DNA of 64,000 nt from Flavobacterium sp. LHD-85 (GTDB lineage: Bacteria > Bacteroidota > Bacteroidia > Flavobacteriales > Flavobacteriaceae), in contig NZ_JAVFVR010000016.1 in NCBI RefSeq assembly GCF_030929595.1, positions 62,001 to 126,000 of the forward strand, read 5' to 3'. The stretch's first letter is position 1; every line of letters starts with the position of its first letter. This document shows, piece after piece, positions 1 to 64,000 of this stretch. The notes beneath the pieces are model-generated. The model was not told the origin of the DNA. It was given only the letters and a program-made list of their open reading frames with translations, and made no database searches. A program made the position numbers and the translations under genes.

Positions 1-819
1 GCATTAGAAAACGGAAAAATAGAATATGTAAAAGCAATATTTGGATTAAAAAAAACGATCAATAAATTTGATCCTGAAATAATCCATATACATTATGGTT
101 TGTCTGGTTTGTTTCTTTTATTTTTTAGACCTAAATGCAAGGTATTTATTACGCTTCATGGCGGGGACATTCTTCCTAAACAAGGAAAATACATGCAACT
201 ATTTTTTACACGAAAAATATTAAAAAAAGTTGATAAGGCATTTATTTTAAATGGAGAAATGGCTGAGATACTTTCAGAATTAAAAATTCCTTTTGAAATT
301 CTTCCTTGTGGTGTTGATATAGATTGTTTTAATCAAAATCAAGATTATATTATCAGAAATAAAACAAATAAAGTTTTGGTTTTTCCGGGAGATTCTGCCA
401 GACCAGTTAAAAACTTCCCTCTTTTTAAAAAAGTTTATGAAGAAGTAAGAAAGAAATATCCTTATAATCTTGATATGAAAATTGTTCACAATTTGAAAAG
501 AGAAGAAGTTGTAGATCTATTGTCTTCTGGTGATTGTTTAGTTATGACATCATTAAGCGAGGGCTCTCCACAAATAATAAAAGAAGCATTGTCCTGTAAT
601 TTGCCTGTTGTTTCTGTAAATGTAGGAGACGTATCGAATGTGATAGAAGATTTACCAGGTTGTTTTGTTAGTAACACTTATTCAGTAACAGAACTTGCGG
701 AATGTATTTTTAGATCTTTTGACTCAGACATAAAAGGTCTAAGAGAAAAGTTTATTAAAAAAGGTTTATATGATAACGATTCTATTTTTAAAAGACTACT
801 TCAAGCGTATAAAAATTAA
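1..819 (+). CDS. Glycosyltransferase family 4-like, 5'-truncated
   Basis: The reading frame is open from the first base of the window, so the true start lies upstream; an internal TTG at 100 should not be taken as the start. The visible 272 residues are the C-terminal part of a GT-B fold glycosyltransferase of the GT4 type. A GDSARPVKNF segment lies near the domain junction, and EGSPQIIKEAL is the family's E-x7-E nucleotide-sugar binding motif. It probably adds one sugar to a lipid-linked repeat unit at the cytoplasmic face of the membrane. The next gene starts 2 nt after its stop, so it belongs to the polysaccharide operon. Donor and acceptor cannot be told from sequence. Confidence 0.85.
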   Translation, partial: ALENGKIEYVKAIFGLKKTINKFDPEIIHIHYGLSGLFLLFFRPKCKVFITLHGGDILPKQGKYMQLFFTRKILKKVDKAFILNGEMAEILSELKIPFEILPCGVDIDCFNQNQDYIIRNKTNKVLVFPGDSARPVKNFPLFKKVYEEVRKKYPYNLDMKIVHNLKREEVVDLLSSGDCLVMTSLSEGSPQIIKEALSCNLPVVSVNVGDVSNVIEDLPGCFVSNTYSVTELAECIFRSFDSDIKGLREKFIKKGLYDNDSIFKRLLQAYKN

Positions 820-821
820 TA

Positions 822-1340
822 ATGTACAATAAGATTACAGTAGCAATCTATTATATGTTAATTTTTAAATTGCCCAATTCAAGGTATTTAAGAATAAGTA
901 ATAAAATTAGATTGTGGTATTTGAAAAATATTCTTAAGGTATTCAATTGTTCTACAGATTGCATCTTTGAGGAGGGGGTTTATATTTCTACAGGAAAGGA
1001 CAAAGTTTCAATAGGACACCATACACATATCAACGAAAATGTATTTATACAAGCAGCAAAAATTGGAAATTATGTTTTGATCGCTCCCAATGTGTCCTTA
1101 TTATCAAACTCTCATATTTCTGTTCAAATTGATTTACCAATAAATCTTCAGGGAATGACGTCAAGTAATCCTGTAATAGTTGAAGACAATGTTTGGATTG
1201 GAAGGAATGTTGTAGTAATGCCTGGTTGTGTAATTGGTACAGGCTCTATTGTTGGCGCGGGAGCAATAGTTACTAAAAACATTCCTCCATTTTCGATAGC
1301 AGTTGGTGTTCCTGCAAAAGTTATTAAAAACAGAAAATAA
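822..1340 (+). CDS. Serine acetyltransferase-like hexapeptide acyltransferase
   Basis: This 172-residue protein has a left-handed parallel beta-helix signature from about residue 60 onward. Its C-terminal half (VWIGRNVVVMPGCVIGTGSIVGAGAIVTKNIPP, split here only in description as VWIGRNV and VVMPGCVIG) is typical of maltose/galactoside O-acetyltransferases. It ends with the usual PAKVIK tail. The likely role is O-acetylation of a sugar in the polysaccharide made by this locus, using acetyl-CoA. The gene is tightly packed, starting 2 nt after the glycosyltransferase and ending 13 nt before the WecG-type gene. The substrate is not predictable. Confidence 0.85.
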   Translation: MYNKITVAIYYMLIFKLPNSRYLRISNKIRLWYLKNILKVFNCSTDCIFEEGVYISTGKDKVSIGHHTHINENVFIQAAKIGNYVLIAPNVSLLSNSHISVQIDLPINLQGMTSSNPVIVEDNVWIGRNVVVMPGCVIGTGSIVGAGAIVTKNIPPFSIAVGVPAKVIKNRK

Positions 1341-1353
1341 ACTCAATCGTTTT

Positions 1354-2106
1354 ATGATTCCAAAAATAAATATATTGAACATAAATATTCAATCATTATC
1401 AAAAGAAGATTTGTTGCGGAAGCTTCATAAAGGAGTATTGTTTACTCCCAATTTAGATCATATGGTAAAGTTACAAAAAGACCCAAACTTTTATAATGTT
1501 TACCAGAATAGTGATTGGATTATCTGTGATAGTAAAATTTTAAAGTTGGTATCTGGATTTTTGGGGAAGCCTATTAAAGAGGCAATTCCTGGATCTTCAT
1601 TCTTTGCTTCTTATTGTGATTTTCATAAAAATAATCCAAGTATAAAAATATTTCTTTTAGGTGCTGCTCCTGGTGTAGGTGAGAAAGCTATGTTTAGGAT
1701 AAATGAAAAAAATGGAAGAGAAATTATTGTAGGTGCTCATTCTCCGTCTTATGGTTTTGAAAAGAATGAAATAGAATGCCAGGAAATAATTAGAAAGATT
1801 AATAATTCGAATTCTAATGTTTTGGTGGTTGGGGTCGGTGCTCCTAAACAAGAGAAATGGATAATGAAGTATAAAAATGGCTTGCCAAATATCGATTTGT
1901 TTATGGCATTAGGCGCCACAATAGATTTTGAGGCGGGAAATATAAAGAGGGCTCCTCTTTTTTTTCAAAAATTATATCTTGAGTGGTTTTACAGATTTAT
2001 AAAAGAGCCAAAAAGATTATGGAGAAGATACTTTATCGAAGATCCAATCTTTTTTTATCATCTTTTTATGCAGAAATTAGGGTTATATCGTGACCCTTTT
2101 TATTAG
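1354..2106 (+). CDS. WecG/TagA/CpsF family glycosyltransferase
   Basis: This 250-residue protein belongs to the GT26 family, which transfers N-acetylmannosamine-type sugars to lipid-linked acceptors in capsule, teichoic acid or enterobacterial common antigen synthesis. Family hallmarks are TPNLDHMVKLQKD near residue 30, a central FLLGAAPGVGEKA, and VVGVGAPKQEKWI near 165. The start at ATG 1354 is preferred over an in-frame ATG at 1303, which would overlap the acyltransferase and add a non-homologous tail. It sits in the middle of the operon, before the sugar-phosphate transferase that would begin the repeat unit. Confidence 0.88.
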   Translation: MIPKINILNINIQSLSKEDLLRKLHKGVLFTPNLDHMVKLQKDPNFYNVYQNSDWIICDSKILKLVSGFLGKPIKEAIPGSSFFASYCDFHKNNPSIKIFLLGAAPGVGEKAMFRINEKNGREIIVGAHSPSYGFEKNEIECQEIIRKINNSNSNVLVVGVGAPKQEKWIMKYKNGLPNIDLFMALGATIDFEAGNIKRAPLFFQKLYLEWFYRFIKEPKRLWRRYFIEDPIFFYHLFMQKLGLYRDPFY

Positions 2107-2118
2107 AATTAATTAGTT

Positions 2119-3537
2119 ATGAAAATTTTACAAAAACTATCTGAATATAGTTTTTCGAGATATTACCAAATTACGTTCATTGTTTGGGACATGATTTTAT
2201 TGAATGTTGCAGTCTTTGTTTCTGGTTTAATTAAGTCTGATGATCTTGATGTGCTATCTACAAAAGAGGCGCAAACTATTTCTTTGTTGGGTAATTTGAT
2301 ATGGATTGGATTATTGCTCTATAAGAATTCTTATAAAATTATTAGGATAGAAACCTTAGAATCAATCTTAAGCAGAACAATTAAAAAAGTTATTATTCAT
2401 GCTTCTATTGTTGCAGTTTTTGTGGTTTTTCTAGAATATTCCAATATTTCTAGAATGCAATTATTTTGCTTTTATGTGTTTTTCTTTGTGTTATTGATGT
2501 TATCAAGATTTTTTTTGATGCGGTTTTTAAAACATGTTAGGTCTAAGGGATATAATTTCAGAAACATTGTTATTGTAGGAGCTAACGACAAGGGGAGAAG
2601 AATGCGTAAAATATTAGCCAAAAACTTAACTTATGGTTATAGATTTTTAGGCTTTTTTGATGAAAACCAAAATAATTCTGATTCAGCAAGCGATAGTATT
2701 TTGGGCGGGTTCAATGATATTCAGAACTACATGGCAAAAGTTCACGTAGACGAAATGTATATCGCATTGCACATTGATAATGTTAATATCATTAATTACT
2801 TAATAGATATTTGCGAGCATCATATGGTTCGTGTAAAGTTTATACCTGATTTTCAGCTGTATACTAAATCAAGTAGAGTTGAGATTTCTTTTTATGAAAA
2901 TACACCTGTATTAATGTCTCGTCGAGAGCCTTTAGAATATGCAATAAATAGATTATTGAAAAAAGCTTTTGATATTTGCTTCTCAGGGTTGGTTATTCTA
3001 TTGATATTTCCGTGGCTGTTTCCGATTATAATGCTAATTATAAAAATGGAATCTCCGGGGCCTGTTTTTTTTAAACAAGATCGATCTGGGCGGGATAACA
3101 AATCTTTTGCATGCTTTAAATTTAGAAGTATGACTGTTAATGCTTCTGCAGATCATAAACAGGCACAAAAAGGAGATTCACGAGTTACGAAGTTTGGGGC
3201 CTTTATGCGTAAAACGAGTATCGATGAGTTGCCTCAATTTTTTAATGTTTTTCTTGGCAATATGTCTGTAGTGGGACCAAGGCCACATATGTTGTATCAT
3301 ACACAAGAATATAGCGAGCTAATCAATAATTATCTAGTTCGACAATATGCCAAACCAGGGATAACCGGTTGGGCGCAAGTTAATGGCTACCGCGGCGAAA
3401 CTAAAGAACTGGTTGATATGGAAAATAGAGTTGAATGCGATATTTGGTACATTGAAAACTGGAGCTTACTTCTGGATGTGAAAATCATTATAAAAACAAT
3501 TATTAATGTTTTTCGGGGAGAAAAAAATGCGTATTAG
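2119..3537 (+). CDS. Undecaprenyl-phosphate sugar phosphotransferase (WcaJ/WbaP-like), copy 1
   Basis: This 472-residue polyprenyl glycosyl-phosphotransferase is expected to start repeat-unit assembly by moving a sugar 1-phosphate onto undecaprenyl phosphate. Four N-terminal membrane segments fill about residues 15-140. A Rossmann-like CoA-binding domain follows (NIVIVGANDKG). After one more membrane segment comes the catalytic domain with ESPGPVFFKQDRSG, CFKFRSM, TSIDELPQFFNV and VGPRPH. It is the last gene of the transfer block, and 104 nt separate it from the export genes. A close paralog of almost equal length lies at 7011-8426. The sugar used is not predictable. Confidence 0.92.
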   Translation: MKILQKLSEYSFSRYYQITFIVWDMILLNVAVFVSGLIKSDDLDVLSTKEAQTISLLGNLIWIGLLLYKNSYKIIRIETLESILSRTIKKVIIHASIVAVFVVFLEYSNISRMQLFCFYVFFFVLLMLSRFFLMRFLKHVRSKGYNFRNIVIVGANDKGRRMRKILAKNLTYGYRFLGFFDENQNNSDSASDSILGGFNDIQNYMAKVHVDEMYIALHIDNVNIINYLIDICEHHMVRVKFIPDFQLYTKSSRVEISFYENTPVLMSRREPLEYAINRLLKKAFDICFSGLVILLIFPWLFPIIMLIIKMESPGPVFFKQDRSGRDNKSFACFKFRSMTVNASADHKQAQKGDSRVTKFGAFMRKTSIDELPQFFNVFLGNMSVVGPRPHMLYHTQEYSELINNYLVRQYAKPGITGWAQVNGYRGETKELVDMENRVECDIWYIENWSLLLDVKIIIKTIINVFRGEKNAY

Positions 3538-3641
3538 ATTTCTTCCAAGTTAAAAATACAATCCCTTTTTAGTAAAAATACGTTTGCAGGATAGTCTTTC
3601 TATTTTGTTGCAAATGTTCTATGATTTAAAATTCAAACCTA

Positions 3642-4433
3642 ATGAAATTTCACTTTAATTTTTTTATAAAAACTGTAGTTTTTTTATCAGTTTTTTTCTT
3701 GTTCTTTTCTTGCGCTTCTAAGAAAGATCTTGTCTATTACCAAAATATTGATTCCCTTCAAACCAAGCAAAATATAACTTCTTATGAAGTTAAAATTCAG
3801 CCTGACGATTTATTAATGATTATTGTTTCTGCGGATGATCCTGAGGCTGCTATTCCTTTTAATTTAAAAACATATAGTATTGCCAGTAACACTAAGCTGG
3901 ATATCGCTCGTGGTCAAGAAACGGTACAGTTGTATTTGGTAGATCATAGCGGAAATATTGAGTTCCCTATAGTTGGTAAAATAAAAGTAGGAGGATTTAC
4001 TCGTACAGAGGTGCTGGAATTATTGCAGAATAAAATTGGAAATTACATTAAAAATCCAATAATCAATCTACGTATAACAAATTTCAAGGTTTCGTTGCAA
4101 GGGGAAGTGAACCAGCCAGGAACTTATTCTGTCGCTTCAGAAAGGATTACGTTAATAGAGGCTTTGAGTATGGCCAAGGATTTGACTATATATGGCAAAA
4201 GAGATAATGTTTTAGTTATTCGGGAAGTTAATGGGGTAAAATCATACAATAGAGTAGATTTAACAAAGTCAAATTTTATTAATTCTCCTTTTTACTATTT
4301 AGCTCAAAATGATGTAGTATATGTTGAGCCTAATAAAACTAGAGTGAATTCCTCGGCTGTTGGGCCAAATACCTCTGTAATCATTTCTGCGATCTCTATT
4401 TTAGTTTCGCTTTCAGTTCTAATTTTTAAATAA
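3642..4433 (+). CDS. Polysaccharide export lipoprotein, Wza-like
   Basis: This 263-residue outer-membrane polysaccharide export protein begins with a lipoprotein signal ending in FFSCASKKD, so Cys is the lipid anchor. The Poly_export domain (VKIQPDDLLMIIVSADDPEAA) and one SLBB-type domain (VSLQGEVNQPGTYSV) follow. A hydrophobic C-terminal segment (SVIISAISILVSLSVLIF) replaces the amphipathic Wza helix, a form common in Bacteroidota. It is shorter than E. coli Wza (about 380 residues). The Wzc-type kinase gene begins 23 nt downstream; the two would form the trans-envelope export complex. Confidence 0.9.
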   Translation: MKFHFNFFIKTVVFLSVFFLFFSCASKKDLVYYQNIDSLQTKQNITSYEVKIQPDDLLMIIVSADDPEAAIPFNLKTYSIASNTKLDIARGQETVQLYLVDHSGNIEFPIVGKIKVGGFTRTEVLELLQNKIGNYIKNPIINLRITNFKVSLQGEVNQPGTYSVASERITLIEALSMAKDLTIYGKRDNVLVIREVNGVKSYNRVDLTKSNFINSPFYYLAQNDVVYVEPNKTRVNSSAVGPNTSVIISAISILVSLSVLIFK

Positions 4434-4456
4434 AATCGAAATAATAATAAAGTATA

Positions 4457-6829
4457 ATGAAAGAGTTTTACAATGATGTTGAAGATGATGATATCGAAGA
4501 TCTCGGTCTTAAGCAACAATTAGAAAAATATTTAGCTCATTGGCGTTGGTTTTTACTGAGTATTATAATAGGTCTGTTGTTGGCTTTTTTATATTTAAGA
4601 TTTTCAACACCTAGTTATGAGGCTTCAACTACAATACTTGTTAAGGATGAGAAAAAGGGTGGGATGCTTTCAGAGCTTTCCGTTTTTTCAGATTTAGGTT
4701 TGGGAGCAAGTATGAAAAGTAATGTTGACAATGAAATTGAAATTTTAAAATCAAGAACTTTGGCAGAAAGTACAATTTTGAAACTTAATTTAAATATTGC
4801 TTTGTTTTATGAGGAAAATTTTATCAAGCGTGATATATATGGCGAAGCTCCGATCGAAATTCATTTTGTAAACAAAAGACAATCATTTGGAGAGGCAAAT
4901 GTCAATCTTAATTGCGAATTAATAACTGCTGAAACTTTTTCATTAGTAGAGAAAACCGATAATAAGGAAAGCTTTATAGCATCGTCTAAAAAAGAGTTTA
5001 GATTTGGAGAAAAAATTTTCACGAAAATAGGAGCTTTAGTAGTAAACAAAACAGCTTTTTTTTCTGATTATTATTCAAATGGAGAGAAATCTATCTGTAT
5101 TTTGATAAAACCATTAGATGATTTGACAGAAGATTTTAGAAAAAAACTCAAAGTAGAGCCTATTAGTAAAACCAGTAGTGTGGTTAGTATTTCAATTTCA
5201 GATCCAGTTGCTAAAAAGGCCGAAGAGTTTTTAAATAATATGGTTGAGATTTATAATGAGAGTGCGGCACAAGATAAAAATTTCATTTCAGAAAACACTT
5301 CTAATTTTATTGCAAACAGACTTGCCCTGATAACGCAAGAACTTGATGGTGTAGAGCAAAATGTTGAGAGCTTCAAAAAATCAAATCGACTAACCGATAT
5401 TGAATCTGATGCAAAGCTGTATGTTGAAAGTTCAAATGAGTATGACAAAAAAGGGGTTGAAACAGAAATTCAGTTAAACGTAGTTTCTTCGTTGCTTGAT
5501 TTTATTAAAAAAAGTTCAAACTCAGATCTCTTGCCTTCTAATCTAATATTAGATAAAGGAGGAGATGCATCTAATTTGATTAATTCCTATAATCAAATGG
5601 TTTTAGATCGTAATCGAGTTTTGAAATCGGCAACAAATGAGAATCCAACGGTTGTAAAATTAGACCAGCAAATAAATTCTTTAAAACTTAATGTAGCAGA
5701 AAGTTTGAATACAATGCAGTCTAATTTACAAATTCAAAATCGCGATCTAAAAACTAAAGAAGGGGTTTTGAACAGTAAGATTGGAAAAATTCCAGTTCAA
5801 GAGCGTCAGTTTAGAGCGATAGCAAGGCAGCAAAAAGTAAAAGAAGAGCTGTATTTGTACTTATTGCAAAAGAGAGAAGAAACTGCAATTTCTTTAGCTG
5901 CAACTGAGCCTAATGCTAGAATAATTGATACAGCAAAAGCAGAAAAGAATCCGGTAAGTCCGAAGAAAAAAATAATTTACCTAGCAGGAATTTTACTGGG
6001 GCTATTGATTCCGTTTAGTGTTATTTATGCGGATGATTTATTAAATACTAAAATTAAAAGCAGAGATGATTTAGAAGGGAAAACGCAAATTCCTTTTATA
6101 GGAGATGTGCCAAATTGCGAGCATGTATCAGAACTAATCAAACCTAATAGCAGGAGTAGTTCCGCAGAAGCGCTTCGTATTGTTAGAACCAATCTTGGAT
6201 TTATGCTGAATAAGGGGGAAGAAGGAAAGGCAAAAACGATATTTGTAACTTCAACTTTAGCTTCTGAAGGGAAAACATTTATTTCGACAAATTTAGCAGC
6301 TAGTTTTGCATTGTTAGATGAAAAGGTTTTACTTGTAGGTATGGATATTAGAAGTCCAAAACTGAATGAATATATCGACCTTCCGACTGAAGGGCTGACA
6401 AATTATTTGTCTTCAAACAATAAAGAAATTGAGGATTATATCGTAAAGCATGATAAATATGAGAATTTTTATATTTTGCCTGGAGGAATAGTTCCACCTA
6501 ATCCACCAGAATTGTTGACGAACAAAAAAGTAGATCAGCTATTTGAAAAATTAAAAGAAGAATATGATTATATTATAGTAGATACTGCTCCAGTTAGTCT
6601 TGTAACAGATACATTGCTCATTGCAAAAAATGCTGACACATTTGTTTATGTAATGCGTGCCAGATTTTTAGAAAAACGAATGATATCTATTGCAAACAGG
6701 TTTTTTAGAGATAAAAAACTTCCTAATATGTGCATTGTTCTCAATGATACAAATCCGAAAGGAAAGTATAGTTACGGTTATGGGGAGAAATTGGAGAAAA
6801 GAGGTTGGTTTAAAAAACGTATCAGCTAA
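4457..6829 (+). CDS. Wzc-type polysaccharide co-polymerase / tyrosine autokinase
   Basis: This 790-residue protein controls polymer length and export through cycles of tyrosine phosphorylation. A cytoplasmic stretch precedes a first membrane helix at about residues 30-50. A Wzz domain and long periplasmic coiled coil follow, and a second helix lies near 515 (IIYLAGILLGLLIPF). The cytoplasmic BY-kinase domain has a Walker A motif around residues 601-608 (SEGKT), MDIRSP as the A' motif and YDYIIVDTAP as Walker B. A short C-terminal tyrosine cluster (KYSYGYGEK) is the likely autophosphorylation site. A strong terminator follows at 6837. The CpsB-type phosphatase at 8435 is its probable antagonist. 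Confidence 0.93.
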   Translation: MKEFYNDVEDDDIEDLGLKQQLEKYLAHWRWFLLSIIIGLLLAFLYLRFSTPSYEASTTILVKDEKKGGMLSELSVFSDLGLGASMKSNVDNEIEILKSRTLAESTILKLNLNIALFYEENFIKRDIYGEAPIEIHFVNKRQSFGEANVNLNCELITAETFSLVEKTDNKESFIASSKKEFRFGEKIFTKIGALVVNKTAFFSDYYSNGEKSICILIKPLDDLTEDFRKKLKVEPISKTSSVVSISISDPVAKKAEEFLNNMVEIYNESAAQDKNFISENTSNFIANRLALITQELDGVEQNVESFKKSNRLTDIESDAKLYVESSNEYDKKGVETEIQLNVVSSLLDFIKKSSNSDLLPSNLILDKGGDASNLINSYNQMVLDRNRVLKSATNENPTVVKLDQQINSLKLNVAESLNTMQSNLQIQNRDLKTKEGVLNSKIGKIPVQERQFRAIARQQKVKEELYLYLLQKREETAISLAATEPNARIIDTAKAEKNPVSPKKKIIYLAGILLGLLIPFSVIYADDLLNTKIKSRDDLEGKTQIPFIGDVPNCEHVSELIKPNSRSSSAEALRIVRTNLGFMLNKGEEGKAKTIFVTSTLASEGKTFISTNLAASFALLDEKVLLVGMDIRSPKLNEYIDLPTEGLTNYLSSNNKEIEDYIVKHDKYENFYILPGGIVPPNPPELLTNKKVDQLFEKLKEEYDYIIVDTAPVSLVTDTLLIAKNADTFVYVMRARFLEKRMISIANRFFRDKKLPNMCIVLNDTNPKGKYSYGYGEKLEKRGWFKKRIS

Positions 6830-6836
6830 AATAAGA

Positions 6837-6872
6837 AAAAACGGTTCAAAATATTTTGAGCCGTTTTTTTTT
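6837..6872 (+). terminator. Rho-independent terminator after the wzc-like gene
   Basis: AAACGGTTCAAAAT pairs with ATTTTGAGCCGTTT and a run of T follows. It lies 8 nt after the kinase stop codon. It separates the second sugar-phosphate transferase from the upstream operon, which therefore probably has its own promoter. Confidence 0.85.
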
Positions 6873-7010
6873 ATGAGTTCAAAATTGGTAATGTATTCTT
6901 AATCTAATGTTTTGCAAGAATTGATCTAAAAAATAGCATTTAAGAATAATTAAAGTATTATTTTCGTCATCTATACCAAAACAAATCTTATCTAGGCAAA
7001 TAAGTTGAAG

Positions 7011-8426
7011 ATGAATTTTTTGCAAAACGTATCACATTATCGTATTTCGCGTTACTCCAAACTATTATTTGTATGCTGGGATTTACTATTATTAAATCTT
7101 GCTATCTATCTGTCCGCTATGGCGAGATTTGGAGACGTAGATAAGCTTTTTTTAAAAGACGAAAAAACAATCTCGTTGTTAGCAAACTTGATTTGGGTAG
7201 CTTTGCTGATGCAAAAAGATTCCCATAGAATAATTAGAATAGAGTATATAGAATCAATTCTAAGAAGGACTATTAAAAAGCTTTTTATACATATTGCGTT
7301 AATCGTTTTTTTTGTAGTACTTCTGAAATATACAGATATCTCTAGGCTTAGATTATTGTATTTTTATTCATTTTTCTTCATTTTGTTGTTGATTTCTCGT
7401 TACATTTTCATGAAGCTTTTAAAGAACTTTAGAGCGAAAGGGTATAATTTTAAAAAATTCATCATTATTGGAGCAAATGAGACTGGAGAGAAAATGCGAA
7501 AAATACTAGCTAAAAATTTAACCTATGGCTACAAATTTTTAGGATTTTTTGATCAAAAAAATGAAATTGAAAATCAGCCAATCCCAATTATTGGTGGATT
7601 TGATGATGTGCAGGAATTTATTATTAGAGAAAAAGTAGAAGAAGTGTATGTAGCTTTACATATTGATCATATTGAAATAATTAATAAACTGACAAAAATA
7701 TGTGAGCAAAACTTGGTGAGGATCAAGTTTATACCAGATTTCCAATTGTACACAAAATCTAGTAAAGTTGAGGTTGCTTTTTACGAAAACACACCTGTTT
7801 TGATGTTACGACGCGAACCATTAGAACTTGCAGTTAATAGACTTGTAAAAAAAATATTTGATCTTTGTTTTTCAATATTGGTTATAATTTTAATCTTTCC
7901 GTGGCTATTTCCTATAGTGATGCTGTTTATAAAGTTAGAATCACCTGGACCAGTATTTTTTAAACAAGAGCGCTCTGGTCGTGACAATAAAACATTTTCA
8001 TGCTATAAATTTAGAAGCATGTATATTAATGATTTTGCACATGACAAGCAGGCTAGAAAAGGGGATTCGCGTATTACAAAGTTTGGAGCTTTTATGCGAA
8101 AAACAAGTATTGATGAACTACCTCAATTTTTTAATGTTCTATTTGGAAATATGTCTGTTGTAGGACCAAGACCTCATATGATAAATCTTGCTAAAGAATA
8201 TGGAGAGCTAATAGATAACTATTCGGTTCGACATTACGCAAAACCTGGAATTACAGGATGGGCACAAGTAAATGGATATCGCGGAGAAACAAAAAAGCTT
8301 TCGGACATGGAAAACAGAGTTGAATGTGATATCTGGTATATAGAAAATTGGAATTTGTTGCTGGATGTTAAAATTATAATTCGAACAATAATGAATATTG
8401 TTCAAGGGGAAGAAAATGCATATTAG
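7011..8426 (+). CDS. Undecaprenyl-phosphate sugar phosphotransferase (WcaJ/WbaP-like), copy 2
   Basis: This 471-residue paralog of the 2119-3537 product has the same architecture: four N-terminal helices, a CoA-binding-like domain (FIIIGANETG), then a catalytic domain with ESPGPVFFKQERSGRDNK, CYKFRSM, TSIDELPQFFNV and VGPRPHM. The two share long identical stretches, especially in the C-terminal 200 residues, and the same last residues (ENAY). ATG 7011 is preferred over TTG 7005 because it aligns with the start of copy 1. It sits alone between a terminator and a convergent phosphatase gene. It may give the cell a second initiating transferase or a backup for the first. Confidence 0.92.
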   Translation: MNFLQNVSHYRISRYSKLLFVCWDLLLLNLAIYLSAMARFGDVDKLFLKDEKTISLLANLIWVALLMQKDSHRIIRIEYIESILRRTIKKLFIHIALIVFFVVLLKYTDISRLRLLYFYSFFFILLLISRYIFMKLLKNFRAKGYNFKKFIIIGANETGEKMRKILAKNLTYGYKFLGFFDQKNEIENQPIPIIGGFDDVQEFIIREKVEEVYVALHIDHIEIINKLTKICEQNLVRIKFIPDFQLYTKSSKVEVAFYENTPVLMLRREPLELAVNRLVKKIFDLCFSILVIILIFPWLFPIVMLFIKLESPGPVFFKQERSGRDNKTFSCYKFRSMYINDFAHDKQARKGDSRITKFGAFMRKTSIDELPQFFNVLFGNMSVVGPRPHMINLAKEYGELIDNYSVRHYAKPGITGWAQVNGYRGETKKLSDMENRVECDIWYIENWNLLLDVKIIIRTIMNIVQGEENAY

Positions 8427-8434
8427 TGGTCCTC

Positions 8435-9172
8435 TTAAAATTTAAAAAAAGCATTGTTAGCAATAACTTCTTTTAGATTTGAAATGCTTTTAATATTTAC
8501 TTTTTCATCAAAGGCTCTAACATGTTTAACATGATGTATATCGGTTCCTGCAAAATCATACATACCTTTTTTTAGCAGCTCTTCAGCAATTTTAGTGATT
8601 TCTCCACCATAATAACCAACAATAGAAAGTAAATTTAACTGAAATTTGCAGCCAGCTCTTTTTAATTTCTCATATTCATTAAAACTTTTGTGATAAAAAA
8701 TATATCTTTCGGGGTGTGCTAAAACCGGAATGTATCCAGCTACCTGTAGGTCAAAAAGTATTTTGTAAAGTTCTAATGGGGCATTAATGTATGACATTTC
8801 GACTAAGACATAATTGTCTTTTAACGTTAATAGCTCTTCAGTTTTAAAATGTTTTTCAAACCAGTCATCCATAAAATATTCTGCCGCAGCTTTAAAAGAA
8901 ATATTCATGCTTTCTTTTTCTAAAAGACATTTGGTTTCTTCGTAAGTGTTTATAATGGTTTGAGGAGAGTTATCCCAAATATAATGACTTATGTGAGGTG
9001 TAGTTACGAATTGTGAAACGCCAATTTCTTCTAAAGATTTAATCAGATTTTTTGTGTGTTGAATGGTTTTTGCACCATCATCAATTCCTGGCAGAATATG
9101 AGAATGAATATCTACAAAACTGCCATCAAGCAGGTCTTTTAAAATAGGTTTTGATTTGAAGAATGATAGCAT
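8435..9172 (-). CDS. CpsB/CapC-type tyrosine-protein phosphatase (PHP fold)
   Basis: This 245-residue PHP-domain phosphatase has the metal-binding start DIHSHILPGIDDGA, then FVTTPHISHY, a central LAHPERY and GTDIHHVKH near the end. Relatives (YwqE, CpsB, CapC) dephosphorylate the tyrosine cluster of BY-kinases and so control polymer length and export. Its placement next to the Wzc-type kinase locus supports that role. It is convergent with the second sugar transferase, with 8 nt between the stops. A -7-like motif (TAATTTTG on the minus strand, 9207-9214) lies 35 nt before the start codon. Confidence 0.88.
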   Translation of the reverse strand: MLSFFKSKPILKDLLDGSFVDIHSHILPGIDDGAKTIQHTKNLIKSLEEIGVSQFVTTPHISHYIWDNSPQTIINTYEETKCLLEKESMNISFKAAAEYFMDDWFEKHFKTEELLTLKDNYVLVEMSYINAPLELYKILFDLQVAGYIPVLAHPERYIFYHKSFNEYEKLKRAGCKFQLNLLSIVGYYGGEITKIAEELLKKGMYDFAGTDIHHVKHVRAFDEKVNIKSISNLKEVIANNAFFKF

Positions 9173-9250
9173 AAAGTAAAAACTGTAGAACTCAAATATT
9201 AATGTGCAAAATTAGTCGAGAATTTGTTATAAGACATTTTAGAATTATAC

Positions 9251-9258
9251 TATATTTG
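9251..9258 (+). promoter_or_regulatory. Putative -7 element TATATTTG
   Basis: This matches the Bacteroidota -7 consensus TAnnTTTG, 25 nt before the start codon at 9284. A TTTG at 9223-9226 could be the -33 box, but the 24-nt spacer is slightly long. It shares the intergenic region with the divergent phosphatase gene. Confidence 0.5.
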
Positions 9259-9283
9259 ATTTTTAGTAAAAAAGTAAAAAATT

Positions 9284-10474
9284 ATGAAAATAAAAGAGAA
9301 TCTGTTTAATCAGCGTATTATTTCTATTGATGCTTTGCGTGGAATCACCATTTTTGTAATGATTTTTGTAAATGAACTTGCAAGTATTAAAAATGTACCG
9401 CAATGGATGAAGCACATGCCCGCTGATGCCGATGCAATGACTTTTGTTGATTTAGTTTTTCCTGCTTTTTTATTTATTGTTGGAATGTCTATTCCGTTTG
9501 CTTTTAATGCTCGACTTATAAAAGGAGATAATCCGAAAACAATCTGGACTCATACTTTTAAAAGAGCGATTGCGCTTATTGTAATTGGTGTTTTTATGGT
9601 CAATGCCGAATATGGTTATGATGCATCGAAGATGATTATCGCACCTGCCTTTTGGGGACTTTTGGCTTATAGCATGCCAATTCCGATTTGGAATAAATAC
9701 CCAAAAGATTTTCCTGTTTGGATAAAAAATGTGCTTCAATATGGAGGGATTTTAGTTCTCATTGCACTTTATTTCATCTATGTCCAAGATACAGGAGATC
9801 GTGGAATGACGCCAAAATGGTGGGGAATTCTAGGTTTAATAGGTTGGGCATATCTTTTTACCGTAATTTATTATTGGCTGGTTTCGGGAAGCTTATGGGC
9901 AATGATTGGGCTTTTGATTTTTTCTGTTATTATGAACTCTCTCAACTTAATTGAAAGCTCTTTTGTTCAAAGCACTTCTTGGTTGAGTTTTATAGCGGGG
10001 CACCTTACACATGTTTCTCTAACTTCGGCTGGAATTATAATTTCATTATTGTTTTTTGATCGAAAAATCAGTTCCAAAATTAATTGGACGGTAATTGGTT
10101 TTATTGCTTTGTTTACGATAACAGCAATTTTGCTTCGTCCGTATTTCGGAATATCAAAAATCAAAGGAACACCATCTTGGACAATGTTTTCAGCAGCAAT
10201 TTGCACCGTTCTCTTCTATTTTCTGTATTGGCTTATGGAAGTTAAAAAACAGACAAAATGGAGCGAGTTTTTTATGCCAGCTGCAGCAAATCCGTTATTG
10301 ATTTATATTTTGCCGGGTATTATTTTTTATTTCAATAAAGCACTTAATCTTCATATTCTGCCAGAATATTTTACCGAAGGAGTTCCAGGAATTATCTGGT
10401 CTTTGGTGTTCTCTATTATTATGCTTTTTGTGATGAAAATTTTGAACCGATACAAAATTCAGCTGCATCTTTAA
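9284..10474 (+). CDS. Multi-pass acyltransferase-like membrane protein (DUF5009/HGSNAT-NagX type)
   Basis: This 396-residue protein has about ten membrane segments. It opens with RIISIDALRGITIFVMIFVNE, the signature of the DUF5009/DUF1624 group related to heparan-alpha-glucosaminide N-acetyltransferase. PTDLVFPFF-like motifs appear here as FVDLVFPAFLFIVGMSIPFA. Members are thought to acetylate sugars across the inner membrane, but this subfamily lacks a defined substrate. A second family member lies at 23358-24629. The gene stands alone, with a hairpin terminator 6 nt after its stop. Confidence 0.8.
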   Translation: MKIKENLFNQRIISIDALRGITIFVMIFVNELASIKNVPQWMKHMPADADAMTFVDLVFPAFLFIVGMSIPFAFNARLIKGDNPKTIWTHTFKRAIALIVIGVFMVNAEYGYDASKMIIAPAFWGLLAYSMPIPIWNKYPKDFPVWIKNVLQYGGILVLIALYFIYVQDTGDRGMTPKWWGILGLIGWAYLFTVIYYWLVSGSLWAMIGLLIFSVIMNSLNLIESSFVQSTSWLSFIAGHLTHVSLTSAGIIISLLFFDRKISSKINWTVIGFIALFTITAILLRPYFGISKIKGTPSWTMFSAAICTVLFYFLYWLMEVKKQTKWSEFFMPAAANPLLIYILPGIIFYFNKALNLHILPEYFTEGVPGIIWSLVFSIIMLFVMKILNRYKIQLHL

Positions 10475-10479
10475 GATTT

Positions 10480-10540
10480 AGTTTTCAGTCGCCGTTTTCA
10501 GTTTGCAAACTGTGACTGCGACTGAAAACTGTGACTAAAA
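10480..10540 (+). terminator. Hairpin terminator with nested palindrome
   Basis: AGTTTTCAGTCGC (10480-10492) pairs perfectly with GCGACTGAAAACT (10518-10530). A nested palindrome CAGTTTGCAAACTG lies at 10499-10512. A run of A follows at 10537. It lies directly after the acyltransferase stop and probably ends its transcript. Confidence 0.6.
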
Positions 10541-10619
10541 AAAACTTTCAAGCATAAAATTAGCCATTATTCTTAATAAAATTTTAAATTTGTAAGAAGC
10601 GGTTTTTAAGATATTGTGT

Positions 10620-11801
10620 GTGAATAGTTTAAAAATTAAATACATTTTGGTTTTGTTTTTAATAGGATCGTTTTGTCAGGCGCAAAATGATAGTACCGCC
10701 GTGGAAACTAGAGATATCTTAGATGTTATTCATAAAATTTTTGATAAACAGGATACTATTCGGCCAGACAGAAAACGAAAACTAACTTTTTCCTTATTGC
10801 CTGTTCCTGTTGGGGTTAATTCTAGCAATGGTTTGGTTGTTTCTTTTCTGACTACTTTTTACTTGGGAGATGCAGAAAAAACTAAAATGTCTCAAATTAC
10901 CTTTTCGCCTTATTTCAGTTTCAGCAATCAATTTGTATTTCCGATCCAGTCTTATATTTATACAAGTGACAATAAATGGAATCTTATTGGAGATTATCGT
11001 TACATGATTTATCCGCAGGATACTTATGGATTGGGTATAGACAATTCTGATAAGGAAATGTCAACTCTCGATTATAAGCAGTGGCGTTTTTATCAGTTTA
11101 TTACGAGGCAGATTGTGGGCAATTATCGTTTGGGAGTTGGTTTTCTTTTCGATAATTATAAAAATATTTCTGAAGAATCTTATATAGACGGAGAAACAGA
11201 TTATTATAAATATATGAATGGTGATTATTCCGATGAGACTTCTTTCGGGTTTGCCATTCAAGGTTTGTACGATTCCAGAGAGAATATTATAAATCCAGAA
11301 CAAGGTTTATATGTCGAAGCCGATTTACGACTCAATACCAGTGGAGTAGAAGGCGATAAGTGGCAGTCTTTGTATTTTGATGCCCGAAAATACCATTCTT
11401 TTAGTAAAACCAAACATCGTGTTTGGGCTTCTAGAGCATTCTTTTGGTCCACTTTTGGTGGAAAACCGCATTATTTGGATTTGCCAAGTATTGGTTGGGA
11501 TCGTGAAGGGAAAACAGGTCGTGGATTCACAAAAAACAGATATCGAAGCAATGCTTTAATTTATTTTGAAACCGAATACAGAACCGATATCAGCCGAAAT
11601 GGTTTTTTTGGCGCTGTTTTTTTTACCAATGTTTCTTCGGTTTCTAAACTTGATACCTATGAATTTAAAAAATGGAATCCGGCAGTTGGAACCGGAATCC
11701 GTATAAAATGGAATAAACGTAACGGCAGTAATCTCGCTTTAGATTACGGAATCAGCAAAAACGATTGGTCGCTGCGTTTGGGGTTATCAGAAAATTTTTA
11801 A
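10620..11801 (+). CDS. BamA/TamA-family (Omp85) outer membrane barrel protein
   Basis: This protein of about 393 residues has a signal peptide (ILVLFLIGSFCQAQ) and a C-terminal beta-barrel of the bacterial surface antigen type. Marks include DSRENIINPEQGLYVEADLRLNTSG, FFWSTFGGKPHYLDLPSIGWD, GFTKNRYRS and a last strand ending in LGLSENF, with terminal Phe. It lacks POTRA domains, so it is not BamA itself; this short type is common in Flavobacteriia and its function is unknown. Start choice is between TTG 10614 and GTG 10620; no ATG is near. A TAAATTTG -7 motif lies at 10585-10592. A GT2 gene follows 32 nt downstream. Confidence 0.8.
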   Translation: MNSLKIKYILVLFLIGSFCQAQNDSTAVETRDILDVIHKIFDKQDTIRPDRKRKLTFSLLPVPVGVNSSNGLVVSFLTTFYLGDAEKTKMSQITFSPYFSFSNQFVFPIQSYIYTSDNKWNLIGDYRYMIYPQDTYGLGIDNSDKEMSTLDYKQWRFYQFITRQIVGNYRLGVGFLFDNYKNISEESYIDGETDYYKYMNGDYSDETSFGFAIQGLYDSRENIINPEQGLYVEADLRLNTSGVEGDKWQSLYFDARKYHSFSKTKHRVWASRAFFWSTFGGKPHYLDLPSIGWDREGKTGRGFTKNRYRSNALIYFETEYRTDISRNGFFGAVFFTNVSSVSKLDTYEFKKWNPAVGTGIRIKWNKRNGSNLALDYGISKNDWSLRLGLSENF

Positions 11802-11833
11802 CTTCGGCCAAAATCTACAGACCCAATATATTC

Positions 11834-12997
11834 ATGCAGTTATCGGTTGTTATTTTAAATTACAATGTACGTTACTTTCTCGAACAATGCCTTTTAAGTG
11901 TTCAGGAAGCAGTTGCGTCAATCGATGCCGAAATTATTGTGGTCGATAATAATTCATCAGACGAAAGCGTTTTGATGATGAAAGAAAAATTTCCAAACGT
12001 AAGACTAATTGAAAACAAAGAAAATTTTGGTTTTCCAAAAGGCAATAATATTGGTGTTCGTCAAGCGAAAGGAAAGTACGTTTGTATTTTAAATCCTGAT
12101 ACTGTCGTTGCAGAAGATACTTTTATAAAGATTCTGGCTTTCGCCGAAAGGCAAAATAATCTTGGAATTGTAGGCTGTAAGTTAATTGACGGGAAAGGAG
12201 CATTTCTTCCAGAAAGCAAAAGAGGAATTCCAACGCCTTGGGTTGCTTTCACAAAAATTTTCGGATTGTATAAAATCTTTCCCAAAACCAAACTTTTTAA
12301 TCAATATTACGCGCAGCATTTAAACGAAAACGAAACGGGAAAAGTAGATATTCTCGTTGGTGCTTTTATGTTTTTAGAAAGAAAACTATATGGGGATCTA
12401 AATGGTTTTGATGAAAAATGTTTTATGTATGCCGATGATATCGATTTGTCATATAGAGCTTTGCAAATAGGAAAAGTAAATTTTTATTTTCACGAAACTA
12501 TCGTTTTGCATTATAAAGGCGAAAGCACCGTAAAAGACGAAAAATATATGATGCGTTTTCAGGAGGCTATGAATTTCTTTTATGAGAAACATTTTAAGAA
12601 ATCGAGGTTCTTTAGTATCTTTATTCAAATTGGTGCTTTTTTGTTTTCTGTTGCTAAAATGTTTCAAGGAAAACCAAAAGAAAACCCATTGCCGGAAAGT
12701 TATTTTTTATACTCCGAAAATGAGAAATTCGCTAAAAAACTAGCTCCGATTTTGGAAAATAAAGTTGCTTTTTTAGATTTCAAAGGAGAAAAAATGGTAA
12801 ATTCGTGCCTAATTTTAAAGGGTAAAAAGGCAGAGATCATTTTGGATAATCACTATATTTCATTCAAAAAATGTATCGAAATCATAGAAACTCTTAAAGA
12901 TAAGCAGGTTACTTTTAAAATTTTTCCCAAAAATACAGGTTTTATTATTGGAAGTAATTCAAGGAATGACAGAGGGCAAATCGTGAAAATTCAGTAA
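11834..12997 (+). CDS. Glycosyltransferase family 2 (rhamnosyltransferase-like)
   Basis: This 387-residue GT-A fold transferase has the N-terminal block LSVVILNYNVRYFLEQCL, VVDNNSSDESV, NFGFPKGNN and the metal-binding LNPDTVV. MYADDIDLSYR near residue 200 carries the catalytic-base region. About 100 extra residues follow the transferase domain and look unrelated to it. ATG 11834 is preferred because the frame before it overlaps the barrel gene. It is probably co-transcribed with that gene. The acceptor is unknown; a cell-surface glycan is likely. Confidence 0.85.
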   Translation: MQLSVVILNYNVRYFLEQCLLSVQEAVASIDAEIIVVDNNSSDESVLMMKEKFPNVRLIENKENFGFPKGNNIGVRQAKGKYVCILNPDTVVAEDTFIKILAFAERQNNLGIVGCKLIDGKGAFLPESKRGIPTPWVAFTKIFGLYKIFPKTKLFNQYYAQHLNENETGKVDILVGAFMFLERKLYGDLNGFDEKCFMYADDIDLSYRALQIGKVNFYFHETIVLHYKGESTVKDEKYMMRFQEAMNFFYEKHFKKSRFFSIFIQIGAFLFSVAKMFQGKPKENPLPESYFLYSENEKFAKKLAPILENKVAFLDFKGEKMVNSCLILKGKKAEIILDNHYISFKKCIEIIETLKDKQVTFKIFPKNTGFIIGSNSRNDRGQIVKIQ

Positions 12998-13081
12998 AAA
13001 ATTATATTAAGTGTAATTTATGTTTAAAATTTTCATTAATTTCGCAATCTGAAAATCAAAAACATCTTTTAGATTAACAAT

Positions 13082-14440
13082 ATGGCAAGATTTGAATTAA
13101 AGCTTCCTAAAATGGGAGAAAGTGTCGCTGAAGCAACCATAACTAACTGGTTGAAAGAAGTTGGAGACAAAATTGAGGCTGATGAAGCCGTACTCGAAAT
13201 TGCAACAGATAAAGTTGACAGCGAAGTGCCTAGTGAAGTATCAGGAATTTTAGTTGAGCAATTGTTTGGTAAAGATGATTTAGTGCAAGTAGGGCAGACT
13301 ATTGCCATTATTGAAACTGAAGGCGGAGAAACAGCAGCTCCAGAAGCTGTAAGTACAGTTCAGGAAACTGCCGCTCCTGCAGAAGCTATCGAAATCGAAA
13401 AAACAATCGAATCGGTTAAAGAAACGGTGACTTCTCAAGATTTCTCAGGATCAGATAAATTCTTTTCTCCATTAGTAAAAAATATTGCAAAAGAAGAAGG
13501 TCTTTCTTTAAACGAACTTGAAAATATTGCAGGTTCTGGAAAAGACGGACGTGTGACTAAAGAAGATATTCTAAAATATGTAGAAGCTCGTAAATCGGGT
13601 GCTGTTCAAGTTCCTCAAGCGGTTGAAACGGCTCCAAAAGTGGCTGTCGAAACTCCGAAAGCTGAAACTCCAAAAGCAGTTGAGCCAGTTGTTCAAAAAA
13701 GCCAGCAAGCAGTTCCAGTTTCTGTAAACGGAGCTGACGAAATTGTGGAAATGGACAGAATGCGTAAACTGATTTCTGGCTACATGGTGGCTTCGGTTCA
13801 GACTTCTGCTCACGTACAATCTTTCATTGAAGTTGACGTAACGAACATTGTAAAATGGAGAGATAAAGTAAAAACGGCTTTCGAAAAAAGAGAAGGCGAG
13901 AAATTGACTTTTACTCCAATTATGATGGAAGCGGTTGCAAAAGCTTTAAAAGATTTCCCAGGAATGAATATTTCTGTTGATGGAGATTATATTATTAAAA
14001 AGAAAAATATCAATTTAGGAATGGCGGCAGCATTGCCAAACGGAAATTTAATTGTACCTGTAATTAAAAATGCAGATCAGCTGAATTTGGTTGGAATGGC
14101 AAAAGCGGTTAACGATTTAGGAAATCGTGCAAAAGCTGGAAAGCTAAAACCAGACGATACACAAGGCGGAACTTACACAGTTACAAACGTTGGTACTTTT
14201 GGAAGTGTATTTGGAACGCCGATTATCAATCAGCCGCAAGTTGGAATTCTAGCGCTTGGTGCAATTCGTAAAGTCCCTGCGGTTATTGAAACTCCAGAAG
14301 GTGATTTTATCGGAATCCGTCAGAAAATGTTCTTGTCGCACTCTTATGATCATAGAGTCGTAGATGGTGCATTAGGAGGAAGTTTTGTAAAACGTGTGGC
14401 AGAATATTTAGAAGCTTTTGATGTAGATAGAGATTTCTAA
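13082..14440 (+). CDS. Dihydrolipoamide acyltransferase (E2) of a 2-oxo acid dehydrogenase complex
   Basis: This 452-residue E2 core protein starts with a lipoyl domain whose lipoylated lysine lies in EIATDKVDSEVPSE (about residue 44). An Ala/Pro/Glu-rich linker and a peripheral subunit-binding domain at about 125-160 (SPLVKNIAKEEGLSLNELENIAGSG) follow. A second linker leads to the catalytic acyltransferase domain, with the family HxxxDG motif HRVVDG near the end. It transfers acyl groups from E1 to CoA. The TDKVDSEVPS lipoyl signature is seen in branched-chain or mixed-specificity E2 proteins, so BkdB is as likely as PdhC. No E1 or E3 gene is adjacent. Confidence 0.9.
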   Translation: MARFELKLPKMGESVAEATITNWLKEVGDKIEADEAVLEIATDKVDSEVPSEVSGILVEQLFGKDDLVQVGQTIAIIETEGGETAAPEAVSTVQETAAPAEAIEIEKTIESVKETVTSQDFSGSDKFFSPLVKNIAKEEGLSLNELENIAGSGKDGRVTKEDILKYVEARKSGAVQVPQAVETAPKVAVETPKAETPKAVEPVVQKSQQAVPVSVNGADEIVEMDRMRKLISGYMVASVQTSAHVQSFIEVDVTNIVKWRDKVKTAFEKREGEKLTFTPIMMEAVAKALKDFPGMNISVDGDYIIKKKNINLGMAAALPNGNLIVPVIKNADQLNLVGMAKAVNDLGNRAKAGKLKPDDTQGGTYTVTNVGTFGSVFGTPIINQPQVGILALGAIRKVPAVIETPEGDFIGIRQKMFLSHSYDHRVVDGALGGSFVKRVAEYLEAFDVDRDF

Positions 14441-14462
14441 AAATAGATTGTAAAATAAATTC

Positions 14463-14499
14463 AAATCCGATAGGTTTTAAAGCTTATCGGATTTTTTTG
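14463..14499 (+). terminator. Terminator after the E2 gene
   Basis: AAATCCGATA (14463-14472) pairs with TATCGGATTT (14485-14494), and a T run follows. It lies 22 nt after the stop codon. Confidence 0.8.
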
Positions 14500-14661
14500 T
14501 TTTGTAAGAAAAGAATTAAGTGGATATGCCTACTCTTGCTGAGGCCTCATTTTGGAAAAGTTAAAATCGCTATTTGAAAGCTTTTTTCGACAAAAAAAAA
14601 TCAGAATAAAGAGAGATATTCGGCTTTAAAAATTACATTTGTAAACTTATAAAAATTAGAA

Positions 14662-15432
14662 ATGGAATTAAAACTTAACAAGCCAATTTGCTTTTTTGAT
14701 CTCGAAACAACGGGAATTGATATCGGTAAAGATAGAATCGTAGAAATTTCAATATTCAAAGTTTTTCCTAACGGAAACAAAGAAAGTAAAACCTGGTTGG
14801 TTAATCCGACAATTCCAATTCCTCCGCAGACAACTGCAGTTCATGGCATCACAGACGAAAAAGTGGCCAACGAACCAACTTTTGCAGAACTCGCACCGCA
14901 TATTCATAACATGATTAAAGATAGTGACTTGGGCGGATTTAATTCTGATCGTTTTGATATTCCGCTTCTGGCTGAAGAATTACTTCGCGCGGGAGTTGAT
15001 TTTGATATGAAGAATAAGGTTTCTGTAGATGTTCAGACGATTTTTCATAAAATGGAAGAGCGTACTTTAAGTGCTGCTCTGAAGTTTTATTGCGGAAAAA
15101 GTCTTGATAATGCGCATTCGGCAGAAGCAGATACAATGGCAACTTACGAAATCTTGAAAGCGCAATTAGATCGTTATCCGGAATTAGAAAACGATATGAA
15201 ATCTTTATCTGAATTTACAACGCGTAAAAAAATCGCTGATTTCGCTGGAATGATTGCTTTTGATAAAGATGATGAAGAAATTTTTACTTTTGGAAAACAC
15301 AAAGGTGCCAAAGTGGAGAAAGTTCTAGAAACAGAACCAGGATATTTCAGCTGGATTCAAAATGCCGATTTCCCTTTGTACACCAAAAAAGTTTTGACAG
15401 CAATTAAATTAAGAAAATTAAATACGAAGTAA
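14662..15432 (+). CDS. DnaQ-like 3'-5' exonuclease
   Basis: This 256-residue protein has an N-terminal DEDDh exonuclease domain. Exo I is FFDLETTGID, Exo II is GGFNSDRFDIPLL, and Exo III is AHSAEADTMATYE with the His-x4-Asp pair. The last 60 residues (FTFGKHKGAKVEKVLETEPGYFSWI) form a DUF3820-like module often attached to such nucleases. It resembles the DNA polymerase III epsilon family but is not linked to a polymerase gene; repair or RNA/DNA end trimming is possible. A TACATTTG -7 motif lies at 14634-14641, 20 nt before the ATG. Confidence 0.88.
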   Translation: MELKLNKPICFFDLETTGIDIGKDRIVEISIFKVFPNGNKESKTWLVNPTIPIPPQTTAVHGITDEKVANEPTFAELAPHIHNMIKDSDLGGFNSDRFDIPLLAEELLRAGVDFDMKNKVSVDVQTIFHKMEERTLSAALKFYCGKSLDNAHSAEADTMATYEILKAQLDRYPELENDMKSLSEFTTRKKIADFAGMIAFDKDDEEIFTFGKHKGAKVEKVLETEPGYFSWIQNADFPLYTKKVLTAIKLRKLNTK

Positions 15433-15433
15433 G

Positions 15434-15503
15434 TTTCTAAGATGCTAAGTTTCTAAGGTTCTGAGTTTTTTCCTTAGAAATTTAGCGTCTTAGTATCTTA
15501 TAA
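15434..15503 (+). repeat. NNNCTAAG octamer repeat folding as a hairpin
   Basis: Four 8-nt units run head to tail from 15434: TTTCTAAG, ATGCTAAG, TTTCTAAG, GTTCTGAG. The complementary arm starts at 15472; TTTCTAAGG pairs perfectly with CCTTAGAAA, with weaker pairing beyond. It follows the exonuclease stop by 1 nt and may terminate its mRNA. Related units occur near 46139 and 48514. Confidence 0.7.
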
Positions 15504-15515
15504 CCTATAAAAAAG

Positions 15516-16127
15516 ATGAAAATTATCTGTGTCGGCAGGAATTATGCCAATCATATAGAAGAGTTGAAAAACGAACGCCCAAGTGAGCCTGTTGTTTTTA
15601 TGAAACCAGATTCTGCTGTTTTGCTGAAACAGCATCCGTTTGTCATTCCAGAGTTTTCTGAAGATGTCCATCATGAAGTTGAGATAATCGTAAAGATTAA
15701 TAAAGTTGGGAAATATATTGAGCCAAAATTTGCTCATAAATATTATGATGAAATTAGTGTTGGAATCGATTTTACAGCACGAGATCTGCAAAGTAAGTTA
15801 AAAGAAAAAGGACTTCCGTGGGAAAAAGCCAAGGCATTTGACGGTTCAGCGGTTATTGGTGATTTTTTACCAAAAGATAACTTTGTTTCTATGGAAAACC
15901 TTAATTTTGAATTAAGAACAAATGGAGAAATAGTTCAAAAAGGAAACTCAAGTATGATGCTTTGGAAAATTGACGAATTGATTTCTCATGTATCTCAGTT
16001 TTTTACTTTAAAAATTGGAGATATTATTTTTACAGGAACGCCTGCAGGTGTTGCGGCTGTAAAACCAAATGATGTTTTAGAAGGCTTTTTAGAAGATAAA
16101 AAATTATTCAGAATACAAGTAAAATAA
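15516..16127 (+). CDS. Fumarylacetoacetate hydrolase family protein
   Basis: This 203-residue protein has the compact single-domain FAH fold. Typical marks are KIICVGRNYANHIEE, VFMKPDSAVL, HHEVEIIVKI (metal-ligand glutamates), GIDFTARDLQ, AKAFDGSAVIG and FTGTPAGVAAV. Relatives act as oxaloacetate tautomerases/decarboxylases or acylpyruvases on small 2,4-dioxo acids in the cytoplasm. Which of these applies cannot be decided here. The stop codon overlaps the next gene's ATG by one base, so it is translationally coupled to the Hpt gene. Confidence 0.88.
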   Translation: MKIICVGRNYANHIEELKNERPSEPVVFMKPDSAVLLKQHPFVIPEFSEDVHHEVEIIVKINKVGKYIEPKFAHKYYDEISVGIDFTARDLQSKLKEKGLPWEKAKAFDGSAVIGDFLPKDNFVSMENLNFELRTNGEIVQKGNSSMMLWKIDELISHVSQFFTLKIGDIIFTGTPAGVAAVKPNDVLEGFLEDKKLFRIQVK

Positions 16128-16471
16128 TGGCTTTAAAGTACAACCTTTCGAAAGTTTATGCGCTTTCAGATAATGACCCTGAATTTGTAAATCAGATTTT
16201 AACTTTATTTGTTACAGAGGTTCCAGAAGATTTGAAACAAATTAAAGAAGGAATAAAAAAGAAGGATCATAAATATGCTTATTCCTATGCTCATAAAATA
16301 AAGCCTACATTGGATCTAATGGGATTGAATGTGGCTTTTGAAGAAATTTTGCAGGTAGAAGCCTGGACAAAGGCTGAGGGCAAGAAAAAAGATATTATCG
16401 AAACTTTTAAAAGTATTAAGGTACAAGTAAAAGAAGCGATTAAAGAAATTAAAAAAGACTTTGATCTTTAA
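16127..16471 (+). CDS. Orphan Hpt (histidine phosphotransfer) domain protein
   Basis: This 114-residue all-helical protein is essentially one Hpt domain. The phosphorylatable residue is probably His56 in YSYAHKIKPTLDLMG, which matches the AHxLK motif with Ile for Leu and Pro for Gly. It would shuttle phosphate between hybrid kinases and response regulators. No kinase or regulator gene is adjacent. Its ATG overlaps the last base of the FAH-family stop, so the two are made together, an odd pairing. Confidence 0.8.
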   Translation: MALKYNLSKVYALSDNDPEFVNQILTLFVTEVPEDLKQIKEGIKKKDHKYAYSYAHKIKPTLDLMGLNVAFEEILQVEAWTKAEGKKKDIIETFKSIKVQVKEAIKEIKKDFDL

Positions 16472-16480
16472 TATAAATTT

Positions 16481-16518
16481 GACTTATTCCTGGTTTATTT
16501 AAAATTGAGGGATAAGTC
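16481..16518 (+). terminator. Hairpin terminator after the Hpt gene
   Basis: GACTTATTCC (16481-16490) pairs with GGGATAAGTC (16509-16518) with one wobble, and an A/T-rich tail follows. It lies 10 nt after the Hpt stop. Confidence 0.6.
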
Positions 16519-16653
16519 AAAATCATTTTTTAAATTTTGTAAGCGGCTTGTAGTCTGTAAAAGCTGTTGATACCTTCCTCCAAGACAAAATTTAAATTTT
16601 CTACTTATAAATTATGGCTTACTTAGTGTAAGAAACAAAAATATTTCACTGAT

Positions 16654-17907
16654 ATGAAAGCAGCAATTATTACTATTGGAGATGAAATCTTAATTGGCCA
16701 AATCGTAGATACAAATTCGGCTTTTATTGCTAAATCACTTGATAGAATTGGGGTTGAGGTGGCAGAGATGCTATCAATAAGCGATGATAAAAAGCATATT
16801 TTAGACACTTTTGCGCAATTGCAAAATAGAGTAGATGTTGTAATTGTAACTGGCGGATTAGGTCCGACAAAAGATGATGTTACAAAGAAAACGTTTTGTG
16901 AATATTTCGATGATGAGTTGGTTGTAGATCAAAAAGTTTTGGCGCACGTAACAGAATTAATTGAAGGTTTTTATAAAAGACCAATTTCTCAATTGAACAA
17001 AGATCAAGCTCTAGTTCCATCAACTTGTACTGTTTTGCATAATAAAGTGGGAACTGCCCCAGGAATGTGGATGAAGAAGGAAAACACGGTTTTTATTTCG
17101 CTTCCAGGTGTGCCGTATGAAATGAAATATTTGGTCGAAGAAGAAATAATTCCAAAAATTGTTCGCGAATACAAACGTCCTTATATTATCCATAAAACAA
17201 TTTTAACTTATGGTCAAGGCGAAAGTTTAGTTGCAGAACGTATTGAGCAATGGGAAAATAATCTTCCTGAATTTATAAAATTGGCTTATTTGCCAAATCC
17301 AGGAAGAGTTCGTCTGCGTTTGACCGCGCGAGGAACTGATAAAGAAGAACTGGAAGAGGCGATAGAATCTAATGTTCAATCTTTAGATGCTATAATTCAT
17401 GATATAATTGTAGGTTACGAAGAAAATGAAACAATTGAAACTGTAATAGGTAAATTGCTTTCTAAACAAAATAAAACCGTCTCAACAGCAGAAAGTTGTA
17501 CAGGAGGAAGAATTGCTTCATTGCTGTCATCTGTTCCGGGCTCGTCAAGCTATTTTAAAGGAAGTGTTGTTTCTTATGCAACAGAAGCCAAAGTAAATGT
17601 TTTGGGAATTTCACAAAATTTAATTGATCAGTTTTCAGTCGTAAGTGCTGAGGTTGCGTCGGCTATGGCTTTGAGTGTTAAAGAATTGCTGAAAACAGAC
17701 TATGCGCTTGCTACGACAGGTAATGCGGGACCTTCAAAAGGAGATTCTGATGCCGAAATAGGTGCAGTTTTTATTGCTTTAGCCACACCAAACGGAGTAA
17801 TTGTGGAAGAATTTAACTTCGGACAACCGCGTGAAAAAGTGATAGATAGGGCATCAGTTAAGAGTTTGGAAATATTACAGAAAGAAATTTTAAAATTTGT
17901 GCAATAA
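16654..17907 (+). CDS. cinA: CinA-family protein (nicotinamide mononucleotide deamidase)
   Basis: This 417-residue protein has both standard CinA domains. The N-terminal MoCF/COG1058 domain starts [19 protein letters not shown] and has [16 protein letters not shown]. The C-terminal PncC-type amidohydrolase domain from about residue 260 has [21 protein letters not shown] and [18 protein letters not shown]. It hydrolyses NMN to nicotinate mononucleotide in pyridine nucleotide salvage; the N-terminal domain has ADP-ribose pyrophosphatase activity in some relatives. Length is normal. It lies directly ahead of the ribosomal protein genes, as usual in Flavobacteriia. Confidence 0.92.
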
Positions 17908-17910
17908 TTT

Positions 17911-17942
17911 TTTGCTACAATGGTTTATTTTTCTTTTCTTTG
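17911..17942 (+). promoter_or_regulatory. Putative promoter of the rpmB-rpmG cluster
   Basis: TTTG at 17911-17914 is followed after 20 nt by TTTCTTTG at 17935-17942, one mismatch from TAnnTTTG. The spacing fits the Bacteroidota primary sigma factor, and the rpmB ATG lies 36 nt further. Confidence 0.45.
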
Positions 17943-17978
17943 CACCCTGATTTTGAATAACGATAAAAGATAAGTATA

Positions 17979-18215
17979 ATGTCAAGAGTTTGTGACCTTA
18001 CAGGTAAAAGAGCGATGGTAGGAAATAACGTTTCTCACGCTATGAACAAAACTAAGAGAAAGTTTTCTGTAAACTTAGTTAAAAAGCGTTTTTATCTTCC
18101 AGAAGAAGATAGATGGATTACTCTTAGAGTAGCAGCATCTACGATAAAAACAATTAATAAAAATGGAATCACTGCAGTTTTGAAAAAAGCGCAGTCAGAA
18201 GGATTTATCAAATAA
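17979..18215 (+). CDS. rpmB: 50S ribosomal protein L28
   Basis: This 78-residue protein starts [20 protein letters not shown] and continues with [10 protein letters not shown], the conserved start of bacterial L28. It binds 23S rRNA in the large subunit. Only Cys5 of the usual zinc-binding set is visible, so it is probably the zinc-independent form. It is followed after 27 nt by rpmG and then the DUF4295 gene, the standard flavobacterial cluster. Confidence 0.97.
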
Positions 18216-18242
18216 TCTTTTCCTAAATAAATATATAGCAAG

Positions 18243-18425
18243 ATGGCAAAGAAAGGTAATAGAATCCAAGTAATTTTAGAATGTACTGAGCACAAGACTT
18301 CTGGTGTTCCAGGAACTTCTAGATATATTACAACTAAGAACAAAAAAAACACTCCAGATAGATTAGAGATTAAAAAATTTAATCCAATCTTAAAAAGAGT
18401 AACTGTTCACAAAGAAATTAAGTAA
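18243..18425 (+). CDS. rpmG: 50S ribosomal protein L33
   Basis: This 60-residue protein matches L33: [20 protein letters not shown], then [16 protein letters not shown] and [13 protein letters not shown]. It lacks the paired CxxC motifs of the zinc-binding version. It lies near the tRNA exit site of the large subunit. It is cotranscribed with rpmB. Confidence 0.97.
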
Positions 18426-18498
18426 TAATTAGAGATTTTGATAAAATCTCAAATGATTTTGCATTTGAAAATTTATCGAATTCCAAAACATTTGAATC

Positions 18499-18651
18499 AT
18501 GGCAAAGAAAACCGTAGCATCGTTACAAACATCTTCTAAGAGATTATCAAAAGCCATCAAAATGGTAAAATCTCCTAAAACTGGTGCATATACATTCGTA
18601 GAATCTATTATGGCTCCTGAAGAAGTTGATGAATTCTTGAAAAAGAAATAA
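18499..18651 (+). CDS. DUF4295 small protein
   Basis: This 50-residue basic protein reads AKKTVASLQTSSKRLSKAIK, then MVKSPKTGAYTFVESIM and a C-terminus ending FLKKK. It is conserved in Bacteroidota directly after rpmG. The size, charge and location suggest a ribosome-associated role, but its function is not known to me. The start codon lies 73 nt after the rpmG stop, and a strong terminator follows 19 nt after its own stop. Confidence 0.9.
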   Translation: MAKKTVASLQTSSKRLSKAIKMVKSPKTGAYTFVESIMAPEEVDEFLKKK

Positions 18652-18670
18652 TTACAATTACATTATATAG

Positions 18671-18702
18671 AAAAGCTACTTTCATTCGGAAGTAGCTTTT
18701 TT
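18671..18702 (+). terminator. Terminator after DUF4295
   Basis: AAAAGCTACTT pairs with AAGTAGCTTTT around a TCATTCGG loop, followed by T residues. It ends the rpmB-rpmG-DUF4295 transcript. Confidence 0.85.
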
Positions 18703-18838
18703 ATTACCTATATTTGTCTAAAAATTTAAAGAATCGTAACAATTGATTGTTTTTTGAAAAACAATTGCACTTTCTTTAAAGATTTGGATTTCTTGTCTGA
18801 AAAGCGAGAAATCTAGTAAATCTAATAATCTACAAAAA

Positions 18839-19792
18839 ATGAGTTTTTTTAAAAAATTATTCTCTAGCGAAAAAAAAGAGACTTTAGACAAAGGTCTTGA
18901 AAAAACAAAAACTACTTTTTTCTCGAAGTTAAGCAAAGCCGTTGCAGGAAAATCTAAAGTTGATGATGATGTTTTAGATAATTTGGAAGAAGTACTTGTT
19001 GCTTCTGACGTTGGAGTAAATACTACATTAAAAATCATTGAAAGAATTGAGAAACGTGTTGCTGAAGATAAATATCTAGGGACAGAAGAGTTGAATCAGA
19101 TTCTGCGTGATGAAATTGGTGCTTTGTTGTCTGAAACTAATACAGGTGAAGCAACCGAATTTGAAATTCCGAAAGATAAAAAGCCTTATGTTTTAATGGT
19201 TGTTGGAGTAAATGGAGTGGGCAAAACAACAACGATCGGTAAATTGGCTTATCAGTTTAAAAAAGCGGGTCATAATGTGGTTTTAGGTGCTGCAGATACT
19301 TTTCGTGCTGCTGCAATTGATCAATTGCAAGTTTGGGCAGATCGTGTAAATGTGCCGATTGTAAGACAGCAAATGGGAAGTGATCCTGCTTCTGTAGCTT
19401 TTGACACTTTGCAATCTGCTGTGGCTCAAAATGCAGATGTTGTTATTATTGACACTGCTGGTCGTCTTCATAATAAAGTAAACTTGATGAATGAGCTGAC
19501 AAAAGTAAAACGTGTAATGCAGAAAGTGGTTGCCGATGCGCCTCACGATGTGCTTTTAGTTTTGGATGGTTCAACAGGACAGAATGCTTTTGAACAGGCA
19601 AAACAATTTACAGCTGCAACAGAGGTAACTTCATTAGCAGTTACTAAATTGGACGGAACAGCAAAAGGTGGAGTTGTAATTGGTATTTCTGATCAATTTC
19701 AAATTCCAGTTAAATATATTGGTGTCGGCGAGGGAATTGAAGATTTGCAAGTCTTTAATAAGTATGAATTCGTTGATAGTTTCTTTAAATAA
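18839..19792 (+). CDS. ftsY: Signal recognition particle receptor FtsY
   Basis: This 317-residue SRP GTPase docks SRP-ribosome complexes at the inner membrane. A short N-terminal region leads into the NG domain. The P-loop is GVNGVGKTTTIGKLA, followed by AADTFRAAAIDQL, VIIDTAGRLHN, VTKLDGTAKGG and GVGEGIEDLQVF. The long acidic A domain of E. coli FtsY is missing, which is normal outside Enterobacteria. A 6-nt gap separates it from a small membrane-protein gene. Confidence 0.96.
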   Translation: MSFFKKLFSSEKKETLDKGLEKTKTTFFSKLSKAVAGKSKVDDDVLDNLEEVLVASDVGVNTTLKIIERIEKRVAEDKYLGTEELNQILRDEIGALLSETNTGEATEFEIPKDKKPYVLMVVGVNGVGKTTTIGKLAYQFKKAGHNVVLGAADTFRAAAIDQLQVWADRVNVPIVRQQMGSDPASVAFDTLQSAVAQNADVVIIDTAGRLHNKVNLMNELTKVKRVMQKVVADAPHDVLLVLDGSTGQNAFEQAKQFTAATEVTSLAVTKLDGTAKGGVVIGISDQFQIPVKYIGVGEGIEDLQVFNKYEFVDSFFK

Positions 19793-19798
19793 TTTATA

Positions 19799-19969
19799 AT
19801 GAAAAATATATCAGCTTTAACCTTTTATTTTGCTAGTGTATTATCTTTTGTTCTGGCAAATGTTTTAAAGGATAAAAATCTTTCAGTATATTATATTTTG
19901 CTGGTTTTAGGAATTGTTTTATTCTTTTTAGGAGTTCTTAAGAAAAGAAAAACCAATAAAAATAATTGA
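19799..19969 (+). CDS. Small two-helix membrane protein
   Basis: This 56-residue protein has two hydrophobic helices, LTFYFASVLSFVLANVL and YYILLVLGIVLFFLGVL, joined by a short charged loop (KDKNLS). A basic tail (KKRKTNKNN) closes it. It starts 6 nt after ftsY and probably shares its transcript. I do not recognise a family. The clean membrane topology and tight spacing support a real gene. Confidence 0.65.
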   Translation: MKNISALTFYFASVLSFVLANVLKDKNLSVYYILLVLGIVLFFLGVLKKRKTNKNN

Positions 19970-19989
19970 TATAGTTTTCTTTGACTAAT

Positions 19990-20589
19990 ATGAAATACAG
20001 TATTTTCATTTTTATTTTTTGTTTATGCTGTTGTGTAAACAAACAACAGAATGAAAATACTGAAAAAAATCAAACAGTTATAGTGATACAGCCTTTGGGT
20101 GATTTTGAACTTAATCAATCTCAAAAAGTTTTAGCTGAAATAAAAACAATTAGCCCAAATGTTGTTTTAAGACAAAATATAGACTTTCCTAGAAATTCTT
20201 TTTACAAGCCTCGCAATAGATATCGTGCTGACAGTATTATTAAAAATCTTAAAAATAATATTGGCAATGATTCCGTGATTGTTGGGTTGTCGCATTTTGA
20301 TATTAGCACAACAAAAAACGATATTAAAGATTGGGGTGTAATGGGTTTGGGTTACATGCCAGGAACGGCTTGTGTTGTTTCGGATTTTAGATTGTCTAAA
20401 AAACACAGAAATAACCAGTTTTATAAACTAATTCTGCATGAATTAGGTCATACAGCGGGTTTGCCACACTGCAAAATTAAGACGTGTTTAATGCGTGATG
20501 CTAAAGGCGGAAACCCACTGAATGAAGAAAAAGACTTTTGTAAAAACTGTAAAAGGTTTTTAAAAAATAAGGGATGGCAATTGATTTAA
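19990..20589 (+). CDS. Archaemetzincin-like zinc protease lipoprotein
   Basis: This 199-residue protein has a Cys-rich lipoprotein-type signal (MKYSIFIFIFCLCCCVNKQQ) and a metzincin active site near the C-terminus. HELGHTAGLPHC supplies three zinc-binding His and the catalytic Glu. The following KIKTCLM and CKNC complete the pattern HExxHxxGx3Cx4CxM...CxxC of archaemetzincins (peptidase family M54). The gap before CxxC is 15 residues rather than the usual 17. Archaemetzincins are normally cytosolic, so a lipid-anchored envelope form is unusual. The ATG at 19990 is used; an in-frame TTG lies 9 nt upstream. Confidence 0.8.
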   Translation: MKYSIFIFIFCLCCCVNKQQNENTEKNQTVIVIQPLGDFELNQSQKVLAEIKTISPNVVLRQNIDFPRNSFYKPRNRYRADSIIKNLKNNIGNDSVIVGLSHFDISTTKNDIKDWGVMGLGYMPGTACVVSDFRLSKKHRNNQFYKLILHELGHTAGLPHCKIKTCLMRDAKGGNPLNEEKDFCKNCKRFLKNKGWQLI

Positions 20590-20604
20590 AGTGAAATTCT
20601 TCGC

Positions 20605-20770
20605 TTATTGATATATAGTATTAATTTTTTCCCATAATGGTTTATCAAAATCAGATAGGACGAGATTTGCATTATCGGTAGTATCTTCCATTCTTCATTT
20701 GGAATTATATCGTTTTTCCATTTTTCTTTATTAGCATTATTAATCCGCTTGCTTTTGCTACAATATTCTA
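20605..20770 (-). pseudogene. C-terminal remnant of an unknown gene, frameshifted
   Basis: On the minus strand an open segment reads ...YCSKSKRINNANKEKWKND followed by IIPNEEW. A one-base shift near 20690 then leads into EDTTDNANLVLSDFDKPLWE and a stop at 20605-20607. The two pieces have protein-like composition and join naturally. No start or N-terminal part remains. Family not recognised. Confidence 0.4.
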
Positions 20771-20945
20771 AAGTTTTACATATACATTAAGATGTCAGGA
20801 TGGTAAAAACAATTTCGTTAATGTTTTTGCTTTGGGGTTTAGCTGAGAATTTGCAAAATTGTTTAATGTGTTTTTCGATTTTTTATTTCTTTTGATAATT
20901 ATAAGGTTATCTTTGTAGTTCGATAAAATTTCTTTTGAAAACGGG

Positions 20946-21028
20946 AGCCCTAGCCCTGATGGGAGCGGCATCCTTTTGTGTCCGCCACGGCGGACACAAA
21001 AGATATAGCGGACAGCAGGATCAGCTCC
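20946..21028 (-). repeat. Structured intergenic repeat with 14-bp hairpin, copy 1
   Basis: Read on the minus strand it runs GGAGCTGATCCTGCTGTCCG through a perfect stem (CTTTTGTGTCCGCC, 20973-20986, with GGCGGACACAAAAG, 20989-21002) to CAGGGCTAGGGCT. The copy at 54957-55048 has the same flanks but a different, still complementary, stem tip. Confidence 0.75.
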
Positions 21029-21081
21029 TAATTCTTCGACTTCATTCTAAAAAAAAAGAATAATTTTTAATATTTTTATTT

Positions 21082-21522
21082 ATGAAAAATACTTTCATAG
21101 TTTTGTTTTGTTCGCTTTTGTTTGTGAGTTGCAAACAAGAATTAAAACCTGCAGATATTGCTAAATTGAATGGCTATTGGGAAATTGAAAAAGTAGTTTT
21201 TGAGAAAGGTGAAGAGAAGGAGTATAAAATGAACGAGACTTTTGATTTTTTTCAAATTAAGAATAATAAAGGTGTTCGAACGAAAGTGATGCCACAGTTT
21301 GATGGGACTTTTTTAACAACAGATACTTTTGAAAATGTTTCGGTTCGTTTTGCCGGAGAGCAGGTTTTCTTGGATTATAAAACAAAGTATGCAAAATGGA
21401 GTGAAGAAATTATTTCGCTTTCAGATGACAAATTAGTGGTTAAGAACCCGCAAAAGATAGAGTATCATTATAAAAAAGCTGGACCAGTAAATTTATTAAA
21501 CGATGGCGAAAAGACTAAATAA
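21082..21522 (+). CDS. Small lipoprotein of unknown function
   Basis: This 146-residue protein has a lipoprotein signal (FIVLFCSLLFVSCKQE). The body has LNGYWEIEKVVFEKGEEKEY and alternating strands, suggesting a lipocalin-like beta fold seen in many small Bacteroidota lipoproteins. It overlaps the DUF721 gene by 20 nt, so the two are probably translated from one mRNA. Function unknown. Confidence 0.8.
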   Translation: MKNTFIVLFCSLLFVSCKQELKPADIAKLNGYWEIEKVVFEKGEEKEYKMNETFDFFQIKNNKGVRTKVMPQFDGTFLTTDTFENVSVRFAGEQVFLDYKTKYAKWSEEIISLSDDKLVVKNPQKIEYHYKKAGPVNLLNDGEKTK

Positions 21523-21799
21523 CGAAAGTACTATTAGTGCTGTACTACAGCAGATTATTCAAGTGAATAAATTGCAGCCAGGCATGGATCAGATTGATGT
21601 TCGTGACGCTTGGAAAAATCTCATGGGAAGCGGTGTGAATACTTATACTCGAAATGTTGTACTGAAAGGCAGTACACTTTATGTGGAATTAGGGTCTTCT
21701 GTTTTACGTGAAGAGTTGACTCACGGAAAGTATAAAATCGTAAAAATGATCAATGAAGAATTGGGCCGCGAAGTGGTGAAAGACGTGATTTTGCGGTAG
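21503..21799 (+). CDS. DUF721 (DciA-like) protein
   Basis: This 98-residue protein has the DUF721 pattern: AVLQQIIQVNKLQPGMDQ, VRDAWKNLMGSGVNTYTRNV and VELGSSVLREELTHGKYKIV. Some DUF721 members (DciA) help load the replicative helicase DnaB; whether this short form does so is an inference. It starts inside the preceding lipoprotein gene and is followed by a terminator. Confidence 0.85.
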   Translation: MAKRLNNESTISAVLQQIIQVNKLQPGMDQIDVRDAWKNLMGSGVNTYTRNVVLKGSTLYVELGSSVLREELTHGKYKIVKMINEELGREVVKDVILR

Positions 21800-21832
21800 T
21801 TTTTTTTAGTAAGATAAATTTTAAAATTAATT

Positions 21833-21862
21833 AACACTTCTATTGTGAGGTGTTTTTTTTTA
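21833..21862 (+). terminator. Terminator after DUF721
   Basis: AACACTTC (21833-21840) pairs with GAGGTGTT (21847-21854) with one G-U pair, followed by eight T. Confidence 0.75.
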
Positions 21863-21930
21863 CGATACATTTGGGCAGTTATTTCTTTAAAATAGCGTCT
21901 TTTTTATAAACCCAAAACAATAAAAAATCA

Positions 21931-22650
21931 ATGAAAAAAATTTTACTAATTTTAACTGTATTATTTACGTTAACTGGTTATTCACAAAAGAAAAAAGTTG
22001 CTGTTGTTGCTTTTTATACTGACAAAACAATTGATCTTTCAGAGCTTGGTTTAAGTGCTGTTGCGGCAGTAACAGATTTAGGAAACAATCCAAATTTTAA
22101 CCTACAACCAATTTTGGAAAAGTATCACAATGCTTTTTTTAATGATTATTCTAAAAAGTTTCCATTCGATTTACTTCCTGAAACAGATGTAACTCAAAAA
22201 CAAGAGTATATTGACTATATTCCTCATTTTGATAGAGAGGGAGAAAAAGGAAAATATATTATCAATTACCCTGGATATAAATATATCTATGAGGGAACAA
22301 ACGGTTCGGCAAATGAGGTAGCGACAGCTACTATGTTTAAAGATAATGCAGATGGTGTCTTGTTTACAGAGATTCACTTTGCTGTGGTAAAAGGGTTTGC
22401 AGTTGGCGGAACTGGTACTGTTAAAATGAGAGCTTATGCAAGAATTGCTTTGTATGATAAAAATGGAAAAAAAGTTTTTGCTTTTAATGAAGGAGCAAAT
22501 TCAAAGAAAACTGGAACAATAGTAGGAGGAATTCCTGTTTTATCTTTTGATAAAGTATTGCCAATGTGCGAAAGCGCATTAGACGAACTTTTAAAAGATT
22601 TGGATGGAAGAGTTGAGAAAATGGTAAAGAAGACTTCTGAAAGTCTTTAA
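21931..22650 (+). CDS. Secreted protein of unknown function
   Basis: This 239-residue protein begins with a signal peptide (KILLILTVLFTLTGYSQ) and is probably periplasmic. The mature part has KVAVVAFYTDKTIDLSELGL, a Tyr-rich middle, and a conserved-looking VVKGFAVGGTGTVKMRAYAR and IALYDKNGKKVFAFNEGANS. This strand pattern resembles small secreted proteins found in Flavobacteriia, but I do not recognise a named family. It is monocistronic, ending in a terminator shared with the convergent ndk gene. Confidence 0.75.
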   Translation: MKKILLILTVLFTLTGYSQKKKVAVVAFYTDKTIDLSELGLSAVAAVTDLGNNPNFNLQPILEKYHNAFFNDYSKKFPFDLLPETDVTQKQEYIDYIPHFDREGEKGKYIINYPGYKYIYEGTNGSANEVATATMFKDNADGVLFTEIHFAVVKGFAVGGTGTVKMRAYARIALYDKNGKKVFAFNEGANSKKTGTIVGGIPVLSFDKVLPMCESALDELLKDLDGRVEKMVKKTSESL

Positions 22651-22670
22651 TGATTATAAGTAAATAAAAA

Positions 22671-22700
22671 AACCGCTTCAGTTATGAAGCGGTTTTTTTT
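22671..22700. terminator. Bidirectional terminator between a secreted-protein gene and ndk
   Basis: AACCGCTTCA pairs with TGAAGCGGTT. It has A residues on the left and T residues on the right, so it can serve both converging transcripts. Confidence 0.85.
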
Positions 22701-22715
22701 ATGATTTAAGAAGTC

Positions 22716-23135
22716 TTAGAATTGCTCTCTTCCTGCAAAGTGGAATGCACTTTCGATAGCAGCGTTTTCGTTGCTGTCAGATCCGTGAACTGCATTTTCT
22801 CCGATAGAAGTAGCGTATGCTTTACGAATAGTTCCTTCAGCAGCTTCTGCTGGGTTTGTAGCACCGATTAAAGTTCTGAAATCTTCTACTGCGTTGTCTT
22901 TTTCTAAAATAGCAGCAACAATTGGTCCACGAGACATAAATTCAACTAATTCTCCGTAGAAAGGTCTTTCTGCGTGAACTGCGTAAAATGCTTTTGCATC
23001 TGCTACAGTTAATTGAGTTAATTTTAATGAAACGATTTTGAAACCACCATTAGTAATCATTGCTAAGATATTCCCGATGTGTCCGTTTGCAACAGCATCT
23101 GGTTTAATCATTGTAAAAGTTCTATTTGTTGCCAT
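22716..23135 (-). CDS. ndk: Nucleoside diphosphate kinase
   Basis: This 139-residue enzyme transfers the gamma phosphate of ATP to other nucleoside diphosphates. Marks are [16 protein letters not shown] at the start, [19 protein letters not shown], and the active-site histidine in [12 protein letters not shown]. The frame continues upstream to 23273, but the extra 46 residues are unlike any NDK. A -7 motif TACTTTTG (minus strand, 23166-23159) lies only 24 nt before ATG 23135, which fixes the shorter start. Confidence 0.97.
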
Positions 23136-23158
23136 TTTATATTTTATTAAATTTTGTG

Positions 23159-23166
23159 CAAAAGTA
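23159..23166 (-). promoter_or_regulatory. ndk -7 element TACTTTTG
   Basis: This is an exact match to TAnnTTTG on the minus strand, 24 nt upstream of the ndk ATG. No clear -33 TTTG at the usual distance. Confidence 0.6.
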
Positions 23167-23249
23167 TACTTTTTTTGTGAATTGATTTTAATAAAATCAT
23201 AATTAAAACGCTTTAGAATGATGTTTTGATTAGAACAAGTTTTTTGAAA

Positions 23250-23348
23250 ACCATAAAAGTGATATAAGTTCATTTAAATAGCGATGCGGAGAATATTTAT
23301 TGTAAATTTTGCATTACTTCTAAAATGAACTTATATCACTTATATGGT
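23250..23348. repeat. 26-bp inverted repeat element, copy 1
   Basis: Arms at 23250-23275 and 23323-23348 are complementary at 25 of 26 positions around a 47-nt loop. The left arm starts ACCATAAAAGTGATATAAG. A closely related, perfect element lies at 53579-53642. Both lie between two minus-strand genes. Confidence 0.8.
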
Positions 23349-23357
23349 GAAACAATT

Positions 23358-24629
23358 TTATACCTTGAATATTAATTTGTTTCTATAGAAAATCCATAAA
23401 ATAAAAGTCCAGATTGTTACATAGGTTAATGCGCCTGCTAAAGAAGCACTCATTGGATTGCTGAAAAATGGCGCGATTCCAAAACGGTATAAATATTCTA
23501 AAAGGTTAATTTGTTCGCCAGCAAGTAATGGATGTTTAAAACGAATCATTACCAGAGCTTGTGGAATAATTTGCGAAGCAAAGAAAACAATCATGGGATT
23601 TACTCCCCATATGACAAATAATTTAAAGCCTTTTTTGTATTCTTTGATGTCAATGATGTAATATAAAATGGTTAAACATACTGTTGCTAATCCTGTAGTA
23701 TATATTACATAACTGCTTGTCCAAATTGATTTGTTTATAGGGAAAACTAAATCCCACATTAATCCAAAAAAGATAAGTGATGTGCCAATCATGCCCATTC
23801 TTTGAGCTTTCTGGATTTTAGTTAAACTAAGAAGTAGAATTTGGCCGATAAATAAACCAATAATTCCGTTTACAATTGACGGAAGCGTACTCAAGATTCC
23901 TTCAGGATCCCAAGTATTGGTTTCATGATACATATGTCCTTTTAGGAAGACGCTGTCCACCCAAGCGGCTAAATTGGTTCCTTTCTCTAAACTAGCTTCT
24001 CCAAATCCTGGAACCGGAATTAAAGTCATAACAGCCCAATAGCCTAAAAGTAAAACGATTCCCGTAATAAGCTGTGTTTTTCGTGATGTTTTTAAATATA
24101 AAAGCGAAACTACAAAATAGACCACTGCAATACGCTGCAGTACTCCAGGAAGTCTCACATCTGCATAATTTTCAAAACCTCCATAAGCTAGAATGAGATA
24201 TATGGCTAATATGCTAAAGGCAAAAATGTTTTTTAGTCTGTTGCTAAAATTTCCCATTAAAGCATAACCAACAGCAAAAGTAATAACCAATCGGCCGATC
24301 AGAAGTGGAATTCCGTCTAAACCAAATAACTGAATTTTGCCAAAGAAATTAAAGAAAATCCCCAAACAGAACATTCTTAAAGAACGAATCAGGATTTTGT
24401 TGAATGTTGTTTCGTCGTATTTTTTGTCGGGCATTGCAAGCGGAACTGCAACTCCCATTATAAATATGAAAAAAGGAAATACAAGATCTGTTGGTGTACA
24501 GCCATTCCATTGTGCGTGCAAAAGCGGAGGGTAAACATTTCCCCAATCACCAGGATTGTTTACAATTGTCATCAATAGAATAGTCAGTCCGCGAAAGACA
24601 TCAAGCGAAATTAGGCGTTCTCTTACCAT
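23358..24629 (-). CDS. DUF5009/HGSNAT-type acyltransferase-like membrane protein
   Basis: This 423-residue protein has about eleven membrane segments. The N-terminal signature is ERLISLDVFRGLTILLMTIV, then GCTPTDLVFPFFIFIMGVA. This fits the heparan-alpha-glucosaminide N-acetyltransferase/NagX group. Possible histidines for acetyl transfer lie in the early loops (PPLLHAQWNG). A distant paralog lies at 9284-10474. In other bacteria such genes sit in polysaccharide utilisation loci and may act on amino sugars; no such neighbour exists here. Substrate unknown. Confidence 0.82.
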   Translation of the reverse strand: MVRERLISLDVFRGLTILLMTIVNNPGDWGNVYPPLLHAQWNGCTPTDLVFPFFIFIMGVAVPLAMPDKKYDETTFNKILIRSLRMFCLGIFFNFFGKIQLFGLDGIPLLIGRLVITFAVGYALMGNFSNRLKNIFAFSILAIYLILAYGGFENYADVRLPGVLQRIAVVYFVVSLLYLKTSRKTQLITGIVLLLGYWAVMTLIPVPGFGEASLEKGTNLAAWVDSVFLKGHMYHETNTWDPEGILSTLPSIVNGIIGLFIGQILLLSLTKIQKAQRMGMIGTSLIFFGLMWDLVFPINKSIWTSSYVIYTTGLATVCLTILYYIIDIKEYKKGFKLFVIWGVNPMIVFFASQIIPQALVMIRFKHPLLAGEQINLLEYLYRFGIAPFFSNPMSASLAGALTYVTIWTFILWIFYRNKLIFKV

Positions 24630-24753
24630 TAGGTTAGTTCGTTAATAGGTTATAAAATATAATTCTATTTGGTTTGAGAGAGCAATAATTTAGGAAATGT
24701 GCTGGTTATTTGTTCCGAAATTAACGCTTTTGAATTTCTAAAGATAATTATTT

Positions 24754-26343
24754 TTAGATGATTATGATGTCAAAATTATGTTCTAAAGGCTTTAATTTTT
24801 GAATTAAAAGCGGAATCAATTGTTCTCCTTTTTCTAAATAAAATTCAGAAAAATTAGCTTGGCGTTCTTGAAGGCTATTGTTCGGAAATAATTCACATTG
24901 TAAATCGGTAACACGTTCCAATTGATCGGCCAGTTTTCTTTTTTGCGCTTTTAATAAACGCTTTTCTAGATTTTCTAAACCTTTCTTTTGTTTTACTTCT
25001 TGTGCTTTTACAGCTCCAGAGAAAGATTTATCTGTTTTTTCGGCCAATTCAAAAAGGTAGGCAAACTGCTTTTCAAGTGCTTCCTTTTGAGGAGTTAAAT
25101 CTATTGGAAATGGAGAAAGTTTATGAGTGATCTCATTAATTAAATTCTCTGATTTGCTGAATAAATCTTTCCATGATAAATTTAAATTATCAGCTTTTTT
25201 AACTTGTTTTTCGGTTGCCAGAAGAACAGAATTTCGGACTAATACTATTGGGAAAGTGATATTTACAGCATCAAAGAAAGCTTTCAGTTCTAACCAATAA
25301 GCGATTTCTCCGCCTCCGCCAATGTAGCAAAGATTAGGTAGAATAATTTCTTGATATAATGGACGCATAATTACGTTTGGACTGAATTTTTCTGGATTAC
25401 TTTCCAGTAATTTTAGAATTTCTTCTTTAGAAAATGAAATTTTGGTATTGTTAACCCAATATTTGCCATTTTCAAAAATGATTCTTTCGCGCAGTTTATC
25501 TTCAATATAAAATAAATTGATTTCGCGCGGATTTACCTGAACGGTATATGCGGCGAGCTCTTCAATTGATTTTTGAACTTCTTTAAACGAAGTCTGATTT
25601 TCTAATTCTTCTTTTGCATACGGAATAAAAGCACGTTTCAAATCGGCATCATCTGCATCTATAATTACTAAGCCATAGCTAGCGAAAAGTGTATTTGCTA
25701 AATAGCGGGTTGCATCTGCTAAATTTTCATGTTTTAAGTAAGCATCTTCAAAAAGCTTTTTCAGTGCATTTGCATTTGTGCTTGAGCCTAATTCCTGAGA
25801 ATAAATTTCAAATAAATCTTCCAAACCATCAGTCGAAAGTCTTCCGACTGGACCAGTGCTTTCGGCATTCCAGCGGATCTTTTTTCCTTTAAAATTAAAA
25901 TAATTAATTTCTTCAAAATCGTGATCTTCTGTCGCCATCCAGTAAACTGGGACAAAATTGGAGGAAGGATATTTCGATTTTAATTCTTTGGTTAAATTAA
26001 TTGTTGAAATGATTTTATATAAAAAATATAATGGTCCGCTAAATAAATTCAGTTGGTGACCAGTGGTAATAGTAAAAGTATTTTCGAGTGCTAAAAGCGA
26101 AATATTCTGTCTTGTTAAATCTGAAATTTCAATGTTTTGATATTGCTTTTGCAATGTGTCAACCAATACAGCTCGGTTGTTGTTGTCAAAATTTGCTGAT
26201 TTTTCGGCAATTTGTTTTTCGAAATTTTCTAAGACTGGAAAATTATTGTACAGCGGTTTTAATTCTGGTTTTTGATCTAAATAATCCTGCATTAGTTTAG
26301 AGAAATATCCAGAAGATTGAAAGCTGATACAGTCGGTAGGCAT
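24754..26343 (-). CDS. bshC: Putative cysteine ligase BshC, bacillithiol biosynthesis
   Basis: This 529-residue protein is of BshC length and type. It begins MPTDCISFQSSGYFSKLMQD. TITTGHQLNLFSGPLYFLYKIIST forms a nucleotide-binding-like core, followed by YWMATEDHDFEEIN and RMPL-like RPLYQEIILPNLCYIGGGGEIAYW. A coiled coil occupies roughly residues 410-500. It joins cysteine to glucosaminyl-malate in the last step of bacillithiol synthesis. bshA and bshB are not in this window. The gene diverges from an MHS transporter gene across a 267-nt region. Confidence 0.92.
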   Translation of the reverse strand: MPTDCISFQSSGYFSKLMQDYLDQKPELKPLYNNFPVLENFEKQIAEKSANFDNNNRAVLVDTLQKQYQNIEISDLTRQNISLLALENTFTITTGHQLNLFSGPLYFLYKIISTINLTKELKSKYPSSNFVPVYWMATEDHDFEEINYFNFKGKKIRWNAESTGPVGRLSTDGLEDLFEIYSQELGSSTNANALKKLFEDAYLKHENLADATRYLANTLFASYGLVIIDADDADLKRAFIPYAKEELENQTSFKEVQKSIEELAAYTVQVNPREINLFYIEDKLRERIIFENGKYWVNNTKISFSKEEILKLLESNPEKFSPNVIMRPLYQEIILPNLCYIGGGGEIAYWLELKAFFDAVNITFPIVLVRNSVLLATEKQVKKADNLNLSWKDLFSKSENLINEITHKLSPFPIDLTPQKEALEKQFAYLFELAEKTDKSFSGAVKAQEVKQKKGLENLEKRLLKAQKRKLADQLERVTDLQCELFPNNSLQERQANFSEFYLEKGEQLIPLLIQKLKPLEHNFDIIII

Positions 26344-26453
26344 AATTTTAAGTTTATTTTTGATAGCTGTAAATTTAATGAAAATATACAGTTAAAAACG
26401 CTATTAACAATTGCTTAAGATTTGATTTTTTTCTGATGCTTTTAAAAACGTTG

Positions 26454-26478
26454 TAATCAGGATTTTAAAATCTGATTA
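26454..26478. promoter_or_regulatory. Palindrome in the bshC/MFS divergent region
   Basis: TAATCAGGATTTT followed by AAAATCTGATTA is a near-perfect palindrome with one bulged G. Its place between two divergent genes suggests an operator, but a chance hairpin cannot be excluded. Confidence 0.35.
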
Positions 26479-26578
26479 TACGTGATTGTGAAAAATTGAA
26501 AATTTAGATAATTTGTTAAAATTATAAAGTAGTGGCAAAAGTAATTTGTCTAAATATGAGTTTTTAATAATGAAACTC

Positions 26579-26586
26579 TATTTTTG
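26579..26586 (+). promoter_or_regulatory. Putative -7 element TATTTTTG of the MHS transporter gene
   Basis: This is an exact TAnnTTTG match 24 nt before ATG 26611. The nearest TTTG (26545-26548) is 30 nt upstream, longer than usual. Confidence 0.5.
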
Positions 26587-26610
26587 CAAATAAAAAAGAT
26601 ATCAATTTTC

Positions 26611-27888
26611 ATGAAAAATAACCCGAATAAAAAGAACTCCCTAAAACATGTTCTTTTTGGAAGCCTTATAGGTACTACAATCGAATTTTTTGATTTTTAT
26701 ATTTATGCTAATGCAGCCGTATTAGTTTTTCCGCAATTATTTTTCCCTAGTTCAGATTCGACAATGGCGACTCTGGAATCTTTAGCAACCTTTTCAATTG
26801 CTTTTTTATCACGTCCGTTAGGTTCTGCATTTTTTGGACATTACGGAGATAAAATCGGACGTAAATTCACTCTCGTTGCTGCTTTATTAACAATGGGAAT
26901 TTCTACTGTGACAATTGGTTTTCTGCCAAGTTATGCTAGTATTGGTGTTGTTGCCCCTTTATTGTTAATGCTTTGTCGTTTCGGGCAAGGAGTTGGTTTA
27001 GGAGGCGAGTGGGGAGGAGCAGTTTTGCTTGCCATCGAGAATGCACCGCCAAATAAACGTGCTTGGTATGGAATGTTTCCACAATTAGGCGCTCCAATCG
27101 GATTGTTGCTTTCAGGCGGAACATTTTTATTGCTTACCGATTCAATGAGTAATGAAGATTTTATGGATTATGGCTGGAGAATTCCATTTATTGCCAGCGC
27201 GCTTTTAGTAATTGTTGGTTTTTATATCAGAACAAAAATTACCGAAACTCCTTCATTTGAACAAGCTAAAAAACACGAAGAAGAAGTAAAAGTGCCATTT
27301 TTAGAATTGGTGAAATCCTATAAAAATCAATTGATCTTCGGAACTTTCGCGGCGATTACGACCTTTTTAGTTTTTTATTTGATGACAGTTTTCACTCTAA
27401 GTTGGGCAACTTCTGATTTAGGAATTGTAAAAAGAGACGGGTTATTGATTCAATTATTCTCAGTATTATTCTTTGCACTTTTTATTCCGGTTTCGGCAGT
27501 CGTTGCAGATAAAATCGGACGTCGTAAAATGCTTATTGCAGCGACTGCGGCTATTGCCGTTTTCGGTTTTTTCTTTTCTTATTTCTTAAGTTCAGGAAAT
27601 ATAACTTTGGTAACTGTTTTCGCTTGTATTGGAATGTCTTTGATGGGATTCACATATGGGCCTTTAGGGACTTTCTTGTCTGAGTTATTTCCAACCAATG
27701 TTCGTTATTCGGGAGCGTCATTAACGTTCAATATGGCAGGAATCCTCGGCGCAGCTTTTGCACCGATGATTGCAATTTGGCTGGCTAAGACGTACGATGT
27801 GAGTTATGTAGGCTTTTATTTAGTTGCAGCTGCACTTATATCTTTAGTTTCATTTTTGGTAATTAGCAAAGACGAACATAAGTTTTAA
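26611..27888 (+). CDS. MFS transporter, metabolite:H+ symporter (MHS) family
   Basis: This 425-residue, 12-helix transporter has the MHS marks. These are FGSLIGTTIEFFDFYIYANAA at helix 1, GHYGDKIGRKFTL in loop 2-3, GQGVGLGGEWGGAVLLAIE in helix 4 and ADKIGRRKML in loop 8-9. Relatives import proline/betaine, citrate, alpha-ketoglutarate or shikimate with protons. Substrate is not predictable. ATG 26611 is preferred over TTG 26584, which overlaps the -7 promoter motif. A terminator follows at 27912. Confidence 0.9.
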   Translation: MKNNPNKKNSLKHVLFGSLIGTTIEFFDFYIYANAAVLVFPQLFFPSSDSTMATLESLATFSIAFLSRPLGSAFFGHYGDKIGRKFTLVAALLTMGISTVTIGFLPSYASIGVVAPLLLMLCRFGQGVGLGGEWGGAVLLAIENAPPNKRAWYGMFPQLGAPIGLLLSGGTFLLLTDSMSNEDFMDYGWRIPFIASALLVIVGFYIRTKITETPSFEQAKKHEEEVKVPFLELVKSYKNQLIFGTFAAITTFLVFYLMTVFTLSWATSDLGIVKRDGLLIQLFSVLFFALFIPVSAVVADKIGRRKMLIAATAAIAVFGFFFSYFLSSGNITLVTVFACIGMSLMGFTYGPLGTFLSELFPTNVRYSGASLTFNMAGILGAAFAPMIAIWLAKTYDVSYVGFYLVAAALISLVSFLVISKDEHKF

Positions 27889-27911
27889 ATAAATTTATTT
27901 TAAAATATTTG

Positions 27912-27945
27912 AAAGCAGTAATGTAAAAAATTACTGCTTTTTTTT
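27912..27945 (+). terminator. Terminator after the MHS transporter
   Basis: AAAGCAGTAA pairs with TTACTGCTTT, followed by a T run. Confidence 0.85.
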
Positions 27946-27959
27946 GTTTGTTTAAAAAG

Positions 27960-27981
27960 TATTTAGATATTTGTCTAAATA
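27960..27981. promoter_or_regulatory. Candidate ArsR-family operator
   Basis: TATTTAGA (27960-27967) and TCTAAATA (27974-27981) form a perfect 8-bp inverted repeat with a 6-nt spacer. It ends 10 nt before the ArsR-family start codon, the position expected of an autoregulatory site. The half-site string ATTTGTCTAAATAT recurs at 26543-26556 ahead of the MHS transporter. Confidence 0.5.
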
Positions 27982-27991
27982 TATAAATGTA

Positions 27992-28246
27992 ATGAATGAT
28001 ATTTTTAAAGCATTAAATGATGCGACTAGAAGAGAGATTCTGGATCTTTTAAAGCAAAAAGATATGTCGGCAGGAGAGATTGCCGATGCTTTTAATATTT
28101 CAAAGCCAAGCATTTCTCATCATTTAGATATTTTAAAACGAGCTGATTTAATTACATCTGAAAAAAACGGACAATTCATCATTTATTCCATCAATACCAC
28201 CATAATGGAAGATGTTTTGCAATGGATATTAACCTTTAAACAATAA
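27992..28246 (+). CDS. ArsR-family (SdpR-like) transcriptional repressor
   Basis: This 84-residue winged-helix regulator has DIFKALNDATRREILDLLKQ, then the recognition region AGEIADAFNISKPSISHHLDI and the wing SEKNGQFIIYSINTT. No Cys metal-binding motif is present, so it is more like B. subtilis SdpR than ArsR. ATG 27992 is preferred; a TTG at 27971 lies inside the predicted operator. It is followed after 4 nt by an SdpI-family gene, the same pairing as sdpRI. Confidence 0.88.
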   Translation: MNDIFKALNDATRREILDLLKQKDMSAGEIADAFNISKPSISHHLDILKRADLITSEKNGQFIIYSINTTIMEDVLQWILTFKQ

Positions 28247-28250
28247 TAAA

Positions 28251-28913
28251 ATGAATTTAGAATTGAAAAAAGAACTTCCCCTAATTGGAATTGTTTTGAT
28301 TCCTTTTGTTTATTTGGCCACAATTTGGAACACACTTCCTGAAAGAGTTCCTATACATTGGAATTACAAAGGAGAAATTGATAATTGGGGTGATAAGTTT
28401 AGTTTGGTTTTTTTGCTTTTTATGCTTCCTGTTTTGATGTATGTCTTAATGACTGCGGCATCTAAAATTGATCCAAAAAAGAGAATTTTATTAATGGGAA
28501 GAAAGTTTTATCAGCTTAAATTTTTCTTGGTTTTATTTATGTCCGTATTGGCTTCGTTTTTTGTTTACTTGGCCAAAAACCAATCGCTCTCTAGTCCTGG
28601 TTTAATGTATGTAGCTGTTGGAGTGCTATTAGTTATATTCGGAAACTATTTTAAAGTTATTCAGCCTAATTATTTTATCGGAATTCGTACCCCTTGGACG
28701 TTGGAAAATCAGCAGGTTTGGAAAGCGACACATGCTTTTGCTGGAAAATTATGGCTTGCAGGCGGTTTAGTAATAATATTGGGAGGTCTGATATTTTCGG
28801 GATTTAATTTTTCTAAAATTTTTGTTGGTATAGGAATTACTATTGCCGTTGTCCCTATGATTTATTCTTATTTCAAATTTAAAAGTCTCGATAAAAAAGA
28901 AGGTAATCTTTAA
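28251..28913 (+). CDS. SdpI-family membrane protein (DUF1648-SdpI)
   Basis: This 220-residue protein has about six membrane segments. PERVPIHWNYKGEIDNWGDK is the DUF1648 mark and FIGIRTPWTLENQQVWKATH the SdpI mark. In B. subtilis, SdpI protects against the SDP killing toxin and sequesters the repressor SdpR at the membrane. No sdpABC-like toxin genes are seen here, so this pair may sense another envelope signal. It sits between the repressor gene and a hydrolase gene, 12 nt apart. Confidence 0.88.
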   Translation: MNLELKKELPLIGIVLIPFVYLATIWNTLPERVPIHWNYKGEIDNWGDKFSLVFLLFMLPVLMYVLMTAASKIDPKKRILLMGRKFYQLKFFLVLFMSVLASFFVYLAKNQSLSSPGLMYVAVGVLLVIFGNYFKVIQPNYFIGIRTPWTLENQQVWKATHAFAGKLWLAGGLVIILGGLIFSGFNFSKIFVGIGITIAVVPMIYSYFKFKSLDKKEGNL

Positions 28914-28925
28914 CTAAATTAATTA

Positions 28926-30293
28926 ATGAAAATGAAAAAAATAATACCTCTTTTGTTTATACTTTTTAGCTTTTCTCAATCATTTGCACAAGATATTTCG
29001 GGACAATGGAATGGAGTTTTAAAAGTTCCCAGTTCTGAATTAAGAATAGTGGTAAATATCACTAAAACTGAAAAAGGATATACTTCAACAATGGATAGTC
29101 CCGACCAAGGTGCAAAAGGAATTCCAGTAGCTAAAACCACTTTTGAAAATAATGTGTTGAGATTGGACATTGCTCCTCAAGCTGGAGTTGTGTATGAAGG
29201 GAAATTAAATGAGAATAAATTTACTGGCAAGTTTACTCAAAATGGCCAGTCTTTAGAACTTGATTTGGCAAAGGGAAATGTTCAAATTCTAAGACCTCAA
29301 GAACCTAAACAGCCATTTCCTTATTATACAGAAGATGTAAAATTCGAAAATATAAAAGATCAAGTGACTCTGGCAGGAACTTTATCGTTGCCTAAAAAAG
29401 AAGGTAATTTTCCAGTAGTTATTTTAATTTCTGGAAGCGGTGCGCAAAATCGAGATGAAGAAATGCTTCAGCATAAACCTTTTCTAGTTTTAGCTGATTA
29501 TCTTACCAGAAAAGGAATCGCTGTTTTACGCTTTGATGATCGTGGTTTTGGAGAGTCTACGGGTGATTTTAAAAGTGCAACGACTACAGATTTTGCGAAA
29601 GATGTACAGGCAGGAATTGACTATTTAAAAACTCGAAAAGAAATCAATAAAAAGAAAATTGGTTTAATTGGGCATAGCGAAGGAGGAGTAATTGCGCCAA
29701 TTGTAGCTGGAAATTCTAAAGATATTGCATTTATTGTTTTAATGGCAGGAACGGGAATTCGTGGTGATAAATTGCTTCTCTTGCAAAAGGAATTGATCGA
29801 AAAACAAATGGGAGTTTCTGAAGAAGAAGTAAAAAGAGGACAGGAAACTTATAAAGAAGTTTATGAACTTATAACTTCCAGTTCTGCAATTGACGAAAAA
29901 CTTAAGAAAGATGTTAAAAATATTTTTGAGTCTAAACTTGGCGTAACAGACAAAATAGCAGAGGCTTATACCGCTGAAGTAACAAATCCTTGGATATATG
30001 ATTTCCTTAAACTGGATCCTGCTCCGTATTTAGAAAAAGTAAAATGCCCAGTTTTGGCAATTAACGGAAGCAAAGATGTGCAAGTTCCTCCTGAAGCAAA
30101 TCTTCAAAATATTCAAAGAGCCTTAACAAAAGGGGGAAATAAGAAGATTACAATAAAAACACTTCCAAATTTAAATCATTTATTTCAAGAATGTAAAACA
30201 GGATCGCAATTTGAATATGGAGCAATTGAGCAAACAATATCTCCGACAGCATTAGAAGAGATTTCAAGTTGGCTTTTGTTGCAGACGAAATAA
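28926..30293 (+). CDS. Secreted alpha/beta hydrolase
   Basis: This 455-residue protein has a signal peptide (PLLFILFSFSQSFAQ) and a small N-terminal beta domain (DISGQWNGVLKVPSSELRIV). An alpha/beta-hydrolase domain starts near residue 130. ILISGSGAQNRDEEM is the oxyanion region, GLIGHSEGGVIAPIVA holds the nucleophile Ser, and LPNLNHLFQE holds the His near the C-terminus. It is probably a periplasmic esterase or peptidase of unknown substrate. It is third in an operon with the SdpR/SdpI-like pair. Confidence 0.88.
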   Translation: MKMKKIIPLLFILFSFSQSFAQDISGQWNGVLKVPSSELRIVVNITKTEKGYTSTMDSPDQGAKGIPVAKTTFENNVLRLDIAPQAGVVYEGKLNENKFTGKFTQNGQSLELDLAKGNVQILRPQEPKQPFPYYTEDVKFENIKDQVTLAGTLSLPKKEGNFPVVILISGSGAQNRDEEMLQHKPFLVLADYLTRKGIAVLRFDDRGFGESTGDFKSATTTDFAKDVQAGIDYLKTRKEINKKKIGLIGHSEGGVIAPIVAGNSKDIAFIVLMAGTGIRGDKLLLLQKELIEKQMGVSEEEVKRGQETYKEVYELITSSSAIDEKLKKDVKNIFESKLGVTDKIAEAYTAEVTNPWIYDFLKLDPAPYLEKVKCPVLAINGSKDVQVPPEANLQNIQRALTKGGNKKITIKTLPNLNHLFQECKTGSQFEYGAIEQTISPTALEEISSWLLLQTK

Positions 30294-30304
30294 AATTATT
30301 GAAT

Positions 30305-30365
30305 CGCAAAGATTTATACAATTGAAAAGGGTTTCTTTTTAAACATAAATCTTTGCGGTTTTTGC
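30305..30365. terminator. Bidirectional hairpin between convergent genes
   Basis: CGCAAAGATTTAT (30305-30317) pairs perfectly with ATAAATCTTTGCG (30345-30357), followed by GGTTTTTG. It ends both the hydrolase and the large T9SS gene transcripts. Confidence 0.75.
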
Positions 30366-30366
30366 T

Positions 30367-33300
30367 TTATCTCTTTAAAGAAAAATGGCCTCTATATTCT
30401 GTTCCATTTATTCTGGTAGCGGTAAACCAATAATCTGATGTAGGTAGTTGATTACCGAGATAAGTTCCGTTCCAAGAAGTATTTAATGCCAATTCTTTAA
30501 TTAATTTTCCGTATCGATCAAATATTCTAATAGATGAATTAGGAGCCAAATAATCTGGATCAATTGTCCAAGTGTCATTAAAACCGTCGCCATTTGGCGT
30601 AAAGAATTTTGGAAACGGAAGTTCATTAACCAAATGAATACAATCTCCAGCTGCAGCCTCTAAAATACTTATTGTTACAGGGATTCTATCGCTTTCACAA
30701 GTGTTTATTGTTTGAGAAGCGTAATAGGTAATTCCATTTTCAAGAGAAGTTGATTCTGATAAATTACTTGTAGACGAAGAACTGTCATACCATTTGATGT
30801 TTTGACCATTAATTTCAATGTCGCTTATTTTTGAGCTTTTCTGAATACAGAATTGCTGTGGAGAATTGGCTATTGGAATTTGCGTGTCTTGTACTTTTAC
30901 AGTTATTAAAAATTTTTCGCTTTCGCAGTTGTTTAGAGTTTGACTAACATAGTACTTTCCATTTTGTAATAAAGTTGTTTCTTGCAAAATATTTCCATTT
31001 GTTGCAGCATCGTACCATTTAAGTGCAGTTCCTGCTATATTTAGATTTTCAATTGTCGCTATTTCATCAATACAAAACTGCTGATTATTATTTCCAGTTG
31101 GTAAAGGTGTGTTGTATACATGAACAAGAAAAGGAGTTCGGTCACTATCACAGCCAATTGTTTGCGAAGCATAATACGTTCGATTATTTTCTAAAAGAGT
31201 TGTATTTGGTAAAACAGAGGCAGAGAAACTCGTATCAAACCATTTTATATTTTGTCCCGTTATTTGAATGTCATTAAGAGTTTTATTTTCCTTTTTACAA
31301 AACGATTGTTCAGGATTTCCAGTTGGAGCAGGAGGTGTGTTTACAACAGAAACTGTAACTCCAAATCGAGAGCCTTCGCAGTTATTTATGGTTTGAGAAG
31401 CGTAATATGTTTTTCCGTCTACAAGAACAGTAGTTTCTGGTAATAAATTACCATTAGTTAACGCATCAAACCATTTTATTGAATTTCCAGTAACTTGAAG
31501 ATCTGCAATTGTTGGATTTTGTCCTGTGCAAAATGGTTGATTTGCTTCTCCACTTGGAGCAAGTGTATTCTGAATATTAATAGTTACAGGAGTTCTCTCG
31601 CTTTCGCAACCATTTATAGTTTGAGAGGCATAATAAATGGCTCCATTTTGAAGTGTAGTTGTATTAGATAAAAGTGTTCCCGCTGTTTGCGCATTGTACC
31701 ACTTTATATTTTGCCCTGTAATTTGAATTTCATTTATAGTTGCATTTTGATTACCACAGAAAGTTTGTAAAGGATCTGCTGATGGTAAAGGCTGGCCAGT
31801 AATAGTAACAGTTTGGTTTTGGGTTGATGTATTTCCGTTTCCGTCATCGTAATTCCAAACAATAGTATAAGTCCCCGGTAAATTGTAAAATAGAGGATTT
31901 GTAGTTGTTCCATCAATAGATCCGGCACAAGTATCGGTTGCGGTTGGAATCGTGGCTAATACTGTATTACAGTCTCCAGTTATAATTGGTAAGGTAGCAA
32001 TATTAGGAACAGGGGCTTCTGTGTCTCCAATTTTAATATTAATTTTTTTGATGCCATCACAACCACCAGTTCCGGTAATTAAACAGCTATACTCTCCGGA
32101 ATTAATTAACGATACGTTTGTAATTGTTGGATTTTGGTCTGTTGATGTAAATCCGTTTGGACCAGTCCAATAATAATCAGTCCCGCCCGATGCTTTTAGT
32201 TCTAATGTTTTGTTAGTACAGATTGGTGAATTTGAAGAAATTTCAGGAGTTTTAATTAGAGGATCTTCGGAAAATTTCATTAAAAAAAAATTTTTATTGC
32301 CCAAAATATTAGATTGATAAGAACTTGCATCAGCAATGTCATCATTGAAACTTGATAATCCAGCGACAAAAATTGAACTGTCAGTATGTAAAGCTATTTT
32401 TATAGTATTATCATTGCCAATATATGTTCCCCAAATAAAAAGACCCTCTTTAGAAAATTTACCAGTATATCCATAGTGAGTCCTAATTCGATCTGGTTTG
32501 TAAGAACATGGAGTGGTTAGTTTATAATCAGTTTTAAAATCCATATTTCCGCCTCCAATGTAAAGTGAATTATTTTGAAAGACTATAGAAGAAATGTTAA
32601 TATCTCCAACATAAGTACCCCATATTCTTTGTCCTTGAACATTTAGTTTTGCTAATAAACCTTTGTAAAGATTTGGATTTGAGTCTTCAAATGTTCCAGA
32701 TGTCGTAATATTGTCACTACTATAAGTGTATCCACCGATATAAATATTTTCTTCATTATCAATTTCGACAGATTCAATATTTTCCATCGGGGAGCTACCA
32801 CCATAATAACTGCCCCAAATTCTTTCTCCGTTTATGGAAAACTTACAAACGTATCCATCTCCTAGAAAATTAGAGTTTGGTTTTTCCTGAAAAACACCAG
32901 TAGTTGCCATATTGTTTGTGCTTTTAGTAGACCCACCAGCAACTAAGTAAGAATCCTTTATTGTGATAGCATTTAAATTATCATTTCCATCCCCTCCAAC
33001 ATAAGTGCTCCATATTAAATTTCCATTTTTATTAAATTTTGTAATAAACGCGTCTGTATTTATCCCATATGGACTTGCTGAATAACTTAATTCAGTTTGA
33101 AATTTACTGTTTATAGCGATATTTGTTTTACTGGAAGTTGTACCAACAATGTAAACATTATCATTAATGTCAATATCCAATTTATTTGCATAGTCATAAT
33201 CTTCACCACCAAAATAGGTTCCCCATTGCCTTGCACCATTACTATTAAATTTTACTAGGAAAGCATCTGAAGATCCCTTTAAATTTGGCTGAAAAGATCC

Positions 33301-34443
33301 CACAGTACTGATGTTTGTCTCTGACCCTGTATAGCCTGTAATTAAAACATTATTTTGTGAGTCAGTTTTTACACCATAAATATAAACATATTGTGTGCCA
33401 GCATAGTAGGTTCCCCATAGTCTATTACCATTTTTATCAAACTTAAAAAGAATACCATTTGTAATTGAATTGACATACGGATGACTTCCGCTTGTTTGAT
33501 GTGCCCCAGAAGTAGCATAAGAAGGACTTTGAGAAGTTGTAGTTCCCGAAACATAAGCATTTCCTAAGGAATCAGTCGTTAAGTCAGAAGGATACCAATT
33601 TGCTGCATCCAATCCAGTTTCATCTCCATAAAAAGTCCCCCAAAGTCTAATCGGCACAGGATCAATTACAACTTTTTTCCCAATTAAAAAGTTTGCTGAA
33701 CGAAATCCATAAACATCTTTTTTTATTTTTTGATACCCAACAACAATCGCTTTTTTTTGTCCTTTTTCTTCAATCCAACTTACAGGAAGCGTTTCTTCCA
33801 TTTTTCCAAAACGAACATTCATTTGGATTTTATTATCAACCAAACTGGTTTCTGCTCCATTAAACTTTAATTGAATATCAGAGATTTTTCCTTTTGGGTG
33901 AATGACAAAATTATATTCTACTGTTTTTTGTAGATCTTCAGGAATTGTAAAAATAACATCAATATTGGGATAAATATTTTTGTAGGTAATTTGTTTGTAC
34001 TTATAAACACCGGTAACTCCTTCAGGTTTGTTAGGGATATTGTAGTAATTATCAAAATCCGTTGATTTTTGTTCTGCAATTAATTCAACTTTAGAATTGG
34101 AATTTACGAAGTCAATATCGATTCGATGAAAGGAATATTCAAGATTAAATTCTTCTTTTTCTTGATTGTTTTTTTCGGGAATTAAATAAGGAAGTGTTTT
34201 TGCTGTTACAGAACGAACAATTGGCGTCTTTTTTACTTCATAAACATCATATGAAAAACCATTTTTCTTCAATTGAACATTCAAACCATTAGAATTCAAT
34301 AAATATTTTACAGCAATATTTGATTTTCCATTTTGATCTATAATTTGTCCTTTATTTTCTGTAAAACCAATAGATTGATTTTTATTTTGAGAAAATGAAT
34401 GTTGTGTTAGTAAGAAAAAAAGAAATAGTAATGTATGTTTCAT
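30367..34443 (-). CDS. T9SS type B cargo: SBBP repeats, Ig-like repeats, gliding-type C-terminal domain
   Basis: This 1358-residue secreted protein has a signal peptide (HTLLFLFFLLTQHSFSQ) and an N-terminal DUF7948-like domain to about residue 260. A long run of SBBP beta-propeller repeats occupies about 265-740, each with WGTYxGG-type cores. A PKD/Ig-like domain and an HYR-like domain follow. Five ~75-residue repeats span about 884-1262, each with a QxFC start, IKWYDA core and YYASQT(I/L)NxCES end. The last 85 residues (FTPNGDGFNDTW, IFDRYGKLIKE, GHFSLKR) are the type B sorting domain for type 9 secretion. Adhesion or matrix function is likely. Confidence 0.92.
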   Translation of the reverse strand: MKHTLLFLFFLLTQHSFSQNKNQSIGFTENKGQIIDQNGKSNIAVKYLLNSNGLNVQLKKNGFSYDVYEVKKTPIVRSVTAKTLPYLIPEKNNQEKEEFNLEYSFHRIDIDFVNSNSKVELIAEQKSTDFDNYYNIPNKPEGVTGVYKYKQITYKNIYPNIDVIFTIPEDLQKTVEYNFVIHPKGKISDIQLKFNGAETSLVDNKIQMNVRFGKMEETLPVSWIEEKGQKKAIVVGYQKIKKDVYGFRSANFLIGKKVVIDPVPIRLWGTFYGDETGLDAANWYPSDLTTDSLGNAYVSGTTTSQSPSYATSGAHQTSGSHPYVNSITNGILFKFDKNGNRLWGTYYAGTQYVYIYGVKTDSQNNVLITGYTGSETNISTVGSFQPNLKGSSDAFLVKFNSNGARQWGTYFGGEDYDYANKLDIDINDNVYIVGTTSSKTNIAINSKFQTELSYSASPYGINTDAFITKFNKNGNLIWSTYVGGDGNDNLNAITIKDSYLVAGGSTKSTNNMATTGVFQEKPNSNFLGDGYVCKFSINGERIWGSYYGGSSPMENIESVEIDNEENIYIGGYTYSSDNITTSGTFEDSNPNLYKGLLAKLNVQGQRIWGTYVGDINISSIVFQNNSLYIGGGNMDFKTDYKLTTPCSYKPDRIRTHYGYTGKFSKEGLFIWGTYIGNDNTIKIALHTDSSIFVAGLSSFNDDIADASSYQSNILGNKNFFLMKFSEDPLIKTPEISSNSPICTNKTLELKASGGTDYYWTGPNGFTSTDQNPTITNVSLINSGEYSCLITGTGGCDGIKKINIKIGDTEAPVPNIATLPIITGDCNTVLATIPTATDTCAGSIDGTTTNPLFYNLPGTYTIVWNYDDGNGNTSTQNQTVTITGQPLPSADPLQTFCGNQNATINEIQITGQNIKWYNAQTAGTLLSNTTTLQNGAIYYASQTINGCESERTPVTINIQNTLAPSGEANQPFCTGQNPTIADLQVTGNSIKWFDALTNGNLLPETTVLVDGKTYYASQTINNCEGSRFGVTVSVVNTPPAPTGNPEQSFCKKENKTLNDIQITGQNIKWFDTSFSASVLPNTTLLENNRTYYASQTIGCDSDRTPFLVHVYNTPLPTGNNNQQFCIDEIATIENLNIAGTALKWYDAATNGNILQETTLLQNGKYYVSQTLNNCESEKFLITVKVQDTQIPIANSPQQFCIQKSSKISDIEINGQNIKWYDSSSSTSNLSESTSLENGITYYASQTINTCESDRIPVTISILEAAAGDCIHLVNELPFPKFFTPNGDGFNDTWTIDPDYLAPNSSIRIFDRYGKLIKELALNTSWNGTYLGNQLPTSDYWFTATRINGTEYRGHFSLKR
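30640..31800 (-). repeat. Five tandem ~75-residue repeats within the T9SS protein
   Basis: The coding sequence repeats with a period of about 225-230 nt. Each unit encodes a Gln-x-Phe-Cys start, a conserved Ile/Leu-Lys-Trp-Tyr/Phe-Asp core and a Tyr-Tyr-x-Ser-Gln-Thr end with a second Cys, so each repeat likely holds one disulfide. Confidence 0.8.
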
Positions 34444-34463
34444 TTTAATAATTTGGCTACTGG

Positions 34464-34493
34464 CAAATGTAATTAAATGTTTACAAACTCAAA
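34464..34493 (-). promoter_or_regulatory. Promoter of the T9SS cargo gene
   Basis: On the minus strand, TTTG (34493-34490) is followed after 18 nt by TACATTTG (34471-34464). Both match the Bacteroidota -33 and -7 boxes with good spacing. The start codon lies 20 nt downstream. Confidence 0.65.
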
Positions 34494-34557
34494 TCAAAAA
34501 TTGAAACGCTGAAAAGTCTCAAAATATCCCGTATTTTTGCAAAAAAAAAATTCCCTT

Positions 34558-36741
34558 TTGAAAACGAAACTTTTTGTAATTACGCCGCCTTTTACCCAAC
34601 TGAATACACCGTATCCGGCAACGGCGTATATAAAAGGTTTTCTGAATACCAAAAATATCGAATCGGTTCAGGCTGATTTGGGTATTGATGTGATTTTGGA
34701 ATTATTTTCGAAAAAAGGATTACAAGATTTGTTTCAAGTTTCAGGTTCTGAAATCTCAGAGAACTCGAAACGTATTTTTGCTCTTCAGAACGAATACATC
34801 AAAACGATTGATCCTGTAATTCAGTTTCTGCAAGGAAAAAATCCAACGTTGGCATTGCAAATTTGTCAGGAAGATTTTCTGCCCGAAGCTTCTCGTTTTG
34901 CACAATTAGAAGAATTGGATTGGGCTTTTGGCTCAATGGGAACTCAGGATAAAGCAAAACATTTGGCTACGTTATATCTTGAGGATATTTCGGATTTTAT
35001 TGTTGAATGTGTTGATGAAAATTTTGGTTTCAGCCGATATGCAGAACGTTTAGGACGAAGTGCTAATTCTTTTGATGAATTGTACGAAGCCCTTCAGCAA
35101 GAGCCAACTTATATCGATTCGATTCTGATTTCGCTTTTGAAAGCTAAAATTGAGACCGTAAAACCAACTTTATTTTTAATTTCCGTACCATTTCCTGGAA
35201 ATTTATATAGCGCGTTTCGTTGCGCACAGTGGGTAAAACAAAATCATCCCGAGATAAAGATTTCGATGGGTGGAGGTTTTCCAAATACAGAATTACGTTC
35301 GCTTTCTGATAAACGCGTTTTTGAGTTTTTCGATTTTATCACTTTAGATGACGGAGAAGTTCCAATTGAGGAATTAATTTTCAATTTAGAAAATCCAGAT
35401 TACAATTCTTATAAACGAACATTTTTGCTAGAAAATGGAGAAGTTGTCTATAAAAACAATTCTCTAAAATACGATTATAAACAATCTCAGGTTGGAACTC
35501 CAGATTACTCCGATTTGCCTTTGGATAAATATATTTCGGTTATCGAAATTGTAAATCCGATGCATAGAATGTGGAGCGATGGCCGTTGGAATAAACTCAC
35601 AATGGCGCACGGCTGTTATTGGGGAAAATGTACTTTCTGCGATATTTCTTTAGATTATATAAAAGTTTACGAGCCCGTTGCGGCAAGTCTTTTATGCGAT
35701 AGAATCGAAGAACTAATCGAGAAAACAGGCCAAAACGGATTTCATTTTGTGGATGAGGCCGCTCCGCCAGCTTTGATGCGTGCGTTGGCACTTGAAATTC
35801 TAAAAAGAAAACTGGCTGTAACGTGGTGGACCAATATTCGTTTTGAAAAAAGCTTTTCAAAAGATTTATGCCTATTGCTAAAAGCTTCTGGATGTATTGC
35901 CGTTTCGGGCGGTTTGGAAGTTGCTTCTGACCGATTATTAAAATTAATAGACAAAGGTGTTACCGTAGAACAAGTCGCAAAAGTGACTCGAAATTTTACC
36001 GAAGCTGGAATTATGGTACACGCGTATTTAATGTACGGATATCCAACACAAACGATTCAGGAAACAGTTGACAGTCTTGAAATGGTTCGTCAATTGTTTG
36101 AAGCGGGAGTTTTACAGTCGGGATTTTGGCATCAGTTTGCTTTGACGGCACATAGTCCGGTTGGATTGTATCCAGAACAATTTGGCGTGACCAAAAAAAC
36201 AGAAACGATTGGAGCTTTTGCTAATAATGATATTGAGTACACCGATGCAACGGGAATCAACCACGATAAATTCAGTTTTGGATTAAAGAAATCGCTTTTT
36301 AATTTCATGCACGGAATCTGTTTTGATTATGAACTTCAAGAATGGTTCGATTTTAAAATTCCGAAAACAAAAATCCATCCCGATTTTATTTTTAATGCAT
36401 TAGAAGAACGAAACGATTTCAATACAAAACCAAATGCAAAAGTGGTTTGGATTGGAGGAAAACCTACTGCAGAAATTTTTACAAAATCTAAAAAAGGAAG
36501 AAGCTGGGAAATGATGTCGCTAACGTTTCATGATAAAAAAGAAAGTTTCGATATTCAGACTAGTAAAGAAGAAGGCGAATGGCTACTTTCAATTTTGTCA
36601 AAAATAGCCGTTTCGGGTTCTAAAGGTTATACTTTTCAAGAAGTCAAAAATGATTTTGAAACTTCTTTAGAAGATTTTGAACTATTTTGGTATTCTAAAC
36701 CAGTAAATACTTTGCGGGAGTTTGGATTACTTGTACTTTAA
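34558..36741 (+). CDS. B12-binding-type radical SAM protein
   Basis: This 727-residue protein has an N-terminal B12-binding-like region (LFVITPPFTQLNTPYPATAY; later KISMGGGFPNTELRS). The radical SAM core carries the cluster cysteines at 353, 358 and 361 (HGCYWGKCTFC, spacing CX4CX2C). A C-terminal domain follows. Many such proteins are uncharacterised methyl- or alkyl-transferases. No ATG is available; TTG 34558 is preferred over TTG 34537 because the latter overlaps a TATTTTTG -7 motif (34532-34539). It diverges from the T9SS gene. Substrate unknown. Confidence 0.85.
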   Translation: MKTKLFVITPPFTQLNTPYPATAYIKGFLNTKNIESVQADLGIDVILELFSKKGLQDLFQVSGSEISENSKRIFALQNEYIKTIDPVIQFLQGKNPTLALQICQEDFLPEASRFAQLEELDWAFGSMGTQDKAKHLATLYLEDISDFIVECVDENFGFSRYAERLGRSANSFDELYEALQQEPTYIDSILISLLKAKIETVKPTLFLISVPFPGNLYSAFRCAQWVKQNHPEIKISMGGGFPNTELRSLSDKRVFEFFDFITLDDGEVPIEELIFNLENPDYNSYKRTFLLENGEVVYKNNSLKYDYKQSQVGTPDYSDLPLDKYISVIEIVNPMHRMWSDGRWNKLTMAHGCYWGKCTFCDISLDYIKVYEPVAASLLCDRIEELIEKTGQNGFHFVDEAAPPALMRALALEILKRKLAVTWWTNIRFEKSFSKDLCLLLKASGCIAVSGGLEVASDRLLKLIDKGVTVEQVAKVTRNFTEAGIMVHAYLMYGYPTQTIQETVDSLEMVRQLFEAGVLQSGFWHQFALTAHSPVGLYPEQFGVTKKTETIGAFANNDIEYTDATGINHDKFSFGLKKSLFNFMHGICFDYELQEWFDFKIPKTKIHPDFIFNALEERNDFNTKPNAKVVWIGGKPTAEIFTKSKKGRSWEMMSLTFHDKKESFDIQTSKEEGEWLLSILSKIAVSGSKGYTFQEVKNDFETSLEDFELFWYSKPVNTLREFGLLVL

Positions 36742-36750
36742 AAGTAATAA

Positions 36751-37281
36751 TTAGTTTTTGGTTACCCAATAATGTAAATCTCTTTCTATATCATAAATCA
36801 TTCTTTTTACACTTCTTCTGATTACGAAATAAGGGATTCCTAGCATTACAAACATGTGGAATAAAAGAAAAGGGAAAAAGATGAAAGGAGGAGAATTGTC
36901 ACTAGGTATAAAAATAGAACTGAAAAGCGCAATCAAATAAAATAGAAGCACTACTCCTAAAACGAAAAACATTATTTTTCTGAAGCCATTAATTTCGGCA
37001 TTTATATTTAATTGATTATTGTCTTCTTTAAATGTGCCAGTTACTTTTGCAAAAGAATAGTTAGTATCAAATAATTTTCGTCGTTTCTTTAACTCAAAAT
37101 AATTATTAGAAATATTGCCTTTGTACTCATTTCTGCTGGATTGAAAAACTTCAAAAGGAACAAAACTTAAATCAGATTCATCAACATGACTTCTGAATTT
37201 CTGAATAAAATCTATTTTTGAAACTGGTAATTGTATAGAGATGTCTTTAACTAAGTGTATTTTTCTTAAAAAATCGGTCAT
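36751..37281 (-). CDS. Two-helix membrane protein of unknown function
   Basis: This 176-residue protein has a soluble N-terminal half (VKDISIQLPVSKIDFIQKFR...) with a short beta-rich stretch. Two membrane helices follow at about residues 103-122 and 132-152 (FFVLGVVLLFYLIALFSSIF and FFPFLLFHMFVMLGIPYFVI). The C-terminus is basic. I do not recognise a family. A TATATTTG -7 motif (minus strand, 37312-37305) lies 24 nt before the start. It is convergent with the radical SAM gene (9 nt apart). Confidence 0.7.
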   Translation of the reverse strand: MTDFLRKIHLVKDISIQLPVSKIDFIQKFRSHVDESDLSFVPFEVFQSSRNEYKGNISNNYFELKKRRKLFDTNYSFAKVTGTFKEDNNQLNINAEINGFRKIMFFVLGVVLLFYLIALFSSIFIPSDNSPPFIFFPFLLFHMFVMLGIPYFVIRRSVKRMIYDIERDLHYWVTKN

Positions 37282-37368
37282 TTATTTTGATTTGGTTAGC
37301 GAGCCAAATATACTATTTACGAGAGAATAAGAAATAAAAGCACAAAAAAAAAGATTTATTTTTTTAAG

Positions 37369-38139
37369 CTAATATTCAATGCATTCACCATCATTAGGAA
37401 TAGAAGTTTTAGTCAAAAGCCCATGGTCTGAAAGTGCAGTTCTTAATTGCAATCTTGTGGTCGGACAATGATTTAACGCTTCTAAGTGATTGGCGAGGAC
37501 TTTTCCTGGTGCAAGTGTCACGAATTTCAAAATATCATCCATTCGCATTAATAAAGGCTGACCAAAATCTAATCTTGCAGTTCCGCAGGCGACAATCGAA
37601 ATGTCGGGTTTAAATTGCGTTAGAACTGTTTCTACATGTTCTGTAAAAATGGTATCTGAACTAATATAAATAGATTTTTGATCGGCTAGTTCTATGAGAA
37701 AGCCCATTACATTTCCCATTAATTTAGCAACAAATCCGTAGCCGTGTCTTGCAGGAATTCCTGTAATTTTTCCGTCTAGAAATTTTTGAGCTTCCCAATA
37801 TTCTAAAGTTTGAATTACGCTTAATCCTCGTTGTATAAGTGCCTTTTCATCCTTAGAACTGCAGATTACGGGAATGCTTTTTCTTCTCAAAAAAACTTCT
37901 CCTGCTTTATCAATATGATCAGGATGCAAATGCGTAATCAAACAATGTGTTACACGGCTTAAAATTTCACGGCTGTTTTTGGGCAATGCCACTAGCGGAT
38001 TTCGTTTTGGTTTATATCTGAAAATAGTAAAAGGCGGAATTGTTTTTCTTTTACCTAACATTGGGTCAACTAAAATGACATGCTTTTCTGTTTCAATTAC
38101 CAAAGAGGCATTTCGCAAATGATGTAATTTCATATCCAA
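37369..38139 (-). CDS. MBL-fold metal-dependent hydrolase
   Basis: This 256-residue metallo-beta-lactamase fold protein has the metal motif THLHPDHIDKAG near residue 90. DPMLGKRKTIPPF near the start is typical of the UlaG-like group, and ARHGYGF, YISSDTIFTE and NHLEALNHCP supply further ligands. Such proteins hydrolyse lactones, phosphodiesters or other esters in the cytoplasm. An alternative start at the second Met (38133) is possible. It stands alone; substrate unknown. Confidence 0.85.
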   Translation of the reverse strand: MDMKLHHLRNASLVIETEKHVILVDPMLGKRKTIPPFTIFRYKPKRNPLVALPKNSREILSRVTHCLITHLHPDHIDKAGEVFLRRKSIPVICSSKDEKALIQRGLSVIQTLEYWEAQKFLDGKITGIPARHGYGFVAKLMGNVMGFLIELADQKSIYISSDTIFTEHVETVLTQFKPDISIVACGTARLDFGQPLLMRMDDILKFVTLAPGKVLANHLEALNHCPTTRLQLRTALSDHGLLTKTSIPNDGECIEY

Positions 38140-38218
38140 GAAAATTAGATATTAAAAATACAAAGTTTTTCTAAAAACTGCTTACAGATTTTTCTTTATT
38201 TTTAACAGAATTGTTATT

Positions 38219-38905
38219 TTACCCAATAGAAAATCTAAATCCAATTCCGTGCAGATTTTCTATTGAAATGCCTTCTTCATTTGCCAAGATTTTACGTAAA
38301 CGCGAAATAAAAACATCCAAACTCCTTCCCATAAAATAGTCGTCTGTTCCCCATAAAGAGGTTAAGATTTGTTCGCGTTTTAAAACAGAGTTTTTATGAT
38401 CCAAGAAAAGTTTCAGTAATTCGGCTTCGCGCTGTGTTAATCCAACTTTTTCTTCATCATTAAAAAGAATGAAATTTTTGGTGTCAAACTGATATTTGCC
38501 AACTTCATAAATCGTTTTTGCAACTGGAATGTTTTTCTGCGAACGCTTCAAGAAAATTTCAATTTTCAGCAATAATTCTTCAATACTAAAAGGTTTCACT
38601 AAATAATCATCGGCGCCTAAACGAAGACCTTTTATTCGATCTTCTTTTAAAGTTTTAGCCGAAAGAAAAATAATCGGAACATCAACATCAATTTTTCGAA
38701 CGGCTTCGGCAAGTTCAAAACCATCCATTTTTGGCATCATAATATCAAAAATGCAAATATCAAATTCTTCTTCCTCGAAAATTTTCAGTGCCGACTTTCC
38801 ATCAGAACAATGAATTACCTCATAATGGTTTTGCTCCAAATTGTCTTTGGTTAAAAACGCTAGAGTTTCATCGTCTTCGGCATATAGTATTTTGAAATTT
38901 CTCAT
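38219..38905 (-). CDS. OmpR-family response regulator
   Basis: This 228-residue regulator has a receiver domain with acidic pocket YAEDDE, phospho-acceptor Asp54 in IFDIMMPKMDG, FLSAKT and the Lys in LVKPFS. The C-terminal winged-helix DNA-binding domain from about residue 130 includes LTQREAELLKLFLDHKN and SRLRKIL. Its start overlaps the kinase gene's end by 4 nt (ATGA), so the two form one two-component system. Confidence 0.93.
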   Translation of the reverse strand: MRNFKILYAEDDETLAFLTKDNLEQNHYEVIHCSDGKSALKIFEEEEFDICIFDIMMPKMDGFELAEAVRKIDVDVPIIFLSAKTLKEDRIKGLRLGADDYLVKPFSIEELLLKIEIFLKRSQKNIPVAKTIYEVGKYQFDTKNFILFNDEEKVGLTQREAELLKLFLDHKNSVLKREQILTSLWGTDDYFMGRSLDVFISRLRKILANEEGISIENLHGIGFRFSIG

Positions 38906-40167
38906 TTTTTGTAAGGAATTGATAAAGTTAAGGTAATACCTTTTTCTGAATTATTTTCGGCTTTTATTTTCCAGTTTTGCAGGGTGCAGATTTCTTTTAC
39001 ATAGTATAAACCAAGTCCAAATCCGTTAACTTCGTTGCTTTTCTCATTCTGAACTCGGTAAAACTTATCAAAGATAAAAGATATTTTTTTAGGATTAATA
39101 CCGATTCCATTATCAATAAACTCCAATTTTAAACAGTTATTATTTTCGATAATTTTTATCGTAACTTCTGGCTTTTCATTGCAGTATTTAATTGCATTAT
39201 CTAGCAGATTGTAAACTAAATTGGCAAAATGAAAAGTATCTGTTTCTAGTAAGTATTCTCTTGAAACCGTTTCAATTGTAATAGAAGCTTCAGGATATTT
39301 TAATTTGATATTTTCTATTGCCTCTTCAATTATCGGAACAATTAAAATGTTTTCTTTTTTAAGTTCTAAAGGAGCATAATCAGACTTTGCAATATTTAGA
39401 ATCTTTTCGATGTGACTATTTAACTTATTTCCCTGATTGATGATAATATCAGTATAAGTGTACAGTTTTTTATCTTCTTTAATTGGTTTTTGCTCAATCA
39501 GATATTTTGACGCAATCAGAATAGAAGCCAAAGGGGTTTTGAATTCATGCGTCATATTATTAATGAAATCACGCTGTAATTCTGAATACTTTTTATGCTG
39601 CAAAAGAGTAAAAATCGAGTAAACATAAATAAGCAGAATTAGAATCAATGCAGTTGAAAGGATAAACCAAAAACGCATCGAACTAAAAAGATAAGTCGTT
39701 TCGTTTGGAAAACGAACGGCAAAATAATAAACCAGATTTTTATGTTTAGGGAAATAAACAGTCTTTTTACATTCTGCTTTTTTCTTATAAAGCGAAATAT
39801 AGTCACCATAGATCATTTCGTCGCTTTGGCAATTGTACATCGCGTATTCGAAATCGGTGGTAATATTCATTTTTTTGAATTCCGTTTTCAGATAAAATTC
39901 TAAAATATCGGGTTCAAATTCATTATCCACATTTACGATATAATAGTCATTTGCAATTTTCTGAACGGGATTCTGAACAGGGAGTTCGTGGTTGGTTCCT
40001 TCGTATAATTTTTTAGCCACTTCGAGCAAAGCAATATGCGCTTTCTGGCTCAGCTTTTTTTGTTCTATTGTAAAAGCCTCTTTTGTCCATAGCAATTGCG
40101 CTACCAAAATACTAATGATAGCTACTAATCCTAAGATAATGATGCTGTTGAGTTTATTAATTTTCAA
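38902..40167 (-). CDS. Sensor histidine kinase
   Basis: This 421-residue membrane kinase has helices near residues 9-28 (IIILGLVAIISILVAQLLW) and 165-188 (FWFILSTALILILLIYVYSI). They flank a periplasmic sensor of about 135 residues with three cysteines and no named domain. The H box is FINNMTHEFKTPLASI (near residue 210), the N box NLVYNLLDNAIKYC, and G boxes DNGIGINPKK and GFGLGLYYVKEI. It phosphorylates the OmpR-type regulator encoded next. It diverges from a DUF1573 gene, a possible target. Confidence 0.92.
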   Translation of the reverse strand: MKINKLNSIIILGLVAIISILVAQLLWTKEAFTIEQKKLSQKAHIALLEVAKKLYEGTNHELPVQNPVQKIANDYYIVNVDNEFEPDILEFYLKTEFKKMNITTDFEYAMYNCQSDEMIYGDYISLYKKKAECKKTVYFPKHKNLVYYFAVRFPNETTYLFSSMRFWFILSTALILILLIYVYSIFTLLQHKKYSELQRDFINNMTHEFKTPLASILIASKYLIEQKPIKEDKKLYTYTDIIINQGNKLNSHIEKILNIAKSDYAPLELKKENILIVPIIEEAIENIKLKYPEASITIETVSREYLLETDTFHFANLVYNLLDNAIKYCNEKPEVTIKIIENNNCLKLEFIDNGIGINPKKISFIFDKFYRVQNEKSNEVNGFGLGLYYVKEICTLQNWKIKAENNSEKGITLTLSIPYKK

Positions 40168-40332
40168 GAATAAAGAATTTTGAGAGTGTAATATTAATCA
40201 ATTTTGGCCTAAAAACAGGCGGTTAACAAGTCATTAACAAACGTTTGAAACCAGTTAACAGCGACTTGAATTTGTCTGAATTACCTTTGTAATATCAAAA
40301 ATGAACTATAAACCATTTTAAATATATCAGTT

Positions 40333-40749
40333 ATGAAAATGATCAAAATTTCGATGTTAGCTTTGGCTTTAGGCCTAATGTCTTTTTCTGCAATTGCTCC
40401 AGTACAATCTTTAGTTTCAGAAACTGAAATTTCAGGAACTGCAGGTTCTACAATTGCTTGGAAAGCAGAAACAATTGATGTGGGACAAATTCCGCAGGGA
40501 ACTCCAAAAGCAATTGTTTACGAATTTAAAAATACAGGAAAAACGGCTGTTGTGATTACAAACGTGCAAGGATCTTGCGGATGTACAGCAACAGATTACA
40601 CAAAAGAGCCAATTCAGGCTGGTAAATCTGGAAAAGTTACTGCAACTTACAATGCTGCAAACAAAGGCGCTTTTACAAAAACGGTAACTGTTACGACTAG
40701 CGCAGAAACAACACCAAAAGTACTTACTCTAAAAGGTACAGTTATTTAA
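40333..40749 (+). CDS. Secreted DUF1573 protein
   Basis: This 138-residue protein has a signal peptide (KISMLALALGLMSFSAIAP) and one DUF1573 (Ig-like, ASH-related) domain: KAETIDVGQIPQGTPKAIVY, EFKNTGKTAVVIT, and VQGSCGCTATDYTKEPI with the conserved CGCT. Its role in the envelope is unknown. A TACCTTTG -7 motif (40282-40289) lies 43 nt before the ATG. The gene diverges from the sensor kinase and ends in a terminator. Confidence 0.88.
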   Translation: MKMIKISMLALALGLMSFSAIAPVQSLVSETEISGTAGSTIAWKAETIDVGQIPQGTPKAIVYEFKNTGKTAVVITNVQGSCGCTATDYTKEPIQAGKSGKVTATYNAANKGAFTKTVTVTTSAETTPKVLTLKGTVI

Positions 40750-40779
40750 TTAGAATTTTAATAGGTTGGTTATATGGCG

Positions 40780-40820
40780 AAAGCTCCAGACATGTATATT
40801 GTTTGGAGCTTTTTATTTTT
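40780..40820 (+). terminator. Terminator after DUF1573
   Basis: AAAGCTCCAGACA pairs with TGTTTGGAGCTTT with one mismatch, followed by a T-rich tail. Confidence 0.8.
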
Positions 40821-40919
40821 ATTAACCGCTTAAATTTCAAAAAAATAAGATTTAAGATTTATTGCTGAGTACTTTGTTTTAATAGAATTTTTTCTACTTT
40901 TAATCAAAAATTTGGAGTT

Positions 40920-42497
40920 ATGAAAATCTGGTATACGCCTATTATTGCTATTGTTTTTTTTGCTGTTTTTTCGTGTAATTCGAAAGCTGATAAGAAAGAG
41001 GAAAACTCGATAAAAGCGGTTGAAAAAGTTCCTGAATTAAAACTTACTATCGACAGCGTGCGCATTGCTAAGTTTTATGAAAATTATCCGAAACTGGACA
41101 AGTTTAAAAATGATGTAACTGCTTTATATCAAAAAAATAAGTCGACTCAATTGTGGCAGGACAATAAAGGAATTGTCGAATTTGCCAATACATTGTTCAA
41201 CCAATACAAAAATCTAGATCAAGAAGGTCTAAAAGCTAATTATCCTTATAATGAGCAATTAAGTTCTGTTTTTGATAATAACGCAAACACCAAACTTTCA
41301 AAAGAAGATACCGATTTACTGCTTTCTAATTTATATTACTATTATGGTGAAAAAGTAGGTGGTTTTGACGAAAAAACGGTAGTTTCTTTAGAATGGCTTT
41401 TACCTCGTAAAAAACTGAATTACCAAGTACTTTCAGATTCAATCTTTAAAAAATCAACCATTTTGGATGATAAGAAAAAAAAGATGTTCAGCCAGTATTA
41501 TAAACTTCGTGATGCGCTTAAAGAATATAGAGAAATCGAGAAAAACGGCGGATGGAAAACTATAGAAGTTGGTGAAGATTATAAAAGTCTAAAAGTTGGC
41601 GATTCGTCTAATATTATTGCTGAAATTAGAGAAAGACTTTTCATAACTAAGGATCTAAAAGAAGACACCAAAAGTGCAGTATGTGATACAGTCTTGATGA
41701 AAGCCATGAAAAACTACGAATTGCGTCATGGTTATACGGCAAAGAACACTATTCTTAAAGAACATATTGAAGATTTGAATATTCCTGTCTCAGATCGTAT
41801 CAAAACCATTATTGCAAACATGGAGCGTTGTCGATGGATAGATCCAGAATTAGAAAAAGGGCAGAAGTATATAGAGGTTAATATTCCAGAATTTAAATTG
41901 TATATAGTTGAGGATGGTAAAATTTCTTTTGTTTCGCCTGTAGTTGTAGGAAGGTCAATGACAAAAACCGTTATTTTCAGTGGAATGATGAGCAATATTG
42001 TTTTTAGTCCGTATTGGAATGTGCCGCCAAGTATTATCAAATCGGAAATAAAACCTGGAATGGCAAGGGACAAAAACTATCTGCAAAAGAAAAATCTGGA
42101 ATGGAATAATGGAGCTGTTCGTCAGCTTCCGGGGAAAAATAATTCACTTGGTTTAGTAAAGTTTTTATTCCCGAATTCAAGCAATATTTATCTTCATGAT
42201 ACGCCATCAAAAAGTTTGTTTGAAAGAGAAAGTCGCGCTTTTAGCCATGGTTGTGTGCGTGTAGCAAAACCTCGTGAATTAGCAATTGAATTATTAAAAG
42301 TTGATCCGCAATGGAATCCTGAAAGAATTGATAAGGCAATGCATACCGGAAAAGAAAGCTGGTATACTTTGAAGAAAAAAGTTCCAGTTTATATTGGATA
42401 TTTTACCGCTTGGGTAGATCGACAAGGGAATTTAAATTTCTATAAAGATATTTATGGAAGAGATGAAAGTATGATCAAACTCTTAACTGAAGAATAA
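40920..42497 (+). CDS. L,D-transpeptidase (YcbB-like) lipoprotein
   Basis: This 525-residue cell-wall enzyme has a lipoprotein signal (IVFFAVFSCNSKADKK). A scaffold domain has ANTLFNQYKNLDQEGLKANY and a peptidoglycan-binding-like segment. The YkuD catalytic domain spans about residues 320-470: YIEVNIPEFKLYIVEDGK, VVVGRSMTKT, and catalytic Cys445 in SHGCVRVAKP. It makes 3-3 crosslinks or anchors proteins in peptidoglycan. It is monocistronic, and a long GCAGATT-type hairpin follows. Confidence 0.92.
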   Translation: MKIWYTPIIAIVFFAVFSCNSKADKKEENSIKAVEKVPELKLTIDSVRIAKFYENYPKLDKFKNDVTALYQKNKSTQLWQDNKGIVEFANTLFNQYKNLDQEGLKANYPYNEQLSSVFDNNANTKLSKEDTDLLLSNLYYYYGEKVGGFDEKTVVSLEWLLPRKKLNYQVLSDSIFKKSTILDDKKKKMFSQYYKLRDALKEYREIEKNGGWKTIEVGEDYKSLKVGDSSNIIAEIRERLFITKDLKEDTKSAVCDTVLMKAMKNYELRHGYTAKNTILKEHIEDLNIPVSDRIKTIIANMERCRWIDPELEKGQKYIEVNIPEFKLYIVEDGKISFVSPVVVGRSMTKTVIFSGMMSNIVFSPYWNVPPSIIKSEIKPGMARDKNYLQKKNLEWNNGAVRQLPGKNNSLGLVKFLFPNSSNIYLHDTPSKSLFERESRAFSHGCVRVAKPRELAIELLKVDPQWNPERIDKAMHTGKESWYTLKKKVPVYIGYFTAWVDRQGNLNFYKDIYGRDESMIKLLTEE

Positions 42498-42503
42498 AAA
42501 TAA

Positions 42504-42601
42504 TTTTCACGCAGATTTAAAAAGATTTAAGCAGATGCTCGCAGATTTCATACAAAAAAATCTAATTAAATCTGTTCCAATCTGCAAAATCTGCGTGAAA
42601 A
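42504..42601. repeat. GCAGATT-type long hairpin, copy 1
   Basis: TTTTCACGCAGATTT (42504-42518) is perfectly complementary to AAATCTGCGTGAAAA (42587-42601). Inside, GCAGAT occurs twice more, with matching AATCTG units on the right, giving a segmented stem. It lies between the convergent transpeptidase and NlpC/P60 genes. A related element is at 50384-50436. Confidence 0.75.
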
Positions 42602-42615
42602 AAGAATGATAAAAA

Positions 42616-43119
42616 CTATTCCGACAAAACATCTACACATTTATAAAAACGTTTGGTATAATGTTCTGTATCCAGCGCTGTTATAGTTACTTGCTGTGCT
42701 TTTCCTGAAGAAGCATGAATAAATTTTGACTGCATTCCGTTGGCTTCACAAATTATCCCGACGTGACCAACAACATTTCTATTTTTATATCCGTAGAAAA
42801 CTAAAACGTCACCAACTTTAAATTCTTCTGGTTTTAAAGTTTTGCCTATGTTTTTATAACCGCTTGAACTTCTTGGCAATGTCAATCCGAAGTTCTTAAA
42901 AACATAACACACAAAACCCGAACAGTCAAATCCTTTTTGCGGATTGTTGCTGGCGTATACGTAAGGAGTTCCTAAGTATTGTTTGGCGTAAGCAATAATA
43001 GAATCACGATTTATTTCGGTTTGAGTTGGATTGTTTTGAATTTGTTTTTTTTCCTTTTTTAAATTGAAAGAAGAAAGAGTGATAAAAAACAATAAAGAAA
43101 TTAAACTTAGGGCTTTCAT
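42616..43119 (-). CDS. NlpC/P60 family cell-wall peptidase
   Basis: This 167-residue protein has a signal peptide and an NlpC/P60 (C40) domain: IAYAKQYLGTPYVYASNN, nucleophile Cys66 in KGFDCSGFVC, LPRSSSGYKNIG, and His in NVVGHVGIICEA. It cleaves D-glutamyl-diaminopimelate-type bonds in peptide stems. It pairs functionally with the convergent L,D-transpeptidase. A -7 motif TATCTTTG (minus strand, 43155-43148) with a TTTG 24 nt upstream precedes it. Confidence 0.9.
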   Translation of the reverse strand: MKALSLISLLFFITLSSFNLKKEKKQIQNNPTQTEINRDSIIAYAKQYLGTPYVYASNNPQKGFDCSGFVCYVFKNFGLTLPRSSSGYKNIGKTLKPEEFKVGDVLVFYGYKNRNVVGHVGIICEANGMQSKFIHASSGKAQQVTITALDTEHYTKRFYKCVDVLSE

Positions 43120-43264
43120 TTTTGCTGATTGTAAAAGTGTAAAACGACAAAGATAAATCTAAATTGTGGGTTGTTCTTGCAAAAGTAAGAATTAACACAT
43201 ATAATTACCCAAATGATGGGTTTGTGTGGTGTTTTTTTATTACTTTTTGACATTTTAGTATCTT

Positions 43265-43292
43265 TTTGGATAATCTCTTTCCAATATATTTG
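43265..43292 (+). promoter_or_regulatory. Putative promoter of the esterase/GH3 block
   Basis: TTTG (43265-43268), 16 nt spacer, TATATTTG (43285-43292). The first esterase ATG is 31 nt downstream. The spacer is slightly short. Confidence 0.5.
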
Positions 43293-43322
43293 TGAATCGT
43301 ATTTAGATTTAACAAATAAATT

Positions 43323-44417
43323 ATGTTTCTCAAAAAAATAGCTGTTTTAATTTCGTTTTTACTGATTTCGGCGATTTCGAATTCACAAACTCAAAATTCC
43401 ACTAAAACTTTTTTATACGAAGGTCGAATTGATAAACTTCAAAATGATCAGGTTATTTTAATTGGAACAGCTTCTTCAGTTTCTTTCAATTTTACAGGAA
43501 ATGAATGCTCCATTTCGCTTCAAAGTGTAGATCAGCATCATAATTATGTCCAATTGGTTTTGGACGATAAGTATATTGGGAAAATTAGAATTGAAAAAGG
43601 AGCAATCCAGTCATTTCCAATAAAAGTTACCGAAAATATAAAAAAGCACAGATTAGAGATTTATAAAAATACAGAAGCTCAAAGCGGTAATATTTTGTTT
43701 GTTGGAACAACAGCAAAACTGGTTCCGATTTCGTTTCAAAAGAGAAAGAAAATAGAATTTATTGGCGATTCTATTACGTGCGGAGCAGCGAGCGATCCGT
43801 CAGATGTTCCTTGTGATAAAGGAGAATATATGGATCATCATAATGGCTATTATGCATATGGGCCAACACTTTCAAGAACAATTGGTGTTGATTATTTAAT
43901 GAGTTGTGTTTCGGGAATTGGAATGTACAGAAACTGGAACGATGAGCATAAAGACGAAGCGATAATGCCAGATGTTTATCCTAATTTATATCTAACGAAA
44001 GATGCTTCGAAACCGAAATACGATTTTGCTTTTCAGCCAGATATTATCAGTATTGCTTTAGGAACAAATGATTTCTCTGGTGGAGATGGTAAAAAAGAAC
44101 GTCTACCTTTTAATTCTGAAAAGTATGTTTCGAATTACATCAATTTTATAAAAATGCTTTATGAACACAATCCGAATGTGCAGATTGTGATTACAAACAG
44201 CCCGATGGTTGGCGGAGAAAGGGCAGTAGTTTTTGAAGATTGTTTGATTAAAGTTAAAAATGCTTTCGCGAATGACAAAGCACACAAACCAATTCAAATT
44301 TTCAAGTTCAAACCAATGACTCCAAATGGATGTACGGGACATCCAGACGTAGCAGATCATAAGGTTTTGGCAGAAGAATATGGTCCATTTTTAAAGAAGT
44401 TGCTAAATGAAAAATAA
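43323..44417 (+). CDS. SGNH-type carbohydrate esterase (CE2-like)
   Basis: This 364-residue secreted protein has a signal peptide and an N-terminal jelly-roll of about 110 residues. The SGNH hydrolase domain has IEFIGDSITCGAA (nucleophile Ser), ALGTNDFSGG, and GHPDVADH (catalytic His) near the end. This domain order fits family CE2 acetylesterases, which deacetylate xylan or glucomannan oligosaccharides. Its last 11 nt overlap the next esterase gene. Both precede a GH3 gene and may serve hemicellulose use. Confidence 0.85.
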   Translation: MFLKKIAVLISFLLISAISNSQTQNSTKTFLYEGRIDKLQNDQVILIGTASSVSFNFTGNECSISLQSVDQHHNYVQLVLDDKYIGKIRIEKGAIQSFPIKVTENIKKHRLEIYKNTEAQSGNILFVGTTAKLVPISFQKRKKIEFIGDSITCGAASDPSDVPCDKGEYMDHHNGYYAYGPTLSRTIGVDYLMSCVSGIGMYRNWNDEHKDEAIMPDVYPNLYLTKDASKPKYDFAFQPDIISIALGTNDFSGGDGKKERLPFNSEKYVSNYINFIKMLYEHNPNVQIVITNSPMVGGERAVVFEDCLIKVKNAFANDKAHKPIQIFKFKPMTPNGCTGHPDVADHKVLAEEYGPFLKKLLNEK

Positions 44418-45786
44418 TATTTTTAAGTTTGTTTTCTTTCTATTGATTTCCAGTACTATGATGGCAAACGTGTCGCTTCCGAATATTTTTAGTGATAATA
44501 TGGTTTTACAGCGCAATTCTGAAGTGAAAATTTGGGGTTGGGCCAATCCAAAAGAAGAAATCAAATTGGTTTCAAGCTGGAATAGTCAGGAATATAAAAC
44601 CGTTGCCAATAATCAGGCAAAATGGGAATTAACGATTAAAACTCCAGAGGCTGGCGGGCCTTTTACCATTTCTATAAAAGGCTACAATGAAGTGGTTTTA
44701 AAGAATATTTTGATTGGAGAAGTTTGGCTTTGTTCCGGACAATCTAATATGGAAATGTCAGTGAGTTGGGGAATTGACGATGGCGAAGAAGAAATGAAAA
44801 ATGCAACGAATCCAAACATTCGATTTTTTACGGTTCCAAAATTGACGGCTGAAAATCCGCAGAATAATTTACTGGGAAATTGGACAGAATCGACTCCTGA
44901 AAGCATGAAATATTTTAGCGCTGTTGGTTACTTTTTTGCAAAACGCCTACGCGAAGATTTAAAAAATGTTCCTATCGGATTAATTTCTTCTAATTGGGGA
45001 GGAACTCCCGCAGAAATCTGGATGCCGGCAGAAGTCGTAAACAACGATTCGATTTTATTGGAAAACGCCAAAAAACTAAACGAACAAGAATACGGTCCAA
45101 GACAACCAGGACGTGCTTACAACGCGATGATTTATCCAATTATCGGATTTAAAATTGCGGGTACGCTTTGGTATCAAGGCGAATCTAATGTGGGTTCTTT
45201 GGTTTATGATAAAACTCTGGGCGCTTTAATTACATCTTGGAGAAAAGAATGGAAAGATGAATTTCCGTTTTACTATGTTCAGATTGCACCGTTTAAAACT
45301 GGAAAGAATAATTTTTCTAATGTAACAGTTAGAGATTCTCAGAGAAAATTATTGAAAGAAGTTTCAAAAACAGGAATGGTCGTAATCAGTGATATTTCGG
45401 ATACGATTGATATTCATCCAAAAAATAAAAAATCAGTTGGAATTCGTTTAGCAAATTTAGCTTTAGCAGAGACTTACAAAACCAACAATAATTTAGTTAA
45501 TGGACCGCTCTTTAAATCCATTAAAATTGATAAAAATAAAGTAACCGTTTCTTTTGACTATGGAGACGGATTGTATTTCAAAGACAAAAAATCGAATCAG
45601 TTTGAAGTTGCGGGTGCAGATGGAGTTTTCTATCCAGCCGAAGCTTCGATTAAAAATAGCGAAGTGATTTTGACAAGTAAAAAAGTAGCTTCTCCAGCAA
45701 AAGTGAGATTTGCATGGGGAAATACGATTCAGTCAGATTTGTTTAATAAAGCGAATTTGCCGGCTTCTTGTTTTGTTTCTGAGTGA
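44407..45786 (+). CDS. Sialate O-acetylesterase-like carbohydrate esterase
   Basis: This 459-residue protein has a signal peptide and LPNIFSDNMVLQRNSEVKIW at the start. WLCSGQSNMEMSV carries the nucleophile Ser, followed by SNWGGTPAEIWMP, GTLWYQGESNV and ISDISDTIDIHPKNK with the Asp/His pair. This SASA domain is found in sialate and hemicellulose acetylesterases. With no sialic acid genes nearby, acetylated hemicellulose is the more likely substrate. It overlaps the CE2-like gene by 11 nt. Confidence 0.87.
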   Translation: MKNNIFKFVFFLLISSTMMANVSLPNIFSDNMVLQRNSEVKIWGWANPKEEIKLVSSWNSQEYKTVANNQAKWELTIKTPEAGGPFTISIKGYNEVVLKNILIGEVWLCSGQSNMEMSVSWGIDDGEEEMKNATNPNIRFFTVPKLTAENPQNNLLGNWTESTPESMKYFSAVGYFFAKRLREDLKNVPIGLISSNWGGTPAEIWMPAEVVNNDSILLENAKKLNEQEYGPRQPGRAYNAMIYPIIGFKIAGTLWYQGESNVGSLVYDKTLGALITSWRKEWKDEFPFYYVQIAPFKTGKNNFSNVTVRDSQRKLLKEVSKTGMVVISDISDTIDIHPKNKKSVGIRLANLALAETYKTNNNLVNGPLFKSIKIDKNKVTVSFDYGDGLYFKDKKSNQFEVAGADGVFYPAEASIKNSEVILTSKKVASPAKVRFAWGNTIQSDLFNKANLPASCFVSE

Positions 45787-45908
45787 GTGTGGAAAGAAGA
45801 AAGAAGAAAGAAGAAAGATAAAAGAATAAAGAAGCAAGTTTTTAGATTTTAGATTTTTTGTCAGGCTGAGCGAAGTCGAAGCGCCGCAAAGTAAAGACAC
45901 CAAGTTTG

Positions 45909-46004
45909 TCATCCTGAGGAACGAAGGATCACACTCGGGATTTGACAAAGATTGGCAAATTTCTGTGTGGAGTTTCTAGTGTGATTCTTCGTTCCTCAGG
46001 ATGA
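45909..46004. repeat. 26-bp inverted repeat (TCATCCTGAGGAACGAAG family)
   Basis: The left arm 45909-45934, starting TCATCCTGAGGAACGAAG, is complementary to 45979-46004 at 25 of 26 positions around a 44-nt loop. It resembles intergenic repeats common in Flavobacterium genomes. Confidence 0.75.
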
Positions 46005-46033
46005 AAAGATAACCAAAAACGCCCTTTTGAAAC

Positions 46034-46128
46034 CGATTTGCGTGAGGGATAGAAGTGGAAAGCCCGGAGCCTGACGAAGGAAGTGCGAGGACTTGTAACG
46101 AATAGCCCGACCCGGAGGGACACGCCCA
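46034..46128. repeat. GC-rich conserved intergenic element
   Basis: This ~95-nt segment runs from GATTTGCGTGAGGGATAG to CCCGGAGGGACACGCCC. It is much richer in G+C than its surroundings. Its ends can pair (GCGTG with CACGC). The wording resembles a multicopy non-coding element I associate with flavobacteria, but I cannot name its family. Confidence 0.55.
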
Positions 46129-46137
46129 AAAAAAGAA

Positions 46138-46177
46138 ACTTAGGATCTCAGCATCTTAGAACCTTAGCAACTTAAAA
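46138..46177 (-). repeat. NNNCTAAG octamer repeat, second locus
   Basis: On the minus strand: TTGCTAAG, GTTCTAAG, ATGCTGAG, ATCCTAAG, the same 8-nt period as at 15434. It lies 19 nt before the GH3 start codon, so it is in the 5' leader or promoter zone of that gene. Confidence 0.6.
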
Positions 46178-46195
46178 AGAACTAACTAAACCACA

Positions 46196-48493
46196 ATGAA
46201 AAATAAAAAAATACTAATTATTGGAGTTTTTGCTCTGTTTACTGTTGGAAATATGAATGCACAAAAAAAGCCGTATCTGGATAAGAATAAAACTGTTGAG
46301 CAGCGCATAGACTTGCTTTTACCGTTAATGACGCTGGAGGAAAAAGTAGGGCAGATGAATCAATATAATGGTTTTTGGGATGTTACTGGACCAGCGCCAA
46401 AAGGAGGAACAGCCGAACTGAAATATGAACATTTAAGAAAAGGACTAGTTGGCTCTATGCTGACAGTTCGTGGTGTGAAAGAAGTTCGTGCCGTACAGAA
46501 AATTGCGGTGGAAGAAACCCGTTTGGGAATTCCGTTAATTATTGGTTTTGATGTAATACACGGTTACAAAACGTTAAGTCCGATTCCGTTGGCAGAAGCG
46601 GCGAGTTGGGACTTGGAAGCGATTAAAAAATCGGCGGCGATTGCGGCAGATGAGGCTTCGGCATCTGGAATTAATTGGACATTTGGCCCAAATGTCGATG
46701 TGGCAAATGATGCTCGTTGGGGACGCGTGATGGAAGGTGCGGGAGAAGATCCGTATTTGGGAAGTAAAGTAGGCTATGCCAGAGTAAAAGGTTTTCAGGG
46801 TGAAACCATTGCTGATTTGGCGAAAGTAAATACGATTGCGGCTTGCGCGAAACACTTTGCCGCTTACGGTTATGTTGAAGCGGGATTGGAATATAATATT
46901 GTAGATATCAGTAATTCGAAATTGTATAATTCGGTTTTGCCTCCTTTTGAAGCGACTGTTGAGGCAGGAGTTCGTACGTTTATGAATTCGTTTAATACGT
47001 TGAATGGTGTTCCGGCAACTGGAAATGCTTTTTTGCAACGAGATATTTTAAAAGGAAAATGGAAGTTTGATGGATTTGTAATTTCTGATTATGCTTCGAT
47101 TCGTGAAATGATTGCCCATGGTTTTGCAAAAGATGAAGCCGATGCCACTGCAAAAGCGGTAATTGCGGGTTCTGACATGGATATGGAATCGTATTTGTAT
47201 GTGGCAAAATTGGTTGATTTGGTTAAATCTGGAAAGGTAAAAGAATCTTTGGTTGATGATGCCGTTCGAAGAATTCTTCGCGTGAAGTTTGAATTAGGAT
47301 TATTTGATGATCCGTACAGATATTGTGATGAAAAACGCGAAAGAGAAGTTGTTGGAAGCAAAGCCAATAATGAAGGCGTTCTGGACATGGCGAAAAAATC
47401 GATCGTTTTGTTGAAGAATGAAAAGAATTTGCTTCCGCTAAAGAAATCTGGACAGAAAATCGCTTTGATTGGCGCTTTGGCCAATGATAAAAATAGTCCG
47501 TTGGGAAGCTGGAGAATTGCAGCTTCTGATGATACTGCGGTTTCGGTTTTAGAAGGAATGCAGCAATATAAAGACAATCAGCTTACTTTTGAAAAAGGTG
47601 TTGATTTATTGAAACAAAAAGCAACTTTTTTAACTGAAACGGTTTTCAATACAACAGATAAAAGCGGATTTGAAGCAGCAAAAAAAGTTGCAAAAAATGT
47701 CGATGTTGTGGTTATGGTTTTAGGAGAATACGGATTCCAAAGTGGTGAAGGAAGAAGTCGCACCGATTTGAATTTACCAGGTTTACAGCAAGAATTATTA
47801 GAAGAAATTTATAAGGTAAACCCAAATGTAGTTTTGGTTTTAAATAATGGTCGTCCGTTGAGCATTCCGTGGGCTGCAGAAAATGTTCCAGCAATTGTAG
47901 AAGCTTGGCATTTAGGAACTCAGGCTGGAAATGCGGTTGCACAGGTTTTATACGGAGATTACAATCCGAGTGGAAAATTGCCAATGTCGTTTCCTAGAAA
48001 TGTAGGTCAGGTGCCAATTTATTACAATAAATACAGTACAGGAAGACCAACTGACAGTGATAAAAATGTTTTCTGGTCGCATTATATGGATGTGGAAAAA
48101 ACGCCTCAGTTTCCGTTTGGTTTCGGATTGAGTTATACAACTTTCGATTATAAAAACTTGAAGTTGAATAAAACGGCTTTCGCAAAAGGTGAAAAAGTTC
48201 AAGTTAGCGTTGAGGTTACGAACTCTGGAAATTATGATGGAAAAGAAGTAGTGCAATTGTACATTCATGATGAATTTGCAAGTATCGTTCGCCCAATAAA
48301 AGAATTGAAAGGTTTTGAATTGGTTAATCTGAAAAAAGGTGAGACTAAAACAATAAACTTTACTTTAACTGATAAGGAACTTGGTTTTTATAATAATGAA
48401 GGAAATTATCTTGTAGAACCTGGAACTTTTAAAATCATGGTTGGAGGAAGCTCTGATAAAGGTTTGCAGAGTGGTTTTGAGATAAAAGAGTAA
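46196..48493 (+). CDS. bglX: GH3 beta-glucosidase (BglX-like)
   Basis: This 765-residue periplasmic enzyme has a signal peptide (ILIIGVFALFTVGNMNAQ). The N-terminal TIM barrel has TLEEKVGQMNQYNG and WGRVMEGAGEDPYLGS. The nucleophile is Asp298 in FVISDYASIRE. The second GH3 domain has SIVLLKNEKNLLPL, and a C-terminal fibronectin III-like domain holds VEVTNSGNYDGKEVVQLYI. It removes beta-linked glucose from oligosaccharide ends, and BglX enzymes are broad in specificity. Together with the two upstream esterases and the later mannan operon it suits glucomannan breakdown. Confidence 0.93.
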   Translation: MKNKKILIIGVFALFTVGNMNAQKKPYLDKNKTVEQRIDLLLPLMTLEEKVGQMNQYNGFWDVTGPAPKGGTAELKYEHLRKGLVGSMLTVRGVKEVRAVQKIAVEETRLGIPLIIGFDVIHGYKTLSPIPLAEAASWDLEAIKKSAAIAADEASASGINWTFGPNVDVANDARWGRVMEGAGEDPYLGSKVGYARVKGFQGETIADLAKVNTIAACAKHFAAYGYVEAGLEYNIVDISNSKLYNSVLPPFEATVEAGVRTFMNSFNTLNGVPATGNAFLQRDILKGKWKFDGFVISDYASIREMIAHGFAKDEADATAKAVIAGSDMDMESYLYVAKLVDLVKSGKVKESLVDDAVRRILRVKFELGLFDDPYRYCDEKREREVVGSKANNEGVLDMAKKSIVLLKNEKNLLPLKKSGQKIALIGALANDKNSPLGSWRIAASDDTAVSVLEGMQQYKDNQLTFEKGVDLLKQKATFLTETVFNTTDKSGFEAAKKVAKNVDVVVMVLGEYGFQSGEGRSRTDLNLPGLQQELLEEIYKVNPNVVLVLNNGRPLSIPWAAENVPAIVEAWHLGTQAGNAVAQVLYGDYNPSGKLPMSFPRNVGQVPIYYNKYSTGRPTDSDKNVFWSHYMDVEKTPQFPFGFGLSYTTFDYKNLKLNKTAFAKGEKVQVSVEVTNSGNYDGKEVVQLYIHDEFASIVRPIKELKGFELVNLKKGETKTINFTLTDKELGFYNNEGNYLVEPGTFKIMVGGSSDKGLQSGFEIKE

Positions 48494-48580
48494 AAGGTTT
48501 TTGCCACGAAGGCGCTAAGACGCTAAGTTTTTTTAATCTCACAATCCTGATAGCTATAGGGCGCAGAGGCGTAAAGATTT

Positions 48581-48720
48581 TTGAATAGCCCCTAGCTTTA
48601 GCTAGGGGAACAAGATTTAAATTAGAAAGGGCTTTAGCCAAACCTACAAAGTTTGGCTAAAGCCCTTTTGATTGTGTTGCTGTTGTCATCCAGCTAAAGC
48701 TGGACGCTATTGAATTGTTA
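48581..48720. repeat. Three-hairpin GCTAAAGC repeat, copy A
   Basis: Hairpin 1 is CCCCTAGCTTTAGCTAGGGG (48589-48608). Hairpin 2 pairs AAAGGGCTTTAGCCAAAC with GTTTGGCTAAAGCCCTTT (48626-48669). Hairpin 3 is CCAGCTAAAGCTGG (48690-48703). All stems contain the palindromic core GCTWWAGC. Copy B follows 87 nt later in the same orientation. Confidence 0.8.
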
Positions 48721-48798
48721 TGTTGCAAAAGCTAAAGCAACAAGAATATCTTCTTTATTTAATTCTGGAAAATTCTCAACAATTTCTTCAAAAGCAAT
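48721..48798 (-). pseudogene. DUF433 antitoxin fragment between two repeats
   Basis: On the minus strand 26 codons read IAFEEIVENFPELNKEDILV and ALAFAT. They match the intact DUF433 protein at 50097-50327 (SFEEIIEDFPELKKEHILAA) at about 17 of 26 positions. A stop lies at each edge, where homology ends at the flanking repeats. Both the N-terminal two fifths and the C-terminal end of the gene are missing, and no partner toxin gene is left beside it. Confidence 0.8.
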
Positions 48799-48807
48799 TC
48801 ACATTTT

Positions 48808-48948
48808 TTGAATAGCCCCTAGCTTCAGCTAGGGGAATAAGATTTGAATAAGAAAAGGGCTTTAGCCAAACTTGTAAAGTTTGACTAAAGCCCTTTTCAT
48901 TGAGATTATGTTTTCATCGAGCTAAAGCTGGATGCTATTGATTTGTTG
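48808..48948. repeat. Three-hairpin GCTAAAGC repeat, copy B
   Basis: Hairpin 1 is CCCCTAGCTTCAGCTAGGGG (48816-48835). Hairpin 2 pairs AAAAGGGCTTTAGCCAAAC with GTTTGACTAAAGCCCTTTT with one mismatch (48853-48897). Hairpin 3 is GAGCTAAAGCT at 48919-48929. The order and spacing equal copy A, with scattered substitutions. Confidence 0.8.
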
Positions 48949-49108
48949 TATGCTAATGGTATTATATGTCAGTATTTTATTATAGAAAAACTATTTTGGT
49001 CTAAGCTTTTGTCTTATCTTTGATAGACAGCCATTTAAAAAAAAATTAATTGGTAATTCAAGGTAAGCTGAAAACTTTATAGAGTAGGCAAGATTTTAAA
49101 ATAGTATT

Positions 49109-49675
49109 ATGGAACATTCTTTATTTAAAAAAGTGAAAGCAGCAATTGATTATTGGTACATTCCGTTATTAGTGGGAATACTTTTTGTAATCATCGGATT
49201 TTGGTCTTTTGCCACACCTGTAAAAGCATATTTGACATTGGCATTTTTATTTAGTGTTTCGTTTCTGGTCAGCGGAATTTTTGAAATTATTTTTGCACTT
49301 TCAAACAGAAAAAAAATAGACAATTGGGGCTGGACACTAGTATCTGGAATTATAGGTTTAGGTGTTGGAATAGTATTAATTGCTAATCCATTAGTTTCGG
49401 TAACACTTTTGCCACTTTATGTTGGACTGGCTATTTTATTTCGTTCTGTAATGGCTATTTTTATGGCTTTTAATTTAAAAAGCTATTCTGTTCCAGATTG
49501 GAAAAATCTTTTAGGATTAGGAATTTTGGGAGTGTTATTCTCATTTCTGTTATTATGGAATCCTGTTTTTGCAGGGCTTTCAATAGTATATTGGACTGCT
49601 TTTGCTTTCATCGCAAGCGGGATTTTCTATATTTATTTTTCTTTCAAGCTGAAAAGAATACATGATCTAGGTTGA
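49109..49675 (+). CDS. HdeD-family membrane protein
   Basis: This 188-residue protein has six membrane segments in a duplicated three-helix pattern: WYIPLLVGILFVIIGFWSFA, FLFSVSFLVSGIFEIIFALS, GWTLVSGIIGLGVGIVLI, then a similar second half. E. coli HdeD helps acid resistance at high cell density, but the family is broad and no acid-stress genes are nearby. It is monocistronic with a very strong terminator downstream. Confidence 0.88.
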   Translation: MEHSLFKKVKAAIDYWYIPLLVGILFVIIGFWSFATPVKAYLTLAFLFSVSFLVSGIFEIIFALSNRKKIDNWGWTLVSGIIGLGVGIVLIANPLVSVTLLPLYVGLAILFRSVMAIFMAFNLKSYSVPDWKNLLGLGILGVLFSFLLLWNPVFAGLSIVYWTAFAFIASGIFYIYFSFKLKRIHDLG

Positions 49676-49703
49676 AAAAATAAGATTATTTTTAACTTCT
49701 ATA

Positions 49704-49750
49704 AAACACTAAACCCGACCGATTTCTGAAATCGGTCGGGTTTAGTGTTT
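49704..49750. terminator. Very strong hairpin terminator
   Basis: This is a perfect 23-bp inverted repeat (49704-49726 with 49728-49750) centred on T49727. Its core AAACCCGACCGATTTC has A and T runs on opposite sides. It serves the HdeD gene and the convergent DUF5615/DUF433 pair. The terminator at 51533 shares its AAACCCGAC start. Confidence 0.85.
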
Positions 49751-49761
49751 ATGTCTGTTAC

Positions 49762-50097
49762 TTAGTAAATTTCTAGAATCATTAGTTCAGTATTAGTTAT
49801 AAACGATTCGATAATGTGTTTTTTTGAAAACAAAATTTCAGCTATTTGTTTGGTGTTTTTATTGAAGGTTTTTAGAATTATAACTTTTGGCGGAGCTCCT
49901 TTTAAAAGCAATAATTTTTCAAAATCATCATCATGAGTCAAAATAGTGAAATTGTTTGCTTTCGCAAATTCCCAAATCTCAATATCCTTTGCTGGTTGAT
50001 TGACAGGAATATCATTAGCATGTAAACAATTCAAAAAATCATTTTCAACTAGTTTAATTATTCGCCATGAAATATTTGCATCCAGAAGTAACTTCAT
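49762..50097 (-). CDS. DUF5615 PIN-like toxin
   Basis: This 111-residue protein has the DUF5615 pattern of a small PIN-like nuclease: KLLLDANISWRIIKLVEND, then DIEIWEFAKANNFTILTHDDD with clustered acidic residues, and PPKVIILKTFN. DUF5615 proteins are predicted toxins partnered with DUF433 antitoxins. Its ATG overlaps the stop of the DUF433 gene by one base (TAATG), so translation is coupled, with the antitoxin first. The acidic active-site residues look intact. Confidence 0.85.
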   Translation of the reverse strand: MKLLLDANISWRIIKLVENDFLNCLHANDIPVNQPAKDIEIWEFAKANNFTILTHDDDFEKLLLLKGAPPKVIILKTFNKNTKQIAEILFSKKHIIESFITNTELMILEIY

Positions 50098-50327
50098 TAC
50101 GCAGCGATTATTTTCGTAATATTTTCTCTATTAGCAGCAAAACTTAAAGCAGCAAGAATATGCTCTTTCTTTAATTCAGGAAAATCCTCAATGATTTCTT
50201 CAAAAGACATTCCTGTAGATAACCATGAAAGAATATCAGAAACACAGATTCTAGTTCCTGTAATTATAGGTTTGCCAAATCGAATATCTTGGTTTATCGA
50301 AATTAAATTTTGCCAGTTATTTTCCAT
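50097..50327 (-). CDS. DUF433 antitoxin
   Basis: This 76-residue protein shows DUF433 marks: ISINQDIRFGKPIITGTRIC, VSDILSWLSTGMSFEEIIED and FPELKKEHILAALSFAA. The family is VapB-like with a helix-turn-helix DNA-binding part and is predicted to neutralise the DUF5615 protein encoded next. A TAAATTTG -7 motif (minus strand, 50351-50344) lies 16 nt before the ATG. A fragment of a second family member lies at 48721-48798. Confidence 0.87.
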   Translation of the reverse strand: MENNWQNLISINQDIRFGKPIITGTRICVSDILSWLSTGMSFEEIIEDFPELKKEHILAALSFAANRENITKIIAA

Positions 50328-50383
50328 AATTTTATTATTTAAACAAATTTACAAAAATTAAAATGAATGATATTTTTAATTTT

Positions 50384-50436
50384 CTCGCAGATTCGGCAGA
50401 TTTTTTTATCTCCTAAATCTGCTAAATCTGCGGGAG
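50384..50436. repeat. GCAGATT-type hairpin, copy 2
   Basis: CTCGCAGATTCGGCAGATTT (50384-50403) pairs with AAATCTGCTAAATCTGCGGG (50415-50434) with few mismatches. A T run follows the right arm. It lies between the divergent DUF433 and aldo/keto reductase genes. Confidence 0.65.
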
Positions 50437-50486
50437 TTTTTTTTACCTTTAAAATCTATTAAAACTCCAATTTATAAATTATTACA

Positions 50487-51443
50487 ATGAAATATAACAG
50501 ATGTGGCAAAAGCGGTTTATTACTGCCTGAGATTTCTTTAGGATTATGGCATAATTTCGGTTCGGTGGATAATTTCGAAAATGCTGAAAGTATTGCGATT
50601 GAGGCTTTTGATAAAGGAATTACCCATTTTGATTTAGCGAATAATTACGGACCCGTTCCAGGTTCTGCTGAAGAGAATTTCGGAAAAATATTATGGCATA
50701 ATTTTCAAGGGAATCTTCGTGATGAAATCGTAATTTCTACAAAAGCTGGTTATACGATGTGGAAAGGACCTTATGGAGATTGGGGATCGCGAAAATATCT
50801 TTTATCTAGTTTGGATCAAAGTTTAAAGCGAATGAGTATTGATTATGTAGATATTTTTTATTCACATCGTCCAGATCCAGACACGCCGATTGAAGAAACA
50901 ATGATGGCTTTAGACCATGCCGTTAGAAGCGGAAAAGCCTTGTATGTTGGAATCAGTAATTATTCTGCGGAACAAACGAGAGTTGCGGTTGATGTTTTGA
51001 AACAATTAGGAACGCCATGTTTGATTCATCAAGCAAAATATTCAATGTTGGAGCGTTGGGTTGAAAATGGTTTATTGGATGTTCTGGAAGAAAAAGGAGT
51101 GGGCTGTATTGCGTTTTCGCCTTTGGCACAAGGGCTTTTAACAGATAAATATTTAAACGGAATTCCTGAAAACTCAAGAGCACATAATCCGAATGGGCAT
51201 TTAAAAGAAGATGAGGTAACGCAGGAAAGAATTCAGAAATTAATTCAGCTGAATGAAATTGCTCAAAATAGAAATCAGTCTTTGGCGCAAATGGCTTTGG
51301 CTTGGTTGCAGAAAGATAAACGAATTACGTCGGTTTTAATTGGTGCTAGTTCTGTAAAACAATTGTGTAATAATATTGATTGTTTACAGAATACAGAGTT
51401 TTCGCATGATGAGTTGAATGCGATTGAGAAGATATTATCTTAA
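50487..51443 (+). CDS. Aldo/keto reductase (YghZ/GPR-like)
   Basis: This 318-residue protein fits the AKR14 group. It starts RCGKSGLLLPEISLGLWHNF. The catalytic set includes Asp and Tyr in THFDLANNYGPVPGSAEENF, Lys in VISTKAGYTMW and His in DIFYSHRPDPDTP. NADPH-binding residues lie near LIGASSVKQL. E. coli YghZ reduces L-glyceraldehyde 3-phosphate and methylglyoxal. Its closeness to the sugar operon may be chance. It is convergent with the GH97 gene and shares a terminator with it. Confidence 0.9.
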   Translation: MKYNRCGKSGLLLPEISLGLWHNFGSVDNFENAESIAIEAFDKGITHFDLANNYGPVPGSAEENFGKILWHNFQGNLRDEIVISTKAGYTMWKGPYGDWGSRKYLLSSLDQSLKRMSIDYVDIFYSHRPDPDTPIEETMMALDHAVRSGKALYVGISNYSAEQTRVAVDVLKQLGTPCLIHQAKYSMLERWVENGLLDVLEEKGVGCIAFSPLAQGLLTDKYLNGIPENSRAHNPNGHLKEDEVTQERIQKLIQLNEIAQNRNQSLAQMALAWLQKDKRITSVLIGASSVKQLCNNIDCLQNTEFSHDELNAIEKILS

Positions 51444-51532
51444 TTGTGAATTGTTAATTATAAATTGTTAATTCGTAAAAATACATAATCGTAGATACGC
51501 TTCTGTGCGTCGACGTCATGTTTAGATATTAT

Positions 51533-51565
51533 AAACCCGACAGGTTTTTAAAACCTGTCGGGTTT
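51533..51565. terminator. Bidirectional terminator between the AKR and GH97 genes
   Basis: AAACCCGACAGGTTTT (51533-51548) pairs perfectly with AAAACCTGTCGGGTTT (51550-51565). It is the end of both convergent transcripts. Confidence 0.85.
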
Positions 51566-51582
51566 GTTTATAGAAATGGATT

Positions 51583-53562
51583 TTATTTTATAATCATCGC
51601 CAATCCGCCTCCGCTTGCCAATCTATATTTTAGCTTTGTTGTTGAATCTATCGTAATTATTTCCTTTTTATAATCAGTTGCCGCTTTGTCGGCATTTATT
51701 CCATCTGAGAAGATTTCGGCTTGGAATTTTTTGCCTTTTTCAAGGAAAGAAAAATCAATTGTTACTTCTCTAGAGTCCCAATTTGTTATTGCCCCTAAGT
51801 ACCAAGTATTTCCTTTTCTTCGGGCAATAGAAACATATTTTCCAACTTCACCATCAAGAGCGGTAGTTTCATCAAAAGTGGTCGGAACTTTAGCGATAAA
51901 ATCGGTGCTTTCTTGTTCCTTCATAAAAGCAGTCGGACTATCAGCCATCATTTGTAAAGGCGCTTCAAAAATGGTGTACAATGCCAACTGATGACATCTT
52001 GTTCCTTGACTCATTGGAGTCGAATGACTTGGTTTGAATTCGCTTTTTGTAGCATTTCGCATCGCACCTGGTGTATAGTCCATTGGACCAGCCATCATTC
52101 TAATAAACGGAATTGTTACATCATAAAGTGGAACATCGTCATTTGGTGTCCATTTATTATTTTCTAGACCTTTTACGCCTTCAAAATTTAAAATGTTAGG
52201 AAAAGTTCGCTGGATCCCAGTTGGTTTGTACATGCCGTGAAAATCGATAATCAATTTATGATTGGCTGCTTTTTGTGCAATATCATAAACCGAATTGACC
52301 ATTTTGGCATCATCACGGTCAATAAAATCTACTTTAAAACCTTTTACGCCCAGTTTTGCATAATTGCCAAAAACGGCTTCTGTTTTGTCATTTATTGCCA
52401 TCCACGAAGCCCACAAAATAATGCCCACGTTTCGTTCTTTCGCGTAAGCGATTAAAGCTTCCAAATCTACATTTGGATTGTGTTTCATAATGTCGGTTTC
52501 AACACTCCAGCCTTCATCCAAAACCACATATTCGATTTTGTTTTTAGAAGCAAAATCAATATAATATTTATACGTCTGCGTATTGATTCCAGCTTTAAAA
52601 TCTACGTTATAAATATTCCAGTCGTTCCACCAATCCCAAGCTACTTTTCCAGGTTTTATCCACGAAATATCTTTTATTCTAGATGGCTCTGCTAATTTCT
52701 GAACCATATCATTATTGGCTAAAGTGGCATCATTTTCAGAAATCACAATTGCTCTCCACGGAAAAGTTCGCGTTCCTTTTGTTTTTACCAAATAATCGGC
52801 TCTTTCAGTAATCAGTTTGTTGAGGTAATTAAATCCGCCGTTGGTTTCTTTTGTTGGATATTTAGAAAAACGAGATTCAAAACCAGTTTTGTTTTTATTA
52901 TTCGTTACAAATAATCCCACATAATCTTCGAGATCGGCTTCTAAGAAAACTGTCTTTTTACGGTTTTTGTAATCAATTAGAAATGGAAGAAAAGCTAAAG
53001 TGTCTTTAGAAAATTCACTTATTTTTTTGTTTTCATAATGCGATTCAAACGAAGAAATAAACTGATCTTTCGGATTTCTCAAATCACGTACATACGGCAT
53101 TAAAGTGTTATAATCCTGATCGAAATTCAGAACGACTTCTTCACCTTTAACTGTAATCTCTTTTTTCTTTTTTGTGATGAAACGATACGCTGCGCCATCA
53201 TCAAAAACGCGAAATTCGATAGCAAAATCATTTTTGAAATTAAGCGTCAGTTTGTTGTATTGATCTTTAACGGTTTTCTTTTTGTATAAAGGCGTTTCAA
53301 AAGAAGTATTTACACTTTCTTTTTTCGAATTTAAAACAACAGGATTTTTCCCTAAAACCACATTTTGATCTAAAGTCAAAGACATTTCAGATGGAGTCAA
53401 AATCAAATCGTTTTCATGTGAGATTGTCCAGCTTATTTTATCATTCACAGCAATTTTAACTTCGATTTTTCCATCAGGAGAATTAACGGTAAAGCTCTGT
53501 TTTTGCTGAGAAAAAGAAAGATTTAGGAATAGAAAACAAAAAAGAATAAATATATTTTTCAT
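51583..53562 (-). CDS. GH97 glycoside hydrolase, probably the retaining (alpha-galactosidase) type
   Basis: This 659-residue secreted enzyme has a signal peptide (IFILFCFLFLNLSFSQ). The N-terminal GH97 super-sandwich has FTVNSPDGKIEVKIAVND, a TIM barrel spans about 285-550, and a C-terminal beta domain follows. KGFKVDFIDRDD places an Asp (412) where retaining members carry the nucleophile. DFHGMYKPTG has Gly where the inverting SusB enzyme has its catalytic base. This suggests alpha-galactosidase rather than alpha-glucosidase activity, which would trim galactomannan side chains. It is the last gene of the mannan operon. Confidence 0.88.
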   Translation of the reverse strand: MKNIFILFCFLFLNLSFSQQKQSFTVNSPDGKIEVKIAVNDKISWTISHENDLILTPSEMSLTLDQNVVLGKNPVVLNSKKESVNTSFETPLYKKKTVKDQYNKLTLNFKNDFAIEFRVFDDGAAYRFITKKKKEITVKGEEVVLNFDQDYNTLMPYVRDLRNPKDQFISSFESHYENKKISEFSKDTLAFLPFLIDYKNRKKTVFLEADLEDYVGLFVTNNKNKTGFESRFSKYPTKETNGGFNYLNKLITERADYLVKTKGTRTFPWRAIVISENDATLANNDMVQKLAEPSRIKDISWIKPGKVAWDWWNDWNIYNVDFKAGINTQTYKYYIDFASKNKIEYVVLDEGWSVETDIMKHNPNVDLEALIAYAKERNVGIILWASWMAINDKTEAVFGNYAKLGVKGFKVDFIDRDDAKMVNSVYDIAQKAANHKLIIDFHGMYKPTGIQRTFPNILNFEGVKGLENNKWTPNDDVPLYDVTIPFIRMMAGPMDYTPGAMRNATKSEFKPSHSTPMSQGTRCHQLALYTIFEAPLQMMADSPTAFMKEQESTDFIAKVPTTFDETTALDGEVGKYVSIARRKGNTWYLGAITNWDSREVTIDFSFLEKGKKFQAEIFSDGINADKAATDYKKEIITIDSTTKLKYRLASGGGLAMIIK

Positions 53563-53578
53563 CTGGGTATTTTTTTAA

Positions 53579-53642
53579 ACCATATAAGTTATGTAAGTTC
53601 ATTTTAATCAAACTTTAAATGAACTTACATAACTTATATGGT
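53579..53642. repeat. 26-bp perfect inverted repeat element, copy 2
   Basis: Arms 53579-53604 and 53617-53642 are perfectly complementary around a 12-nt loop. The left arm starts ACCATATAAGTTATGTAAG. It lies inside the mannan operon between the GH5 and GH97 genes. It differs from copy 1 (23250-23348) at about two arm positions. Confidence 0.85.
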
Positions 53643-53654
53643 GGGAAATTAAGT

Positions 53655-54944
53655 TTACTTTTTCTTTAATTGTAAATTGTATTTTTTTACAATTTCAAGA
53701 GTCGATTTATCTCCATTAAAAACAGAATTTAAACCTTGAGGTTCTTGCGGAGGATCTGTTGTTAAAGGATCTCCTGGATTCCATTTTCCGTCTGGATGAA
53801 TTGCTTTTCCTTCGCCACCGTAACCCCAGAAATTGGCCGCTCTTAACGGACCATTGTTTTTAACGCTTTCTGCAACTCTTCCAAAAATATAGCTGTAAAA
53901 TTTATCTCTGTAAACAGAAGATGCTCCAGCATTTAGGTTTTCATTTTCTCTCGGAAGCCCAAATTCTTCAATGATAATAGGTCTTTTCAGATTATTGGCA
54001 ACTTTAATATGATCATCAATATATTTTCCAGCATTTTCTATTGTTGCAGGCATTGTAGCTTCGGCATTATCAGCTTTAAACCAGTTCCAGTTTTTTGGCC
54101 AGATATGCATCGTCAAATAATCGATGTTTGCATTTTGATGGGTTCTTTCAAAGATTTCCATGCTGTCGTTGGAACTGTTTTTTCCTTCAGAACCTGTAGA
54201 AACCAAATGATTTTTGTCTAAACTATCAATCAAATCCACAATATTGTTGAGCCATTTTGTGAATTTTGCTTCATTTTCTACAGTAAAAAGTCTAGGTTCA
54301 TTTCCGACCTGCCATGACATAATCGTGTTGTCTTCGTTGTACTTCTTTTTAGAATAAGCGTTTGTTCTGCCAATAATAAACTTGACATGATTGTTTAAAG
54401 CTTCCATGCAAGGTTCGCAGCTATGAAACTGTTCTGTATACGACATAAACTGAGGCCAAGTATTTGGCGGAATATTCGGAACCGGAACTGGACCTTTACT
54501 ATTCCATTCCAAATATTGTGACATTCCGCCCGACCATTCCCAGTTATTGGTCAAATATAAAACAGCATACATACCGCGTTTGCTCATTTCGCTGATTAGG
54601 AAATCCAATCCGTCCAATAAATCTTCGTCATATTTTCCTTGTTCATATTGCAATGCCGGACGAACTGTAAAATCGTATTTTCCGCCATCAGCGCCAACTA
54701 AAACACGTAAATTATCAATTCCGTTTTTCTTCATTAAATCCAACTCGCGTAAAAGTCTTTTACGATCGCCTATTTTTTTAGAAGCCAACATGCTTCCATA
54801 CCAATAATTGGTTCCAATATAAGCATACGGTTTATCACCTTTGTAAAATTCATTTCCTTTTACGGTAATTTTTTCCTGCGCATGACAAGCAATTGCAGAA
54901 AAAATCAAGGCAAATGAAAGGGTTTTAAAAAATCTGTTTTTCAT
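53655..54944 (-). CDS. GH5 endo-beta-1,4-mannanase
   Basis: This 429-residue secreted enzyme has a signal peptide (KTLSFALIFSAIACHAQ) and a single GH5 barrel. It resembles subfamily 7: YIGTNYWYGSMLAS, LRVLVGADGGKYDF, YLTNNWEWSGGMSQYLEW. The acid/base is Glu216 in WQVGNEPRLF and the nucleophile is Glu327 in IIIEEFGLP. It cuts internal beta-1,4-mannosidic bonds of mannan or glucomannan. It lies in the mannan operon 142 nt after the epimerase gene; the gap holds a structured repeat. Confidence 0.92.
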   Translation of the reverse strand: MKNRFFKTLSFALIFSAIACHAQEKITVKGNEFYKGDKPYAYIGTNYWYGSMLASKKIGDRKRLLRELDLMKKNGIDNLRVLVGADGGKYDFTVRPALQYEQGKYDEDLLDGLDFLISEMSKRGMYAVLYLTNNWEWSGGMSQYLEWNSKGPVPVPNIPPNTWPQFMSYTEQFHSCEPCMEALNNHVKFIIGRTNAYSKKKYNEDNTIMSWQVGNEPRLFTVENEAKFTKWLNNIVDLIDSLDKNHLVSTGSEGKNSSNDSMEIFERTHQNANIDYLTMHIWPKNWNWFKADNAEATMPATIENAGKYIDDHIKVANNLKRPIIIEEFGLPRENENLNAGASSVYRDKFYSYIFGRVAESVKNNGPLRAANFWGYGGEGKAIHPDGKWNPGDPLTTDPPQEPQGLNSVFNGDKSTLEIVKKYNLQLKKK

Positions 54945-54956
54945 AATTTATATTTT

Positions 54957-55048
54957 AAGGAGCTAATCCCGCTATCCGCTTCAATCTTTTGTGTCTCGTT
55001 AAAGAAACGAGACACAAAAGGATTTCCGCTTCTATCGGGGCTAGGGCT
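54957..55048 (-). repeat. Structured intergenic repeat with 15-bp hairpin, copy 2
   Basis: Read on the plus strand it runs AAGGAGCTAATCCCGCTATC through stem CTTTTGTGTCTCGTT (54986-55000) and AACGAGACACAAAAG (55006-55020) to CGGGGCTAGGGCT. It matches the element at 20946-21028 read on the opposite strand. It sits inside the mannan operon, upstream of the GH5 gene. The strand field is nominal. Confidence 0.78.
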
Positions 55049-55086
55049 ATACGTTCTTCAAGACGTTTTGATTTTTATTTGAAACC

Positions 55087-56277
55087 TTAATTCTCAATTC
55101 GATTAATAAGCTCCAAACAAGCACGGCCATTATGATAAGGACATTTCCAGAATCCGGCTTTATCTTTTTTCATTGTGTAATAATCGTCATAAACGCCCCA
55201 AAACCATTCTCCGTTTTTGTGGTCAATTATATGTTTTTTTATGAATTTCCAGTTTTTGTAAACGATATCTAGATATTCTTCTTTTTCAGTTAATTGATAA
55301 GCGTTGTAAAAACCAATTAAAGCTTCAGCTTGTGGCCACCAATGTTTTTCTGCAATTAATTCATCTTTTTCAGGATCAAATTCGTACCATAAACCGCCGT
55401 CAGTATCTAAACCTTCTTTGGTTACTTCTGCAATTTGAATGGCATGTTTTTTATAATTGGCAATTAAAGTTTCATTTCCTGAAATTTCGGCACACTGCTG
55501 TAAAAGCCAAGCCGCTTCAATATCATGTCCGTATGAAATAACGTCCGGTTTTTCTTTCCAGTTTTCATCGAAAAATAAGCGCAAATGTCCCGTTTGGGTA
55601 TTGATAAAATATTTTTCAATGGTTTCTAGTAATTCGATGATAGTAGCAAGCAGTTTTTCATCTTTCCAAACCTTGTATAAATTCGCATAAGCTTCAATAA
55701 TATGAAGATGCGTATTCATGGTTTTCTTTTCGTTGGCATCTTTTGCACTTAAGCGCAAATCTTCAATGGGTTGCCAATCTCTTGTAAAAGCTTCAAAATA
55801 TCCTTTGTTAGTAGGATCATAACTATGTTCCTCAATTTTTGAATATAGTTTCTTCGCAATTTCTAAAGCTCTTTCTTCATTTGAAATCGAATAATATTCA
55901 GACAATCCATAAATCGCAAAGGCTAAAGCATAAATCTGGTTTTTGGTGTCTTTTGGAGTTTTATCCTCATTAATACTCCAAAAAAGACCTCCAAATTGGG
56001 TGTCATAAAAGTAAGCTGCAAGAAACTCAAATGCCCTTTCTGCCAGTTTTTTGTGGTTTTTGTTTTTTGTGGTTTTGTAGCTGGCAGAAAACGTCCAAAG
56101 AATTCGGGCATTTAAAACCGAACCTTTTTCTGCATTGGCAATAAGATGATCGTTAAAATCGATTTGTCCGACAAAACCGCCATTTTTCTCATCTACAGTT
56201 CGTTGCGACCAATAGTTTAGAATAGAATCCAGTTCTGCGGATAATTCCGATTTTAAAAGCTTTAGTTGTAATGACAC
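55087..56277 (-). CDS. AGE-family cellobiose/mannobiose 2-epimerase
   Basis: This 396-residue (alpha/alpha)6-barrel enzyme has GGFVGQIDFNDHLIANAEKG, RILWTFSASYK, SYGHDIEAAWLLQQC and EKHWWPQAEALIGFYNAYQ. These carry the histidines that abstract the sugar proton. It inverts C2 of the reducing-end sugar, turning mannobiose into mannosyl-glucose. No signal peptide is present, so it is cytoplasmic. The start is 6 nt after the GH130 stop; the two enzymes act in sequence. Cellobiose epimerisation is an alternative, but the neighbours favour mannobiose. Confidence 0.92.
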   Translation of the reverse strand: MSLQLKLLKSELSAELDSILNYWSQRTVDEKNGGFVGQIDFNDHLIANAEKGSVLNARILWTFSASYKTTKNKNHKKLAERAFEFLAAYFYDTQFGGLFWSINEDKTPKDTKNQIYALAFAIYGLSEYYSISNEERALEIAKKLYSKIEEHSYDPTNKGYFEAFTRDWQPIEDLRLSAKDANEKKTMNTHLHIIEAYANLYKVWKDEKLLATIIELLETIEKYFINTQTGHLRLFFDENWKEKPDVISYGHDIEAAWLLQQCAEISGNETLIANYKKHAIQIAEVTKEGLDTDGGLWYEFDPEKDELIAEKHWWPQAEALIGFYNAYQLTEKEEYLDIVYKNWKFIKKHIIDHKNGEWFWGVYDDYYTMKKDKAGFWKCPYHNGRACLELINRIEN

Positions 56278-56283
56278 GGTATT

Positions 56284-57474
56284 TTAGATTGCGTTATTTT
56301 TTTCAATTTGATTAATAATCGTTTGAACCGAACCTGCCGAAATAAAAGTATCTGCTGGAGTGTTTATTACGTAATCAACTAATTTCTCTACAGTAGAAAC
56401 TGCCACGTGCATTCGTGTATCTGATGAAGCGTAATAAATGTAAACTGTTCCGTTTTCGCCTTCAATCCATCCGTTAGAAAATAAAACATTAGAAACATCA
56501 CCAACTCTCTCGATTCCTTCTGGCCCCATAAAATGTCCTGCGGGAACGTGCGTAACTTTAGAAATATCATTCAAATCGGTCATGAACATATATAAAGTAT
56601 AGCGTAATCCTGCAGCCGTATTACGAACTCCGTGCGCAAGATGTAGCCAGCCTTTAGAGGTTTTAATTGGTGCTGGCCCCAAACCATTTTTCAATTCATA
56701 AATAGTATGATATTGTTTTCCGAAAATAATTTTTTCGTCTTTTACAACTGGATTTTTCATGTCTTCAACATAACCTAAACCGATTCCGCCGCCTGAACCA
56801 ACATCAATAAAACCATCTTGCGGACGCGTATATAAAGCATATTTTCCGTCTACAAATTCAGGATGCAAAACAACATTTCGCTGTTGTCCAGTATTCGAAA
56901 TTAAATCAGGAAGCCTTTCCCAGTTTACTAAATCTTTAGAACGAACGATTCCGGCATTGGCTACAGCCGAACTTGTATCTCCTTTTGGGGCTTTTGGATC
57001 TTTTCTCTCGGTACAGAAAATGCCATAAACATAGCCGTCTTCGTGATTGATTAGACGCATGTCGTATACGTTGGTGTCTGGCTCTTCCGTTTGCGGAATC
57101 ACGCATGGTTTATCCCAAAACTTGAAATTATCGATTCCGTTTGGACTTTCGGCAATGGCAAAAAACGATTTTCTGTCAATTCCTTCTACACGAACGGCAA
57201 GTAGATATTTTCCGTTCCATTTCATAGCTCCAGCGTTGAAAGCAGCATTTACGCCAATTCTTTCCTGCAAAAACGGATTTGTATTTTCGTTAAAATCAAA
57301 ACGCCAGTTTAACGGAATATGAGCTGCGGTAACAACAGGATTTTTGTAACGTTCGTAAATACCGTTTCCTGCAATTTCTTGAGGTTCATTTTTTTGCTCA
57401 ATCAGCGTTTTATGTTCTTTTTCTAATGCCGATTTTCTTTCTTGAAAATTGACTGAAGATGTTATTGTTGTCAT
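56284..57474 (-). CDS. GH130 4-O-beta-mannosyl-glucose phosphorylase
   Basis: This 396-residue cytoplasmic enzyme of family GH130 has FNAGAMKWNGKYLLAVRVEG, DTNVYDMRLINHEDGYVYGI, GPAPIKTSKGWLHLAHGV and GHFMGPEGIERVGDVSN. It splits mannosyl-glucose with phosphate to mannose 1-phosphate and glucose. The frame runs on to 57795, but that part overlaps the transporter gene and lacks family sequence, so ATG 57474 is used. It lies 26 nt after the symporter gene and 6 nt before the epimerase gene. Confidence 0.93.
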   Translation of the reverse strand: MTTITSSVNFQERKSALEKEHKTLIEQKNEPQEIAGNGIYERYKNPVVTAAHIPLNWRFDFNENTNPFLQERIGVNAAFNAGAMKWNGKYLLAVRVEGIDRKSFFAIAESPNGIDNFKFWDKPCVIPQTEEPDTNVYDMRLINHEDGYVYGIFCTERKDPKAPKGDTSSAVANAGIVRSKDLVNWERLPDLISNTGQQRNVVLHPEFVDGKYALYTRPQDGFIDVGSGGGIGLGYVEDMKNPVVKDEKIIFGKQYHTIYELKNGLGPAPIKTSKGWLHLAHGVRNTAAGLRYTLYMFMTDLNDISKVTHVPAGHFMGPEGIERVGDVSNVLFSNGWIEGENGTVYIYYASSDTRMHVAVSTVEKLVDYVINTPADTFISAGSVQTIINQIEKNNAI

Positions 57475-57500
57475 ATAATTGATTTCTATGTCTTTATTTT

Positions 57501-58892
57501 TTATTGATTTTGATCTCTTTTTTCGTTTAAATCTTGTTCTATAATCTGTAATTTTTCTTCTGATAAAGGGTAAAATGCTATAAAAGCTACTGATATTGCG
57601 GCCGCAATTGCTGGCAGTATGCTTAACATTAATTGAATTCCGTTTTGTGCTGTTGCAGTCTGCTCGACATTGGCCTGAAAGCCAAAATAACCTAATAGCC
57701 ATCCTGCTCCGGCGCCGCCAATAGTCCAGCCAAATTTTTGAGACATTGAGGATGCTGAAAATACCAATCCTGTTGCTCTGCGTCCTTGTTTCCATTCAGA
57801 ATAGTCGGCACTATCGGCATACATTGACCAGATTAATGGGAAAATACAGCCCGCACAAATACTGATTAAAATTTGGAAACTCATGATTAAGAAAACATCT
57901 TCTTTCCCGAATAAATAGAAAACAAGACTTAAGATTGCGGCTAAAGCCATTGCGCCAAAAAAGGTTTTCTTTTTACCAATTTTATTGGCAATTGGCGTTG
58001 CAATAATAACTCCGATGATGTTTGCTGCTTGTCCAAGAACCAGATAAATTGATGTTGGTGTCATGTGGAAATCGGTTCCGAAAAGCGAAAAATCGAAATT
58101 TACAGAACTGCTTACATAATATTTAAAGTAGTAAACCGCAGCTCCATCACGGATTGAATTGAATACCAAAGCGCCAATTCCTGCTCCCAATAAAATCCAC
58201 CAAGGTTTATTTTTCCAAAGATCTTTTAAATCTTCTTTTAAGTTATTTTGTTCATCTGCAATGGGTTTGATTCTTTCTTTTGTGAAAGCAAAACAAGCCC
58301 AGAAAAAGACAGTTGTAATGAATCCGAAAACAGCAATTGTTGCCAGCCAACCGCTTTTAGAATTTAAATTTCCTCCAAAATAATTGACCAAAGGTTCAAT
58401 TAGCCAAAGTGCCAATAAACTTCCTCCGAAAGCAAAAACCATTCGATAAGACGAAAGCGTGTTTCTTTCTTTTCTATCAGATGACATTACGCCCAAAAGT
58501 GATGCATACGGAACATTGATCAAAGAATAAATCATCATCATTAAAGAATATGTTACATAAGCATAGATGATTTTTCCTTTTTCGTCAAAATCTGGAGTAT
58601 AAAAAGTTAAAACTCCAATCACGGTAAAAGGTATAGCTACCCAAAGTAAGTATGGTCTAAATTTTCCCCATTTGCTCTTGGTTCTATCAGCTAGAATTCC
58701 AACAATTGGGTCAAAGCAAGAATCCCAGATTCGGGTAATTAAAAACATGGTTCCTACTACTGCAGGCGCCAATCCGAAAACATCGGTGTAGAAAAACAAT
58801 AAATACATACTGAAAATTTTCCAGAACATAGAGGAAGCAGCATCTCCTAGTCCGTAACCGATTTTTTCTTTTAAACTAATTTTGTCGTGCAT
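57501..58892 (-). CDS. GPH-family sugar:cation symporter
   Basis: This 463-residue 12-helix transporter is of the melibiose-type GPH family. Marks are KEKIGYGLGDAASSMFWKIF at the start, TRIWDSCFDPIVGILADRTK in loop 2-3, and SMYADSADYSEWKQGRRATG in the middle loop. It would import mannobiose or short manno-oligosaccharides across the inner membrane after GH26/GH5 cleavage. It lies in the operon between the GH26 and GH130 genes, the order expected for uptake before epimerisation. Confidence 0.93.
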   Translation of the reverse strand: MHDKISLKEKIGYGLGDAASSMFWKIFSMYLLFFYTDVFGLAPAVVGTMFLITRIWDSCFDPIVGILADRTKSKWGKFRPYLLWVAIPFTVIGVLTFYTPDFDEKGKIIYAYVTYSLMMMIYSLINVPYASLLGVMSSDRKERNTLSSYRMVFAFGGSLLALWLIEPLVNYFGGNLNSKSGWLATIAVFGFITTVFFWACFAFTKERIKPIADEQNNLKEDLKDLWKNKPWWILLGAGIGALVFNSIRDGAAVYYFKYYVSSSVNFDFSLFGTDFHMTPTSIYLVLGQAANIIGVIIATPIANKIGKKKTFFGAMALAAILSLVFYLFGKEDVFLIMSFQILISICAGCIFPLIWSMYADSADYSEWKQGRRATGLVFSASSMSQKFGWTIGGAGAGWLLGYFGFQANVEQTATAQNGIQLMLSILPAIAAAISVAFIAFYPLSEEKLQIIEQDLNEKRDQNQ

Positions 58893-58929
58893 TGGTTATT
58901 TTTTAAGGTTGTAATTTGTTTCGGGGCGG

Positions 58930-60066
58930 TTATTTTAATTTCTTTTGGATGTCTTTTTCAAATATAGTCTGATCGAGATTATAAAAATCAACAAAATCTT
59001 TTTCGCTTACTTGTCCAGAAAATGGGGCATAATAATGCATTTTTTGTTCTTTTTCCTGCCAGCCGTGGTTTCTCCACAATAAAACATAAGAGATTTTATA
59101 ATCTCCAATTGCTTTTAGTAAAGTTCCTGTCCACCATTTTGGATCGGGAATAGCTTCGTAGCCCGCTTCGGCCAATGCCATTGGTTTGTTTTTTTGAAGA
59201 CAAATCTCATTTAAAATTTTAAATTGTTTCTGAACTTCGCTGATAAATTTTTCACCATTCGGATCATCATTATTTTGATACGTGTCAAAACTTAAAATAT
59301 CGGCATAATTATCTCCAGGATAATTGGCTAAGAAATCGGCTTCACTACCAAAACTGCCAGTATTGTATACATATATAAGATTATGAACGCCTTTTTTCTG
59401 AAGATAATCGAAGGTGAATTTCCAAGCTGTTTTAAATTCCTCTGGAGTGCAATTTCCTTTTCCCCACCAAAACCAGCCACCTGTAAGCTCATGAAAAGGT
59501 CTGAAAAGAATCGGAATGTTTTTTCCGTTTTTATCTTTCAAAGACAAAAAGAAAATAGCCGCTTTATCTAGCCATGAAGTGAATTTTTTATGATTTTCTG
59601 CTCCAGGCAAAATCGTTTTTAAAGAATTAGGAACATTATCCCAAGCATTTTTTCCTGTTGCAGGATTATCAAAGTGCCAGCTTATAGTCGAAATTCCGCC
59701 TCTAGCATTGGCATCCATAATATATTGTTTCATTTTACTGAAAGGAACACCGTCAATATTATTGGGTTTGTCATTTTCTAAACCTGCAATATCCCATCCG
59801 TAAACAGCGGGATAATCTCCAGCTACATCTTTTACATCGCTGCGTCCATTTTCGTATTTCCATTTTACACCGTAGGCCAAATCATCTTGATGTCCAAACA
59901 GAAAACCTTTTTTCGATAATGTATTTAGGTTTTTATAAAGTGATTGCGTTTCTATAGTGGCTTTTTTATCTGAAAGTGACAAAATTGTATTACTGTTGTT
60001 TTTTTGCGATTCGCACGAAGCGCTTATGAAAACAGCAGATAGAAGCATAATAAAATGTTTTTTCAT
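58930..60066 (-). CDS. GH26 beta-mannanase lipoprotein
   Basis: This 378-residue enzyme has a lipoprotein signal (HFIMLLSAVFISASCESQ), so it is probably anchored in the outer membrane or periplasm. The GH26 barrel has the acid/base Glu193 in FRPFHELTGGWFWWG and nucleophile Glu300 in ALAEAGYEAIPDP. It hydrolyses mannan to mannobiose in characterised Bacteroides relatives. ATG 60066 is preferred because it begins the signal peptide; the frame extends 15 codons upstream. It heads the mannan operon; 37 nt separate it from the symporter gene. Confidence 0.92.
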   Translation of the reverse strand: MKKHFIMLLSAVFISASCESQKNNSNTILSLSDKKATIETQSLYKNLNTLSKKGFLFGHQDDLAYGVKWKYENGRSDVKDVAGDYPAVYGWDIAGLENDKPNNIDGVPFSKMKQYIMDANARGGISTISWHFDNPATGKNAWDNVPNSLKTILPGAENHKKFTSWLDKAAIFFLSLKDKNGKNIPILFRPFHELTGGWFWWGKGNCTPEEFKTAWKFTFDYLQKKGVHNLIYVYNTGSFGSEADFLANYPGDNYADILSFDTYQNNDDPNGEKFISEVQKQFKILNEICLQKNKPMALAEAGYEAIPDPKWWTGTLLKAIGDYKISYVLLWRNHGWQEKEQKMHYYAPFSGQVSEKDFVDFYNLDQTIFEKDIQKKLK

Positions 60067-60371
60067 TGTCGGATTATTGGTTGTTAATGGAGCTAAACGA
60101 TAAATATACAATGGTTTATGATTTGAAAAGCTATCGTTTGTTTTGCTCTAAAATTCTTTAGCGATTTCTCATTAAAATTATTAAAACTATAAAAAGATAT
60201 TCGATTAAAAATGATTAATGTTTATTATTAATATTCTTTTTAAAGAAATGATAATTAATTTTTTCAAAGATAAACGGATGATAATAGTGTAATTAATATT
60301 ATTTTATCAATTATATATCATATTATTGCAGTCAAAAATAAACACATTACTTTCCTGAAAATAGTTTTAAG
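60067..60371. promoter_or_regulatory. Divergent control region of the mannan operon and AraC gene
   Basis: This 305-nt, very AT-rich stretch lies between the GH26 and AraC-type start codons. No clear TAnnTTTG box was found on either strand. It should contain both promoters and the regulator's binding sites. No direct or inverted repeat stood out. Confidence 0.5.
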
Positions 60372-61250
60372 ATGGGTACTACGAAAAATTTTTATAGAGA
60401 AATTGCGCCACTTGCAGCGAGCGATAGCTTTTTGGTTTTCGATCGCGTAAAAGATAGTTTTGATTTTCCGGTTCATTATCATCCGGAATTTGAGATCAAT
60501 TTTATTTTGAATGGAAAAGGAGTTAAGCGGGTTGTTGGAGATAATATTGAAGAAATTGATAATGTCGAGTTGGTTTTGATTGGTCCGAATTTATATCATG
60601 GCTGGGAGTTAAATAAATGTACAAGTAAAAAAATACACGAAATAACGATTCAGTTTCATAATGATTTGTTTCATGAGTCTTTACTGTCAAGACGAATTAT
60701 GAATCCGATTAGGGATATGTTTAATCGATCTATTCATGGAATTCTGTTTTCTAAAAAAACTGCCGAGGAGCTGACGCCAAGGCTTGTGAGGCTTTCTAAG
60801 CTTGACGGAATGGATTATTTTCTTGAAATAACGTCTTTATTATATGATCTTGCCAATTCTAGAAATCAGCGTCTGCTTTCGACTTATACAGTAGATTATG
60901 ATACGTTTGATGATTATGATAAAATGAAACTTATTTATGAATATGTGCAGAAAAATTTTGCAGAAAAAATTACTTTAGAAGATGCGGCAAACGTGGCGAG
61001 CATGTCTATTATTTCTTTTAACCGATTTATTAAAAAGCGTACTGGGAAAACTTTTGTCAATTATATAAATGACATTCGAATTGGTTACGCGGCACGTTGG
61101 CTGGTAGAGAAAGATATGAGTGTTTCTGAGGTTGCTTTCAAATCGGGGTTCAATAATATTGCAAATTTCAATCGCAGTTTTAAAGCAACTAAAAACTGTA
61201 CGCCAAGTCAATATCGTGAAGAATTTTCGGGTTTGAAGCGCATTTTATAG
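60372..61250 (+). CDS. AraC-family transcriptional regulator
   Basis: This 292-residue regulator has an N-terminal cupin-like sensor (DFPVHYHPEFEINFILNGKG...LIGPNLYHGWEL). The C-terminal double helix-turn-helix has ITLEDAANVASMSIISFNRF, then FVNYINDIRIGYAARWL and VSEVAFKSGFNNIANFNRSF. The cupin half suggests it binds a small sugar. Divergent from the GH26 gene and upstream of a SusC-type gene, it is the likely activator of the mannan locus. No hybrid two-component or sigma/anti-sigma system is seen nearby. Confidence 0.92.
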   Translation: MGTTKNFYREIAPLAASDSFLVFDRVKDSFDFPVHYHPEFEINFILNGKGVKRVVGDNIEEIDNVELVLIGPNLYHGWELNKCTSKKIHEITIQFHNDLFHESLLSRRIMNPIRDMFNRSIHGILFSKKTAEELTPRLVRLSKLDGMDYFLEITSLLYDLANSRNQRLLSTYTVDYDTFDDYDKMKLIYEYVQKNFAEKITLEDAANVASMSIISFNRFIKKRTGKTFVNYINDIRIGYAARWLVEKDMSVSEVAFKSGFNNIANFNRSFKATKNCTPSQYREEFSGLKRIL

Positions 61251-61562
61251 TGATACTTTTTTATCACAAATAAATATTATTTTTAACGAAAACGTTTGCT
61301 TTTCGAGATTTCATTGGTTTTTATTCATAGGTTAGCTTCTTTTGGAGGATGGTTATTGCGAATAATTTAATTTTTATATGATTTTATTTTCATATATGTT
61401 TTTTTAATCGCTTACAGTAAAAATATTATCATTAAATGATATAATACTATTGATTTGATAATCCTCTCTGTTATAGATTTGTTAAATAATTTTAAAGTAA
61501 AATTTACCAGGCATTTACTTTTGGATTATGCAATAAACAAATTTAACTAACCAAACATTATT
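61251..61562 (+). promoter_or_regulatory. Leader/promoter region of the SusC-type gene
   Basis: This 312-nt AT-rich region has no gene. TACTTTTG at 61516-61523 matches TAnnTTTG and lies 39 nt before the ATG. A TTTG at 61478-61481 is too far to be a standard -33 box. No hairpin terminator for the AraC gene was found. Confidence 0.45.
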
Positions 61563-64000
61563 ATGAAAAAACTAATGACTAGCTTCATTCATTGGATGGC
61601 TGACCACAAAGCCGTTCCTTTGATATTATTTTTATTACTGGTGAGTAATTCTATTACGGCTCAGGTAAAGGTTTCGGGAACTGTATCTGATGAGAAGGGA
61701 TTGTCTATTCCTGGTGCCAATATCGTGGTTACGGGTACAAAGAAGACGGCTTCAACAGATTTTGATGGGAAATATGCTATCGAAGCACCCGCAAATTCAA
61801 CTATTTCTGTTTCATTTATCGGATATGTTGCACAGACAGTCAACGTTAGAAATGGAGGAACAATCAATGTTGTTTTGAAATTAAGCGCTGAAGATTTACG
61901 TGAAGTACTGGTAAATGTAGGATATAGAAGTGTGAAGAAAAAGGATTTGACAGGCGCTATTTCTACTGTTACTTCTAAGGATATTGCAGACTCTCCACAA
62001 GTATCTGTAGATCAATTGTTGCAAGGACGTGCTGCTGGGGTAACAGTTACGAACAACTCTGGACAGCCTGGAAGCAGTGTGTCGGTTAAAATTCGTGGAA
62101 CTACTTCTATCTCTGGAACCAATGAGCCATTGTATATTATAGATGGTATTCCTATTTCTGGTGATGCTGCCAATACTGCTACGGGAGGTTCAATTGTTAC
62201 AGGTTATTTAGGATCAAACACAGGAAACGTAACTTCGAGTCCAATAGCTTTTTTAAATCCTAACGATATCGAAACAATGGATATTTTGAAAGATGCTTCT
62301 GCAACTGCTATCTATGGTTCTAGAGCGTCAAATGGGGTTGTTATTATTACTACAAAAAGAGGTAAGAAAGGAACGGGAAAAATCACTTTTGATTCTTATT
62401 TCTCTGTTCAAAATGTAACTCGTTTGCTAGATACTATGACTTTGAGTCAATATGCTGCGCAGCAAAATGCTTTGGCGGCGGTTTATGGTGTTGCGCCAAG
62501 AGATGAGTTTGCTGTTCCGTCTGTTCTGGGTAAAGGAACAAATTGGCAAGATGAGATTTATAAAACGGCTATAATGAATAATTATCAGGTTTCGTTTTCT
62601 GGTGCAAAAGATGGTACTAACTACTATATTTCTGGAGGTTATACGAATCAGGAAGGTATTGTTATTGGTTCTGGTTTTAAAAGATATAGTTTTAAAACAA
62701 ATGTTGACAGCAAACTAAAAGATTGGCTAACTGTTGGCGTGTCTGTTGGAGCAGGTGTAACCAATGAAGATATTACAATCAATGGTGCGAGCAATGGTAT
62801 TATCAGTACTTCTATTTTGTCGACGCCAGATGTTGCGGTAAAAGATACTAATGGCAATTATTCTGGTCCGCCAGCAGATGGATCAATCGGGGTTTGGATC
62901 AATCCGGTAGCTTCGGCTTTGATGAATACCAATAAGTTGATTAAGAAGAACTTCATAGGAAACTTTTATGCCAATTTTAGAATAGCAAAAGGATTGGAGT
63001 ATCGCTTTGACTTTGGGGGATCTACTAATATAGATAATTACGAAGGTTTTCAGCCTACTTATAAATGGGGTTCAGCGGTTAGAGAAACCAATATGCTGAC
63101 AGAGAGAGCAAACAATTGGTATGGACTTAACATTAAAAACGTTTTAACTTATAAAGCTGACGTAGGGAATCATCATTTTAATGTTTTGGCTGGTCAAGAG
63201 GCAAATGACAGTCATTGGTTCGGTAATTCGCAATCAGTTTCTGGGTTGTTGAGTAATGATATTCACTCTATTAGTTTAGGAGATCCAGATTCAATTATTG
63301 CTTCAGAATATAAGGGAAGCTCTGCTTTGTATTCTTTCTTCGGGTCTTTTAATTATGACTATGATAACCGATATGGTTTGCAGGCAACCATGAGAGCGGA
63401 TGGAAGTTCTAATTTTGGACCTGGTCAAAAATGGGGTTACTTTCCTTCGGTTTCTGGATATTGGAAACTTTCGAACGAAAAGTTTATGGAAGGAACTAGA
63501 GAATACATTGATAACATCAAGTTTAGAGGTGGATATGGAGAAACTGGAAACCAAAATATTGGCGGTGGAGGTTACATGAGTACGGTTCGTGCAATAAAAT
63601 CGGCTATGGGTAACTTCTTTACGGTAAATAATATTGCAAATCCAGATTTAACTTGGGAAACTTCTAAACAAACCAACTTTGGTTTAGATTTTACACTTTT
63701 CAAATCAAAACTTCAAGCAACATTTGATATATACAAAAAAGAATCTGAAGGATTTTTATTTGTGTTGCCATTGCCATACTACGTTACTGGTACAGATGCT
63801 TATCAAGGAGGTTTAGGAGCGCCAAGTGTAAATTTAGGAAGTTTAAGAAATCAAGGTTTTGAGATGACTTTAGATTATAATGAGAAGTTCGGAAAAGATT
63901 TTTCTTGGAATTCAAAAGTAATTTTCTCTACAAATAAAAATAAATTGTTGAGTCTTCAAGATAATTTTGATTTGACAAAAGATGTAATGCTTAATGATTA
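61563..64000 (+). CDS. SusC/RagA-family TonB-dependent receptor, 3'-truncated
   Basis: The frame is open to the window end, giving 812 complete codons; a full receptor is about 1000 residues. After a signal peptide (VPLILFLLLVSNSITAQ) comes a carboxypeptidase-regulatory-like domain (VSGTVSDEKGLSIPGANIVV). The plug holds DQLLQGRAAGVTVTNNSG, IRGTTSISGTNEPLYIIDGI and ILKDASATAIYGSRASNGVV. Barrel strands follow. It imports oligosaccharides through the outer membrane with a SusD-type lipoprotein, probably encoded just beyond the window. Its position suggests mannan-derived ligands. Confidence 0.93.
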   Translation, partial: MKKLMTSFIHWMADHKAVPLILFLLLVSNSITAQVKVSGTVSDEKGLSIPGANIVVTGTKKTASTDFDGKYAIEAPANSTISVSFIGYVAQTVNVRNGGTINVVLKLSAEDLREVLVNVGYRSVKKKDLTGAISTVTSKDIADSPQVSVDQLLQGRAAGVTVTNNSGQPGSSVSVKIRGTTSISGTNEPLYIIDGIPISGDAANTATGGSIVTGYLGSNTGNVTSSPIAFLNPNDIETMDILKDASATAIYGSRASNGVVIITTKRGKKGTGKITFDSYFSVQNVTRLLDTMTLSQYAAQQNALAAVYGVAPRDEFAVPSVLGKGTNWQDEIYKTAIMNNYQVSFSGAKDGTNYYISGGYTNQEGIVIGSGFKRYSFKTNVDSKLKDWLTVGVSVGAGVTNEDITINGASNGIISTSILSTPDVAVKDTNGNYSGPPADGSIGVWINPVASALMNTNKLIKKNFIGNFYANFRIAKGLEYRFDFGGSTNIDNYEGFQPTYKWGSAVRETNMLTERANNWYGLNIKNVLTYKADVGNHHFNVLAGQEANDSHWFGNSQSVSGLLSNDIHSISLGDPDSIIASEYKGSSALYSFFGSFNYDYDNRYGLQATMRADGSSNFGPGQKWGYFPSVSGYWKLSNEKFMEGTREYIDNIKFRGGYGETGNQNIGGGGYMSTVRAIKSAMGNFFTVNNIANPDLTWETSKQTNFGLDFTLFKSKLQATFDIYKKESEGFLFVLPLPYYVTGTDAYQGGLGAPSVNLGSLRNQGFEMTLDYNEKFGKDFSWNSKVIFSTNKNKLLSLQDNFDLTKDVMLND

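Follow-up and report, generated by a model that had tools for sequence, protein, structure and literature searches.

A Flavo-1 hairpin of Flavobacterium, probably an interspersed structured repeat, and the differing tips of its copies at orthologous sites

The Flavo-1 RNA motif (Rfam RF01705) was predicted in 2010 (Weinberg et al., PMC2864571, in its passages on this motif), is typed as an sRNA gene by Rfam and, in excerpts of PMC9029176, is counted with the commonest sRNA families of bacteria. In the open-access literature (bioRxiv not covered) we found neither a paper accounting for Flavo-1 nor a published description of an exchange of its tips. Integron attC sites are recognised by structure as a folded single strand, in which unpaired bases are conserved and the apical part is variable. 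For REPINs, excerpts of PMC3116915 state that pairing capacity and length outweigh interior sequence, and report compensatory changes. According to excerpts of PMC2229807, ERIC, IRU and RU-1 are MITE-like repeats of about 100–200 bp; their transcripts would fold into long stem-loops that contain A-G mispairs.

The Flavo-1 copies of the window

The window, by which we mean the whole 64,000-nucleotide stretch of Flavobacterium sp. LHD-85 DNA that was analysed, contains two hairpins that the initial annotation had described as one element present on opposite strands. This description holds, as RF01705 matches both above its gathering cut-off of 42 bits; the hairpin of interest (copy 1) thus belongs to a known family and is not new. 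The features referred to below are listed here.

54961..55046, minus strand: Flavo-1 copy 1 (RF01705 by cmscan, 80.8 bits, E 2.7e-16, full model 1-76)
54949..55060, minus strand: copy 1 with its flanks, 3' box AGCTCCTTAA and 5' box TAGCCCTAGCCCC (from position-wise information content)
53655..54944, minus strand: 429-aa gene just downstream of copy 1 (ORF)
55087..56277, minus strand: GlcNAc 2-epimerase family gene just upstream of copy 1 (PF07221)
20948..21026, plus strand: Flavo-1 copy 2 (RF01705 by cmscan, 70.1 bits, E 2.3e-13)
19981..20589, plus strand: peptidase family M54 gene upstream of copy 2 (PF07998)
21082..21522, plus strand: lipocalin-like gene downstream of copy 2 (PF13648)
46035..46128, plus strand: two-armed divergent copy, the third in the window (RF01705 34.6 bits over 46035-46116, below the cut-off of 42)

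Copy 1 (plus-strand sequence of 54959-55048, GGAGCTAATCCCGCTATCCGCTTCAATCTTTTGTGTCTCGTTAAAGAAACGAGACACAAAAGGATTTCCGCTTCTATCGGGGCTAGGGCT) ends 16 nt from the start codon of the 429-aa gene, whose product has no Pfam match at 0.001 and which we take to resemble a mannan endo-mannosidase. It consists of the foot CCCCG/CGGGA, the inner arm GGAAATCC/GATTGAAGCGG and the tip hairpin CTTTTGTGTCTCGTTTCTTTAACGAGACACAAAAG with loop TCTTT, and RNA folding of the Rfam strand gave a z of -5.2, none of 200 shuffles being equally stable. Copy 2, first noted at 20946-21028, ends 55 nt from the start codon of the lipocalin-like gene and has the foot CCCTG/CAGGA, with T-A where copy 1 has C-G, the inner arm GGCATCC/GATATAGCGG and the tip GTGTCCGCCACGGCGGACAC. 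Its z on the Rfam strand is -3.2, again with 0 of 200 shuffles equally stable, and its single-sequence MFE structure contains the apical stem and lacks the family's basal stem. On comparing the two sequences, the outer boxes and the CTTTTGTGTC/GACACAAAAG stem proved common to both, as had been noticed at the outset, and the tips (TCGTT/AACGA versus CGCC/GGCG) indeed differ in sequence while each pairs. The difference was nonetheless drawn too narrowly, since the inner arms GGAAATCC..GATTGAAGCGG and GGCATCC..GATATAGCGG also differ coordinately, and the change therefore exceeds the tip. Likewise the two settings, which had been called unrelated, do have different flanking genes, but both copies are placed sense between co-directional genes; this placement is no rule across the 92 copies considered below.

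Of the described systems, RF01705 itself resembles our copies in that its model of sequence and structure fits them at full length (80.8 and 70.1 bits) and in being of Bacteroidetes. With REPINs and REPs, Flavo-1 has in common dispersed extragenic hairpins with conserved arms; it is palindromic, with an interior that is free but paired. It differs in that no RAYT linkage was found, in taking the form of a single long hairpin interrupted by G.A internal loops, not of a demonstrated REP doublet, and in an interior that differs as a cassette at orthologous sites. Like ERIC and other MITE-like elements it is a structured repeat with A-G mispairs and many copies per genome, whereas TA termini, a terminal inverted repeat and target-site duplication are not established here, the taxon is different and tip cassettes are exchanged. 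The likeness to attC sites would be one of analogy only.

Base pairing and the folding strand

Flavo-1 is built from a conserved foot, comprising a CCCYG/CRGG stem and internal loops in which G.A and A.G oppositions are conserved, and from an apical stem-loop whose stem sequence is free provided that pairing holds. A rigid skeleton with free columns caught 226 unique elements, so that copies broken at the fixed positions are absent from the covariation counts; covariation was tested at pairs of free columns, among which n5-n11' never varied. The three variable basal pairs are Watson-Crick in 110, 109 and 105 of the 111 unique elements that came from loci outside the pattern scan, compared with 51–60 expected under independence (50.6, 60.4 and 57.8) and with 68, 73 and 77 of 111 in the best of 2000 shuffles. 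For example, n10-n6' is A-T in 78 elements, T-A in 16, G-C in 14, C-G in 1 and another combination in 2 (n = 111). An internal control in the same helix, n12-n4', which belongs to the model's internal loop, stayed at the level of chance (21 of 111; 23.2 expected). Elements fetched by the pattern agree (114, 113 and 104 of 115), although the pattern itself favours some columns. The consensus helices are thus kept by covariation at these three pairs; pairing survives change of sequence, as the initial annotation proposed, and among the 111 unique copies it is clearly not broken as often as it is kept.

Tip stems of at least 6 pairs, at 75% Watson-Crick or more, are present in 213 of the 226 elements, and the parsed elements contain 157 distinct tips. 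Because the tip parser demands at least 75% Watson-Crick pairs, its count of 1657 of 1770 is too favourable to pairing. Most loops have five bases (TCTTT in 58, GGGTT in 45 and CCTTT in 14 of 213). Preserved pairing in the differing tips had been read as direct evidence that the fold matters. The covarying basal pairs support the importance of the fold; the tip difference, however, need not reflect base-by-base compensation, since tips are mostly replaced by already-paired hairpins (see next section), so that by itself the tip difference says less about selection on the fold than had been assumed at the outset. Better evidence for such selection comes from the basal pairs.

Mismatches are unequal in frequency: tip stems of the 157 distinct tips have 48 G.T against 9 A.C, and basal pair n15-n1' has 15 T.G against 2 C.A in the 226 elements. 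RNA tolerates G.U, and in DNA G.T is tolerated more than A.C. This imbalance therefore hints at single-stranded folding of the Rfam strand and not of its complement, with the qualification that the G.T excess is uncorrected for relatedness and that mutation bias could contribute to it. A free-standing TTCTTNTGAAA...GCTYCT module was considered and rejected: the sequence scanned gave a single match, located inside an element.

Hairpin tips at orthologous sites and the two-armed variant

Orthologous sites of the copies in the window's genome (G000) were located in two relatives, G006 and G015, with flanks 76–96% identical. Both flanks were found in 57 comparisons, some with one flank match short or distant from the element (e.g. 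loci L012 and L028). The covariance model recognises the element in both genomes in 34 of them (26 sites) and finds no match in 23, a class that includes visibly degenerate elements such as L036 and L045 in G015. The tip differs in 21 of these 34, although foot and flanks persist, and is kept in the other 13. In these 21, identity averages 0.62 in the tip and 0.91 in the foot, with about 87% in the flanks; 'differing' denotes an apical identity below 0.85, our own cut, and L018 and L024 (0.82) are partial changes. Both tips fold (at least 8 standard pairs) in 17 of the 21, the other four being L041 and L048 in G015 and the third window copy in each of its two comparisons. Leaving aside five comparisons beside rRNA operons, where upstream flanks are repeated (L011, L016 twice, L018, L024), 17 of 29 differ.

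The site of copy 1 is one example. In G006, foot and flanks are kept and the tip is CTTTTATGGTGGGGTTCACCATAAAAG in place of CTTTTGTGTCTCGTTTCTTTAACGAGACACAAAAG. This 35-nt CTTTTGTGTCTCGTTTCTTTAACGAGACACAAAAG tip recurs at three other sites, in G015, in a further relative (G008) and in F. tagetis, while the G006 tip recurs at a different site of the window's genome (L007) and in F. bizetiae. Likewise, a 53-nt cassette is found at two sites of G000 and one of G015. Many differing tips have no exact match elsewhere in the sequence searched, and hence no donor was found for them. A single compensated change was seen too, one A-T to T-A pair at L036 in G006. At these sites tips change mainly as whole hairpins, often together with the inner arm next to them, for which ectopic gene conversion between copies would be the simplest explanation. 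We postulate that tips are replaced by such conversion, or by other recombination between copies, with the conserved feet serving as homology, and that the fold is kept because it would be needed when one specific strand is single-stranded.

A process that dispenses with selection on the fold could also yield perfect stems: Flavo-1 would then be a passive architectural element or recombination hotspot, with template switching at quasi-palindromes. At L306 of G015 the TCGTTTCTTTAACGA tip seen at L004 carries its loop reversed (TAAAGAAA), a hairpin tip inversion that is a possible product of template switching, and pairing in the apical stems is almost perfect, a property for which the parser itself selects. 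Against this, basal pairs covary across the conserved internal loops that lie between them, template switching would not be expected to produce the conserved bases of those loops or the loop pentamers, and cassettes are common to different sites and species. We consider template switching highly improbable as the explanation.

In the 23 comparisons lacking a covariance model match, the intergenic stretches inspected do not align neatly, and remnants of a degenerate Flavo-1 are visible in some; among the stretches inspected from the 57 comparisons, none was an intact empty site of the kind that marks a clean insertion. The intergenic region upstream of orthologs of the 429-aa gene is occupied in G015 by another hairpin repeat, of TCATTGCGAGGAACGAAGC type (L082), and in G008 by a TCATTGCGAGGAACGAAGC-type repeat fused to the 3' part of Flavo-1 (L083); in both genomes the gene upstream of this intergenic region differs from that in the window. 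At four loci (L045, L046, L296 and L306) a second hairpin (GATTACTTCACT...AGTGAACT..CG) is inserted within one arm of the Flavo-1 core.

In the third window copy, the outer stem is GCGTG/CACGC, arm 1 resembles Flavo-1 and arm 2 is short (CCC GGA GGG). Its MFE structure is a three-way junction, but with a z of only -0.4 it is no better than shuffles. A pattern for the 5' end of this variant gave 21 matches in G000 (up to 2 mismatches; reversed control 0), about 16 of which we judged by eye to be elements, and a 16-base pattern (one mismatch) was found in 131 of 150 genomes of the genus (reversed control 8). Two-armed loci include L332, L336, L342, L344, L345, L351-L354 and L364; at nine two-armed loci no Rfam family reaches its cut-off. 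When 17 variant elements from seven sites were folded, 14 gave a three-way junction, which is missing or partial at L332, L344 and L359 (the L360 ortholog was not extracted). The second arms are hypervariable yet paired, and arms differ at orthologous sites with pairing kept. At one site compared in four genomes there are two unrelated kinds of long second arm, one in G000 and, with a compensated change, in G006, the other in G015 and G008. At another site, in G015, arm 1 is a relative of the 53-nt cassette and arm 2 a mini-hairpin.

Taken further, Flavo-1 and the GCGTG...CACGC variant may form one superfamily of 'chassis', either a foot or a three-way junction, that carry interchangeable hairpin cassettes. 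Each arm would be swapped on its own at a fixed site within a short evolutionary span, mostly as a unit that is already paired. Such recombination, which may pass through folded ssDNA or RNA, would operate in most Flavobacterium species and yield textbook covariation through the exchange of cassettes. We put this forward tentatively, as an idea with somewhat less than even prospects.

Dispersal, gene context and candidate partners

Flavo-1 is abundant well beyond the window. The window's genome has at least 52 matches, 49 of them above the cut-off (best 150 of 1620 candidates scored with the covariance model). A match is present in 140 of 150 sampled genomes of the genus (best 29 candidates per genome scored) and in 26 of 40 relatives, the count per genome ranging from 0 to at least 88 (best 89 candidates scored); as only the best candidates were scored in these whole-genome Rfam searches, the copy numbers are minimum values. 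Among the 40 relatives, Flavo-1 is present in three genera of the order in addition to its own genus. Named genomes hold at least 119 pattern-matching stretches, including Chryseobacterium, Epilithonimonas and a MAG labelled Chitinophagales. Carriage by phages or plasmids was rejected: viral contigs had no Flavo-1 match in a pattern scan, and plasmids and phages had no blastn match to 121 bases around copy 1.

We examined gene context for 92 copies, 52 from G000 and 40 from five other genomes, with ORF-based gene calls in which 7 copies overlap short ORFs of 70–94 aa. Copies are mostly intergenic: 35 lie sense between co-directional genes (++) and 22 antisense (--), 15 are convergent, 15 divergent and 5 at contig edges. 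Gene direction shows no significant preference (++ versus --, 35:22, p 0.11), and the 92 copies have no consistent position or orientation upstream of genes of the kind that marks a cis-regulatory leader. In G000, -- copies have a median score of 44.9 bits (n = 9) and ++ copies 71.9 bits (n = 20; p 0.04, uncorrected). Position-wise information content in 223 upstream and 221 downstream sequences shows that conservation fades about 5 nt ahead of AGCC, with a weak remainder as far as -27, and some 15 nt past the core. No upstream motif is conserved beyond about -27 in the 223 sequences, and downstream, in the 221, there is no conserved T-run but A-rich sequence instead; sequence conservation thus provides neither the promoter nor the terminator that an sRNA gene would have of its own.

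These data bear on two readings based on transcripts. In the first, Flavo-1 is a genuine, ERIC-like RNA element that works through its fold, in mRNAs or as small RNAs, for example by altering the stability or processing of mRNA between co-directional genes, the epimerase and mannosidase-like genes being such a pair. The G.T over A.C ratio (48:9) lies on the Rfam strand, copies 1 and 2 are both sense between co-directional genes, and the slight ++ excess and the lower -- scores lean slightly towards a transcript role. Excerpts of a F. psychrophilum transcriptome study (PMC9723704) report that several 5' transcribed regions coincide with Flavo-1, but also that copies seem to be sense or antisense indistinctly, with many outside transcribed regions. 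Here, too, convergent and divergent placements are equal, -- contexts are common and no promoter or terminator is conserved; we regard an RNA element of this sort as unlikely, if well worth bearing in mind. The second reading, a bidirectional terminator or transcript-end element, goes back to the suggestion that copies map to transcript ends. The hairpin is stable on folding, and the long arm-2 hairpins of the two-armed variant, flanked by A and T runs at some sites (L342 and L344), resemble terminators. In TTTT...AAAA tip stems, however, the T run falls inside the 5' arm, the sequence after the element is A-rich with no T-run, and convergent placements are not enriched over divergent ones, so that neither mark of an intrinsic terminator is present. 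On orientation and the absent T-run we reject such a role and give it next to no credence.

Copy 1 is therefore probably best regarded as a Flavo-1 copy that forms part of an interspersed structured repeat of the Flavobacteriales, and not as a conventional sRNA gene or cis-regulatory leader. Pairing kept while the tip is replaced at fixed sites argues for such a repeat rather than an ordinary sRNA gene, and orientation neutrality, tip replacement and the two-armed relatives fit it better than does Rfam's sRNA type. If this holds, sRNA counts in Bacteroidetes are inflated, and covariation tests need caution where paired cassettes swap whole.

Dependence on a Y1 (RAYT) transposase was considered as a present-day requirement. 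PF01797 has no match at E 0.001 in four genomes, G004, G011, G029 and G030, which carry at least 88 (G004), 44 (G011) and 29 or more (G029 and G030) Flavo-1 copies. Conversely, a regular expression for the Flavo-1 core found it in 2 of 20 stretches of 3.5–5 kb around Y1/RAYT-like genes, the stretches having been chosen from the Y1-transposase match list. We rejected the requirement on these grounds, and with them Flavo-1 falls outside the REPIN/RAYT systems. A lagging-strand ssDNA transposition signature was rejected as well, there being no replication-strand bias (69 versus 81 among 150 of 200 matches listed in three single-contig genomes, with the terminus assumed opposite dnaA). The best reading is a REPIN- or ERIC-like interspersed repeat with no RAYT partner detected. 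As neither a clean insertion nor a partner protein was found, we infer mobility from dispersal. By analogy with REPINs, a putative trans-acting protein would most likely recognise the folded ssDNA or RNA during copying or dispersal. If Flavo-1 is an interspersed repeat with exchangeable hairpins, what recognises or copies them, be it a protein or a process, becomes a concrete, testable question.

Some copies of G000 are clustered, at C11:62508-75484 (L034) and C20:22005-32045 (L035), and belong to one Flavo-1 subfamily (CAGTGCAAATCC); two of the clustered copies have near-identical flanks, which suggests a duplicated segment. ORFs around these copies on C11 and C20 were viewed by eye for an autonomous element. 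Other copies adjoin rRNA genes: at three contig starts (L011, L016 and L018) Flavo-1 lies about 670–730 nt upstream of 16S rRNA genes, and at L038 about 100 nt after a 5S gene. Counterparts of the rRNA-adjacent copies are present in G006, some with different tips.
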